DNA of 40,785 bases. It comes from an archaeon. GTDB lineage: Archaea > Thermoproteota > Thermoprotei > Thermofilales > JAPDKD01. Below the pieces are notes generated by a model. That model saw nothing but the letters and a program-made list of their open reading frames with translations. It searched no databases and was not told where the DNA came from. The position numbers were made by a program, and so were the translations under genes. The stretch is taken from contig JAPDKD010000034.1 in assembly GCA_029258735.1 (NCBI GenBank), positions 1 to 40,785 of the forward strand, given 5' to 3'. Below, piece after piece: positions 1 to 40,785 of this stretch (positions are counted from its first letter, which is position 1; each line of letters begins with the position of its first letter).

Positions 1-375
1 GGAAAATACTATTGGGATGTTCACAAAATCAATATAAAATTCATTACGCCAGATGGTTATTATTTTGGCAAAGTTGTGCCAAAGGCAACTACAGTAAGAG
101 AGGAGAATAAAGAACTGCTTAGCTATAGCACCACGATTTTTGATAATATCACAGCGATAGAAGAAGGATTCCCAGTAGAGATAGAATATGCCAAGTATAA
201 AGAGCTTGCAATAGGCGAACTAAGGGCGGCTCAAGAAAGAATTTCAGAGGCAGAGTATAACATTGAGGATGCCAATACTACAATAGAAAAAGCCGAGGAG
301 TTTGGTGCAAACTTAACGAAAGCTTTAAAAGCCTTTGATTCTTCTATAAAAAATTTAGAAATAGATTTATTTTAA
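1..375 (+). CDS. Partial hypothetical protein, C-terminal part with coiled coil
   Basis: The reading frame is open from the first base of the window and ends at TAA 373-375, so the gene enters from the left and its true start is not visible. The GTG at 76 is in frame but has no reason to be the start, because the upstream codons continue a plausible protein (..YYWDVHKINIKFITPDGYYFG..). About 124 residues are seen. The last 70 residues are rich in E, A, K and I with heptad-like spacing, which suggests a coiled coil. I do not recognise the family. It could be the C-terminal end of a surface or structural protein. The next gene follows after about 60 bases on the same strand. Confidence 0.6.
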   Translation, partial: GKYYWDVHKINIKFITPDGYYFGKVVPKATTVREENKELLSYSTTIFDNITAIEEGFPVEIEYAKYKELAIGELRAAQERISEAEYNIEDANTTIEKAEEFGANLTKALKAFDSSIKNLEIDLF

Positions 376-396
376 TGATAAAAAATTCGAATAAGG

Positions 397-404
397 TTTT
401 TATA
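397..404 (+). promoter_or_regulatory. Candidate TATA box for the TM-helix-repeat gene
   Basis: TTTTTATA lies 32 bases before GTG 424 and about 39 before ATG 436. An archaeal start site about 25 bases downstream would fall near 426-430, giving a very short leader that carries the GGTGA element at 426-430. Call by eye only. Confidence 0.4.
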
Positions 405-435
405 GAACCGAAAATAAAAATGAGTGGTGAAAAAC

Positions 436-1305
436 ATGAACAGTGCTCTTCTAGTCACCCTTAACAGCTCATTGGAAATTAAGGACGTAATAATGAACAT
501 CATAACATCTATAATTAACGCCATCCCAAGCATCATAGCAGCCCTAATAATCATAGGCTTAGGCTACATTATCGGCGAAGGCGTAGGAAAAGCAGTAAAC
601 AAACTCGTTGAAATCACGAAAATAGAGGAAAACTTCGACAAAACCGAGACTGGTAAAGCCTTTAGGCAGGCGGGAATAGACTTAAGCTCCTTCATCGGCT
701 CATTAACAAAGGCCTTTGTAGTAGTAATATCGCTGGCCGTTGCACTCCAAGTATTGAACATAGGCGGCCCTGTTAGCCAGTATATTATATTTATCGCCGA
801 TTACTTGCCGCGCATAATCGGCGCCGTACTGGTGCTCACGCTCGGCGTGGTTCTCTTCGAGTTCCTCACTAGCTTCATAGCCAAGGCCTTCTCGACAACG
901 CTACCCGAGCGGCACAGAGAACTTGCAGACCTATTGAAAGATCTCATAATGATAGGCCTAATAGCGGTACTAGTAACTGTAGCTCTCAACATGCTCCTGC
1001 TACCCGGCGAATACGTCTACCCACTGATACTTGGCGCCGTCATCATTGGCGTCGGGATCAGCATAACCGAAAGACTAGTCAACTCTATAGCAGAAGACCA
1101 CGAGGAATTTAAACCCGTTGCTGGGCACGCTAAGTTCCTGCTCTACCTCATCTTCATCGTCGTAGGCGTAGCGGGAATGTTCAGCAGCTTCCCGGGAACC
1201 AGCGGCGTTATAGCGAACGTCGCCTGGGGCGTCGCTATAGCAGCAGCCCTCAAGTTAGTACCAGTAATATACAGGCTTAGCAAAGATCTCGTAAAGCAGA
1301 GCTAA
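436..1305 (+). CDS. Integral membrane protein with conserved TM-helix repeats (MscS-associated family)
   Basis: Predicted membrane protein of about 289 residues with several strongly hydrophobic segments: near residues 22-45 (IPSIIAALIIIGLGYIIGEG), 90-112, 122-150, 175-215 and 235-280. The repeated pattern of Gly/Ile-rich helix followed by a short amphipathic stretch (GVGKAVNKLVEITKIEE) matches the TM_helix family found at the N-terminus of some small-conductance mechanosensitive channels, but the MscS beta-domain is absent. It may form a channel or scaffold in the membrane; this is inference. The start is placed at ATG 436 because GGTGA at 426-430 is a good archaeal ribosome site for it. GTG 424 (four residues longer) overlaps that site and is less likely. 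Confidence 0.75.
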   Translation: MNSALLVTLNSSLEIKDVIMNIITSIINAIPSIIAALIIIGLGYIIGEGVGKAVNKLVEITKIEENFDKTETGKAFRQAGIDLSSFIGSLTKAFVVVISLAVALQVLNIGGPVSQYIIFIADYLPRIIGAVLVLTLGVVLFEFLTSFIAKAFSTTLPERHRELADLLKDLIMIGLIAVLVTVALNMLLLPGEYVYPLILGAVIIGVGISITERLVNSIAEDHEEFKPVAGHAKFLLYLIFIVVGVAGMFSSFPGTSGVIANVAWGVAIAAALKLVPVIYRLSKDLVKQS

Positions 1306-1352
1306 AAACTATATAAAAGAAAAAATTAATCTTCCTTTTCTTTTTTCTTTTT

Positions 1353-1727
1353 GTGCCTCGAATAGTTTATGAGCCTGCTGAGGATGTTAGAAAGCTCGCC
1401 CTCAATATTATTAAAAAGTTAGAGTTCAACCATATTAATCCGAATAGAATTTTCTTCGTTAGAAGCCGTAACTCTCGCAGCTCCTCGGTTGCGCGTATTT
1501 GGGCATTACCCAGTATCTGGAGGCATGCTTTAAGTTTAGAGCCAATGTACATTATTGAAGTGCTTGCCGAGAAATATGATAGTTTGCCGGAAAGCGAGAA
1601 AATAAAAATACTGATTCATGAGCTGCTCCATATTCCTTCAAAATTCAGCGGAGGGTTACGACCCCATGGGAAATGTGTAAATAGAAAAAGGGTTAATGAG
1701 TTGTACCTTAGATATTTAAACTCTTAG
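1353..1727 (+). CDS. Small predicted zinc metallopeptidase (HExxH, COG4900-like)
   Basis: Protein of 124 residues starting at GTG 1353, preceded by a pyrimidine-rich stretch. Residues 88-92 are HELLH in the context IKILIHELLHIPSKFSGGLRPH, a zinc-binding HExxH helix followed by a further His about 12 residues on that could be the third ligand. This arrangement is typical of the archaeal and phage 'putative metallopeptidase' group. Length and motif fit that family. The substrate is unknown and no signal peptide is seen, so it probably acts in the cytoplasm. The 3' end overlaps the end of the convergent stomatin gene by 4 bases. Confidence 0.65.
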   Translation: MPRIVYEPAEDVRKLALNIIKKLEFNHINPNRIFFVRSRNSRSSSVARIWALPSIWRHALSLEPMYIIEVLAEKYDSLPESEKIKILIHELLHIPSKFSGGLRPHGKCVNRKRVNELYLRYLNS

Positions 1728-2659
1728 TCTTGACTTTTCTCTGCTTTCTTGAAGAGCTGGGTCACGCGCTCTAGAGGTTTTATGGCGCTAAAGACCTCTA
1801 GAGGTAGAACTATCTTGGTGGATGGGGCTGCGGCAACCTTGTTTAGAACCTCGAAGTACTGGAGCAGTAGCGTTCTCTCGTCCAGTTTTGTTGCAACTTC
1901 GTTTACTGTTTTTAGCGCTGTAGCAATGCCTTCAGCCCTAAGGATGGCGGCTTGCTTCTCTCCCTCGGCTCTTAGAATTGCTGCCTGTTTTTCTCCCTCA
2001 GCGACTCTTATCGCGGACTCCTTCTTACCTTCAGCTTCCGTGACCATGGCGCGTCTTGCGCGCTCGGCGCTCATCTGCTTTATCATCGCGTCTTGAACTG
2101 GCCTAGGCGGTATGATTTCCCTTATCTCCACTGCTGTTATTTTGACTCCCCATCGCTCTGTTACTTCGTCGAGTTTTGTTCTTAGTACTTGGTTAATGTA
2201 TTCGCGTTGCGCTAGGACGTGGTCTAGGTCGATATCGCCTACAACTGCTCTCAGCGTAGTTGTGGCTAGTCCTATGGCTGCTCCTTCGAAGTTAGCTACT
2301 TCGACTACGCTTTTCATGGGGTCTATTACTTTATAGTATATTAGGAAGTCTATATCGACTGGCGCGTTGTCTTTGGTTATGCATGTTTGATGTGTTACTT
2401 CGATGAATTGTTCCCTGAGGTCTACGACCATTGCTTTGTCTATTATTGGCCATATGATTACTAGGCCCGGCCCTTTTACTGCTATTGCTCGGCCTAGGCG
2501 GAATATTACTAGGCGCTGATATTCTGGAACTATCTTTATGGCTGAGACTATAAGTGCAAGAATAAAAATTAGAACTATTACAGCAATAATTAGATTTATC
2601 ATCATTAGGTCAAATTCTTGAAGTAAAATAGCTGCCTGCTCAAACAAGGCTCGCAACAT
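1724..2659 (-). CDS. Stomatin/prohibitin-like SPFH-domain membrane protein (slipin)
   Basis: Protein of 311 residues. One N-terminal membrane helix (about residues 19-45) is followed by an SPFH domain beginning at VPEYQRLVIFRLGR and including GPGLVIIWPIID and DLREQ. A long charged helical region follows, with near-identical repeats of the type AEGEKQAAILR, as in Pyrococcus stomatin. Members form membrane-associated oligomers and partner with an NfeD protease. Here the NfeD-like protease gene lies just upstream on the same strand, 21 bases apart, so the pair is probably one operon. ATG 2659 is supported by AAGTGATCTGAG directly upstream; a start at the MM doublet (residues 19-20) is possible. 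Overlaps the convergent metallopeptidase by 4 bases. Confidence 0.9.
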   Translation of the reverse strand: MLRALFEQAAILLQEFDLMMINLIIAVIVLIFILALIVSAIKIVPEYQRLVIFRLGRAIAVKGPGLVIIWPIIDKAMVVDLREQFIEVTHQTCITKDNAPVDIDFLIYYKVIDPMKSVVEVANFEGAAIGLATTTLRAVVGDIDLDHVLAQREYINQVLRTKLDEVTERWGVKITAVEIREIIPPRPVQDAMIKQMSAERARRAMVTEAEGKKESAIRVAEGEKQAAILRAEGEKQAAILRAEGIATALKTVNEVATKLDERTLLLQYFEVLNKVAAAPSTKIVLPLEVFSAIKPLERVTQLFKKAEKSQD

Positions 2660-2680
2660 CTCAGATCACTTCTTTCCATT

Positions 2681-3904
2681 CTATGTTTTCTTTACATATA
2701 AAGTTAACCCGCTAACCTTCTCTACCACTACTTTTTCTCCTTCCCTTATTTCTTCGCTGCTGTAGGCTGTCCACGTTTCACCCTCTACGTATACTACCCC
2801 TGGCTTCGCGGGAGATATAGGGGTTTTTGCTATGCCTACCTTACCGATGAGTCTTTCCTCTAGTGTTGGCTTTTTCATTGATAGGGCTATTGATGCCTTC
2901 TGTATGGTGATTACTATAAACGTGGATACTGCTAGTAGGAAGAAGGCTAGTGGAGGTGCGTACTCTATTATGTTTACGTAGGGGCGTTGAGCGTATTGTA
3001 TGAAGACCGAGAGGGTTAGGCAGATTATTCCCAGTATACCGAATACTTGTATTCCTGGCTTTTTTAACTCTAATATTACTAATGCTATACCAGCAATAAC
3101 TAGCGTAAACGCGAGCAAGTTTGGTCCAATTATATTAAAAACATAGAATGCAAGGAGCACCATTGTTCCACCGAGTATTCCCCACCCCTGCATCCCAGTT
3201 GCCTTTATTTCCAGCAATATGAGAAGTATTCCAATTACCAGCATGACTAAAGCAACTCCGGGATCGAAAAGCAACGAAGCCAGCTCTGAAAATAAGTCAG
3301 GCTCTACTGCAATGATCCTCGAATATCCTCCTTCCCTATTTAATACATCTAAGAGCGAAGAGACTTTTTCCACCACGCCCATAGATACTAATTCCTCCGT
3401 TGTAAAGGCACGATTTTCCGAGACCATTTTTTCTAGTTCGCTTTTCACAGTCTGGTTGGCAGTTTTTGCTAAACTTCTAACCCTAGCTTCCACATATTTC
3501 ACAACTTTGTCTGACGGAGGTATGGGTTGGCAAGCTCCGAACACTGCCCCAGGTCCCATGTATATTTTCTCCGTCGCTAAGGCTATCAGCGCCCCCGCCG
3601 AGACGGCTTTTGCCCCTGGAGGAATCCACGCTATTACACGGCAGTTGCAGCTGCTTAGTTCTTCGATAATTTCGTCTGCTGCAGCTAGGTAACCGCCATA
3701 GCTATCTATCTCGATAATCATTAGCTGCGCTTTGTTCTCCTCTACCTTGCTTACTCCCTTCTTAACAACATATACCATACCGTAATCTACTCTTCCAGAA
3801 AGGTGAACAATTATTACGGTTTGAGGTTCACTATAAGCTGTATTTAAACGAGCTATTAAAAGTAAGAAAAGTATAGAAAATATTAAAGCCGCTAATTTTT
3901 TCAT
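2681..3904 (-). CDS. NfeD-type membrane-bound ClpP-class serine protease
   Basis: Protein of 407 residues. A signal peptide or anchor (residues 1-24) is followed by a ClpP-fold protease domain (about 28-200), four or more membrane helices (about 215-335) and a small C-terminal OB-fold NfeD domain (about 345-407). The nucleophile is Ser102 in AVSAGALIALA. Lys133 aligns with the catalytic Lys of the Pyrococcus horikoshii PH1510 dyad (alignment from memory). GPGAVFGACQPI is also a family hallmark. In Pyrococcus the enzyme cleaves the C-terminal region of the partner stomatin, whose gene is immediately downstream here, so a membrane quality-control role is likely. The protease domain should face outside. 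Confidence 0.9.
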   Translation of the reverse strand: MKKLAALIFSILFLLLIARLNTAYSEPQTVIIVHLSGRVDYGMVYVVKKGVSKVEENKAQLMIIEIDSYGGYLAAADEIIEELSSCNCRVIAWIPPGAKAVSAGALIALATEKIYMGPGAVFGACQPIPPSDKVVKYVEARVRSLAKTANQTVKSELEKMVSENRAFTTEELVSMGVVEKVSSLLDVLNREGGYSRIIAVEPDLFSELASLLFDPGVALVMLVIGILLILLEIKATGMQGWGILGGTMVLLAFYVFNIIGPNLLAFTLVIAGIALVILELKKPGIQVFGILGIICLTLSVFIQYAQRPYVNIIEYAPPLAFFLLAVSTFIVITIQKASIALSMKKPTLEERLIGKVGIAKTPISPAKPGVVYVEGETWTAYSSEEIREGEKVVVEKVSGLTLYVKKT

Positions 3905-3945
3905 TTACACCCCATGTCTTATTATCTTTCTTTTCATTTTAAAAT

Positions 3946-4710
3946 TTACTTGCTCCAAAGTTCCTCCACAGCCTTCGCCGCTCTTAATATACCGCCCCAG
4001 AAGGCGATAGCCTTCTTTAGCTCGCCGCCTTCCACAATATATTGTTCAAGGTTGGGATCTATGGGTAATCGGGCTAAAAGTCTTACACCTAACTGGCTTG
4101 CTTTTGAGGGGCCGAAGGGCTCTATTAGCATTTTGCCGCATACGATGTATGCTAGGTTTTCTATTACTCCAATGATGGGAACTTTTTCGTCTTTTAGGAG
4201 CGCTATAAGCCTTTTCACAACGTCTAGCGATAGAATTGAAGGCGTAGTTACTATAACTGCTTTACCTTTAGTGCCAAGCACTCTTAGAGTTACCGTGAGC
4301 TCGTCGCCAGTTCCAGGCGGCGCGTCGATTATTAGATAGTCTAGTTCGCCCCACTCTATTTCTCCTAGAAGGTCTAGCACCAGGCCTTCTTTTACTCTTC
4401 CCTTTACAGGGATAGGCTTGTCCGGTGTTATGAGACCGAGAGAAGCAATTTTGACACCCTTTCTCTCTATCGGGTACATTCCTGCCCGCCCGCCCTTTAG
4501 CTCAGTCTTTTTCACGCTAAATATTCGAGGAATTGATGGGCCATGCAAGTCTAAGTCTAGTAGCCCTACTTTTTTTCTCATGTCCGCGTAGGCTAGCGCT
4601 AGTGATGCTGCGACTATGCTTTTGCCTACTCCTCCTTTGCCGCTGCAGACTAGAAGTTTCCTCTTTATTTTTGCTAGTTTTTGCTTAGCGAGATAGTAGC
4701 GGGGATCCAT
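3946..4710 (-). CDS. Mrp/MinD-family ATPase, probably the HypB-type partner of HypA
   Basis: Protein of 254 residues with a deviant Walker A motif CSGKGGVGKS near residue 22, switch region DLDLHGPSIP and DAPPGTGDE, all typical of the Mrp/Nbp35/MinD class. Mrp and Nbp35 proteins that carry Fe-S clusters have a CxxC near the C-terminus; here the equivalent segment (ENLAYIVCGKM) has only one Cys. This argues against an Fe-S scaffold role. The gene lies 5 bases after hypA, and AGGTGA overlapping the hypA stop serves as its ribosome site. Established knowledge: in Thermococcus, HypA works with an Mrp-type ATPase that replaces GTPase HypB in nickel insertion into [NiFe] hydrogenase. That is the best reading here. 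Confidence 0.85.
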   Translation of the reverse strand: MDPRYYLAKQKLAKIKRKLLVCSGKGGVGKSIVAASLALAYADMRKKVGLLDLDLHGPSIPRIFSVKKTELKGGRAGMYPIERKGVKIASLGLITPDKPIPVKGRVKEGLVLDLLGEIEWGELDYLIIDAPPGTGDELTVTLRVLGTKGKAVIVTTPSILSLDVVKRLIALLKDEKVPIIGVIENLAYIVCGKMLIEPFGPSKASQLGVRLLARLPIDPNLEQYIVEGGELKKAIAFWGGILRAAKAVEELWSK

Positions 4711-4715
4711 TTTTT

Positions 4716-5156
4716 CTATTCACCTCTTACTTCTACTTTAACACCTAGACCCGACTTAACTTCGAAATCTCTGCTGCCGCACTTGGGGCATCTCGAAAAT
4801 GCGTAAACTATTTCTGGCATGTAATGAAGGGGTATGTCGTATTCTCCCCCTTCCTCGTCTAGAATTTTCGACGTTTTAGTTTCCTCTTCTATGATTTTTG
4901 CTACGTCTTTTAGAGTCCAGGTGGCACCGCACTTTTTACATTCGAATTCGGCTTTTACAACTTCAAAACGAAAGCGAGCCCTTTCTAGAACAGTGTTCTC
5001 GCTAAATACCTTTACAGCCTCCTCTAGTATCGAGATATCCAGCTGTGCGAGCTCGCCAACGTAAACTACCACTTCCTCAACTTTCTTCAGCGAGTTTTTC
5101 GCTACAGCTGCTAGCGCAGCCCTAACTATACCGTCAGACACACTCCACTCATGCAT
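4716..5156 (-). CDS. hypA: Hydrogenase nickel-insertion protein HypA
   Basis: Protein of 146 residues starting MHEWSVSDGIV, which gives the N-terminal Met-His-Glu nickel site of HypA. The zinc domain has CxxC pairs at ECKKCGATW and SRCPKCGSRD. They are separated by an insert of about 40 residues, which makes the protein longer than bacterial HypA (about 113-118) but like archaeal HypA. It delivers nickel to [NiFe] hydrogenase large subunits in the cytoplasm. It is co-directional with the Mrp-type ATPase just downstream and divergent from nikR, so nickel-dependent control of this pair is plausible. No hydrogenase structural genes are in the window. Confidence 0.93.
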   Translation of the reverse strand: MHEWSVSDGIVRAALAAVAKNSLKKVEEVVVYVGELAQLDISILEEAVKVFSENTVLERARFRFEVVKAEFECKKCGATWTLKDVAKIIEEETKTSKILDEEGGEYDIPLHYMPEIVYAFSRCPKCGSRDFEVKSGLGVKVEVRGE

Positions 5157-5281
5157 TGTTACCGCTCATTCTACTCTGATTTGTATTTTTAGGTTTATGC
5201 ATTTGCCTACCCATCTTTCTATTCAATATATGAGTAAAAAATAAGGAAAATTAAACGAATAATAATAGGGAGAGACTAGAA

Positions 5282-5668
5282 ATGGTTATTAGAACCTGTA
5301 TAACAATCCCGGAAGAATTGTTTGACAAACTGAGGAAACTAAGTGAAAGAAGCGGCATATCACGCTCAAAGATCATTTCTGAGGCTTTAAGGCTATATCT
5401 GGCCGAGGAAATCGAGTTCGAAAAAGAGGTTGCCGCAATAATAATCTACAGCTATAATCCTCACAGAGGAGAAACAGTTAAAAGGCTTATAGAAGCTCAA
5501 CACGAAATGCACGACGAGGTCCCCTTAAGTTTTCACATCCACGTGTCAGAAGAACGTTGCATGGAAGCCGCACTCTTTAGGGGAATGGGACGAGAACTAA
5601 ATAAAATAATGGATAAACTCAGCAAAATTCCGGGCGTTCACGTGGTAAAAGCAGTAAAAATAGGCTAG
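5282..5668 (+). CDS. nikR: Nickel-responsive regulator NikR
   Basis: Protein of 128 residues. An N-terminal ribbon-helix-helix domain (residues 1-45, TCITIPEELFDKLRKL) is followed by an ACT-type nickel-binding domain. His74, His85, His87 and Cys93 reproduce the exact spacing of the E. coli high-affinity nickel ligands His76, His87, His89 and Cys95, so the protein should bind nickel. It is a DNA-binding tetramer that usually represses nickel uptake or maturation genes. The divergent neighbour is hypA, with 125 bases between the two starts, the likely place for an operator; I could not find a convincing palindrome by eye. GGGAGAG upstream of ATG 5282 is the likely ribosome site. Confidence 0.93.
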   Translation: MVIRTCITIPEELFDKLRKLSERSGISRSKIISEALRLYLAEEIEFEKEVAAIIIYSYNPHRGETVKRLIEAQHEMHDEVPLSFHIHVSEERCMEAALFRGMGRELNKIMDKLSKIPGVHVVKAVKIG

Positions 5669-6414
5669 AGGCCCGGTAAAGACCTTTTTAGTTGGCACTT
5701 AAATCTTTCTACAGCAGCCGCAATTTCGGAAACAACGCGTTCTACATATTCCGTAGCTTCAGTACGTTTAAAAGCAACTGATCCCTCTTCAGGGTTATAG
5801 TTTATGATGGTTCCCTCTAGAGGGTAAGAGCGCAGAGCCCGGCTATATATCACTATTTCCTCGTCATCGTAATATTCGGGCTTTACGAGTTCAGGTCTGC
5901 AAGCATATATAGCGACAGTTTCATCTGTTGCCGCGTGTCCGCCTTCTTTTCCTAGGATGCTTTTCGTTATACCCTTTTCCCTTGCTAGTATCCACCAGTC
6001 AACTATGAGAACTGGCAGTTTTAGCTCGTACCACGCTCTTTTGGCAGCCGATTCTATTGCTCGCTCTTGCTCCGAGCCCCCGTGTCCGTTAAGTATTATG
6101 GCGTATTTGAAGCCGTGAAAAGACATGCTCTTGAGAACCTGATATATTAGTTGCTCGAGAACTTCGGGCTCAATCCTAATCGAGCCTGGATATCCGTGAA
6201 GACTGCCCGTTACTCCATAGTGAATTGTGGGAAGCAAAACCGCTTTTATCTTCTCGGATAGTATTTCTCCTATTTTCTCGGGAATAAAGGCATCGGCGCC
6301 AAGTGGCAGATGTGGTCCGTGAGGCTCTATCGTTCCCACGGGTAAAATAAATGTATCGACTCCTCTTTCTAGAAGTATTTTAACTTCTTTATACGTTAAT
6401 TCATGCAACTTCAT
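5665..6414 (-). CDS. Creatininase-family amidohydrolase
   Basis: Protein of 249 residues from ATG 6414. Metal ligands of the family are visible: Glu30 and His32 in GTIEPHGPHLPLGAD, Asp41 in the same motif, His111 in LNGHGG, and a Glu in the GGHAATDET segment. The family includes creatininase, the mycofactocin protein MftE and archaeal FAPy-type deformylases (ArfB), so the substrate cannot be told from sequence alone. It is a cytoplasmic enzyme. I prefer ATG 6414 over the longer GTG 6432 because GGTG at 6422-6425 sits at the right distance and family members begin near this point. The stop overlaps the convergent nikR stop by 4 bases. Confidence 0.85.
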   Translation of the reverse strand: MKLHELTYKEVKILLERGVDTFILPVGTIEPHGPHLPLGADAFIPEKIGEILSEKIKAVLLPTIHYGVTGSLHGYPGSIRIEPEVLEQLIYQVLKSMSFHGFKYAIILNGHGGSEQERAIESAAKRAWYELKLPVLIVDWWILAREKGITKSILGKEGGHAATDETVAIYACRPELVKPEYYDDEEIVIYSRALRSYPLEGTIINYNPEEGSVAFKRTEATEYVERVVSEIAAAVERFKCQLKRSLPGL

Positions 6415-6547
6415 GAGCTTACACCCAAACACATTGTAGGCAGAAATTAAACTTCTTTTTAGCTACAAAAATTTTTCAGTATACATTATGAAGAAATATT
6501 ATGTAGCTGCTTTAAACATGGACGGGCTTCGTTTTTACTTAACTTAC

Positions 6548-7119
6548 TTAACTTTTTGTTTGCAATAATTTCCTAATTGTTTTTGCTTCATCTAAGAGTT
6601 CCTTTAACACCTTTACTACACTTTCTTCTTGTTCTTCGGCGAAAGTTTTTCCAAATCGTGCCAGTATTTCTTTTCTTGTCCTATCCGCGTCTTTAGCGCT
6701 AAGGTGGCTGAAGCAGATCTCTGGTATGGGAGTTCCCATAGCAGCCGTGTGAAACTCGAGGCTCGCAAGCCCCAAAAATCTCTGTAGAGGTCCTTGTTTC
6801 CATTTAACGTTGTTGACCTTAGTGAGGGGAACGCTTGACTCGATTTTCCACCATACTCCGCGTCTAGCTATGAGCTTTTCTGGCTCAATAACGTACTCTA
6901 TTGAATCATAGTATTTACCAAGCCATGCTGCAAAGAGAATTGCAATTGCTAGGGTTGGTATCCATGCGAAATAGTCAAGTAGGGCATTGAAGCAGGTATC
7001 AGCAGGGCTAAAGGCAGGCTCCATGAAATAACGGAGAATATTACTGTAAGTGCGAAATATATCCAGTAGAGTTTCTTCATTTTTGGATTAGGTTTTATTG
7101 TGGTAACGCTAGTTTTCAT
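6548..7119 (-). pseudogene. PH-domain (YdbS/bPH2-like) membrane protein, frameshifted
   Basis: The C-terminal part, open from 7024 down to 6548, has a membrane helix (WIPTLAIAILFAAWLG) and a bacterial PH-2 domain (EYVIEPEKLIARRGVWW, VPLTKVNNVKWKQGPLQRFLGL). The N-terminal part is in another frame. It starts at ATG 7119 behind a strong GGTGA (7126-7130), reads MKTSVTTIKPNPKMKKLYW, continues with the expected first helix (IYFALTVIFSVISWSLPLAL) and stops at 6949. Joining the two needs a shift of one base (-1 sense) somewhere in about 6985-7015. Joined, the protein would be about 190 residues with two helices then the PH domain, as in the family. No slippery heptamer is evident, so a mutation or assembly error is likelier than programmed frameshifting. 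Confidence 0.65.
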
Positions 7120-7270
7120 GAATTTTCACCATACTATCTATTCATTTAGACTTAAAAAACTTTCTATTCTTTTATAAATAATATTTAAGAGTAACTCATG
7201 AAGTTTAATAAGCAATTTGGGAACTATTTTTTTTTATCGTGATTATTATTATTTTTAAGAGGCGTTAGAC

Positions 7271-7795
7271 GTGGACTGCAGAGACTGCGAGTACTTCGAT
7301 TCTTCTAGAAGTTTTTGCTTAATGTTAAATGCTCCAGTTTATGATGTAACTCAACCGCCATGCTTAGAAGAAACCAGAATCTACGGGTTAAATAGTGAAG
7401 AAACAATTGTTACTCCACGGGCAGCGAGCAGATATTACAACATGCAGGCAACAGCTCAAAACATTATTCTGAGGTTTTCTAAGTCCTTTGAGCTTGTATT
7501 CAAAGTGGTGTTAAACTATCTGCGCTTATTCTCATTTTATGCCAAGCAGCTATTTACGCTATTATATTCCATTATAGTGAAGGATCTTCTGCCGAATATT
7601 ACAAGGTACTTGGAATTAGTTACTTTTTCCTCTCTGAATCTTTCAATTCTTGTCTCGGTTATTGGCGTTATAGCTGTAATTGTGGGGCTAATTTTCGGCA
7701 ATGACGGCGCATTATTTTGGGGCGGCGTTGTTGCGTCGGTAGGCTTTGGGTTTGCTATCGCGCTAAAAATAGCTGAGTTTCTAGAAACGTTTTAA
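7271..7795 (+). CDS. Hypothetical membrane protein with N-terminal four-Cys cluster
   Basis: Protein of 174 residues starting at GTG 7271. Cys3, Cys6, Cys16 and Cys31 (CRDCEYF, FCLML, PPC) could bind zinc or an Fe-S cluster. The middle is helical and aromatic (residues 65-110). Two membrane helices follow near residues 118-138 and 145-165 (SILVSVIGVIAVIVGLIFG and GALFWGGVVASVGFGFAIAL). I do not recognise the family. The topology suggests a small cytoplasmic metal-binding head on a membrane anchor. It is flanked by divergent and convergent genes, so it is probably transcribed alone. Confidence 0.6.
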   Translation: MDCRDCEYFDSSRSFCLMLNAPVYDVTQPPCLEETRIYGLNSEETIVTPRAASRYYNMQATAQNIILRFSKSFELVFKVVLNYLRLFSFYAKQLFTLLYSIIVKDLLPNITRYLELVTFSSLNLSILVSVIGVIAVIVGLIFGNDGALFWGGVVASVGFGFAIALKIAEFLETF

Positions 7796-7814
7796 TCTGT
7801 ACAGCTTATTTTGA

Positions 7815-8207
7815 TTACTCTTCTCGAGTAATGAGAATTATTTTTCTTTCTCTTCTGTTTGCTGGCTGGTTTTCTATAAAGTAGACTCCGTGGTTTTCTG
7901 GCAGTAAAGGTCCTCCATTTTTTACTAGTATGAGTAGAAAAGTACCAATAAGGGTTGAACGTAGGTGCGCGTAGGCATTGCCCGGATGCTCCCATCCATA
8001 AACGGGAAGAAGATCCCATAATGATCTTTCAAAATTCTCTACATGATCTTTAGGGATTATGACTAGGGCCCCCGTGGATCCTTTAGAGAACACGTGGATT
8101 ATGCCGTTTCTTATTTCTTTTGCTTGGCAAGCTATATGAGAAGTTATCTCAAATAGTTTCCCTGGCCCATAAGTTAGTAGCCTAATAGTTTTAACGCGAT
8201 CATTCAT
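7815..8207 (-). CDS. YjbQ/UPF0047-family protein, copy A (His motif kept)
   Basis: Protein of 130 residues. STGALVI (44-50) and HPGNAYAHLRSTL (74-86) match the conserved core and the H-x-x-N-x-x-x-H region of the YjbQ family (secondary thiamine-phosphate synthase, small trimeric proteins). The usual LGxWQ segment after the last core strands is replaced by LLPENHGVYFIE (101-112). The gene starts inside the stop of copy B (ATGA overlap at 8204-8207), so the two are translationally coupled. Function within the family is poorly defined. The complementary losses in the two copies suggest a mixed oligomer. Confidence 0.75.
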   Translation of the reverse strand: MNDRVKTIRLLTYGPGKLFEITSHIACQAKEIRNGIIHVFSKGSTGALVIIPKDHVENFERSLWDLLPVYGWEHPGNAYAHLRSTLIGTFLLILVKNGGPLLPENHGVYFIENQPANRRERKIILITREE

Positions 8208-8560
8208 AGAATTGTAACACCCACTTTTCTTTCGCCTTTATCTGCATTTAGGTCTAGAAGTGCAACCTGTTGAAAGGAGCCTAGCTCTAAGTCACCGTTT
8301 ACAAGCGGTAATGCGATGCTTCTAGGAAAGAGGGAAATCTGAAGATAAGGGTCTTTCACGGGAAGTTCGTCAATAAGTTTTAATAAGTCTCCTAGAAGCC
8401 TGGATTCATATTCTATGGTTATTATAGCTGTCAGCGGGCTTAAGGATGAAACCACTACTATGCCGTCGTTTTTACCGCTTTTCTCGACTATCTCTAATAT
8501 TCTAGGCGTTATGTCATAAACTCCTTTTCCGCGACTTTCCAAGGTAATGAGAGTTACCAT
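8204..8560 (-). CDS. YjbQ/UPF0047-family protein, copy B (LGxxQ motif kept)
   Basis: Protein of 118 residues. The family end segment is well kept (LELGSFQQVALLDLN, residues 91-105), and SPLTAIITIE (41-50) matches the STSALTIxE core. The His/Asn motif that should follow is missing; the place is filled by KDPYLQISLFP (69-79). This is the reverse of the loss seen in the adjacent copy A, which it overlaps by four bases. Alone it probably lacks a complete active site. It is divergent from uppS, whose start is about 100 bases away. Confidence 0.7.
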   Translation of the reverse strand: MVTLITLESRGKGVYDITPRILEIVEKSGKNDGIVVVSSLSPLTAIITIEYESRLLGDLLKLIDELPVKDPYLQISLFPRSIALPLVNGDLELGSFQQVALLDLNADKGERKVGVTIL

Positions 8561-8660
8561 AGTTCTTCAGATACTTTTTCTTTCAGTAAATATAAGTGTT
8601 GGTCGTAGAAAAACGAGATAACAAATATTTACAATGTATTATTTCCTAGACTGGGGATTC

Positions 8661-9461
8661 ATGTTGATTACCAGATTTATAAGAGGCTTATCACAAGTCT
8701 CAGGAATATATAAGATATATGAAATGATGCTAGAAAAAGAGATAAAAAACGGCCCCATGCCCAACCACATAGCCTTCATTTTAGACGGTAATAGGCGATG
8801 GGCACTCAGCCAGAGATATCCAAAAACAGCTGGATACAGGTGGGGCGCGAGCAAGGCAGAAGAAGTACTAAACTGGTGCCTAGAACTCGGAGTAAAAACG
8901 GTAACCCTTTACATCCTCTCAACAGAGAACATTAGAAGAAGAAGCAAGGAGGAACTCGATGCAATATACTCAGTGATAAAAGATTATGCAAGAAAAGCTC
9001 TAAACGACGAGAGATTCGATAAAAACAAAGTTAAGGTTAAAGTAATCGGACTATATGAGCTTCTACCTAGAGACGTTGCGTCCCTACTAAAGAAGCTAGA
9101 GGAAAAAACTAGAACCTACGATAAGCATGTACTGAATTTAGCAGTAGCTTACGGAGGACGCAGAGAAATAGTTGAAGCTACAAAGCGTATCATAAAGGAA
9201 GTTCTAGAAGGAAAGCTAAACCCCTCCGACATCGACGAGAACCTCTTTGAAAAATATCTGTTTACAGGCTCTCAGAAGCACCCAAACCCCGACCTTGTCA
9301 TCAGAACAAGCGGCGAATACAGGCTAAGCAACTTCCTAATATGGCAAACAGCCTATAGCGAACTAGTCTTCCTAGACGCCTATTGGCCCGAATTCAGGCG
9401 AATAGACCTTCTCAGAGCAATAAGGCTTTACCAAAAACGCAGCCGCCGTTTTGGAGCATAG
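8661..9461 (+). CDS. uppS: cis-Prenyltransferase (undecaprenyl-type diphosphate synthase)
   Basis: Protein of 266 residues from ATG 8661. The catalytic motif HIAFILDGNRRWA (Asp42), the central TLYILSTENIRR and the C-terminal DLVIRTSGEYRLSNFLIWQ are all present. The enzyme condenses isopentenyl diphosphate units into the long lipid carrier used in archaeal protein glycosylation. The N-terminal stretch LITRFIRGLSQVSGIYKIYE is normal for archaeal members, which supports ATG 8661. ATG 8634 would add nine odd residues and has no ribosome site, while GGGGATTC precedes 8661. A TATA-like AAATATAAG lies at 8588-8596. Confidence 0.93.
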   Translation: MLITRFIRGLSQVSGIYKIYEMMLEKEIKNGPMPNHIAFILDGNRRWALSQRYPKTAGYRWGASKAEEVLNWCLELGVKTVTLYILSTENIRRRSKEELDAIYSVIKDYARKALNDERFDKNKVKVKVIGLYELLPRDVASLLKKLEEKTRTYDKHVLNLAVAYGGRREIVEATKRIIKEVLEGKLNPSDIDENLFEKYLFTGSQKHPNPDLVIRTSGEYRLSNFLIWQTAYSELVFLDAYWPEFRRIDLLRAIRLYQKRSRRFGA

Positions 9462-9480
9462 CCCATTTAAGGATAAATGA

Positions 9481-10263
9481 TTAGATCCATTTTCTATACA
9501 AGTCGGTACGAGCGAGATTTAGCGTTGGTACTAGTCTTCTAGCCTTTTTAACCTCTTCTACGTATATGTCTATAGTAAGGCTTTTCTCGTCTTCTCCTAA
9601 GTCGACTAAGATGTGTCCCATAGGAGTTGCTACAAGGCTTCTGCCGCTAAAAATTTCTCCCGTCTGGTTCACCGCTACAAGAAAAGCCAGATTCTCATGA
9701 GCCCGAGCAGCTGTTAGAGCCAGCCATTGGACATGCTTGTATTTTCCTCGATACCATGAGGCGGGCACGATAAAGAGCTCTACGCCTTTATATGCCATCG
9801 CCCTGAAGAGCTCGGGAAATCTAAGATCGAAGCACACTGCCAGCCCTACTTTAAAGCTTCCTACTGTTTTTATTGCAAGCCTAGTTCCTGAAGTGAAAAC
9901 GTCACTTTCGCGGTATCCATATGCGTCAAAAAGATGAATCTTCCTATAAATAAGATTAACATTTCCTTTTTCTGCCAGTAACGCCGCATTAAATATTGAC
10001 TCACCTTCCTTGAGATATGCAGTAAACACAGCGTTTTTTCCCAGCTCTCGCGTCTTTTCTATGATTTCAGATATAAATGGCCCCTCTAATGGCTCAGCTG
10101 TTTTCTCTACGAATTCTCTCGTTACTCCCCCTTTTGATACTCCCATGGCGTATTCGGGAAAAACGTCTAGATCCGCATCTGAGCCTTCGATCGCAGTTAC
10201 TATTTTCTTTAAGTTTTCCCTTTTGTTATCCGAAAATATTAGCTGATGAAGCCCGATTTTCAC
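9481..10263 (-). CDS. Nitrilase-superfamily carbon-nitrogen hydrolase
   Basis: Protein of 260 residues with the complete Glu-Lys-Cys triad: Glu37 in VFPEYAMG, Lys108 in IYRKIHLFD and Cys144 in LAVCFDLRFPELFR. The length and the FDLRFPE and GRSLVATPMG motifs fit amidases of the omega-amidase/Nit2 and deaminated-glutathione amidase type. The enzyme hydrolyses a C-N bond through a thioester in the cytoplasm; the exact amide is not predictable. Convergent with uppS and downstream of a basic hypothetical gene on the same strand. Confidence 0.87.
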   Translation of the reverse strand: MKIGLHQLIFSDNKRENLKKIVTAIEGSDADLDVFPEYAMGVSKGGVTREFVEKTAEPLEGPFISEIIEKTRELGKNAVFTAYLKEGESIFNAALLAEKGNVNLIYRKIHLFDAYGYRESDVFTSGTRLAIKTVGSFKVGLAVCFDLRFPELFRAMAYKGVELFIVPASWYRGKYKHVQWLALTAARAHENLAFLVAVNQTGEIFSGRSLVATPMGHILVDLGEDEKSLTIDIYVEEVKKARRLVPTLNLARTDLYRKWI

Positions 10264-10306
10264 GTTAAAATATCGGCTTTAGCCTTTAAAATTCTAAGCG
10301 CGCCAG

Positions 10307-10825
10307 TTAAAACAGCGTTTCCTGTTTTTCGCGTTTTTTCGGCTTTTCAACTCCTTCAGGGAACACGTCTCTTACTGGCTTGTAAACCTTCTCAAAGAAC
10401 TCTCTCTGACTTAACAATACTCTCTTATCAAAGCTTTCTAGATATTCTACCGCCCGCTTCCACGCCTCCTCAAACGGCATAACAGACTCTATCCGCCTGA
10501 CGATTTCTTTTTCAAAATCCTCAGGCTTTTGCTCCTCTCCTCCGATTATAAACAATCCGTTAGGACTTACAAAGGCAGCTTCGTCACCCACATAAGCAAT
10601 AATCCTCCCATCCTTCTCCTTTACCTCTTCGACGGGCTTAGTTATCCTTCTCCTTTTTACTCGCGGCGCACCTCCTCTTCTCTTCGCCCACGCATAGAAT
10701 ATTGCCCGGTTCAGCCCGAACGAGTATGCTCTTCGCTTATCGCCAGTAAGCAGGTAGTATCGTGCAGCCTGCAGAAGCGCCATAACCTGGAATCGGCCAA
10801 GCTTTTTCTCCTTAGACATACTCAT
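10307..10825 (-). CDS. Conserved basic hypothetical protein ending in a PIP-box-like QETLF
   Basis: Protein of 172 residues, family not recognised. The N-terminal 40 residues form an amphipathic helix region (QVMALLQAARYYLLTGDKRR, then SFGLNRAIFYAWAKRR), followed by a basic patch RVKRRRITKP, a small sheet-like middle (GRIIAYVGDEAAFV) and a charged helical C-terminus. The last residues are KREKQETLF. QxxLF at the extreme C-terminus resembles the first half of archaeal PCNA-interacting peptides, so a link to DNA replication or repair is possible but unproven. TTTAAA at 10852-10857 lies about 27-30 bases before ATG 10825, with no ribosome site, which suggests a leaderless mRNA. Confidence 0.55.
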   Translation of the reverse strand: MSMSKEKKLGRFQVMALLQAARYYLLTGDKRRAYSFGLNRAIFYAWAKRRGGAPRVKRRRITKPVEEVKEKDGRIIAYVGDEAAFVSPNGLFIIGGEEQKPEDFEKEIVRRIESVMPFEEAWKRAVEYLESFDKRVLLSQREFFEKVYKPVRDVFPEGVEKPKKREKQETLF

Positions 10826-10888
10826 CTATTCAATACATGTGACTAGCCTAATTTAAAGTATTAATTTGATTAGAAGAATATAATTTAT

Positions 10889-11704
10889 ATGCGAAAAATT
10901 GTGCGGAAAGCGAGAGTTCTTAAGGCTTCGGGTGAAATTGAAGCCTACAGCAGGGAGAAGCTCATCTTTAGTCTAATAAAGGCTGGTCTCGACGAGGAAA
11001 AGGCAGAGATACTTGTCTCTATGCTAGAAAAGGATTTGCCAGACTTCGTGTCGAGCAATCATATTCATGAAAGAGTTTACGAGCTGTTAAAAATACACTA
11101 TCCTAAATATGCTTTAAAGTATGCCCTAAAAAGAGCCATAATGAGGCTTGGGCCTGAAGGCTTTCCCTTCGAAAAGTTTTTCGCAAAATTGCTCCAAAAA
11201 ATCGGATATAAAACCGAGACTAACCGAATTCTGAAGGGTCGCTGCGTCTATCACGAAATTGATGTAATCGCCGTTAAAGATGGGGTTAGATATATGGTTG
11301 AATGCAAGTATCACAATAGCCCGGGCATCTACACAGGACTTAAAACGGTTCTCTACGTCTACGCAAGACTTCAAGATCTTTCCGAATATTTTGATGCTGG
11401 ATGGGTAGCCACTAACACGAAGCTGAGCAAAGAAGCTATTCAATACGCCCGATGTGTTGACCTAAAGCTGACCGCTTGGAGGTATCCTCCTCACGAAGGT
11501 CTTGAAGTATTAATTGAGAAAATGAAACTGTATCCAATAACGGTGTTATCAACCCTTCCAAGTCAGGCAAGACGACTCTTACTTTCAGAGAATATTGTAA
11601 CTCTCGAAGATCTGCGGAGTCTCGATATAAGTGAACTTCGAAACCTAACTGGTCTCTCAGAAGAACAGGCAATAAAAGTTATGGAAGAAGCTGCTTTAAT
11701 CTGA
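10889..11704 (+). CDS. ATP-cone / Mrr-like endonuclease / helix-hairpin-helix fusion protein
   Basis: Protein of 271 residues with three parts. Residues 5-90 form an ATP-cone (VLKASGEIEAYSREKLIFSL, ..YPKYALKYALKRAIMRLGPEG). Residues 92-200 form a restriction-endonuclease-like fold with the PD-(D/E)xK residues Asp125 (HEIDVIAV) and Glu138/Lys140 (VECKYH). Residues 213-271 look like a helix-hairpin-helix pair (LENIVTLEDLRSLDISELRNLTGLSE type). ATP-cones sense ATP/dATP in ribonucleotide reductase; here the module may gate a nuclease. DNA is the likely target. ATG 10889 is used. The 3' end overlaps the convergent adk by 9 bases. Confidence 0.78.
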   Translation: MRKIVRKARVLKASGEIEAYSREKLIFSLIKAGLDEEKAEILVSMLEKDLPDFVSSNHIHERVYELLKIHYPKYALKYALKRAIMRLGPEGFPFEKFFAKLLQKIGYKTETNRILKGRCVYHEIDVIAVKDGVRYMVECKYHNSPGIYTGLKTVLYVYARLQDLSEYFDAGWVATNTKLSKEAIQYARCVDLKLTAWRYPPHEGLEVLIEKMKLYPITVLSTLPSQARRLLLSENIVTLEDLRSLDISELRNLTGLSEEQAIKVMEEAALI

Positions 11705-12358
11705 GCAAGCTAGAGGTTCTACAAGCATCTCTTCAAGAAGCTTTATTACTTTAGGTATCATTATTTTCGCATCTTCCACAGCATCTACGCGGAGAAGCTT
11801 TTTCAGCTTTCCGTAGAATTGCAGAATAGGTTTTATAGATATTAGGTGGTCTTTAAACCTTTTTTCTACTACTTCTGGCCTGTCATCAATACGCCTTATT
11901 AAATGAGCACCACAAATATCACATACTCCCTCTCTTCTTGGGGGCTTCCATTTAACGTGGTAGATGGCGCCGCACCTTGGACATACCCTTCTTCCACATA
12001 TTCTCTCTATGACGACGTTTTTCGGCGCCCATAGATATAAGGCTACATCGACGGGAGCGAATACTTCTAAAGCCTCAGCTTGCCTTAAAGTCCTAGGATA
12101 CCCGTCGAGAACGAAGCCTTGAGAGCAGTCTGGCTGCAATACCCTTTCTTTTACAACTCCTATGACTATTTCATCGGGAACAAGATGACCCTCCTTTACG
12201 TATTTTTCGACTATTCTTCCCAGCTCGGTTTTTTCGCGTATAGCTCGCTTAAAGATATCTCCCGTAGAAATATGTGGTATAGAAAAGTAAGAGGCGATAG
12301 CTTTAGAATACGTTCCCTTCCCTACCCCTGGAGGGCCGAGAACAACTATTCTCGGAAT
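11696..12358 (-). CDS. adk: Adenylate kinase (zinc-LID type), apparent ATT start
   Basis: The complete 220-residue protein reads from 12358. The N-terminus is [I]PRIVVLGPPGVGKGTY with the P-loop at residues 8-16. NMP-binding STGDIF and GFVLDGYPRT follow, then a LID with a zinc site Cys126, Cys129, Cys146 and Cys149 (CPRCG, CDICG). It balances ATP + AMP and 2 ADP. No ATG, GTG or TTG exists in frame between the upstream stop TAA and the P-loop. The only sensible start is ATT 12358-12356, with GGTGG at 12369-12365 and a 6-base spacer, exactly where family members begin. A caller limited to standard starts would begin at TTG 12139 and lose the P-loop. Overlaps the nuclease gene by 9 bases. Confidence 0.88.
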   Translation of the reverse strand: MPRIVVLGPPGVGKGTYSKAIASYFSIPHISTGDIFKRAIREKTELGRIVEKYVKEGHLVPDEIVIGVVKERVLQPDCSQGFVLDGYPRTLRQAEALEVFAPVDVALYLWAPKNVVIERICGRRVCPRCGAIYHVKWKPPRREGVCDICGAHLIRRIDDRPEVVEKRFKDHLISIKPILQFYGKLKKLLRVDAVEDAKIMIPKVIKLLEEMLVEPLACSD

Positions 12359-12390
12359 TAAAGACCACCATTTATATTTTATTAGAAATG

Positions 12391-12403
12391 CTTAAATAAA
12401 AAA
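12391..12403 (-). promoter_or_regulatory. Candidate TATA box for adk
   Basis: On the minus strand TTTTTTATTTAAG is centred near 12396. Transcription about 26 bases downstream would begin near 12370, leaving a leader of about 12 bases that contains little more than the GGTGG ribosome site before the ATT start. Confidence 0.5.
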
Positions 12404-12450
12404 GTATTGCTTAGACTACCACAAAGTAGTATCTGTCTTTCCATATTCCT

Positions 12451-13500
12451 TTAACGCTTCTTGAGCTTAAAGTCTGTAATTTTTCCTTTCCACTGCTCCC
12501 TATCCAGCTTCTCTTCGAGCTTTCTCCATTCTTCTACTAGCTTCAAGTTCCACTCCCATGTTTCCTCGTCCCGAACATACATTACAACCCTGCTCTTGGA
12601 GTCCACTTCTTTCAGTAGATAGCCTGTCTTCTCGGCTATCTTGTCTCCGAATTCGCGTAGCTCATCTATTGTTGGCATCGCGCTTATCGGCAACCTTTTC
12701 TGGCTTTCTCCTACCCACGTATAGCCTTTAAGTTCGAAGAAGCGGGGCTGAGCCCTTTCTATGAGCCTTGCGTATCCCTCGGGGTTCACCATGTTCAAGC
12801 CGCGAACCATTGTTAACCGTATTATGGTGCGGGTTGAAAACTTGGGGAGAAGCTCCAGGCTTTCCTGTACGAACTTCCAGGCATTCGGGATTAGCGGGCG
12901 TGCTGCCCTTCTAAATGTCTCTTCATCTGGGCCGTAAACGCTGATGTAGAGGTTTGTTGGCTGGGCTTCTTTTTCAAGCATTTCTTGGAGCCTATAGGGT
13001 ACAGACCCGTTTGTTACTACATATGCTGTCATTCCTCTCTCTTTAACCTTTTTTACCAGTTCAGCTAGATACGGATAAAGCGCTGGTTCGCCGTCTAGGC
13101 TGATAGCCATATGGCGTGGGAACATGGCTTCTAGAAATCGCTCCCGCGTAACTCTGGGATGCCCCTTGAAGCCTATGAGGAGTTCCCGCTGGGCTTGTAT
13201 GGCTCCTTCAATAATGTCCTCTGGCTTGTCCCACTCCCATCCTTCGGGTAGCTTGAAACGCCCCGGAAGGTGCATTCGCCAGCAGAAGACGCAGGCAAAG
13301 TTGCAGAAATTTAGGTTAGGCGTCATTTGGACGCAGCGGTGGCTTCTTACTCCATACCATCTCTTGTAGCATAGCCTTTCACCCCTAAGGGCTGACTTTG
13401 TCCATCTGCATATTTCTACAGCGCTATGTCTACCTACTAGCCTATAGCCAGCTCTTAGGTATCTTTGAGTGATATTTTTATCGAATCTCAGCTTAGACAT
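12451..13500 (-). CDS. taw1: 4-demethylwyosine synthase Taw1/TYW1 (radical SAM)
   Basis: Protein of 349 residues. The radical SAM cluster is Cys66, Cys70 and Cys73 (CNFACVFC). A second set, Cys31, Cys44 and Cys56, matches the auxiliary 4Fe-4S cluster of archaeal TYW1. Further family signs are WRMHLPGRF, ISLDGEPALYP, YISVYGPDEETF and FFELKGYTWVGES. The enzyme joins pyruvate carbons to N1-methylguanosine-37 of tRNA-Phe to build the wyosine ring. It acts on the same tRNA that PheST, 15 kb away, charges. First of three minus-strand genes in a row, separated from the primase-like gene by about 40 bases. Confidence 0.95.
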   Translation of the reverse strand: MSKLRFDKNITQRYLRAGYRLVGRHSAVEICRWTKSALRGERLCYKRWYGVRSHRCVQMTPNLNFCNFACVFCWRMHLPGRFKLPEGWEWDKPEDIIEGAIQAQRELLIGFKGHPRVTRERFLEAMFPRHMAISLDGEPALYPYLAELVKKVKERGMTAYVVTNGSVPYRLQEMLEKEAQPTNLYISVYGPDEETFRRAARPLIPNAWKFVQESLELLPKFSTRTIIRLTMVRGLNMVNPEGYARLIERAQPRFFELKGYTWVGESQKRLPISAMPTIDELREFGDKIAEKTGYLLKEVDSKSRVVMYVRDEETWEWNLKLVEEWRKLEEKLDREQWKGKITDFKLKKR

Positions 13501-13541
13501 TTTAACCTATTTTTTATATGACCGGGGCATTAAAACTTATC

Positions 13542-14768
13542 TTATAGCTCGCTTCTTTTTCCGTGACTTAAGAGCCATTTCTTAACTTTGTCGGGGTCTT
13601 TTAGCTCTAGAAGTTTTCTTGCTGCCTGCGAATATAGAGCTAACAGCGCTTTAACGTCGTCTTCGCTGTATCCTTGAGCGCGTAGCGTGACGTTTATGCA
13701 GGCGTTAATGTATCCGAGTGCTTGTTCGAGGCTTAGCCTGCCTAGGGCGTAGCTACTTAGAATGTCTTCAAGGAATGTCACGGCTTTTTGAGGATTCAGG
13801 CGTAAGTCTCTACCTTCTAGGGGGGCTGGTGCCGGGTTAAACCTTAAAAGCTCTGGTCGTAACGGTACCGGAGGAGCGTATTTTATCACAGCTACTTGTT
13901 TAAGTGGTGTTGGGGGTGTTAGTAGTTTGGTTCTTCTTTGGACGGCTGGCTTATTGTAGCCTCCGACAACCTTTAGCGCTTTTTCGGCTAGTGGGTCTAG
14001 CTCGCCGATTTCGTACTTTCTCCATGTGTCGCGGTAATGAGGGTTAAGGGGGTTTGTCCATTCGGGCTGGAACGCGTCGATGTCTTCTGGCTTGAATGGA
14101 ACACATGCTACGTTCAAAGTTCTGTGTAAACTTAGGGGTGCAGTGAAGACTCTTTGCGGATCCATCAGGTTTTCGACTTTTATTTCTGTTCCCTTTTTCA
14201 TGTTTATTTCGAGGAGCTTGTTCTGCAGCTTATTTATAACGTATTGGACAACTGCCCAGGAAACGTCAAGGGGATCGTTTTTTGCTAGCAGCTCGGGACT
14301 GAAGGCGTGCTCGTTAACATGTACGTGCATTCCTCTACCGCTCCACTTTAGCCAGACGCTTTCTGTGACGCCTTCTTTTTCTAGAATGTCTACTATTGCC
14401 CTAGCTACTTCTAGGGTTGTCTTCCACCACTCGGGTCTTGAGTCTATATCCCAGGTTGGCGTGCGGGTTTCCACGTTTTCAAAGTATTCTAGAGCGTCTT
14501 CGCGGGTCTCGAGTTTTCTGTATATATTTGCGGACCCGTAGAATGTTCTCGGCCCTAGTCCAGCGAGCCTCTTTAAAATTCTGTCCAAGTCGCCTTGTGA
14601 CTCAACCTTAATCGGAACGTTCGAGATGTATCTTACTAGAATTGGTCGCCCATCTTTCAAGAGCCTCTTACAATGAACGGCTACCCATCGCTTCCTAAGG
14701 AAGTCTACTATTTCTTTCCTGATAAAGCCTTTCTGGTAGTATTTTTTCACGTCGAACTCATTTGACAT
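13542..14768 (-). CDS. PriS-like archaeo-eukaryotic primase (AEP) family protein
   Basis: Protein of 408 residues. AEP motif I is TWDIDSRP (Asp107, Asp109), motif II is SGRGMHVHV (143-151, His148/His150) and motif III is around MDPQRVFTAPLSLH (Asp203, Arg206, His215). FYGSANIYRK (76-85) corresponds to the PriS substrate segment. It is longer than replicative PriS (about 330-360), with a helical C-terminal half of unknown role, and motif I differs from the usual LxFDIDxD form. It may be a second primase/polymerase or repair enzyme rather than the replicative small subunit; no PriL is nearby. Confidence is good for the superfamily and low for the exact role. Confidence 0.75.
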   Translation of the reverse strand: MSNEFDVKKYYQKGFIRKEIVDFLRKRWVAVHCKRLLKDGRPILVRYISNVPIKVESQGDLDRILKRLAGLGPRTFYGSANIYRKLETREDALEYFENVETRTPTWDIDSRPEWWKTTLEVARAIVDILEKEGVTESVWLKWSGRGMHVHVNEHAFSPELLAKNDPLDVSWAVVQYVINKLQNKLLEINMKKGTEIKVENLMDPQRVFTAPLSLHRTLNVACVPFKPEDIDAFQPEWTNPLNPHYRDTWRKYEIGELDPLAEKALKVVGGYNKPAVQRRTKLLTPPTPLKQVAVIKYAPPVPLRPELLRFNPAPAPLEGRDLRLNPQKAVTFLEDILSSYALGRLSLEQALGYINACINVTLRAQGYSEDDVKALLALYSQAARKLLELKDPDKVKKWLLSHGKRSEL

Positions 14769-14822
14769 AGCTATGTTTTACTGCGTAGAACATGGTATTT
14801 TATGTCTCTTTTAGTTGTTTTA

Positions 14823-16358
14823 CTATGTTCTCAGTATAGAGGGTTTTAGGGGCAAAACTATAAAACTCCAAGTTGTGGTATCTACTTCTCCAGAAATATA
14901 TTTTTTCTCCTGTAACTCGGTTTGTTTTACCGCTTTCCTCCATCCGCCCAGTCCGGCGCCTGCTTTTGCCCATGCAAGCAACGTTTCGGCTAGTTCTCTT
15001 CCTCCTCTCGATATTATTGCCTGTATTTTAGCCCAGCGTGGATCATATTCTCTTACTTCGGCTTTTCCGGCCAAGCGCCTCTTTATTAGCTGAATTTTTC
15101 TCCTGATAGTGGCTAGATCCTCCATTGATGCCCTTTCTAACGGTGTGTGGGGTTTGGGCACTAAGGGGCTTATGGTTATTTTTAGCTGCGAGGTTCCTTT
15201 GAAGCCCGTTTCTGCAGATATTTTCTCCACGTAGGCTGCTATGGCCTCTACGTCCTGTATTGTTTCCCCGGGTATTCCTATCATAAAGTACAGCTTGAGG
15301 CTTCTGAAACCCACTTTCCTGGCTTTTCGACCAACCTCCAAGACCTTGTCTTCCGGGACTATTTTCCTTAGTTTCAGGGCTAGTTCTCGACTAGCGGTTT
15401 CAGGAGCTATTGTAATGGACCTTTGCCCGGCCTCGTAAATTAGCTGAAGCGCTTCCTCATCTAGGGTCTCGGCTCTTAGAGAAGGTATTGAAACCTCCAG
15501 CCCTTCATCTATTAGCTGGCCTAGTATTTCTTTCGCCTTTGAATGGTCGAAGAAGGATAAGCTTACGGTTATTATGCGCTTCGTTTGGTTAAAGAGACTG
15601 CCCTCTACAGCTATCTCTACTATATCTTTTAGTGGTCTCTCTCTGTAGTAGCTGAAGATGTGACCTTCGAGGCAAAAAGCGCAGCCGCGGAAGCAGCCGC
15701 GTGAAACTTCTACAAGGGTTCCTCTTCCCCATGCTGGTTCGCGGTCCAGAGGCTGTATCTGCGCGGTTGGGTGGAAGCGTTTTTCCAGCTTAGGGGCATA
15801 GGACATTTTCACTTTCTCCTCGGTTCCGCGGGCTGGTATGTAGAAGCCTTGTGCGGGACTTAGCGAGTCCAGGAAATCTTGTGGGTTATCTCTGCTTTCT
15901 AGAAAATTTTCTAGTATTATAGGCATTGTAGTTTCTATTTCTCCTATTACTGCCACATCGAGGAATTTAGCCATGGGTTCAGGGTTTGAGACGACAGCTG
16001 GGCCGCCAGCTATTACTATAGGTTTTCCCTTCCTATCGGCGGCATAGGGAGGTATTTCAGCTGCGAGAAGCAGTCTGAGGATGTTTACGTAGTCGGGCTC
16101 ATAGTGAACGGAGAAGACTATCATGTCGAATTTCTTCATAGGTGTCCCAGTTTCTATGCTGATTGGTAGGGGATGTTGTCCTCTCAGGTTTTCTGTGTTG
16201 AAGCGCTCGGCTATATATTCTCTCCAGGAGTTTATGTAGTAGTAGAGCATTTGGTAGGCTAGGCTGGATACGGCCACCTCGTAGGTTGACGGGTAAGCTA
16301 GTGCTACTTTTACTGTCTCGGGTTTGCCCCGTTTTCTGATGACGTTTAGTTCTCTCAT
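14823..16358 (-). CDS. B12-binding-type radical SAM protein (COG1032-like)
   Basis: Protein of 511 residues. A Rossmann-like N-terminal domain (residues 15-160, VALAYPSTYEVAVSSL, IVIAGGPAVVSNPEP, GEIE) is followed by a radical SAM TIM-barrel with Cys222, Cys226 and Cys229 (SRGCFRGCAFC), then YFMIGIPGET and APETASREL motifs and an alpha-helical tail. The N-terminal domain lacks the usual DxHxxG cobalamin motif, so B12 binding is doubtful. The reaction is unknown; relatives modify RNA, lipids or tetrapyrroles. Upstream of the primase-like gene by about 55 bases, divergent from the aminopeptidase gene. Confidence 0.85.
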   Translation of the reverse strand: MRELNVIRKRGKPETVKVALAYPSTYEVAVSSLAYQMLYYYINSWREYIAERFNTENLRGQHPLPISIETGTPMKKFDMIVFSVHYEPDYVNILRLLLAAEIPPYAADRKGKPIVIAGGPAVVSNPEPMAKFLDVAVIGEIETTMPIILENFLESRDNPQDFLDSLSPAQGFYIPARGTEEKVKMSYAPKLEKRFHPTAQIQPLDREPAWGRGTLVEVSRGCFRGCAFCLEGHIFSYYRERPLKDIVEIAVEGSLFNQTKRIITVSLSFFDHSKAKEILGQLIDEGLEVSIPSLRAETLDEEALQLIYEAGQRSITIAPETASRELALKLRKIVPEDKVLEVGRKARKVGFRSLKLYFMIGIPGETIQDVEAIAAYVEKISAETGFKGTSQLKITISPLVPKPHTPLERASMEDLATIRRKIQLIKRRLAGKAEVREYDPRWAKIQAIISRGGRELAETLLAWAKAGAGLGGWRKAVKQTELQEKKYISGEVDTTTWSFIVLPLKPSILRT

Positions 16359-16471
16359 GCCGCTTTATTACCGCTCTTTTACGCGGTCGGAAATATATTT
16401 TCGTTTGTTTTGCTATTGCGGGTTCATCGTTAGGTTTAAGACTATAGGTGAAGCGGGTATTTTTGATTAAA

Positions 16472-18952
16472 ATGAGCTGGATAAAGCAGGGTAGGGATTT
16501 TGCTTTTCCCGACTATAAGCCTCAGTGGCCTCCCGAGCCTTCCTTCGAACTTGAGAAGGTGATAGCTGACGTTGAGGTGGACTTGAAGACCCGCTCCATA
16601 CGCGGTTCTGCGGTTAACGTATTTAAGGCTCTAACGGAAATGGACGAAATTTCTCTGCATGCCGTTGATATGAACATTAAATGTGTGAAGGTTAATGGTT
16701 CAGAAGCCGAATACAGCTACGACGGCAAAGAATTAAAAGTATTCATGCCTCACAAAGTGGGGCGCGGCGACTCAGTAGAGGTTTCTGTGACATATGAAGC
16801 AATACACCCCTTGGCTGGTGTCTGGTTTGTGCCTACTGATGGCTACGGAGCTGCGAGGTTTGCCTATACGCAGGGGCAGCCTGAGGATACAAGGTACTGG
16901 CTTCCTACCTATGATTATCCTAACCGGAAAACTAGGGTTAAGCTCACTATAAGGACGGATAAGGAGCTTTTCGTGGCTTCTAATGGGGTTCTCGTGGAAA
17001 AGCGCGAAGATGACGGAAAGGTGGTGTGGACTTTTGAGCTGGATTCTAGGATACCTACTTATCTTATAGCTTTTGTTGTGGGAGACTTTTCGGTTAAAGA
17101 GGAACGCTATGGTGAGGTTTTACTCCAATATATTGTTCCTAAGGGCAGAGAGGCCGACATTGACAGGAGCTTTTCTAAGACGAAGGAAATGGTAGCTTTC
17201 TTTGAAGAGTTTACTGGAGTGAAGTATCCCTATCCTAAGTACGCTCAGGCATGTGTGGATGAGTTTGTCGCGGGGGGCATGGAGAATGCTTCTATAACAA
17301 TTCTTACTAGTATGACTCTTCATGATGAGAAGGCACACATGGATTTCAGGAGTGAGCCGCTTGTGTCTCATGAGCTAGCTCACCAGTGGTTTGGGGACTA
17401 CGTTACATGTAGGGACTGGGCTCATCTCTGGCTTAACGAGAGCTTCGCTACGCTTATGGAGGCGCTATGGAGAAGACACGAGCTGGGTGAGAATGAATTC
17501 GTCTATGATCTAATCTCTATGTTAGATTCCTATGTTTCGGAGTATGGACGCTATTCTAGGCCCATTGTGACGCGCGTGTACAAATATCCAGACGAGGTTT
17601 TCGACGCCCACAACTATCCAAAGGGCGCCCTGATACTTTGGACGCTACTTAACATTGTAGGCGAGGATGTTTTTAGACGTGCTGTCAAAAAGTATCTTGA
17701 GAGGAGAAAAGAGGATAACGCAGACACGGATGACTTGAGAAAGGCCTTCGAGGAGGAGCATGGGCAACCGCTAGAATGGGTTTTCGAGCAGTACGTGTTT
17801 AATTCTGGCCATCCCGTTCTCCGCGTGAACTATAAGTGGGATAGTAAGGAGAGCGTTCTAGAGCTAAAGGTAACACAAACTCAGGAGAAAGACTCCTTGG
17901 AAGAGTATAAGCTTCCTTTAGAAGTGGTCTTCTTAGGCGAGAATTACGAAGAGAAGAGGCTTTTCTGGATCGAGGAGCGGAGTTCTACTTTTCCGGTAAA
18001 GCTGCCTTCTAAGCCTAGAGCCGTGTGCGTTGACCCGGATTTCAAAGCGTTTAAAGTGTTAAACATGGATGTGGGTGTTGACGAGCTTTTAGGCGTGATT
18101 AAGCATTGTGGCAAGCTTTATCCGCGAATTATGGCTGTGCGGGAACTAGCGAAGAAGGGTACGCCAAGAGTTGCGGAGGAGTTAAAGAAGTATCTCTTTA
18201 GAGAGGAGGAGTTCTGGGGCTTTAGAAGTGAGGTTGCTAGGGCTTTAGGTAGCATTGGCGGGGAAAGGTCACTGAACGCGCTGCTTGATACTCTAAACAA
18301 GGTTAGGCACCCCAAGGTTAGGCGGGCTATTGTTCGCGCGCTGAGTAACTTTATAGAAGAGCGTGTTGGCGAGGTTCTGGCGGAGATTCTTCGGGATGCT
18401 GAAGAGAGCTATTATGTTAGGGCGGAGGCTGCTCTATCCTTGGCAAAGATTAGATACGCTAGAGCATTTGAATGCCTGGAGGAAGCTCTCTCTTATCCGT
18501 CGCATAATGACGTTATAGCGGCTTCGGCTTTAGAGGGGTTGGGCATGTTAGGCACCGATGAAGCTTTCAATGTAGTTAAGAAGTTCCTCTCGAAGGATAA
18601 GTCATTAATTCTAAGGGTTGCAGCCACTGCTGCGCTGGGATACTTCAAGGTTTCCCGTGAAATAATAGATTTACTTGAGGAGCAAAGCAGGAGTCGGCAT
18701 CCACGGCTACGTGGAGCCGTCGTTAAGGCCGCTTCTCTGTCTTTAAGTCCGCGAATGCTTCCGCTTCTAGAAAAGCTTCAAAGGGATGTTTCCGGGAGAG
18801 TTGCAAGGATGGCTCGCGAAGCGGCTGAGAAGATTAAGAAGCACATGGAGAGAGGCGAGGAATATAGGAAGCTTCGAGAAGAGCTGGATAAGCTCCGCGA
18901 AGAAGAGAGGCGGCTCAGCGAGAGGGTTGAAAGGCTGGAAAGGCGAGGATGA
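16472..18952 (+). CDS. M1-family aminopeptidase with C-terminal HEAT repeats
   Basis: Protein of 826 residues from ATG 16472. The M1 catalytic core contains GGMENAS (a GAMEN variant, about residues 268-272), HELAH (300-304) and the third zinc ligand Glu323 in LWLNES, plus the conserved Tyr region further on. The usual ERAP1-type C-terminal domain is replaced by HEAT-like helical repeats (about 555-780, e.g. RSEVARALGSIGGERSLNAL) and a final coiled coil (EELDKLREEERRLSERVERL). No signal peptide, so cytoplasmic: it should trim peptides made by the proteasome. GTG 16448 would add eight residues. GTTTAAG at 16433-16439 as TATA places transcription just before 16472, which favours ATG. Confidence 0.9.
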   Translation: MSWIKQGRDFAFPDYKPQWPPEPSFELEKVIADVEVDLKTRSIRGSAVNVFKALTEMDEISLHAVDMNIKCVKVNGSEAEYSYDGKELKVFMPHKVGRGDSVEVSVTYEAIHPLAGVWFVPTDGYGAARFAYTQGQPEDTRYWLPTYDYPNRKTRVKLTIRTDKELFVASNGVLVEKREDDGKVVWTFELDSRIPTYLIAFVVGDFSVKEERYGEVLLQYIVPKGREADIDRSFSKTKEMVAFFEEFTGVKYPYPKYAQACVDEFVAGGMENASITILTSMTLHDEKAHMDFRSEPLVSHELAHQWFGDYVTCRDWAHLWLNESFATLMEALWRRHELGENEFVYDLISMLDSYVSEYGRYSRPIVTRVYKYPDEVFDAHNYPKGALILWTLLNIVGEDVFRRAVKKYLERRKEDNADTDDLRKAFEEEHGQPLEWVFEQYVFNSGHPVLRVNYKWDSKESVLELKVTQTQEKDSLEEYKLPLEVVFLGENYEEKRLFWIEERSSTFPVKLPSKPRAVCVDPDFKAFKVLNMDVGVDELLGVIKHCGKLYPRIMAVRELAKKGTPRVAEELKKYLFREEEFWGFRSEVARALGSIGGERSLNALLDTLNKVRHPKVRRAIVRALSNFIEERVGEVLAEILRDAEESYYVRAEAALSLAKIRYARAFECLEEALSYPSHNDVIAASALEGLGMLGTDEAFNVVKKFLSKDKSLILRVAATAALGYFKVSREIIDLLEEQSRSRHPRLRGAVVKAASLSLSPRMLPLLEKLQRDVSGRVARMAREAAEKIKKHMERGEEYRKLREELDKLREEERRLSERVERLERRG

Positions 18953-18954
18953 CT

Positions 18955-19626
18955 CTATTTTTTAATTATTAATAAAATGTTATTTTTGAAGATTTTTTTG
19001 TTAGGGCTCCAAAGCCTTACTTTGAAATTTTTGAGCTCGGCTCTCTTTGCATCCTTTTTCAGTTCGCGGACCGAATAGAAATGGTAGAAACGGCTTCCCT
19101 TATCTCCCCACTTCAGGAAACAGTCTCCCCATTTCCTGAGTCTTAGAAAGCATTTTAGCACGTTGAGGAAGTTACGAGGTGTGTATCTGTACCAAACTGT
19201 TACTAATGCGAGTCCTTTCGGTTTTAGGCAGCGTTGTATTTCTTTTAGAGTTTCTACTCGGTGTTCATTGCATGGTATATTATGTATTGACGCGGCTGCT
19301 AGAATCCCCCTGAATGCTTCGCTGCGAATCGGTAGGAACGGAGCCCAGCTCTGCGCTACGTTCACATATGCATCGGTGTTTCTGCGTTTTGCTCTTCGCC
19401 AAGCCGCTTTAACCATGCCATGTGCAACATCTAGAGCTAGGATCTCTTTTCCCGTGCTCGCTATTCTTACAGATATTTCTCCTGTTCCGCAGCCAAGGTC
19501 TAGGATGGGATATTCAAGCTGTTTAGCTAGGCTGAATATTGCTGTATACCATTTTCGTCTGCCTCTGTCGTATGTTGTCGATGCCAGGCTGAATACTTCT
19601 AACACGTGTTTTTTCACTATTTCCAT
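18955..19626 (-). CDS. Class I SAM methyltransferase, Trm9/ABH8-like
   Basis: Protein of 223 residues with the SAM-binding motif LDLGCGTGE (about 43-51), acidic loop LALDVAHGM, ILAAASIHNIP and LKPKGLALVTVW. The C-terminal part, RFYHFYSVRELKKDA, resembles the YYHxFxxGEL segment of Trm9/ABH8 tRNA methyltransferases, which modify wobble uridines. A tRNA substrate is therefore a reasonable guess, not a certainty. The first ten bases overlap the end of the upstream small helical gene on the same strand, so the two are probably coupled. Convergent with the aminopeptidase, with two bases between stops. Confidence 0.78.
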   Translation of the reverse strand: MEIVKKHVLEVFSLASTTYDRGRRKWYTAIFSLAKQLEYPILDLGCGTGEISVRIASTGKEILALDVAHGMVKAAWRRAKRRNTDAYVNVAQSWAPFLPIRSEAFRGILAAASIHNIPCNEHRVETLKEIQRCLKPKGLALVTVWYRYTPRNFLNVLKCFLRLRKWGDCFLKWGDKGSRFYHFYSVRELKKDAKRAELKNFKVRLWSPNKKIFKNNILLIIKK

Positions 19627-19946
19627 GGTGCATGCCTCAGGGCGCCATATAGAGCTGCGGCTATTTCTACAGCTTCTCTTACATCCTCTAGGGTCGCGGA
19701 CCCCTCATTCACGTTTCTTTCAATTTCGAGTAAGCGTAGAACTTCCCCCCAGAATTTCACCGGTATTAGAGTTAGTTTGTTCATTAGCTCTTCCCGGCTC
19801 TCGCATCCGAGAGTTAGAGACACACAACTTATCGCGTGATGAACAGTCAATCTTGCGAGTGCCTCTGTATAGTCTCCGGTCTCAATTATTGCGAGATTTT
19901 TCATAGCTGCTTCAAGCTCTAAGTAGGCGCTGGTTGTTCGTCTCAT
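19617..19946 (-). CDS. Small helical protein of unknown function
   Basis: Protein of 109 residues, family not recognised. It is mostly alpha-helical (AYLELEAAMKNLAIIETGDY, ALARLTVHHAISCVSLTLG) with a Glu-rich C-terminal helix pair (LEDVREAVEIAAALYGALRH). It has a four-helix look, with Arg and His in a central helix, somewhat like HEPN folds, but no RxxxxH motif can be confirmed. It overlaps the start of the methyltransferase gene by ten bases and may be its partner. ATG 19946 is used. Confidence 0.5.
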   Translation of the reverse strand: MRRTTSAYLELEAAMKNLAIIETGDYTEALARLTVHHAISCVSLTLGCESREELMNKLTLIPVKFWGEVLRLLEIERNVNEGSATLEDVREAVEIAAALYGALRHAPWK

Positions 19947-20045
19947 TATCCTGTTTAATTAAAGATTGTTATTATTTAAATGAAATTTCTTCGGCTACAT
20001 TAACCTAAAATAGGTTGTTCTAAAGTTTTAGAAAGGAGAATTATT

Positions 20046-20285
20046 ATGGCAGACTATCCCGTAATGATAAAAGTAAGGAAGCGATGTCCTAAGTGCGGGT
20101 TCGAGTATGCCTTTTACGTCGAGACTACTCTGATATTGGGCTTTGGAGAGGAAGGCGAAGATGAGCTGAAGACACCAGCTAAGGTCTTTAAATGTGCTCG
20201 TTGCGGATACACATGGACAGAATTCAGTGACAAAGAAGAAGAAATGAAAAACGAGAAGAGTTTGGGGAACGAAAAATTTACCTAG
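20046..20285 (+). CDS. Small zinc-ribbon protein
   Basis: Protein of 79 residues with two CxxC knuckles, CPKCGFEY (16-23) and CARCGYTW (about 50-57), separated by about 30 residues including an acidic loop. It resembles archaeal single zinc-ribbon proteins related to transcription or translation factors. The charged C-terminal tail is probably flexible. AAAGGAGAA about 9 bases before ATG 20046 is a strong ribosome site. It is followed by the M42 peptidase gene after 28 bases and is probably cotranscribed with it. Partner unknown. Confidence 0.65.
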   Translation: MADYPVMIKVRKRCPKCGFEYAFYVETTLILGFGEEGEDELKTPAKVFKCARCGYTWTEFSDKEEEMKNEKSLGNEKFT

Positions 20286-20313
20286 TTGGGCTAATATTTT
20301 TGCGTGACTGAGC

Positions 20314-21342
20314 ATGCAGCCGGATTTCTCGCTTTTAAGGGAGCTGAGTGAGGCTCTTGGTCCTTCAGGCTTCGAGGACGCCGTGAGATCGATCATAAAG
20401 AAGAAGCTGGAAAAGCTCGGTTTTAAGTCGGCTGAAGATGGCTTAGGCAATCTCTATGTAAGGCTAGGCGAAGGTAGGCCATTAACTTTGATAGCTGCTC
20501 ATATGGACGAGGTAGGATTCATAGTGAAATATATTACGAGTAATGGATTTCTGAGAGTTGCGTCGCTAGGCGGTGTAAATCCTGGCATCATGCCTGGAAC
20601 TAGCGTGGCTATTTTGGGAGAGAAAGGAGTAGTTAAAGGAGTATTTGGAACTATTCCTCCTCATCTCCTAAAGAGGGGGAATGGGCAAAGAGAGGTTAGG
20701 GTTGAAGACCTGTACGTAGATATTGGCGCTAGTTCTCGTGAAGAAGTGGAAGCTTCTGGAATTAAGCTGGGAACTCCCTTAACTTTCGATACGGATTTTT
20801 GGGACCTTGGAGAAGCAGTTTCTGGCAAGGCATTTGATGATAGACTTGGCTGTTTTGCACTTTTGGAGGCTTTAAGAACTGCCGAACCACCTAGCAGGGG
20901 CAGCGTAATAATTGCTTTTACTGTTCAAGAAGAAGTTGGTACGCGTGGTGCTTCAGTACTTGCTCATAGATTCAATCCAGATTACGGCATTTCCGTTGAG
21001 GGCACCATAGCTTCTGACGTGCCGGGTGTATCGGAGGAGAATTGGGTTACTGCTTTAGGTCGCGGGCCTGCTGTAAGAGTTTTTGATGCGACTATAGTTG
21101 CATCCCGACAACTTGTGGACTACGTGTTAAGTGTGGCTGAGTCTGCTGGTATACCTGTTCAGATACAGCTTTCCCCGCATAGTGGGACTGATGCCGGTCG
21201 CTTTGTACTGCTGGGCGCACGTCCAGGCAACATTTCAATACCAGCAAGGTATATACATTCTCCGAGGGCGTTATCTATAAAAAGCGACATTGAATATGCG
21301 GTGAAAATAATTAGAAAAATTATTGAGAAGCCTCCTCCCTGA
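20314..21342 (+). CDS. M42-family dinuclear zinc aminopeptidase (TET-like)
   Basis: Protein of 342 residues. All family metal ligands are seen: His63 and Asp65 (AAHMDE), Asp176 (FDDR), Glu206 as base and Glu207 (QEEVG), Glu229 (VEGT) and His315 (IHSP). Length and motifs fit TET peptidases, which form dodecamers and break short peptides to amino acids in the cytoplasm. The start is ATG 20314. The 3' end overlaps the end of the convergent transporter permease by 23 bases. Together with the M1 enzyme it fits peptide catabolism; the neighbouring amino-acid transporter agrees with this. Confidence 0.92.
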   Translation: MQPDFSLLRELSEALGPSGFEDAVRSIIKKKLEKLGFKSAEDGLGNLYVRLGEGRPLTLIAAHMDEVGFIVKYITSNGFLRVASLGGVNPGIMPGTSVAILGEKGVVKGVFGTIPPHLLKRGNGQREVRVEDLYVDIGASSREEVEASGIKLGTPLTFDTDFWDLGEAVSGKAFDDRLGCFALLEALRTAEPPSRGSVIIAFTVQEEVGTRGASVLAHRFNPDYGISVEGTIASDVPGVSEENWVTALGRGPAVRVFDATIVASRQLVDYVLSVAESAGIPVQIQLSPHSGTDAGRFVLLGARPGNISIPARYIHSPRALSIKSDIEYAVKIIRKIIEKPPP

Positions 21343-22348
21343 TCTCTTCTCTTACTTCCAGTGATTCAGGTATTAACCCCTCAGGCTTGAAGATTAGTAC
21401 TAAGATGAGTATTATTCCGAGGAACACGTAGGTCAGGTAGTTTAGGTCGAAGGGTAGGACCGGCATGTAGGTTTTTGCTATTGCTAAGGTTCTGTCTACG
21501 AACAGGTATATTAGCGCTCCAACCGCAGCGCCAAGGTTATTTCCAGCACCTCCTATTATAACCATAACCCATACTATGAAGGTCCGCAGTGGAGCGTAGT
21601 CGCTCGGATGAACTATGCCTATGTAAAACGCGTAGAGCGCGCCAGCCGCTCCAGCTATGGCAGAGCCGAGCATAAGTACCTTCATTCTTACTTTTACTAC
21701 GTCTTTTCCTAGAGCTTCTGCGGCTTCTTCCTCTTCTCTAATAGCTTTCAGAAGCCTACCGAAGGGAGATTTTACAAGCCTTCCAACTATTAGCCATGTC
21801 AGCATGGCAATAGTAAACATAAAGGCGGATCTGGTAAAGTCCATTGCGAACCCGCTTAGAAAGCTAAAGGGGTTGGGAGTTTTTGCGCCGAAGGTTCCAC
21901 ATACCAAGGGGTCATAGTTTAGCGATACTATGCGCAGTAGTTCGCCAGATACAACTAGAGTCATTCCCAGATAGTCTTCTCTTAGCCTTATCGATGGGTA
22001 GCTTGCCAACCACCCGAGAAAAGCTCCTACTAGGCTCCCGGCTATTACGAGTGCAATAAATACTGCTAGTGCTAGTCCGGCGTGTTGGGCGAGATATCTG
22101 GATACTAGGCTTCCTACGTAGACATTGTTCATGCAGTAGTCGAGCTTAGAAAGGTCTATTCCCGCTAGGGGTGCCAGCATTCTGCCAGCTATGGCTCCTA
22201 CCGTAAACGCTCCGCCTGCGAAGAACATAACTTTGCCGAAGTTCGGTATTCCAGTGTAGCCGTATTCCAAGTTTAGGCTGACTGACAGCATTAGGTATAT
22301 AGAATAGAAGGCAGTGAAATCAACTATTATCCTCAATATGTCTATCAT
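21320..22348 (-). CDS. livM: Branched-chain amino acid ABC transporter permease (LivM-like)
   Basis: Protein of 342 residues with about eight to ten membrane helices. The cytoplasmic EAA-like loop LLKAIREEEEAAEALGKDVVKVRMKVLMLGS (given in parts: AIREEEEAAEALG, VKVRMKVL) contacts the ATPases. SLNLEYGYTGIPNFGKVMFF near the N-terminus is a LivM hallmark. It is the last gene of a five-gene transporter operon. Its start overlaps the livH-like stop by four bases, so translation is coupled. Transport of branched-chain or related amino acids is the family role; the substrate here is inferred. Confidence 0.9.
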   Translation of the reverse strand: MIDILRIIVDFTAFYSIYLMLSVSLNLEYGYTGIPNFGKVMFFAGGAFTVGAIAGRMLAPLAGIDLSKLDYCMNNVYVGSLVSRYLAQHAGLALAVFIALVIAGSLVGAFLGWLASYPSIRLREDYLGMTLVVSGELLRIVSLNYDPLVCGTFGAKTPNPFSFLSGFAMDFTRSAFMFTIAMLTWLIVGRLVKSPFGRLLKAIREEEEAAEALGKDVVKVRMKVLMLGSAIAGAAGALYAFYIGIVHPSDYAPLRTFIVWVMVIIGGAGNNLGAAVGALIYLFVDRTLAIAKTYMPVLPFDLNYLTYVFLGIILILVLIFKPEGLIPESLEVREEIREEASQ

Positions 22349-23283
22349 TTTTTCTCTTCGCCTCCTAATAGCTTTTTGAGGTTTATGCTCGTGATACCTT
22401 TTGGTGCAAACAGCAGCACAAGTATAAACATGAGATACGGTATTGCTGGTCTGTAGGCGGGGCTTAAGCCTATTGGCGGCTTAGATAGCAAGTAGATCCC
22501 GAGAATCTCTGAGAAGCCTATTACAGCGCCTCCGAGAACCGCGCCGAAAATGTTGTCTAATCCTCCGAGCACGGATGCTGCGAAAACTCTTAGTAGGAGA
22601 CCCCATCCGGACTCGGGGTCGGAGGGTATCTGGAAGGCTAAGAAGATCCCTGATAGGGCTGCGAGTCCTCCTGCTAGGAACCATGAAACTAGGTAAACTT
22701 TTTCGACGTCTACTCCCAAAGTGCTGGCTAGTGAAGGGTTTTCTATAGTTGCCCGCATAGCTGTCCCGAATTTTGTCCTTGTTAGGAAAAGGTATAGGCT
22801 AACCACGATTCCGGTAATTGTGAGTGTTGATACGATTAGTACTCCTGGAAGGGTTGCTTCTCCAATAGGTATTGAAAAGTCATATTTTGAAAATGTGAAT
22901 CCACGGAAGAAAGTTGACGTGATTTTTGGCATAATATCAGCATAAATGTGGAGGCTGCTTCGTATTATTACTTCCACTGCTATTGAGGCTATCATTAGCG
23001 TAGTTATTGACCCGCCCTTTTGACCTATGACTCTATAAACGAGAATATAGGTTATAATTGATAGTGCGCCTCCCAATAAAAAGGCTATGGGCATTGAGGC
23101 GTATGGGTGAATTCCCAGCATTATGGTGAGCGTGTATGCTGTATAGATTCCTATGACCGCTGTGTCTCCATGAGCAAAGTTGGGCACTTTTAACGTCATG
23201 TAGGTTAGTGTGAGGCCTATTGCCAGCGCTATTATCAGGTTGGAAAATGTTATTGCGTCGATGATTACCTCTATCGAGAACAT
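22345..23283 (-). CDS. livH: Branched-chain amino acid ABC transporter permease (LivH-like)
   Basis: Protein of 312 residues, about eight membrane helices. LTYMTLKVPNFAHGDTAVIG near the N-terminus is the LivH signature (NFAHGD). The cytoplasmic loop TKFGTAMRATIENPSLASTLGVD is the ATPase contact. It pairs with the LivM-like subunit to form the channel. It lies directly after livF (stop and start abut) and overlaps livM by four bases. Confidence 0.9.
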   Translation of the reverse strand: MFSIEVIIDAITFSNLIIALAIGLTLTYMTLKVPNFAHGDTAVIGIYTAYTLTIMLGIHPYASMPIAFLLGGALSIITYILVYRVIGQKGGSITTLMIASIAVEVIIRSSLHIYADIMPKITSTFFRGFTFSKYDFSIPIGEATLPGVLIVSTLTITGIVVSLYLFLTRTKFGTAMRATIENPSLASTLGVDVEKVYLVSWFLAGGLAALSGIFLAFQIPSDPESGWGLLLRVFAASVLGGLDNIFGAVLGGAVIGFSEILGIYLLSKPPIGLSPAYRPAIPYLMFILVLLFAPKGITSINLKKLLGGEEKK

Positions 23284-23997
23284 TTACTTCACCCCAAGGT
23301 ACATTTGGGCAAGCTCTTTGTTCTGGAGAAGCTCACTTGATGATCCTTGGAAAACAGATTTTCCAGCTACGAGAAGTAGCGTGTTGTCGCTTATCTTTAG
23401 AGCTGCTTTAGCGTTTTGCTCAACCAGTATTATTGCTGCACCGAAAGTGTCGCGCAGCTGAACTATTTTTTCAAGTATTGTTCTCGCTATCTTAGGAGCA
23501 AGAGCGGCCGTAGGCTCGTCCAGCATGTAGAGTTCAGGCTTCCTTAAAACTGCCATAGCTATTGAAACCATTTGCCTTTCGCCGCCGCTGAGAGTCCATA
23601 CCTTGCGCTCCCAGAATTCTTTAACTTGAGGCAAGAACTCTAATGCTTCTTTCAGTCTTTCCTGATATTCGGATTCTGAAAGAGTGTAGCCCGCAAGAAG
23701 CATGTTTTCTTTTACTTTAAGCTTCGTGAAGAGATTATCGGTTTGAGGCAGATATGCAATACCCATCCGTGCTTTTTCATGAGGCTTTTTCCTCGTTATG
23801 TCTTCGCCTTTAAAGGATATTTTTCCGTCAAATATTGTGGTAAGACCGAAAATGGATTTTAGGAGTGTGCTTTTTCCGCTGCCGTTTGGACCTATTACAG
23901 AAAGTATTTCGCCTTTGTTTATGTTTAAGGAGACTCCGTGAAGTATCTGTAGTTTTCCGTATCCAGCTTTCAAGTTTTCGACCATTAGCAAAGGCAT
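23284..23997 (-). CDS. livF: ABC transporter ATP-binding protein (LivF-like)
   Basis: Protein of 237 residues with Walker A GPNGSGKS, signature LSGGERQM and Walker B LYMLDEPTAAL. The short helical region typical of LivF rather than LivG is present (IAYLPQTDNLFTKLKVKENM). It hydrolyses ATP to drive amino-acid import. I place the start at ATG 23997, because GTGGT just upstream acts as a ribosome site; GTG 24006 overlaps that site. It follows the LivG-like gene by about 50 bases. Confidence 0.9.
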   Translation of the reverse strand: MPLLMVENLKAGYGKLQILHGVSLNINKGEILSVIGPNGSGKSTLLKSIFGLTTIFDGKISFKGEDITRKKPHEKARMGIAYLPQTDNLFTKLKVKENMLLAGYTLSESEYQERLKEALEFLPQVKEFWERKVWTLSGGERQMVSIAMAVLRKPELYMLDEPTAALAPKIARTILEKIVQLRDTFGAAIILVEQNAKAALKISDNTLLLVAGKSVFQGSSSELLQNKELAQMYLGVK

Positions 23998-24052
23998 ACT
24001 TACCACTTCTTAACTTAATTTTTACTAATTATTTTTAGCTAAAATAAGAGTA

Positions 24053-24814
24053 TTAGCCTCCTAGATATGCCTCTACTACCTGCGGGTCACTGATTACTCG
24101 GGACGGCTTTCCTACAGATATTACCTTGCCGTGGGACATCGCATAAACCTTGTCTACATAATCTAGCACTATATCGAGACGATGCTCGACTATTAGAAAT
24201 GATAGTCTTAGAGTATTTCTAAGCGATACTATATGGTCCATTATTTCGTGGGCTAAACTGGGGTTTACGCCTGCAACTGGCTCGTCCATGAGTATTAGCT
24301 TGGGTTCTGCCATTAATGCTCTACCTATTTCCAGCAGTTTTAGCTGGCCGCCGCTTAGTTCTGCCGCTTTCTTATTTTTCACGCGCTCTAAGTCGAGTAA
24401 TTCAAGAACATCGTAGGCTTTCTGCAAAGCTTCTCTCTCTCTTTCTTTCCATTTTTCTGCTCTGAAAAGCGCGTTTATAATGCTTTCTCCGGGATTGCTC
24501 CGTACAGCGAGAAGGAGATTATCTAGTACTGATAACTTTTTAAACGGCCTGGGTATTTGGAATGTTCTTACTATTCCAGTCTTGAAAATCTCGTGTGGAA
24601 GCCAGCCTGTGATATCAAAGCCATTAAATAATACGTGCCCTTTATCGGGCTTATAGTATCCAGCAATTACATTAATTAAAGTAGTTTTTCCGCTACCATT
24701 CGGACCTATAAGCATAACTATGCTGTCGGGCTCCACCCTAATGTTTACGGAATTAAGCGCAGTTATCCCACCGAATCGCTTTGTCACGTTTATCGTCCTT
24801 AAATCAGAAACCAT
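24053..24814 (-). CDS. livG: ABC transporter ATP-binding protein (LivG-like)
   Basis: Protein of 253 residues with Walker A GPNGSGKT, signature LSGGQLKL and Walker B LILMDEPVAGV. GIVRTFQIPRPFKKLSVLDN is the Q-loop region typical of LivG. It is the second ATPase of the importer. The start is placed at ATG 24814 because GAGGTGA ends about nine bases upstream; the longer GTG 24826 lies within that site. It is second in the operon, about 45 bases after the binding-protein gene. Confidence 0.9.
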   Translation of the reverse strand: MVSDLRTINVTKRFGGITALNSVNIRVEPDSIVMLIGPNGSGKTTLINVIAGYYKPDKGHVLFNGFDITGWLPHEIFKTGIVRTFQIPRPFKKLSVLDNLLLAVRSNPGESIINALFRAEKWKEREREALQKAYDVLELLDLERVKNKKAAELSGGQLKLLEIGRALMAEPKLILMDEPVAGVNPSLAHEIMDHIVSLRNTLRLSFLIVEHRLDIVLDYVDKVYAMSHGKVISVGKPSRVISDPQVVEAYLGG

Positions 24815-24872
24815 TTGAGAAATCACCTCACAAAAAATAATATTAGATTTAAGATTTCGAGCTTCGCCAAGA

Positions 24873-26117
24873 TTATTCGCCTGTCAATTCTACTTTGTCT
24901 AGGCTTATTCTGTAGTAGCCTGCAACCGTCCAGCTGTATCCTCCGTCTTTTTGCACAACTTTATATATTACGTAGTCGCCGCCTACTCTGTCGCCGTTTT
25001 CGTTAAGGAGGGTCCATCCGCTTACTCCGAAGTATCGTGAGGCTACATCGGGCAGTATTTTCTGTATTATTTCCCCGTCATATGTTCCTGCTTCCAGTAT
25101 TGCTAGCGCGGCCACCCACGTTGCATCGTATATGTTGTAGGAGTAGCTGTCCGGTTCTTCTCCTGTTATCTCCTTCATTCTCCTTCTGAAAGACTCATAC
25201 TTAGAACTCTTGGGTGGAGTAAATATTGTCGAGTATACTCCGCCCAGGCTTACAGCTGCATCGCCAGCGTTCTGTATTACCTTACTTGAAAGTGCTAGTC
25301 CATCTGTTCCCATCCATGGCACATTAGTGAGCACAGGGTCGTTTTTCGCTGCTGTGAGTATGGCTACTCCGTCATCTTCGAAACATATCGCTAGAACTCC
25401 TGCTCCTTGTCCCATGGATTTTACTATGTCGGAAAGCTGTCTTACTTCGGCTGAAAGTTCTTTACTTTCCGGATCATATTTAATAGCTTTGACCCCGCCT
25501 CCCATTGCCGTAAATTCCTGCTCAAATAGCTGGTAGAGCCCAGTACCCCACTCGTCTCCTCTGTATATTACGGCTACTTTGCTTAGTCCTAGCTTTTTCG
25601 CGAGTAGGGCTAGCGCTCTAGCTTGATACTTGTCGGTCGGGACAAAGCGAAATATGAAGTCGTTGGGAATTGCCAGCGTTACCGCTGTTGAGGAATGGCT
25701 TATGACCACTATTTTGTTTTGGTCTGCGAAGTCTTTTACTGCGGCTACCTCGGAGCTTGCTAAAGGTCCTACTACTACCTTTACTCCCTGAGCAGCTAGG
25801 TTTTGAATGCTCGCTAAGGCTTGCTCCTTAGAGACTTTTGTGTCCATGTCTATTAGTTTAAATTTTACGTTTAGGCCAAGCTCTTGTACATATTTGTTAA
25901 TGTCTTCTATGGCTAGCTGAACCGCGGCTTTATGTCTGTTACCATAAGATGATAGGGGGCCCGACAGGGCGAATAGACCTCCTATAGGTATTTCTTCGGG
26001 TAGCTGTCTTCCTTTTGCTTGTGTAGCTGGTGATATGAATGGTGCTACGGCTATTCCCGCGGCAAAGCCTATTATGAGGGCTATTACTGCCGCGAGGATT
26101 GTCTTGGTGTTTTGCAT
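24873..26117 (-). CDS. Branched-chain amino acid ABC transporter substrate-binding protein
   Basis: Protein of 414 residues with an N-terminal membrane anchor or signal (about residues 7-30, ILAAVIALIIGFAAGIAVAP). A type-I periplasmic-binding fold follows: EIPIGGLFALSGPLSSYG, GVKVVVGPLASSEVAAV, VISHSSTAVTLA and VAVIYRGDEWGTGLY. No lipobox is seen, so it is probably anchored by its N-terminal helix. It captures amino acids outside the cell for the LivFGHM machinery. It is the first gene of the operon. No ribosome site precedes ATG 26117, but a TATA box lies 24-31 bases upstream, pointing to a leaderless mRNA. Confidence 0.92.
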   Translation of the reverse strand: MQNTKTILAAVIALIIGFAAGIAVAPFISPATQAKGRQLPEEIPIGGLFALSGPLSSYGNRHKAAVQLAIEDINKYVQELGLNVKFKLIDMDTKVSKEQALASIQNLAAQGVKVVVGPLASSEVAAVKDFADQNKIVVISHSSTAVTLAIPNDFIFRFVPTDKYQARALALLAKKLGLSKVAVIYRGDEWGTGLYQLFEQEFTAMGGGVKAIKYDPESKELSAEVRQLSDIVKSMGQGAGVLAICFEDDGVAILTAAKNDPVLTNVPWMGTDGLALSSKVIQNAGDAAVSLGGVYSTIFTPPKSSKYESFRRRMKEITGEEPDSYSYNIYDATWVAALAILEAGTYDGEIIQKILPDVASRYFGVSGWTLLNENGDRVGGDYVIYKVVQKDGGYSWTVAGYYRISLDKVELTGE

Positions 26118-26140
26118 ATGTGGAGGTTTTTAATTTTATG

Positions 26141-26148
26141 TTATATAA
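26141..26148 (-). promoter_or_regulatory. TATA box of the amino-acid transporter operon (leaderless)
   Basis: TTATATAA is centred about 27 bases before ATG 26117, so transcription should start at or within two bases of the start codon. The rest of 26118-26369 is AT-rich. It also takes the end of the pheT transcript's upstream neighbour; I see no other gene or stable structure in it. Confidence 0.6.
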
Positions 26149-26369
26149 TTTGTGATATTCTATTTATTAGAAGTGGAATTTGCATAAATAAAGTTTAGCA
26201 GTAAGATTTAAAAATTAAATCTCTATGAGTAAGAGTAATTTTTTTCCTAAAATTTTGATTACATTGAAATTTTATTATAAAATTGTAGATAAGATTTATT
26301 ATTAGGATGTAAAATTTTTAGCTACCTATGCTATATGTACAATTATGATGAGTCATTTATTTTAAAAAT

Positions 26370-28031
26370 TTATGGTGATATTAGTTCTTCTTTTAGAACA
26401 TTTATATTTATTTCGGCTGCAATTATTGGAACATTTAGTTCAAAATTTAATAGTACTCTTGGATGTATTTCGCCTAATATGCCTAGGTTCTTTTTGTTGA
26501 CTACTATTTTTGCCGATCTTCCTGGTATGAAGCTGGGATGATCTATTGGCTCTAGCTTATAGCTGAAGCCAAGCTGCAGTGATAAGCTTTTCAGTACTGC
26601 TAGAAGGTCGGTGAGCGTTACTTCTCTGTCTGCTATGGCGAAAGCTAGGTGGCGTTCTTCCCTAGTTTTGGTGCTACTTGTTTCGTCTATGAAGACTACA
26701 TCGCCTACTTCGAATATTTTCTGCGGGTAGTCTGCGTGCTTGCTCTGTGATAGCACCTCCATTAGCTGTGGGATAAGCCATGTGCGTATGCACGAGTAGT
26801 TCTCGTGCTTGGGGTTTAGCACTTCCACTGTGGGTTGCTCGGGTAGATTCATCATGTCGTAGAGTAGCTTCTTGTTGGTCATCATGTAACTATTTACTTC
26901 TTGGAATCCATAGCCGACCATCGTTTCCCTTATAATTTTCGAAAAGAATTCAATTGGATGAGGCATTCCTGGATGCGGCGGTGAATAGGGCTCGGGCTTT
27001 ATATTTTCGTATCCATAAGCCATTGCAATATCTTCCGCTATATCTATTGGATGGAGAATGTCTAGACGGTAAGCCGGTATTTTTACTTCAATCTTTGTCT
27101 CACTTATAGGCTTCGCGTCCATCCTCATTTTTTTGAGCAATTCTGAAGCCTTCTCAACAGAAACTTTAATTCCAACTACTTTCTCCGTTAGCGTGTTATC
27201 ATAGAGTAAAGATTCAGGCGTAAGGTCTGGCGTGACGCCGCTCCATGTACCTTTTATCTCTACTAGTCCTATTGTTTCTCCTCTTTCTGCTATAGATGTT
27301 GCTACTACGTTTAGGACTTTGAGTCCCGCCTGGGGGTCCGTGGCTGTAATGTCTATGAATACTTCTTTTGTATCTTCTGTTACTTTCGTATCTTCGCTAT
27401 TTACTATCGGCGGCATTGAGAGTACTTTACCCTCGCTGTCCACAAGCAGAGGGTATTCTTCGTAGCTTTTTATTAAGTGGCCGTATTCTATACCTTTGGG
27501 GTGAAGCTCCAATATCTCTTTTAAGGTTAATTCTTCTGCAAATTCTAGCGGAGTGAACTTTACCTCTTCTGGCTTAGCCTTCGTATAATATATTGGGGGC
27601 TTAACTTTTGACAGGTCGTAGACTCCTATCGATACTTTTCTCCTGTCTCTACAGTAGGTTATGTGAAGCTTCTCTTGCAGTTGCATTATTTGTTTTACAG
27701 CTTCATTATCCAGCTTAAGCCCATGTATGGTTGCGAAGAAGGCATAGGGGCGGTAGGTAGGTCCATCGACGTGAGCTTTTACTTTTTCCTGCCTTAATAT
27801 GACGCCGGGCATTCCTAGCTCTATTTCGAGCAAACCTTTCAAAGCTCGCGATAATCCTTCAGCCGAGAACAGGTCAGGACGGTCGTGTGTTGCCTCGTAG
27901 TACACGTACTCGCCTTCCACGCCTTCATATTCGCACTTTAGCCTCGGCAGTAAGTCTTCGAGTTCTTCTAGGCTTAAGGTTTTCCCTACAAGCCTTTCGA
28001 GGTCTCTTATTGAGACTTCTATTACGGGCAT
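26370..28031 (-). CDS. pheT: Phenylalanyl-tRNA synthetase beta chain (archaeal type)
   Basis: Protein of 553 residues, the usual size for archaeal PheT (the bacterial form is near 800). It begins with MPVIEVSIRDLERLVGKTL. It contains the B3/B4 region (EGEYVYYEATHDRPDLFSAEG), the B5 domain (VEKASELLKKMRMDAK, DILHPIDIAEDIAMAYGYENI) and a catalytic-like core fold (MPHPIEFFSKIIRETMVGYGFQEV). It forms the alpha2-beta2 enzyme with PheS and recognises tRNA-Phe and edits mischarged Tyr. It lies four bases after pheS on the same strand, a clear operon. Confidence 0.95.
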   Translation of the reverse strand: MPVIEVSIRDLERLVGKTLSLEELEDLLPRLKCEYEGVEGEYVYYEATHDRPDLFSAEGLSRALKGLLEIELGMPGVILRQEKVKAHVDGPTYRPYAFFATIHGLKLDNEAVKQIMQLQEKLHITYCRDRRKVSIGVYDLSKVKPPIYYTKAKPEEVKFTPLEFAEELTLKEILELHPKGIEYGHLIKSYEEYPLLVDSEGKVLSMPPIVNSEDTKVTEDTKEVFIDITATDPQAGLKVLNVVATSIAERGETIGLVEIKGTWSGVTPDLTPESLLYDNTLTEKVVGIKVSVEKASELLKKMRMDAKPISETKIEVKIPAYRLDILHPIDIAEDIAMAYGYENIKPEPYSPPHPGMPHPIEFFSKIIRETMVGYGFQEVNSYMMTNKKLLYDMMNLPEQPTVEVLNPKHENYSCIRTWLIPQLMEVLSQSKHADYPQKIFEVGDVVFIDETSSTKTREERHLAFAIADREVTLTDLLAVLKSLSLQLGFSYKLEPIDHPSFIPGRSAKIVVNKKNLGILGEIHPRVLLNFELNVPIIAAEININVLKEELISP

Positions 28032-28035
28032 GAAG

Positions 28036-29577
28036 TCACCTCCACATTTTTACTATGGGTTTACGCCACTTCCTGAGGAAATCCAAATCACGAGTGAAGA
28101 GCAGTCTTATATCGTCGATTCCCAGCACGGTCATCGCAATGCGGTCTATGCCTATGCCCCAGGCTGCTACGTTAGATTTCTTTATTCCAAGCCCTGCCAG
28201 CATTTCTGGCCTGAACATGCCTCCGGGGAATACCTCTATCCATCCGAGCTTTGGATGTTTTATGAAGCCTTCTACGCTTGGCTCTGTGAAGGGGAAGTAG
28301 CCTGGTTTAAGCATTATTTTGCCCAGGCCGAGGCGCTTTGCTATTTCCTCGAAGAAGCCTAGCAAGTGTCTGAAGGTTACTTTTTCTCCCACTATTATTC
28401 CCTCGAGTTGGTAGAACTCCATGCTGTGTTTGGGGTCTAAGGTTTCAGGTCTAAACACTCTTCCTAAGGAGAAGCACATGTATTCTCCGTCCCCCCTTGC
28501 ATAGAGAGTTCTCGCTGAAACTGCGGTTGTCTGGGTTCGAAGTATCAAGCGCAACGCGCGCCTAGGATCCCACTTGTATCCCCAACCCTTCGAGCCGGTC
28601 TTCCAGCCGTCCTCGTGTACGCGGGCTATGCGGTTCATCAAGCTTTCGTCTTCTACGCGCCCCTCGTTCGGATATTTTAGGAAATAAGTGTCATGTATCT
28701 CTCTAGCAGGATGATCTTGAGCTTGGAATAGAGCGTCGAAGTTCCATAACTCCATTTCGACGTGTGGTCCTTTCATTTCTTCAAATCCCATTGAGACTAG
28801 GAGTTCTCTTATGTAATCGAGAAACTCTAGGTATGGGTGCTTCTTGCCCGGATAAATTGTCGGGGGCTCGACTGATAGGTCGAACGGCTTAAAGTACGCT
28901 GTTCTCCACGCTCCGCTAGCTAAAATTTCCGGTGTTAAAGTTGTTATGACTGGTGCTTCCTTTATTTTTCCGGTTTTATACAGTTTTTTTAGGTTAGGCG
29001 TCGGATAAGCATAGATTTTTCGTCTTGATTTCTTTTTTACTAGCTTTCTTCGTATTAGCGTGGAAAGTACTTGTTCTGGCGCTTTTCCTTCTTTTATTTG
29101 CTTTAGAGCTTCTTGCATTTTAGAAAGCTCATCAACCAGTTTGCTCAGATTTTCCTGTACTAATGATATTTTTCCTTTCTCTATTTTTACCGCTTTTGCT
29201 TTAGCTAGGACTGAAAGTCCGATCTTAACCTCTTTGTCCGTTAATGGAATGCTGTATTTTGACGCAGCTTTTGCTAAATCTTTAACCACTATTTCACCAC
29301 TTTTTTCCAGAACCTTCAATACCCTCTGCTCGGGTAAGCCTAGCTCTAAATACCTTTCAGCCTCTGATGTAAGCTCAAATATTTCAACGGTTTCACGGGT
29401 TATTGTTAGCAATTCTTTTTCTCTCAGCTCTTCTAAATCTCTCATCAGGCTTTCTCTACTCGTTTTAAATTGTTCAGCAATTTTGTCGATATCCGTGTAA
29501 CCTTTTATTATCAAGTCTACAATTTTTTTCTGTTTAGGAGGAAGTACAACTGTAGCTTGCTCGTATTCTTTCGGCAT
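28036..29577 (-). CDS. pheS: Phenylalanyl-tRNA synthetase alpha chain (archaeal type)
   Basis: Protein of 513 residues from ATG 29577. The N-terminal winged-helix DNA-binding-like domains (residues 10-200) are typical of archaeal and eukaryotic PheS. The class II core has GPHVEMELWNFDALFQAQDHPARE (motif 1/2 region in parts: LFQAQDHPAR), RTQTTAVSARTLY, FSLGRVFRPE and FPGGMFRPEM with GIGIDRIAM as motif 3. It charges tRNA-Phe. GTG 29589 would add four residues, but its GGGG tract reads better as the ribosome site for ATG 29577. Confidence 0.95.
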   Translation of the reverse strand: MPKEYEQATVVLPPKQKKIVDLIIKGYTDIDKIAEQFKTSRESLMRDLEELREKELLTITRETVEIFELTSEAERYLELGLPEQRVLKVLEKSGEIVVKDLAKAASKYSIPLTDKEVKIGLSVLAKAKAVKIEKGKISLVQENLSKLVDELSKMQEALKQIKEGKAPEQVLSTLIRRKLVKKKSRRKIYAYPTPNLKKLYKTGKIKEAPVITTLTPEILASGAWRTAYFKPFDLSVEPPTIYPGKKHPYLEFLDYIRELLVSMGFEEMKGPHVEMELWNFDALFQAQDHPAREIHDTYFLKYPNEGRVEDESLMNRIARVHEDGWKTGSKGWGYKWDPRRALRLILRTQTTAVSARTLYARGDGEYMCFSLGRVFRPETLDPKHSMEFYQLEGIIVGEKVTFRHLLGFFEEIAKRLGLGKIMLKPGYFPFTEPSVEGFIKHPKLGWIEVFPGGMFRPEMLAGLGIKKSNVAAWGIGIDRIAMTVLGIDDIRLLFTRDLDFLRKWRKPIVKMWR

Positions 29578-29657
29578 TTTGGACCCCACTTAGAGTTGTA
29601 CATAATTTATTGCCTAGAATATTGATATCTTTTTACCTATTGCCAGCGTAAAATTCA

Positions 29658-30062
29658 TTATATGCTGAGTCGCGGTCCCTCGCTTTCCTTTTTAGATGAT
29701 TTATAGAGTAGCGGGTTTAGCTTGTTTTCGCGTGCTAACTTTTCAATATGCTCAGCGAACTCGCTTGTATGCGCAATATCAAGTTCCACCAGCTCTTTTA
29801 GTATTTTCCATATTTTTTCTCGGACTTCCTCTAACATATGCTTTGGCATATGCCCCACGATAAAAGGATCTTGCAGCCACTTATCAAAGGCCTGCGCTGT
29901 CGTTATCACGTGCTGAAAGGCCACTCTGCTGGCTAGTACCAATTCTAACCGATCGGCATCTTTAAGATCCTTTTCCGCCTTGTTTAGAGATTCCAGGAAT
30001 TGCTTCTGCATAGCAACCCATTTCTTCATTTGGGCACCAAAAATTTCAGGCGATAAACTCAT
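29658..30062 (-). CDS. Helical archaeal protein, DUF2153-like
   Basis: Protein of 134 residues, almost entirely helical (MKKWVAMQKQFLESLNKAEK, DADRLELVLASRVAFQHVIT, HMLEEVREKIWKILKELVEL). It fits my memory of DUF2153, a family of about 130 residues found in crenarchaea, with no known function. It lies in a minus-strand series upstream of pheS, about 80 bases from it. The family assignment is from memory and would need a profile search. Confidence 0.55.
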   Translation of the reverse strand: MSLSPEIFGAQMKKWVAMQKQFLESLNKAEKDLKDADRLELVLASRVAFQHVITTAQAFDKWLQDPFIVGHMPKHMLEEVREKIWKILKELVELDIAHTSEFAEHIEKLARENKLNPLLYKSSKKESEGPRLSI

Positions 30063-30106
30063 GCTCCCCGTTTGTTGAACGTGAAAGTGCTTAAAAAATG
30101 CACGTC

Positions 30107-30703
30107 TTAGGTTTTTGAGCCGTTCTGCAGTTTACTCCTAGCTTCAGGACAGGGTAAAAGGATGAGGCAGTTTTCGCCTTCCACTTTTTCAACAAGCCCC
30201 TTAACATAGAGGACTATGGTTAAAGCCGCAGTTGCTGCATCCAGCTCGTCGAGAGAACACTCTTCAGATAAACCCTTGATACCTAAGTTTCGTAATCCGC
30301 TTAGAAGTTGGTGTTTACCCTTTTTCTTGCGGGGCAATCCGAGAACATCTTGGGTTCCTCCGGGAAAAACTTCGTACACTTTTATGCCAGCATCTTCGAG
30401 CTTTTTCTTCAGTTTTATACCCCTTGCGGTCAGCGCTTTCATTGGTCCGAAGAGGGGCGAGAAAAGTCTTATTCCACGTCTTAGAAGTTCAAGGTCGCAG
30501 TCCCGATAAGGACCAGAAATTGGGAAGCTTAAGGGTGCATCTATTCCTACAATTTTTGCTCCAGACTCTACGATTAGCTTAATTATTTCTTCGTCTTTTT
30601 TCACCTTATATGTTTCTGCGTAAAGTTCCAGCGTCATAAAGCATATGGCTGTACTTTTCTTCTCGCTAGCAGCTAGGTCTATGCCCACGACCACTGTTGT
30701 CAT
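30107..30703 (-). CDS. DUF429 RNase H-fold predicted nuclease
   Basis: Protein of 198 residues. VVGIDLAASEKKST at the N-terminus (Asp9) and IVGIDAPLSFP (Asp55 region) are the acidic strands of an RNase H-like fold. SLDELDAATAALT near the C-terminus supplies another acidic pair. This is the DUF429/COG2410 group of predicted nucleases. Its start codon overlaps the stop of the ASCH-domain gene (ATGA, 30700-30703), so the two proteins are probably made in fixed ratio. Substrate unknown. Confidence 0.75.
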   Translation of the reverse strand: MTTVVVGIDLAASEKKSTAICFMTLELYAETYKVKKDEEIIKLIVESGAKIVGIDAPLSFPISGPYRDCDLELLRRGIRLFSPLFGPMKALTARGIKLKKKLEDAGIKVYEVFPGGTQDVLGLPRKKKGKHQLLSGLRNLGIKGLSEECSLDELDAATAALTIVLYVKGLVEKVEGENCLILLPCPEARSKLQNGSKT

Positions 30704-31290
30704 ATAATTTCTTTCTCCTTCAGCTTTTTCACGGCTCTTTTAAGTATTCGCCGCACAGATCCCCGCTTCTCTAAGCCACCCAGTCTCCTAGCAGCAGCTC
30801 GTATGCTTCCTTCCTTGCTCACGGCTATCAATACTTCGCGCTCCTTTTCGGTTAGGTCTAAATTTTCTAAGGCCATTTTTGCTATCTGCTCTGGAGTGTA
30901 CTGTGTCCCTCTAAAATATTCAGGCTCGGAGATTGGGGGGTTAAATTTTTTCTCCCATTCGAAGCGTATTACTGCTATTAGCGCATCTTCCTTTATTCCA
31001 GGATAGTGGCCTTTAATGGCTTCTAGCAGTTCCCCGAGACTATTGAAGCCTTCCTCCCTTACTTCATACTCACCTAGACTTCTTAATGGCTTGAAAACTA
31101 CGCTTGTGACGCGAGCCACTCCTAATATGAGCCCGCCGCAGACGATATATATTAGGTCTCCGGGTTTAGGGAGCCTTTTACCTGCCATTCGTATAGTTAT
31201 TTTCTTTGCTCCACTGCGCAGCTTTTCACAGTATTTCTTGTTGAAGTGCAGGCTTATAGGCACGCTATGATTGTTGAAATACTTTTTCAT
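30700..31290 (-). CDS. ASCH-domain protein with C-terminal helix-turn-helix
   Basis: Protein of 196 residues. Residues 10-115 form an ASCH (PUA-like) RNA-binding domain: SLHFNKKYCEKLRSGAKKIT, RMAGKRLPKPGDLIYIV and a Cys/Gly strand. Residues 128-196 are a helix-turn-helix segment (LTEKEREVLIAVSKEGSIRA, ARRLGGLEKRGSVRRILKRA) of the response-regulator or sigma-like type. It could couple RNA sensing to DNA binding. It is translationally coupled to the DUF429 nuclease. The divergent small gene starts only 18-30 bases away. Confidence 0.7.
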   Translation of the reverse strand: MKKYFNNHSVPISLHFNKKYCEKLRSGAKKITIRMAGKRLPKPGDLIYIVCGGLILGVARVTSVVFKPLRSLGEYEVREEGFNSLGELLEAIKGHYPGIKEDALIAVIRFEWEKKFNPPISEPEYFRGTQYTPEQIAKMALENLDLTEKEREVLIAVSKEGSIRAAARRLGGLEKRGSVRRILKRAVKKLKEKEII

Positions 31291-31320
31291 TAATTTTTCC
31301 GATAATCTGTGGCGAAGAAA

Positions 31321-31656
31321 ATGAATGTTAAGTACATTAAGAATGAAGACATTGAAAGAGTACTTATCGGAGTCCCTTCAGGGCATAAACATCTACGCGT
31401 GATACTTATTCTTAAAAATGAAACGTGCCTAGTTTTTTCCGAGGCTTCTATTGCAAATATTCTGAGAGGATTTGTTTTCGTAAAAACTCACCCGGTAACA
31501 TCTGCAATAGAACTTAAAAGAGCAAAGCTTGAAAAACGTAAACATGGCTTTGCCGAACACCAGTTAATTGAAGTAGAAAAAGAAAGTAGAAAAATTGAGG
31601 ATGAAATTGCTTCCATTCTTTATGACTCTAGCTCCACTACTACTGCTGTACCATAG
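31321..31656 (+). CDS. Conserved hypothetical protein
   Basis: Protein of 111 residues from ATG 31321 (or 115 from GTG 31309, whose bases also look like a weak ribosome site). A small alpha/beta N-terminal half (RVLIGVPSGHKHLRVILILK, CLVFSEASIANILRGFV) is followed by a charged C-terminal helix (ELKRAKLEKRKHGFAEHQLI). I do not recognise it. The 3' end overlaps the convergent YbjQ-type gene by 37 bases, the longest overlap in the window. Confidence 0.55.
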   Translation: MNVKYIKNEDIERVLIGVPSGHKHLRVILILKNETCLVFSEASIANILRGFVFVKTHPVTSAIELKRAKLEKRKHGFAEHQLIEVEKESRKIEDEIASILYDSSSTTTAVP

Positions 31657-31952
31657 GCCGTTATCACTAAGAAACCCTCTAGGATTTCGCTGGTTTCGAA
31701 GTCTACTCCGACGACAGCGTTGGCGCCCATCTTTGCGGCGTTTCTGGCTAGATCTTCTATTGCTTCGCTCCTAGTTTTTTCTAGCTCGCGTAGGTAGGCG
31801 TAGCTTCTTCCACCCGCCAAGGCTTCTAGGCCAGCAGCGAATCTTCCGAGGAAGCCTCTAGTCCTTATACTTTCGCCGTAGACTATTCCCTTTACCTCTT
31901 TAACTTTATATCCTGGGATCTCAGGAGTCGTAACCATCAAGATTTTTTCCAT
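31620..31952 (-). CDS. YbjQ/UPF0145-family protein
   Basis: Protein of 110 residues with the family signatures VTTPEIPGYKVKEVKGIVYG, GGRSYAYLRELEKTRSEAI and GANAVVGVDFET. Members form pentamers and are sometimes called heavy-metal-binding, without firm evidence. Length is normal. The C-terminal 12 codons overlap the convergent small gene. ATG 31952 is used. Confidence 0.87.
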   Translation of the reverse strand: MEKILMVTTPEIPGYKVKEVKGIVYGESIRTRGFLGRFAAGLEALAGGRSYAYLRELEKTRSEAIEDLARNAAKMGANAVVGVDFETSEILEGFLVITAYGTAVVVELES

Positions 31953-32028
31953 ACACTTTTCCTATTTATTTTGTTATATTAATACTTTATTAATAATAAT
32001 CTATCTAAAGCGCGCCATAAAGGAAGAG

Positions 32029-32036
32029 TTTATTTA
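32029..32036 (+). promoter_or_regulatory. Candidate TATA box for the ferredoxin gene
   Basis: TTTATTTA lies about 36 bases before ATG 32069. Transcription would begin near 32058, with a leader of about 10 bases. Ferredoxin genes are usually strongly expressed, consistent with a clear TATA element. Confidence 0.5.
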
Positions 32037-32068
32037 TTTCCAGAATAGATAGAGACACGGCGATAAAC

Positions 32069-32314
32069 ATGGCAAAGAAGTATAAGATAACAATCGATAG
32101 AGATCAATGCATATCCGATATGGCTTGTGTAGCCTTGTGCCCCCAAGTTTTTGAGATGAACGAAGAGGATGGCAAAAGCCAGATAGTTGCCCAGTACAGG
32201 GTCGGCGATAACCTAGGTGAGGGCATAATACCCGAAGACCTCTATGAGTGCGCTAAATCCGCAGCAGAAGCCTGCCCCGTACAAATAATTACAATCGAAG
32301 AAGTAGAAGAGTAA
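32069..32314 (+). CDS. Single-cluster ferredoxin with Asp ligand (Pyrococcus type)
   Basis: Protein of 81 residues. The cluster motif is Cys14-x2-Asp17-x2-Cys20 with Cys69-Pro as the fourth ligand. Asp replaces the usual second Cys, as in Pyrococcus furiosus ferredoxin, where the cluster shifts between 4Fe and 3Fe forms. Cys24 and Cys61 match the pair that forms a disulfide there. It is the electron carrier for oxidoreductases of sugar, peptide and hydrogen metabolism. It is flanked by unrelated genes and has its own promoter. Confidence 0.9.
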   Translation: MAKKYKITIDRDQCISDMACVALCPQVFEMNEEDGKSQIVAQYRVGDNLGEGIIPEDLYECAKSAAEACPVQIITIEEVEE

Positions 32315-32346
32315 AATTGATCTAGAAGAAATTTTTAATATATTTT

Positions 32347-33942
32347 TTAGTCGGGTTCAAGTGCTTCCCAGTCTGATGGATGCAGCTCTATTTCTAGCTC
32401 TTTAACTTCTCTCCCGCAATATGGGCAGAAGTAAACGTCTTTTGAGATTATTGCGCCGCAGTGGGGGCACTGCATGTAGAAGTCTCCCATTGGCTTTTTG
32501 CCGCGCATCACGACATATCTAATTAGAATGTATGTGCTAAACACTGCTACCCCAGCTATGATGAGTATTGATATAAGCTTTAGATGCGGTAGCGGAAGGT
32601 TTTCGTCCTCCAGTTCAATCGTAAATCCCCAGTTTCTAAACTGTGGGGCTAGGTTTTCGCCTGCTGCAGAACTCAGTATTTGAACTAGCTTTGAGTTAGT
32701 TTTAATCGATCCTGTTCTCATGGCCTCCTGAACCACTCGACGTATAAAGCTTAGACCTCCGTATTTTTCTGCAAGCTTAGTAACAATGTATTCTGAAGCG
32801 GCGTATGCTAGTCCTTGATCGGGTATGGTATTCCAGTTTTGAAGGAAGCTGAAGTCTTTGATGTTTTCTTCGACGTATTTAAATGCTCGTTCTCTTTCTT
32901 TTTCTAAAAAGCTGACGTTTATGCCCGCCTGTTTGCATACTTCCAGAGCCACATATTGAGCTGTGCCTTCATGGAACCATCTCAGCTGACTGTTGGCCTC
33001 TATTCCTGCCCGCGCGAGTGCCTTGTGGACGTATTCGTGTACTACGGTGGTTTCGAAGTATCCGGGCACGTATCTCAGGAGGGCTATGTTTATCCAGATT
33101 GGACCTGAACCGCCGACGTTTATCTCTTCTCCCCTAACGTAGCCGAGCGTTGAGACGTCTCTAAGCCGCGGGAGGAAGAGCTGAAACTCTAGCTTGTCGA
33201 AGCTCTCGACAAATACGTAGTCTAGAAGGTTCTTAGTTTTACTATATATGTTGGCTATTTTCTTGGCTAGTCCGGTGTAAATTGTAGGAGCTTTAATTGT
33301 AACCTCTGTGCCGTCTATGTTGAAAGTGAAGTTTTTTTCCTCTAAGGGCTGGGCTAGCTGGTATTCTATGGCTACACGTGACCCTACATAGGCGTCTAGA
33401 ACTATAAATGACAGCTTATTATTTTGCTGGTTGAACGGATGAGGGTCGCTGCGCAATAACTTGCCGAAGTTGTCTAGAGTTACATTTACAAACACGCGCG
33501 CATTTTTCGGGGCGCCTAGCAGAGGTGTCATAAACCATGCCCTACTGCCTGTTGAAAGCGATGCGTAAGGAAACATGAACGATATGTTTAGCCGGAAGAC
33601 TCCGTCCTCGCCCGGCTGGTACGAGATAGTGTAGTTGTCGTAGAAGTATGTTACAGCTGTCTGATTAATGACTTGGAAAGTTCCACTAACTGTCTCAACA
33701 GTATAGTTTTCAAATTTAGGAGTGAAAGTAAACGCGCTTCCGGCCTCCGTATCGGATATGAGAATAGATACCGACGCGTTTCCGTAGTCGTAAACGTGTA
33801 TAAGATAGGTCACGGTAGGTGATGCGTAGACATTACGGGAAAGTATCACTATAAAAGCGAAGAGAAGCATTATGGCTAATATTGTTCTACCCCGCTGTTT
33901 TTGAAAATTTGATTCACCCTTGTCCACGGCTTTCATCCACAT
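32347..33942 (-). CDS. Membrane-anchored gluzincin-like metalloprotease with cytoplasmic zinc ribbon
   Basis: Protein of 531 residues from ATG 33942 (20 residues shorter than the longest frame; GTGAT lies just upstream). An N-terminal signal or anchor (about 20-40) is followed by a beta-rich ectodomain with several N-glycosylation sequons. The peptidase domain has HEYVH (302-306) and Glu325 in WFHEGTAQY as third zinc ligand, a gluzincin pattern. A membrane helix (454-478, LISILIIAGVAVFSTYILI) and a zinc ribbon with Cys492, Cys495, Cys506 and Cys509 (CPHC, CPYC) end the protein. The protease should act outside and the ribbon inside. Substrate unknown. Confidence 0.75.
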   Translation of the reverse strand: MWMKAVDKGESNFQKQRGRTILAIMLLFAFIVILSRNVYASPTVTYLIHVYDYGNASVSILISDTEAGSAFTFTPKFENYTVETVSGTFQVINQTAVTYFYDNYTISYQPGEDGVFRLNISFMFPYASLSTGSRAWFMTPLLGAPKNARVFVNVTLDNFGKLLRSDPHPFNQQNNKLSFIVLDAYVGSRVAIEYQLAQPLEEKNFTFNIDGTEVTIKAPTIYTGLAKKIANIYSKTKNLLDYVFVESFDKLEFQLFLPRLRDVSTLGYVRGEEINVGGSGPIWINIALLRYVPGYFETTVVHEYVHKALARAGIEANSQLRWFHEGTAQYVALEVCKQAGINVSFLEKERERAFKYVEENIKDFSFLQNWNTIPDQGLAYAASEYIVTKLAEKYGGLSFIRRVVQEAMRTGSIKTNSKLVQILSSAAGENLAPQFRNWGFTIELEDENLPLPHLKLISILIIAGVAVFSTYILIRYVVMRGKKPMGDFYMQCPHCGAIISKDVYFCPYCGREVKELEIELHPSDWEALEPD

Positions 33943-34092
33943 CAATATCACGTCTCGCTTCCCAATACCCAAGTCTAAGTAAAATCTTCTTCTCTTACTC
34001 AAAAAGCTGATATTCTCGTTTATTGATAATAAGTATTAATAAATCATGGTTACTTAACTGATATATCTAGGTTTTAGTTTTCTTGAGCTAGT

Positions 34093-34767
34093 ATGGAAGA
34101 AATGTTTGTTCCAGCGGACTGCCACTGTAATTCGGCCATTATTGTTTCGGACATGCATTTAAGAATAGAAAATCCAGCATTCTTTAATTTAATCGCTGAA
34201 AAGGTAAAACAGGAAAATATTGAATGCATAGTTTTTCTCGGAGATCTTTTCGATGATTTCCATCGAAGAGCCGAGAAACACGAAGTTGTTGAGAAACTTA
34301 TCTCGCTAATTAAGCCTCTTTTAGGGCAGGTGAGAAAAATAGTTTACATTACTAGCAGAAGCTCCCATGACCCTATAATTTCAGAAAAAATAATTGCTGA
34401 TGTCGAGGGTACCGAGATTTATGTTTACCCGCATCCCCTAAGAATACAGATATCAGGAATCAGATTTTACCTTACACACGGAGAAATAGTAATACCTAAT
34501 GGAGCTGTCGCTTTCGTCGTTAACACTGTTGCTGCTTTACTTGGAAGGGAGTTGTATATTGAAAAGAAATTAAAAGAAAGAATCCGAAGTGAGAGTTCAT
34601 GGCTAGTTATGGGTCACACACATATTCCGGGAATAGACTATGAAGCGAAAGTAGCAAATACAGGAAGTTGGAGGTCTAAATGGCTGCTTGGCCTACCATA
34701 CTGGAGAAGGCCTACGCGAACAGGAGTATTAGTAAAAAATTCTAAAGTAAAGCTCGTTAAGTTTTAG
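34093..34767 (+). CDS. Calcineurin-like metallophosphoesterase, GNHD motif altered
   Basis: Protein of 224 residues. Metal ligands are Asp20 and His22 (SDMHL), Asp51 (FLGDLFDD), His129 (LTHGE), and His175/His177 (MGHTHIP). The motif normally written GNH[D/E] is SRSSHD (88-93): the bridging Asn is Ser91, which should weaken or change metal binding. The overall order resembles LpxH and UDP-sugar or nucleotide phosphoesterases. VAFVVNTVAALLG is hydrophobic and may touch the membrane. The 3' end overlaps the convergent gene by 11 bases. Substrate unknown. Confidence 0.78.
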   Translation: MEEMFVPADCHCNSAIIVSDMHLRIENPAFFNLIAEKVKQENIECIVFLGDLFDDFHRRAEKHEVVEKLISLIKPLLGQVRKIVYITSRSSHDPIISEKIIADVEGTEIYVYPHPLRIQISGIRFYLTHGEIVIPNGAVAFVVNTVAALLGRELYIEKKLKERIRSESSWLVMGHTHIPGIDYEAKVANTGSWRSKWLLGLPYWRRPTRTGVLVKNSKVKLVKF

Positions 34768-35599
34768 TTCTAGCTGTTTTTAAAATTCTAACTATCTGCA
34801 CGGCTAAAGCTCGAGCCCTTCTCCATTCGTGTTCGTTTACGGCTTTCTGGAACGCGTTGAGTAGCGGATCTATTTTTTCCTTTAGCCCGTTGTATAGAGT
34901 TGAGTTGTGCCTTGCTATTTTGTCTAGTATAGCATTTACGCGTTCTAAGAATCGTTTAGCCATTCTCTCCAGTCGCACTGACCTTATTTTTGACAGTAGT
35001 TCCCTAAGTGCGCGGTAAGCTTTGCTTAGATCTTCTCGAGCCTCTTTTACAGCTTGTGCCGCTTCACGTAGTTTCCCGTTTTTGAGAAGCTCCTGAGCCT
35101 TGTCTAATTTTTTATTTGCGCTGAGAATTAAGACTTCTATGGTATTTACGGTTACATTTGCTTTTTCTAGCCTTTTTACAACTCTTTCAAGCCGTTGAGC
35201 AGCACGTCTAAGTTTTACGATTGACGCTGCAATTCTCCTTTTAATGGCTCCGCCAAGACCGAGTTTTTTCACTGCTTCCTTGAGTTGTGCGAAAGCTGCA
35301 CGCATTTTCTTAGCAGCCTCAGTGCAGTTACCGTTTTCATATAGGGTTCTCGCTTCCTCAGCTAGCTGGTTTGCCTTGGAAATATACCCTTCTATGACGG
35401 GCTTCTTGCCATGTTCTTCGGCGTATTGCATTATTCTTTGTTGGCTTCTTTCATATGCTTGAAGTATTCGCGGAAGAACTTGACATATTGATTTATGGTC
35501 CTTCGGCGCTGGCTGCTGTGTTGATAAATGTGCAAAAGCGAGCACCGAGATCAGCAATGTGAATGCAAAAGCCAGCCCCAAGATTTGCTTTACTTCCAT
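34757..35599 (-). CDS. Secreted or anchored all-helical coiled-coil protein
   Basis: Protein of 280 residues from ATG 35599, which has a strong GGGTGAT (35603-35609) upstream; the longer reading from 35623 adds eight residues and ignores it. A signal peptide or anchor (residues 4-24, ILGLAFAFTLLISVLAFAHL) is followed by long basic amphipathic helices (KLRRAAQRLERVVKRLEKAN, KLREAAQAVKEAREDLSKAY). Two Cys near residues 39 and 92 may form a disulfide. It has no recognised domain. It lies downstream of a membrane-tethered regulator on the same strand with about 75 bases between, so it may be its partner or target. Confidence 0.6.
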   Translation of the reverse strand: MEVKQILGLAFAFTLLISVLAFAHLSTQQPAPKDHKSICQVLPRILQAYERSQQRIMQYAEEHGKKPVIEGYISKANQLAEEARTLYENGNCTEAAKKMRAAFAQLKEAVKKLGLGGAIKRRIAASIVKLRRAAQRLERVVKRLEKANVTVNTIEVLILSANKKLDKAQELLKNGKLREAAQAVKEAREDLSKAYRALRELLSKIRSVRLERMAKRFLERVNAILDKIARHNSTLYNGLKEKIDPLLNAFQKAVNEHEWRRARALAVQIVRILKTARTKT

Positions 35600-35673
35600 T
35601 TTATCACCCGTAAATACTTGCAAGATTGCATATATATGGAAAAACTTGAAAAACGGATGAAAAACATGCTGTG

Positions 35674-36483
35674 CTACCTTTTTTTAAGTCTTACAAGGCT
35701 TCCTCTCCGCGTTTTCTTTATTGAAACATATCCGAGCTCCTCTAGTTTTTTAATCTTCCTCCACACTGTTGTTGTAGGCAGTTCAAGATATTCTCTGATC
35801 TCGCTTTGATAGGCCTCGCCTCCTCTAGATTTAAGGAACCTTACTATCTCTTCCTCAGTCTCTGTGAGCTCCGCTTTTTCGCTCTTCCTTCGTACTATAA
35901 ACCTCCAAGCCATCAAAGCGGCAATAACTGATATGAAAGCCGCAAATATCAATGGCATGTAATCTTTACTTTTTTGTCCTTCCCCCTTCGGCAAGACAGC
36001 GAACTCGATGTAGACGTTGTCTGTAATGTTGGAAAACTCTATTTTTAATCCGCCGTCTTCTGCCTCAATTAAGTCTGGTAAAGGTTCGAATGATAGCAAG
36101 GCAGACTGGTTAGGTAGGTGAATAATACAGGTTCCGTTGATTGGCGGAAGAGAGAGTTTATATACTCCTTCTTGCTCGATGACTGCATTCTCCACTACAT
36201 ATGAAATGTACAGCTCTTTTTCACCTAGTAACTCTATAGTTAGTACCTGTCCTGTTAGATTGAAAGGTATTGGATCCCCCTGTTCGTCAACAACCAGCAG
36301 GTACATTGGCTGGCCGAGAAGAACAACATGCAACATTAAAGTTTCATTGTTAACTATGAAATGGTGTGTAGCTTCTATGGATCCGTCGGGATATACTGTC
36401 ACATTTACACTTTGCTGGGGTTGGCAGTGTACTAGACTGTAGAAGCAGAATATTAAAGCTAGGAAGATTACTGTCTTTCGCAT
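35674..36483 (-). CDS. Membrane-tethered winged-helix transcription regulator with sensor ectodomain
   Basis: Protein of 269 residues from ATG 36483 (GGTG at 36493-36496 region). A signal peptide (1-20, MRKTVIFLALIFCFYSLVHC) leads to an extracytoplasmic beta-rich domain with sequons (21-174), one membrane helix (177-196, FAAFISVIAALMAWRFIV) and a cytoplasmic winged helix (204-269, LTETEEEIVRFLKSRGGEAY, TTTVWRKIKKLEELGYVSIK). This is a one-component design: outside sensing, inside DNA binding. The family is common in archaea but largely uncharacterised. It sits between a small RHH gene and the secreted helical protein. Ligand unknown. Confidence 0.8.
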   Translation of the reverse strand: MRKTVIFLALIFCFYSLVHCQPQQSVNVTVYPDGSIEATHHFIVNNETLMLHVVLLGQPMYLLVVDEQGDPIPFNLTGQVLTIELLGEKELYISYVVENAVIEQEGVYKLSLPPINGTCIIHLPNQSALLSFEPLPDLIEAEDGGLKIEFSNITDNVYIEFAVLPKGEGQKSKDYMPLIFAAFISVIAALMAWRFIVRRKSEKAELTETEEEIVRFLKSRGGEAYQSEIREYLELPTTTVWRKIKKLEELGYVSIKKTRRGSLVRLKKR

Positions 36484-36530
36484 AGGCATACACCATGATA
36501 GATAAAGAGCGTCAGAACGGGGTTGTGTCG

Positions 36531-36704
36531 TCACGCTTTCTCAGTCCCCGAAACGTCATCATCCCAAGTAATTTCCGGAATTAAGTCTGAAAGTGCCTCT
36601 CTTATTATTTCGCTTAGAGACTTATTCTTAGCTATAGCTATTCTCTTAAGCTGCTCGTATACTTCATCTTCTACCCAAAAAGTTATAACTTTGCTCTTGC
36701 CCAC
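36531..36704 (-). CDS. Ribbon-helix-helix (CopG-like) DNA-binding protein
   Basis: Protein of 57 residues starting at GTG 36704: GKSKVITFWVEDEVYEQLKR is the strand and first helix, KSLSEIIREALSDLI the second helix of an RHH fold. GGTGAT at 36710-36715, overlapping the HD-gene stop, is well placed for GTG 36704. The longer GTG 36713 start would begin within that site. Such proteins bind DNA as dimers and act as repressors or antitoxins; no toxin is evident. It is coupled to the HD hydrolase upstream. Confidence 0.7.
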   Translation of the reverse strand: MGKSKVITFWVEDEVYEQLKRIAIAKNKSLSEIIREALSDLIPEITWDDDVSGTEKA

Positions 36705-36713
36705 TGCTATCAC

Positions 36714-37508
36714 CTAGTCGGACGGATAGGTTATTACTAGTTTTTCTTGCGAATAAAGTACTACTTCTATAACGTTTTCTATGCTGCTTGTACGTATTTT
36801 GGGTAGCAGAACGTTTTCTACTTGGAATAATCCCGCCATTTCAGAAGCCCTAACAACTATGCGGATGGGTCTTTCTCCTTTTTCGATGTATACCTCTTTT
36901 ATTGAGAGAGCTGATACCGCATGTATATCTATTTTTCCCATTTTATATGGCAGTCTTGCCCTACCTTCGGACATGTCGAGACCGTCAGCTATTTTCACAG
37001 CTCCGGCTTCCGGAGTTAGGCATTTGGCGTTGTAGGCTGTAGCATAAATTGTATGCAGTATTTCTTGCCGTAGAAGAAAGTGGTTCCTTCTTTTTGTTCC
37101 GTAAATTTCTTGAAGGAGACGATCTAGGATGTCTTTCGCCAGCAGCGCGCCTATCTGTTCGTGATTATCTCGATGTATGGAGTTGCCTATATCGTGTAAA
37201 AAGGCTCCGGCTACGACTATTGTTTTAACGTCGTTGAAGTTTTCCGCCGTTCCGTCCTTTAGGGCGCGTGGTTCTATGTCGTTCTCCTTTAGCCTGTACA
37301 GTATTTCTAGAGCTGCTCCAGCTACTATTCGGGCATGGACGGGGCCGTGATCGTTGTAGCCGAGCCTGGAAACGGCCATTATGTTGCTCATGCGCAGCAG
37401 GCTTTGAACCTCTTCATCATTTTCTAGAACCTCCACCACTCGCCTAACGTGCTCGTCCCTGTTCATGTGATCTATCAAAAGCTTCGGCGTTACCTTTACG
37501 CGTTCCAT
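36714..37508 (-). CDS. HD-domain metal-dependent phosphohydrolase
   Basis: Protein of 264 residues. The HD metal site is His58 (NDHGPVHARIV), His105-Asp106 (FLHDIGN), His112/His116 and Asp175 (KIADGLDMSEG). A C-terminal alpha/beta region (about 190-264) follows. HD proteins of this type hydrolyse phosphate esters such as nucleotides. It begins a minus-strand series with the RHH gene, which starts at its stop codon. It is divergent from the aldo/keto reductase gene with about 40-50 bases between. Substrate unknown. Confidence 0.82.
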   Translation of the reverse strand: MERVKVTPKLLIDHMNRDEHVRRVVEVLENDEEVQSLLRMSNIMAVSRLGYNDHGPVHARIVAGAALEILYRLKENDIEPRALKDGTAENFNDVKTIVVAGAFLHDIGNSIHRDNHEQIGALLAKDILDRLLQEIYGTKRRNHFLLRQEILHTIYATAYNAKCLTPEAGAVKIADGLDMSEGRARLPYKMGKIDIHAVSALSIKEVYIEKGERPIRIVVRASEMAGLFQVENVLLPKIRTSSIENVIEVVLYSQEKLVITYPSD

Positions 37509-37561
37509 AGAATCCCCCAGAGAGTTAATTTAGCACCACGTATAATAATATGGTGCAAGAA

Positions 37562-38581
37562 ATGGAGTACGTGAACCTTGGTCCTTCAGGCTTGAAGGTT
37601 TCTAGGCTCTGCCTGGGTACTTGGTTTCTGCCTCGGCTTTCAGAGGTTGACGAGTATGGAGTTCCTAAAGTAGATGTCGACGAGTTTAGGAGGATAATGC
37701 GCAGGGCTGTTGATGAGGGATTGAACTTCATAGATACTGCTAACCGTTACCATGGCGCCCAGAGCCCTGTGGATCTTAACCACGTGGGAAACGCTGAACG
37801 GGTGCTTGGAAAGGTTTTGAAAGACTATGATAGGGAGATGTTCGTTATTGTTACTAAAGTATGCGGGCGCATGGCTCCCTGGCCTAACGGCGCCGGATTA
37901 TCTAGAAAGCATATAATGTGGCAGATAAAGCAGAGCCTGCAGAGGCTTCAGACAGACTATGTGGACGTATACTTGACTCACGTGCCAGATCCAAGCACGC
38001 CGAAGCTTGAAACCTTACGGGCTTTGAACGATCTTGTCACGCGGGGCTTGGTGCACTATATAGGCTCTTCGAATGAGTCGCCTGAAGGCATTGTGGAGTC
38101 GATGGAGCTCGCGAAGCTTTACAATCTGCACTCGTATATAACGATCCAAGAACGCTACAACCTGCTGGACAGGGAAATCGAGAAAACTAAGGTGCCTATA
38201 GCAAGGCACTACGGTTTAGCCATTATGGCGTATTCTCCTCTGGCACAGGGTCTGTTAACTCCCAAGTATCTGAAGGGAGTGCCCGAGCTTTCACGAGCAA
38301 AACTCACTTCGTGGCTAGGAAAGTACTTGACAAAGGATAACCTGCAGGTAATTAGAGAACTTAATGAAATAGCCAAAGAGCTTGACGTTACTCTGCCCCA
38401 GCTTGCGATAGCATGGATACTGCATAAAGAGAAAGAGCTGGGCGTAACCATTATTCCAGTAGTTGGTGTCTCGAAGTACGAGCACTTCGAAGACAACCTC
38501 GCAGCTCTAGACGTACGCTTAGACGAAGACACCATCGAGAAAATAGAAGCTATAGCGGCTAAATTCAGGAAGCCACGTTAA
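37562..38581 (+). CDS. Aldo/keto reductase
   Basis: Protein of 339 residues from ATG 37562. GGTG at 37552-37555, inside the longer reading from ATG 37550, is a fitting ribosome site. In the longer numbering, the catalytic residues are Asp62, Tyr67 (FIDTANRY), Lys103 (VTKVCG) and His144 (LTHVPD). GSSNESPEGI and IPVVGVSKYEHFEDNL form the NADPH site. It reduces an aldehyde or ketone in a TIM-barrel; the YGHxGxSE-type subgroup related to Kv-beta and YghZ is closest in look. It is the last ordinary gene before the AT-rich region. Confidence 0.92.
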   Translation: MEYVNLGPSGLKVSRLCLGTWFLPRLSEVDEYGVPKVDVDEFRRIMRRAVDEGLNFIDTANRYHGAQSPVDLNHVGNAERVLGKVLKDYDREMFVIVTKVCGRMAPWPNGAGLSRKHIMWQIKQSLQRLQTDYVDVYLTHVPDPSTPKLETLRALNDLVTRGLVHYIGSSNESPEGIVESMELAKLYNLHSYITIQERYNLLDREIEKTKVPIARHYGLAIMAYSPLAQGLLTPKYLKGVPELSRAKLTSWLGKYLTKDNLQVIRELNEIAKELDVTLPQLAIAWILHKEKELGVTIIPVVGVSKYEHFEDNLAALDVRLDEDTIEKIEAIAAKFRKPR

Positions 38582-38780
38582 AGCTAGCTTTAATCCTTTT
38601 ACCTAAGAATTTATTTCGCCATTAACCGGGGATACAGAGTATTCACAGAAATCTGATACTTTTTTTCTATGCTCCTAAATTTAAATTAAAGCTATCAGAC
38701 TTGAAAAAGATAGCAGAAATATTATTCTAATTTTAATATGCATCTAATGGATAGTTGTAACATTTTCTAAGAAAACGTAG

Positions 38781-38790
38781 AATTAATAAA
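38781..38790 (+). promoter_or_regulatory. TATA-like element for the C/D box sRNA
   Basis: AATTAATAAA is centred about 27 bases before the C box at 38814, the distance expected between an archaeal TATA box and a start site right at the sRNA 5' end. Confidence 0.5.
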
Positions 38791-38811
38791 CAAGGTTGTT
38801 TTCGAAAGATT

Positions 38812-38866
38812 GGATGATGAAGCGACGGTCTCTTGAGTAATGAAGATTCTTTTCGCAACTGACGTT
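38812..38866 (+). ncRNA. C/D box sRNA (2'-O-methylation guide), probably double guide to 23S rRNA
   Basis: The boxes are C ATGATGA (38814-38820), a 12-base guide, D' TTGA (38833-38836), a 3-base linker, C' ATGAAGA (38840-38846), a 12-base guide and D CTGA (38859-38862). The 12/3/12 spacing is exactly that of archaeal C/D sRNAs, which assemble with L7Ae, Nop5 and fibrillarin. The D' guide (AGCGACGGUCUC) can pair over about ten bases with AGACCGUCGU, a very conserved 23S segment. The D guide (UUCUUUUCGCAA) can pair with GYGAAAAGAA, also in 23S rRNA domain I. Targets are from memory of conserved rRNA. A TATA-like box precedes it and a run of five T (38865-38869) follows. Confidence 0.8.
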
Positions 38867-39020
38867 TTTAAATGATACATGTATAATATATCTGATTTTA
38901 GTCATTAGTTACCTGACATTTTACGAGATAATTATGAATAAAAGTTAAATATATAATGAATTTTAATTGAAACTTATGAATAATATATAACCTTTTTTAA
39001 TATGAAAGATAATCATTATT

Positions 39021-39097
39021 GGGCGCTCTGAGGGGGATGATCCTGCCCCGCCCCATTAAGAAGAATATCTTCTATCTTCTTTTTTAAGAAGATAGAA
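39021..39097 (+). other. GC-rich stem plus two overlapping hairpins (candidate structured RNA leader)
   Basis: In a very AT-rich context, 39021-39054 is strongly GC-rich, with GGGCG (39021-39025) able to pair CGCCC (39049-39053). Two further hairpins follow: AGAAGA/TCTTCT (39059-39064 with 39068-39073) and a perfect 12-pair stem TTCTATCTTCTT/AAGAAGATAGAA (39070-39081 with 39086-39097, loop TTTT). They share bases 39070-39073, so they exclude each other. A TATA-like box at 38981-38990 would start an RNA just before this element. The function is unknown. Confidence 0.5.
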
Positions 39098-39127
39098 AAA
39101 TGGGCTGCGGAAATTGACACTGAAGAG

Positions 39128-39313
39128 TTGAAAAAGCTTGGAGAATATGAGGTTACAGGAGATTCAATTATATGTCCCTACATTGACCCTTACATTGAAG
39201 GAGGAAAAGTAGTAAAAATAGTAAAACACAAAGGAAAATATATGATTACGGCAGGAATATACGATCAAGGTGGGTATACAGAGGAATATTATATTGCAAT
39301 ATTATTTTTATGA
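39128..39313 (+). CDS. Short orphan ORF, possibly the tail of a decayed gene
   Basis: A frame of 61 residues begins at TTG 39128, but the frame is open back to 39041 (stop TGA at 39038) and the upstream codons read naturally (KWAAEIDTEELKKLGEYEVT), with no ATG or GTG. The product would be a small beta-rich protein (GGKVVKIVKHKGKYMITAGI). I do not recognise it. It may be a small gene with a poor start, or the 3' remnant of a larger gene whose front is lost. The structured element at 39021-39097 overlaps the open upstream part. Confidence 0.35.
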   Translation: MKKLGEYEVTGDSIICPYIDPYIEGGKVVKIVKHKGKYMITAGIYDQGGYTEEYYIAILFL

Positions 39314-39393
39314 ATTTAAATTTTAAAGTTTTATTTATTAAACTTTTTAATCTTATTTAATTTTAATTTCATTAAAATACATGTGATAGATTT

Positions 39394-40191
39394 TTAAAAT
39401 TTCTCAGCTATGAATTCGCAGAAATCATCTCCTTTAGCGATGCATTTAGTTTCTATGACCCTAATGTTTGAGTTTAATAGTGCGGATATAAGGCCGCTAA
39501 TATGGCCCCTTATAAGCTGGCTCGCAGGTCTATCGGAGCCCCTGAAAGCCTCGCATTCGAAGGAGTCGTAAAGCCTCAAAACTATCCTCATGAGTAATGG
39601 TTTGTATTCAACTAGCTCCACGCGACCCCAACCACTAGCCTGATAAAATTTGAGGGCTTCAACCAGCAGCTCCCTACCCCTCAAACCCAACTTCTTAGAA
39701 AAATACTCGCCCAGAAACCTGCCCCCTGAATAGGCCATGTGGTAAAGGAATACCGCCGCAGTATCGCCGAGCTTCTCGTAGAGACCTTTAATCTTTCCTT
39801 GCACTCCCTTCTCATGGAAAATTATAGAGCGAATTCCCGGGAAAATGTAGATAGGGAAAGCAAGCTCATCCGCCATGAAGCCTTTAACAGGCGATTTACT
39901 ATAATATACTTCACTATTGATTGTCGATTCTAGTTCTCGGACAAAATCTTCAACCTTAACATCCACGTTAGTAAAATCTGCAAAAACAAAAACTTTCCCC
40001 ACCGGGGGGGGGAGCGCGGGGGTAAAAGTATAATCCATATACGAGTAAATAGATAGTAGTTTGATGCCGAACCTATCGAAAACATTTAGTGCCTTAATTA
40101 ACTTTTCATGCATGCGGTCAACTCTAAAATAAAACTCAACTATTTCACTACCTTTTTTGAAAACTACTCTGGACAAGTATTTCTCAAACAT
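39394..40191 (-). CDS. V4R-domain protein with N-terminal ACT-like region
   Basis: Protein of 265 residues from ATG 40191. The C-terminal half is a V4R (4-vinyl-reductase-like) domain: FLYHMAYSGGRFLGEYFSKK, then FECEAFRGS, RGHISGLISALLN and CIAKGDDFCEF, with Cys213, Cys250 and Cys258 as in metal-binding V4R proteins. The N-terminal 95 residues look like a regulatory ACT-type fold. V4R domains bind small hydrophobic ligands, so a sensory role is likely. The longer TTG 40221 start lies upstream of the transcription start predicted from the TATA box at 40232-40240; GGGTC precedes ATG 40191. A nine-base G/C tract lies within the coding region. Confidence 0.75.
   Translation of the reverse strand: MFEKYLSRVVFKKGSEIVEFYFRVDRMHEKLIKALNVFDRFGIKLLSIYSYMDYTFTPALPPPVGKVFVFADFTNVDVKVEDFVRELESTINSEVYYSKSPVKGFMADELAFPIYIFPGIRSIIFHEKGVQGKIKGLYEKLGDTAAVFLYHMAYSGGRFLGEYFSKKLGLRGRELLVEALKFYQASGWGRVELVEYKPLLMRIVLRLYDSFECEAFRGSDRPASQLIRGHISGLISALLNSNIRVIETKCIAKGDDFCEFIAEKF
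40004..40012. repeat. Nine-base G tract inside the V4R gene
   Basis: GGGGGGGGG on the plus strand (C9 on the coding strand) encodes most of LPPPVG near residue 60 of the V4R protein. A homopolymer of this length is rare in this window. It is prone to slippage in replication and to sequencing error, and either would shift the frame. Confidence 0.9.
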
Positions 40192-40231
40192 CTTAAAGAC
40201 CCTTAATTCTAACTCTTGCAAAAAATTTTTA

Positions 40232-40240
40232 TTTATAAAT
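40232..40240 (-). promoter_or_regulatory. Candidate TATA box for the V4R gene
   Basis: TTTATAAAT, read on the minus strand as ATTTATAAA, is centred at 40236. Transcription about 25 bases on, near 40211, would include GGGTC and ATG 40191 but not TTG 40221. Confidence 0.45.
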
Positions 40241-40366
40241 AAATTTAAACATTTCGTTTACTTTCTCGTTTATTTTTTAAAACATTACGATAATATTGAT
40301 CTAAGAAACGTTTTTCTTCTAAATATTTATGGATTTTATTAAGTATAATTTATAATTTTAAATATT

Positions 40367-40492
40367 CGGCTCCTATCAGAGCCGCCTTCGATTCCCGGCT
40401 CATATTTGAAAGGCTTAATAATGGCCGGGTTGGCGGCGGAGCACCCGTTAATGGTGTATGCGTCGGGGAAAATATGCTTTGCTGAAGCAAGG
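40367..40492 (+). other. GC-rich structured element (candidate ncRNA or mRNA leader)
   Basis: GC-only inverted repeats nest here. GCCGCC (40381-40386) pairs GGCGGC (40432-40437), and inside it CCCGGC (40394-40399) pairs GCCGGG (40424-40429). A 5' hairpin CGGCTC/GAGCCG (40367-40372 with 40379-40384) competes with the outer stem. Two small hairpins follow: CACC/GGTG (40442-40445 with 40453-40456) and CTTTGC-TGAA-GCAAGG (40477-40492). The flanking 140 bases upstream are extremely AT-rich, with TATA-like TTTATAATTT (40349-40358) placing a transcript start close to the element. The following winged-helix frame partly overlaps it. Confidence 0.5.
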
Positions 40493-40785
40493 AGTTTGCA
40501 CACCCATCCTATACCTCACTCTCGGGCCTCGGGATATGAAAGGAGGCTAAGGATTTTACGGATTTTAGCATCGTCTAATATGCCCTTAAGCGTTCGAGAC
40601 TTGGTTCGAAGGTCTAGGCTTCCCCGCAGGACGCTTTACTACTATTTGAGGCAGCTTTTAGCATTAGGGCTGGTTGAGAGGCTGGGTAGGCCCAGGTCTC
40701 CTTCGGTAGTTTATGTGATAACCAGTCGTGGAAGGGAGTATTTGGAGAGAGGCAGGGTTTCGCTTGAGTCTGGGTGTGCAAACAG
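40451..40785 (+). CDS. Winged-helix DNA-binding protein, partial (runs off the window)
   Basis: The frame is open from 40349 to the window end without a stop, so the C-terminus is missing. A winged helix is clear from about 40553: RILRILASSNMPLSVRDLVR, then RRTLYYYLRQLLALGLVERL and the wing VVYVITSRGREYLERG. It is an ArsR/MarR-like or PadR-like regulator. Starts are uncertain. ATG 40451 has GGAG nine bases upstream and is my choice. ATG 40421 lies in the RNA structure described above. An ATT at 40553 follows GGAGG (40542-40546) by six bases. The residues between 40451 and 40550 look unlike a folded domain, which leaves the late start possible. Confidence 0.6.
   Translation, partial: MVYASGKICFAEARSLHTHPIPHSRASGYERRLRILRILASSNMPLSVRDLVRRSRLPRRTLYYYLRQLLALGLVERLGRPRSPSVVYVITSRGREYLERGRVSLESGCAN

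Follow-up and report, generated by a model that had tools for sequence, protein, structure and literature searches.

How translation begins in a gene whose frame offers no ATG, GTG or TTG codon ahead of the P-loop of its product is the question raised by an adenylate kinase gene, here called adk2, in the window, that is, the whole stretch of 40,785 nucleotides that was analysed. The window belongs to contig C5 of a MAG from an archaeon of Thermofilum's order (1.41 Mb, 84.9% complete, 139 contigs), and the closest relatives compared share only this order with it.

The adk2 gene and its start region

A long-form adenylate kinase is the product of the minus-strand frame that lies between the TAA at 12394-12392 and the stop at 11696. 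In profile searches, the protein matches TIGR01351 (adk) with 221.4 bits against a cut-off of 168, PF00406 with 141.2 bits against 26.8, and PF05191 (ADK_lid) with 58.1 bits against 26.6. Membership of the long-form adenylate kinases is indicated by a profile score above the curated cut-off together with the presence of both the P-loop and the lid. The catalytic arginines and the four lid cysteines are kept in the alignment (GYPRT, GR..CP.CG, CD.CG, RR.DD), and only the window protein has K at the residue which we take to be the counterpart of E. coli R36. This protein has a long branch (1.3-1.5) and one additional residue (P) following the start. The features of the locus are presented in Table 1.

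Table 1. Positions of adk2, its start signals and its neighbours in the window.
Feature	Position	Strand	Description
adk2 CDS	11696..12358	-	long-form adenylate kinase with zinc lid, ATT to TAA, 220 aa including initiator
ATT, inferred start codon	12356..12358	-	ATC/ATA/CTG/GTC at the homologous position of orthologs (n = 8)
Shine-Dalgarno (SD) GGTGGTC	12363..12369	-	7 bp pairing with 16S anti-SD GATCACC
In-frame TAA, closes the frame upstream	12392..12394	-	from sequence
TATA-like box TTTATTTAAG	12391..12400	-	from sequence; putative promoter element
Conserved neighbour 'LGRFQVMALLQAARYYLLTGD' (172 aa)	10307..10825	-	66% identity to G013 counterpart
Radical-SAM wyosine synthase (Taw1-like), upstream of adk2	12451..13500	-	PF08608, PF04055
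Mrr-type nuclease domain, ATP-cone and helix-hairpin-helix	10889..11704	+	domain search

After the TAA, the frame reads, 5' to 3', GCA TTT CTA ATA AAA TAT AAA TGG TGG TCT TTA ATT CCG AGA ATA GTT GTT CTC GGC CCT, with PRIVVLGPPGVGKGT directly following the ATT. As the original prediction had claimed, ATG, GTG and TTG are absent between this stop and the P-loop, and the ATT lies six bases past GGTGG (12369-12365). In this frame no canonical codon occurs before a TTG at 12139, deep within the protein; upstream, the only ATG (12371-12369) belongs to another frame and overlaps the SD. The predicted span of 11696-12403 was right at the stop end, but its other limit, 12403, is only the boundary of the open stretch. 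The SD duplex, at -11.2 kcal/mol, is the strongest among the nine adk2 orthologs, and the anti-SD GATCACCTCCT was found at a 16S-3'-end-like site of the relative G013. The TATA-like TTTATTTAAG would lie about 26 nt upstream of a putative transcription start site, in which case a leader of about 12-14 nt would hold the SD. Among about 40 comparable genes of the window, adk2 alone is without a canonical start. Initiation at AUU appears to be the simplest account of the window.

The earlier wording, "the adenylate kinase", did not hold, since the source genome has a second copy, adk1, on contig C20, which starts with TTG and is 55% identical to adk2. Both adk2 and a canonical-start adk1 are present in all seven genomes of the genus Thermofilum (g4). 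Orthologs of adk2 were found in these seven and in one other genome, G024, whose assembly (76% complete) has adk2 only. In the seven inspected genomes of Thermofilum, adk2 is followed directly by a gene for a protein of 163-174 aa, 'LGRFQVMALLQAARYYLLTGD'; in the window the corresponding gene is on the same strand as adk2, with one opposite-strand gene between them. This shared neighbour, for which no Pfam or NCBIfam match was found, supports the orthology of the window gene despite the long branch of its protein. The Mrr-type gene is convergent with adk2, and a few bases at the 3' end of adk2 are shared with it.

Start codons across the adk2 clade

The nine adk2 genes form a single clade (support 97/91), which was recovered with 95/94 in a second tree of 56 rows, for which the start columns were taken out and outgroups added. 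At the homologous start position, the codons are ATT in the window, GTC in G024 (where the start is ambiguous between GTC and TCG), ATA in G022, G008 and G013, CTG in G014, and ATC in G003, G011 and G015. Hence, none of the nine has ATG, GTG or TTG there, whereas a usable canonical start exists in 47 of the 47 other archaeal adenylate kinases on the tree. An ATG in relatives would have pointed to a mutation in the window; the comparison gave the opposite outcome. Since a canonical codon is missing here from the eight orthologs as well, the ATT is more than a chance occurrence. Five of the nine genes (the window, G024, G003, G011 and G015) have no canonical codon at all from the preceding stop to the P-loop, with one exception: in G003, the residue just ahead of GPPG is encoded by a TTG. 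A GGTG-type SD lies a few nucleotides upstream of the start in eight of the nine orthologs, and G003 has a weaker AGGGAT. With no canonical codon that would give the conserved N-terminus, a properly spaced SD and conservation between species, adk2 presents itself as a gene with a non-canonical start, and initiation at AUU is well supported by these comparisons.

To account for the codons observed, the tree needs at least six changes, one from a canonical codon and five among non-canonical codons, and no reversion to a canonical start is found inside the clade. Between G011 and G015, the adk2 codons present 12 synonymous and 3 non-synonymous differences, a comparison that shows the protein to be under purifying selection. 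The mostly synonymous nature of these changes and the preserved catalytic motifs led us to reject a pseudogene. Of the 60 nt upstream, 11 differ between the same two genomes, while the 20 nt closest to the ATC are identical; constraint appears to begin at the SD, as expected of a genuine start.

The reading we favour is that adk2, the Thermofilum lineage's second adenylate kinase of the long form, probably has a near-cognate start and a low output, and that selection keeps its weak codon. The GGTG-type SD would position the 30S subunit just upstream of the near-cognate codon (AUU in the window; AUC, AUA, CUG or GUC in orthologs), and the initiator Met-tRNA would pair with two of its three bases in the P site. 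Such pairing would make initiation inefficient and keep the level of Adk2 low beside that of adk1 with its canonical start, and selection would retain the weak codon. From these alignments we infer actual initiation at the near-cognate codon, low output and selection favouring low output; a weak start that has been maintained accounts best for the data.

Alternative readings and other apparent near-cognate starts

A GTG upstream, within the SD, could be the true start and the AUH codon an ordinary internal isoleucine. An in-frame GTG exactly three codons upstream does exist in G008, G013, G014 and G022, and human AK2 ('..GIRAVLLGPPG') provides a parallel for the internal isoleucine. This GTG, however, is impossible as a start in five of the nine genes, the window included; it is part of the GGTG SD and thus sits inside the motif needed to place the ribosome; and the codon pair before AUH varies (ER, SP, QT, ER). 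Given these non-conserved intervening codons and a GTG that is one base out of frame in G011 and G015, it is not a general start, and we regard this reading as very improbable. We give equally little credence to a local sequencing or assembly error, whether an ATG that was read wrongly or an indel of one base that would bring the ATG at 12371 into frame. Although the window derives from one MAG of 84.9% completeness in 139 contigs, and the out-of-frame ATG is only 13 nt upstream, that ATG would place the SD within the gene, and the non-canonical state is common to eight orthologs, single-contig assemblies among them. Several of the ortholog genomes are single-contig or near-complete, hence error in the MAG fails as an explanation. 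A programmed frameshift from an upstream out-of-frame start was also rejected: it would have to be +1 in the window and -1 in G011 and G015, and G003 has no workable upstream ATG, so no common mechanism would serve. A downstream start would cost strand beta-1 or the P-loop.

More weight is due to general tolerance, in which Thermofilum ribosomes accept near-cognate codons across the lineage and the adk2 start has drifted without selection for weak expression. A census of 530 gene pairs from one genome pair (800 kb of G003 against 1.6 Mb of G013), from which shadow ORFs and translated SD motifs were removed by eye, left about 10 genes that were judged by hand to lack a canonical start (CTG, ACG or ATH instead) in at least one of the two genomes. 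Several genes have CTG in place of GTG or TTG in one genome only; in the YbaK-like, NikR-like and radical-SAM genes, the start is canonical in the other genome. Two cases were checked across the order. In G003, G008, G011, G013 and G015 (loci L297-L300, L302), ACG occupies the same apparent start position of a RimI-like N-acetyltransferase gene; the G008 copy has a TGA stop right in front of the ACG and a GGGTGA SD just upstream. Given that GTG is the second codon in G011 and G015 and that G003 has an upstream GTG, ACG is strictly needed only in G008 and G013. A GH57-like gene (loci L279-L283) has ATA in G011, G013 and G015, ATC in G003, TTG in G008, and ATG, GTG or TTG in most others. ACG is likewise the apparent start codon of a gene that we read from its sequence as TatC-like. 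As judged by hand from this one genome pair, near-cognate initiation seems to be used by about 1-2% of Thermofilum genes.

These starts in other genes also allow general tolerance over selection specific to adk2. Yet about 98% of the genes are canonical, which means that the equilibrium strongly favours ATG, GTG and TTG, and under tolerance alone ATG would be expected to return, ATA to ATG being a single transition. Against this background, the non-canonical state of all nine adk2 genes, through at least five changes and with no reversion, argues for selection for weak initiation, and we consider tolerance alone unlikely. Control of adk2 by aIF1/aIF2 stringency or by the adenylate state is possible. 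It is decidedly doubtful that the 1-2% of genes in question (adk2, the N-acetyltransferase with ACG, GH57 with AUA/AUC, the TatC-like gene with ACG) constitute a near-cognate regulon set by aIF1/aIF2 stringency; if they do, nucleotide balance, protein acetylation and export would share one translational control point.

In both genomes of the census, the TATA-binding protein gene is interrupted (G003, L159, about 6.6-7.1 kb, minus strand; G013, L253, about 6.2-6.7 kb, minus strand). Past '..RIPHAEY' the frame is lost, and conservation is regained at 'EFPGLVLRL'. The insert of about 29-32 nt can fold so that GCCCGGA/UCCGGGC and 3-nt bulges flank a UCCC/GGGA helix (region z -2.8), and resembles a bulge-helix-bulge intron whose excision would yield '..EYSPEQFPGLVLRL'. 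No report of such a tbp intron was found in the literature search.

Significance and comparison with known systems

Gene finders assume ATG, GTG and TTG as standard, and database entries for some genes of this lineage are probably too short or given the wrong start. In adk2, all known orthologs have a non-canonical start while the codon itself changes, which is unusual evidence of selected weak initiation. Archaeal initiation also serves as a simple model for start selection in eukaryotes, where near-cognate starts are regulated via eIF1, and a natural set of archaeal genes with near-cognate starts would let the aIF1 question be tested in a living system.

A literature search covering mostly non-subscription papers returned no report of an adenylate kinase with an AUU start, and for Thermofilum together with adenylate kinase it returned only a review of biotechnological uses. 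Within this limited search, a non-canonical start in an archaeal adenylate kinase appears to be unreported, its closest precedents being Staphylothermus marinus L12ae and Streptomyces sigR.

Within the lineage itself, adk1 of Thermofilum is about 50-55% identical to adk2 and shares its domain architecture and zinc lid, but differs in starting with ATG, GTG or TTG and in forming its own clade. In bacteria, infC and pcnB have AUU starts, which are rare and limit or autoregulate expression. They share AUU with the window gene, yet their products are a translation factor and a poly(A) polymerase, whereas adk2 encodes a paralog of a metabolic enzyme. The analogy is one of mode of working and not of descent, because archaea are without IF3, the functional counterpart being aIF1 (PMC7531240). 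Accordingly, of the original reading, initiation at ATT and a codon that would keep expression low both stand, given a non-canonical state kept through at least five changes in an otherwise canonical family, but the infC, pcnB and IF3 precedents do not carry over to an archaeon with aIF1, aIF1A and aIF2.

A 2020 review of archaeal initiation names AUG, GUG and UUG only (PMC7531240). In S. marinus, the gene for ribosomal protein L12ae has no valid start, and ATC was inferred instead (PMC2678158). Like adk2, this is a crenarchaeal gene without a valid start for which an AUH codon was inferred from alignment; it is, however, one gene in one genome with no conservation reported, whereas adk2 has nine orthologs in two families. 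Streptomyces sigR has a conserved GTC start that is repressed by IF3 (PMC5472188), and resembles adk2 in its conserved non-canonical start and in its low expression, which for adk2 is the expected consequence of weak initiation. The sigR case differs in being bacterial and experimentally shown, with a known factor, whereas adk2 is archaeal and known from its sequence.

Follow-up and report, generated by a model that had tools for sequence, protein, structure and literature searches.

The 40.8-kb window considered here, the whole stretch of DNA that was analysed and part of a 1.41-Mb, 139-contig archaeal MAG (G000:C5), carries at 38812-38864 on the plus strand what sequence comparison indicates is a genuine, ordinary archaeal box C/D sRNA gene, conserved in its Thermofilales-like order. 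We suggest that this is very probably a double-guide RNA directing 2'-O-methylation of 23S rRNA at the equivalent of E. coli 2590 from its D' guide and, most likely, of G2056 from its D guide. It would add to a known class an order-wide sRNA whose guides both point to the edges of the peptidyl-transferase centre. One is directed to a site with predicted methylation in other archaea and probable methylation in yeast; the second is directed to helix 73. The features are collected in Table 1.

Table 1. Features of the box C/D sRNA locus and of a second box C/D sRNA in the window.
Feature	Position	Strand	Basis or remarks
Box C/D sRNA gene (approximate mature RNA)	38812..38864	+	Conserved block in same-order genomes; k-turn covariation
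TATA-like element TTAATAAA, candidate archaeal promoter	38783..38790	+	Sequence
Box C, ATGATGA	38814..38820	+	Sequence; AUGA core invariant in 15 orthologues
D' guide AGCGACGGTCTC	38821..38832	+	10 bp with own 23S AGACCGUCGC; predicted target E. coli 2590
Box D', TTGA	38833..38836	+	Sequence; orthologue alignment
Spacer GTA, between box D' and box C'		+	Sequence
Box C', ATGAAGA	38840..38846	+	Sequence; orthologue alignment
D guide TTCTTTTCGCAA	38847..38858	+	GCGAGAAGA(C), E. coli G2056, is the target best supported in 23S; domain I, E. coli ~500, is the alternative
Box D, CTGA	38859..38862	+	Sequence; orthologue alignment; k-turn covariation
T-run after box D, candidate terminator	38865..38869	+	Sequence only
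Second box C/D sRNA	36512-36562	-	C ATGATGA, D' guide CGTTTCGGGGA, D' CTGA, C' GTGACGA, D guide CACAACCCCGTT, D CTGA

The gene is intergenic, with the end of an aldo/keto reductase gene (38581) on one side and an opposite-strand V4R-domain gene on the other, and no open reading frame of at least 50 amino acids overlaps it. Boxes C, D', C' and D occur in order, with guides of about 12 nt and a short C'/D' loop, and the 12/3/12 spacing of the original prediction is exact. Its description of the architecture as perfect was too strong in wording, however, as D' (TTGA) and C' (ATGAAGA) are degenerate forms, which is usual for internal boxes. A strict C/D'/C'/D pattern matched twice in the window, here and on the minus strand at 36562, against 0.017 matches per simulated window. 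The T-run expected right after box D is there. So is the TATA-like element, some 24-31 bases upstream of box C; by itself it is weak, though many orthologues carry TTTTTAA- or TTTATA-type elements about 28-34 nt upstream of box C.

When 201 bases (38700-38900) were used as a BLAST query, relatives aligned only across about 50 bases, roughly 112-165 of the query (38811-38864); for the best of them, with E-values down to 9.7e-15, the aligned part was about 109-172 of the query. Because the flanks do not align, selection appears to act on the RNA. A sequence-only model built from 15 orthologues and run on 81 genomes of the class with a cut-off of E<1e-10 matched 19 of them, namely 18 of the same order (the source genome included) and one of another family (G027). 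Among genome contigs, an exact 35-base pattern gave zero matches, and a looser one retrieved six named relatives, all of them Thermoprotei or Thermofilum MAGs, which puts the order at or near Thermofilales.

Among the 15 orthologues, the GA of box C and the GA of box D are invariant, and the pairs around them change together. The base preceding the three-base bulge pairs with the one that follows box D, as G-C in 11 and A-U in four, and nucleotide 6 of box C and nucleotide 1 of box D form G-C in 12 and C-G in three. In two of those three (G017 and G025, with box C AUGAGC and box D GCGA) the U.U pair has also become G-C. Covariation of the C/D k-turn was 0.415 as against 0.150 in shuffled alignments (0 of 500 reached it) and at most 0.26 in slid structures, with the caution that relatedness inflates such counts. 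The k-turn, with its sheared GA.AG pairs and the pairs flanking them, is maintained by compensatory change. Conservation confined to the RNA, these compensatory changes and the presence of fibrillarin and Nop genes in the genome all bear out the proposed C/D sRNA identity. In one orthologue (L071, G020:C11:503731-503771) the D' guide is intact and box D is of the compensated GCGA type, but the D guide is decayed or retargeted (AACCTTCAGCGA).

In an Rfam search, the sRNA had no match above any gathering score. A relaxed search gave full-length sub-threshold matches through the boxes, to sR5, sR23 and sR3 (RF01304, RF01138 and RF01133), at 16.6-21.1 bits where the gathering scores are 40-45; the guides differ, and we rejected these families as assignments on the ground that only the boxes match. 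It is true that the guide matches are weak when taken one by one, as would be expected if the element were a chance resemblance or a non-RNA feature such as a 3' UTR or a decayed repeat. Such an origin is nevertheless extremely improbable, given conservation confined to the RNA between variable flanks, the compensatory changes and pattern counts far above simulation.

The D' guide was originally predicted to act on the first C of AGACCGUCG in 23S rRNA. A covariance model detected no 23S rRNA in the source genome, but BLAST with a relative's 23S recovered its 3' 670 bases (G000:C52, L048), which contain UUUAGACCGUCGCGAGAC. The D' guide forms 10 uninterrupted pairs with this fragment, position -5 included, and the fifth base from D' lies opposite the first C of ACC, which aligns with E. 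coli position 2590. The complementarity of at least eight bases to rRNA of the same genome on which the original prediction was to be judged is thereby found, and its D' target is upheld. We also scored every 23S site in each genome against that genome's own guide, with 120 column-permuted guides as the control. Over the 12 genomes with a 23S sequence of their own, E. coli 2590 was the top D' site (mean 9.3, runner-up 6.3), a result matched by none of the 120 permuted guides. In four genomes (G003, G011, G013 and G015) the D'-adjacent end of the guide is altered and eight pairs remain. Guide complementarity supports E. coli 2590 in helix 93, the first C of AGACCGUCG, as the predicted methylation site of the D' guide.

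The same position may recur in other systems. We take yeast Um2921 to be the equivalent of E. coli U2552. By numbering offset, E. coli 2590 would then be yeast Cm2959, and the site is probably methylated in yeast. Yeast 25S Cm2959 is guided by snR73 (PMC5199042), a eukaryotic snoRNA that we compare with our sRNA by target position. The suggestion of eukaryotic methylation in the D' target region as well holds to the extent that this offset argument does. Among archaea, Dennis et al. 2015 (PMC4644070) describe sRNAs of Pyrobaculum calidifontis (sR30) and Ignicoccus hospitalis (sR124/sR127) that resemble ours in box order, spacing and double guide. There, alignment position C2864 is the predicted target of the D' guide of sR30 and of sR124/127, and E. 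coli C2606 is alignment position 2880. If no gap falls between 2590 and 2606, E. coli 2590 would be alignment position 2864, and our D' target would coincide with theirs by that paper's offset. The second guides diverge: the D guide of sR30 is directed to C2880 (E. coli 2606; PMC4644070), whereas the D guide of our sRNA points to helix 73 (2056).

For the D guide, the best site over the 11 genomes that have both the guide and their own 23S was GCGAGAAGAC, GC[G]AGAAGAC, at E. coli 2054-2063 in domain V (helix 73), with G2056 as the predicted target. E. coli 2056 ranked first with a mean of 9.8, against 7.6 for the next site, and 1 of 120 permuted guides reached this value. The guide exists in two forms, with C or T at -7. 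C-7 guides pair with domain V in Watson-Crick fashion for 9-10 pairs and lose the domain I site. T-7 guides, which include the window's own and make up 11 of the 15 aligned orthologues, keep pairing at this position in domain V by G.U only, and a domain I site, where -4 forms U.G, fits them equally well. One Thermofilum-like genus has the C-7 form in seven genomes, and outgroup genera beyond the order (G030, G033, G042, G044 and G045) have it too, so that pairing with helix 73 is the property held in common. The G042 RNA has its other guide directed to E. coli 2080 with eight pairs, 24 bases from the 2056 site, as expected for a linked double guide. The D duplex is shortened in two genomes, G001, where T at the 2058 equivalent faces T-7 of the guide, and G019, where C replaces A at 2062. 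The 23S rRNA of G001 (G001:C130; L030, L082) is split by large intron-like insertions; it has GGCGATAAGAC where relatives carry GGCGAGAAGAC, with U instead of G at the E. coli 2058 equivalent.

The organism's own 23S fragment begins downstream of both candidate D sites, 2056 and ~500, and the best 23S match of the window's D guide was equalled by 240 of 1000 shuffled guides. For this organism the D target is inferred from its relatives and is most likely E. coli G2056, the bracketed base of GC[G]AGAAGAC, at the inner end of helix 73. The original prediction had instead placed the D target in 23S domain I (GGUGAAAAGAG, E. coli ~500). That this site is used, alone or besides domain V, has several points in its favour: T-7 guides pair there as well as at 2056 (11.5 vs 10.5 in G016, and mean 9.5 vs 9.5 over three T-7 genomes), the window's guide reaches 9.0 at this site in the 23S of a relative, and one guide with two targets has a precedent in Table 3 of PMC4644070. 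The site fails, however, in every C-7 species, in whose genomes domain V pairing is Watson-Crick throughout, and G-4 of the guide is invariant despite the U opposite it in domain I. We therefore consider domain I an unlikely target and its original choice probably wrong, given that the best conserved site in relatives is GCGAGAAGAC, even though the window's T-7 guide fits both about equally. Another candidate in domain I, E. coli 476 (GCUGAAAAGAAC), scored weaker still (8.5) and was rejected.

Under the preferred reading, with targets at 2590 and 2056, the RNA would fold via a C/D k-turn and a C'/D' k-loop and bind L7Ae, Nop5 and fibrillarin, and the resulting RNP would direct 2'-O-methylation of 23S by the N-plus-five rule. 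The source genome encodes fibrillarin (2.1e-101) and Nop (7.9e-77) in adjoining genes on G000:C9, and the enzyme is thus present in the genome. The D' and D targets lie ~530 nt apart, and both border the central loop of the peptidyl-transferase centre. Because they are close in secondary structure despite that distance, a single RNP could also keep the strands of helix 73 and helix 93 near each other while domain V folds. PMC4644070 proposes an rRNA-chaperone role for some archaeal sRNAs with distant targets that are close in secondary structure, and the target pair described here makes that role testable in cultivated Thermofilum.

The same geometry raises the question of whether the D arm methylates at all, or pairs with helix 73 solely as a folding chaperone or placeholder. 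Yeast snR190, itself a C/D RNA, likewise carries an element antisense to helix 73 of domain V (PMC8536666); its box A pairs within H73 near 25S G2395, where no methylation was found (PMC8536666; PMC5199042), and our two targets resemble the chaperone candidates in PMC4644070. However, boxes C and D are intact or compensated, and in the species tested the D duplex is contiguous through -5, as catalysis needs. We accordingly regard a D arm that does not methylate as quite improbable. The comparison with snR190 is an analogy only, as snR190 is non-methylating at helix 73 and its second element pairs with domain I (PMC8536666). By that analogy, the sRNA might tether the helix 73 and helix 93 strands and help domain V to close at its root at high temperature, as an archaeal functional counterpart of snR190 that also methylates 2590; we offer this as a speculation that is unlikely to hold in full.

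Each half of the sRNA can be traced separately. A pattern search of 398 genomes of the phylum found the D' half in 29, some of which do not belong to the class, and the D half in 20, all within the class; reversed-pattern controls were nearly empty for both. In genomes of family f14 (L072-L080), unrelated D guides are combined with the D' module (C box, CGACGGTCTC, D'), and the two such D partners that were checked had no convincing 23S target. Conversely, genus g26, G030 and G033 carry the D guide with other D' partners. Exchange of guides among archaeal sRNAs has been described (PMC4644070), and the sequences here show guide modules being swapped, as each guide is reused on its own with different partners in related genera.

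The minus-strand match to the strict pattern is a second box C/D sRNA (Table 1), which extends into the 3' end of a minus-strand ribbon-helix-helix gene (36531-36713). BLAST found no relatives of it in 15 other genomes. Its D' guide forms 11 bp with the organism's own 23S at the equivalent of E. coli 2774 (equalled in 20 of 5000 shuffles), and its D guide about 10 bp, one of them G.U, at the equivalent of E. coli 2829 (122 of 5000). Elsewhere in the window, a 14-pair inverted repeat with a T-rich tail (39068-39099) is terminator-like on the minus strand and lies just upstream of a short open reading frame (39128-39313).
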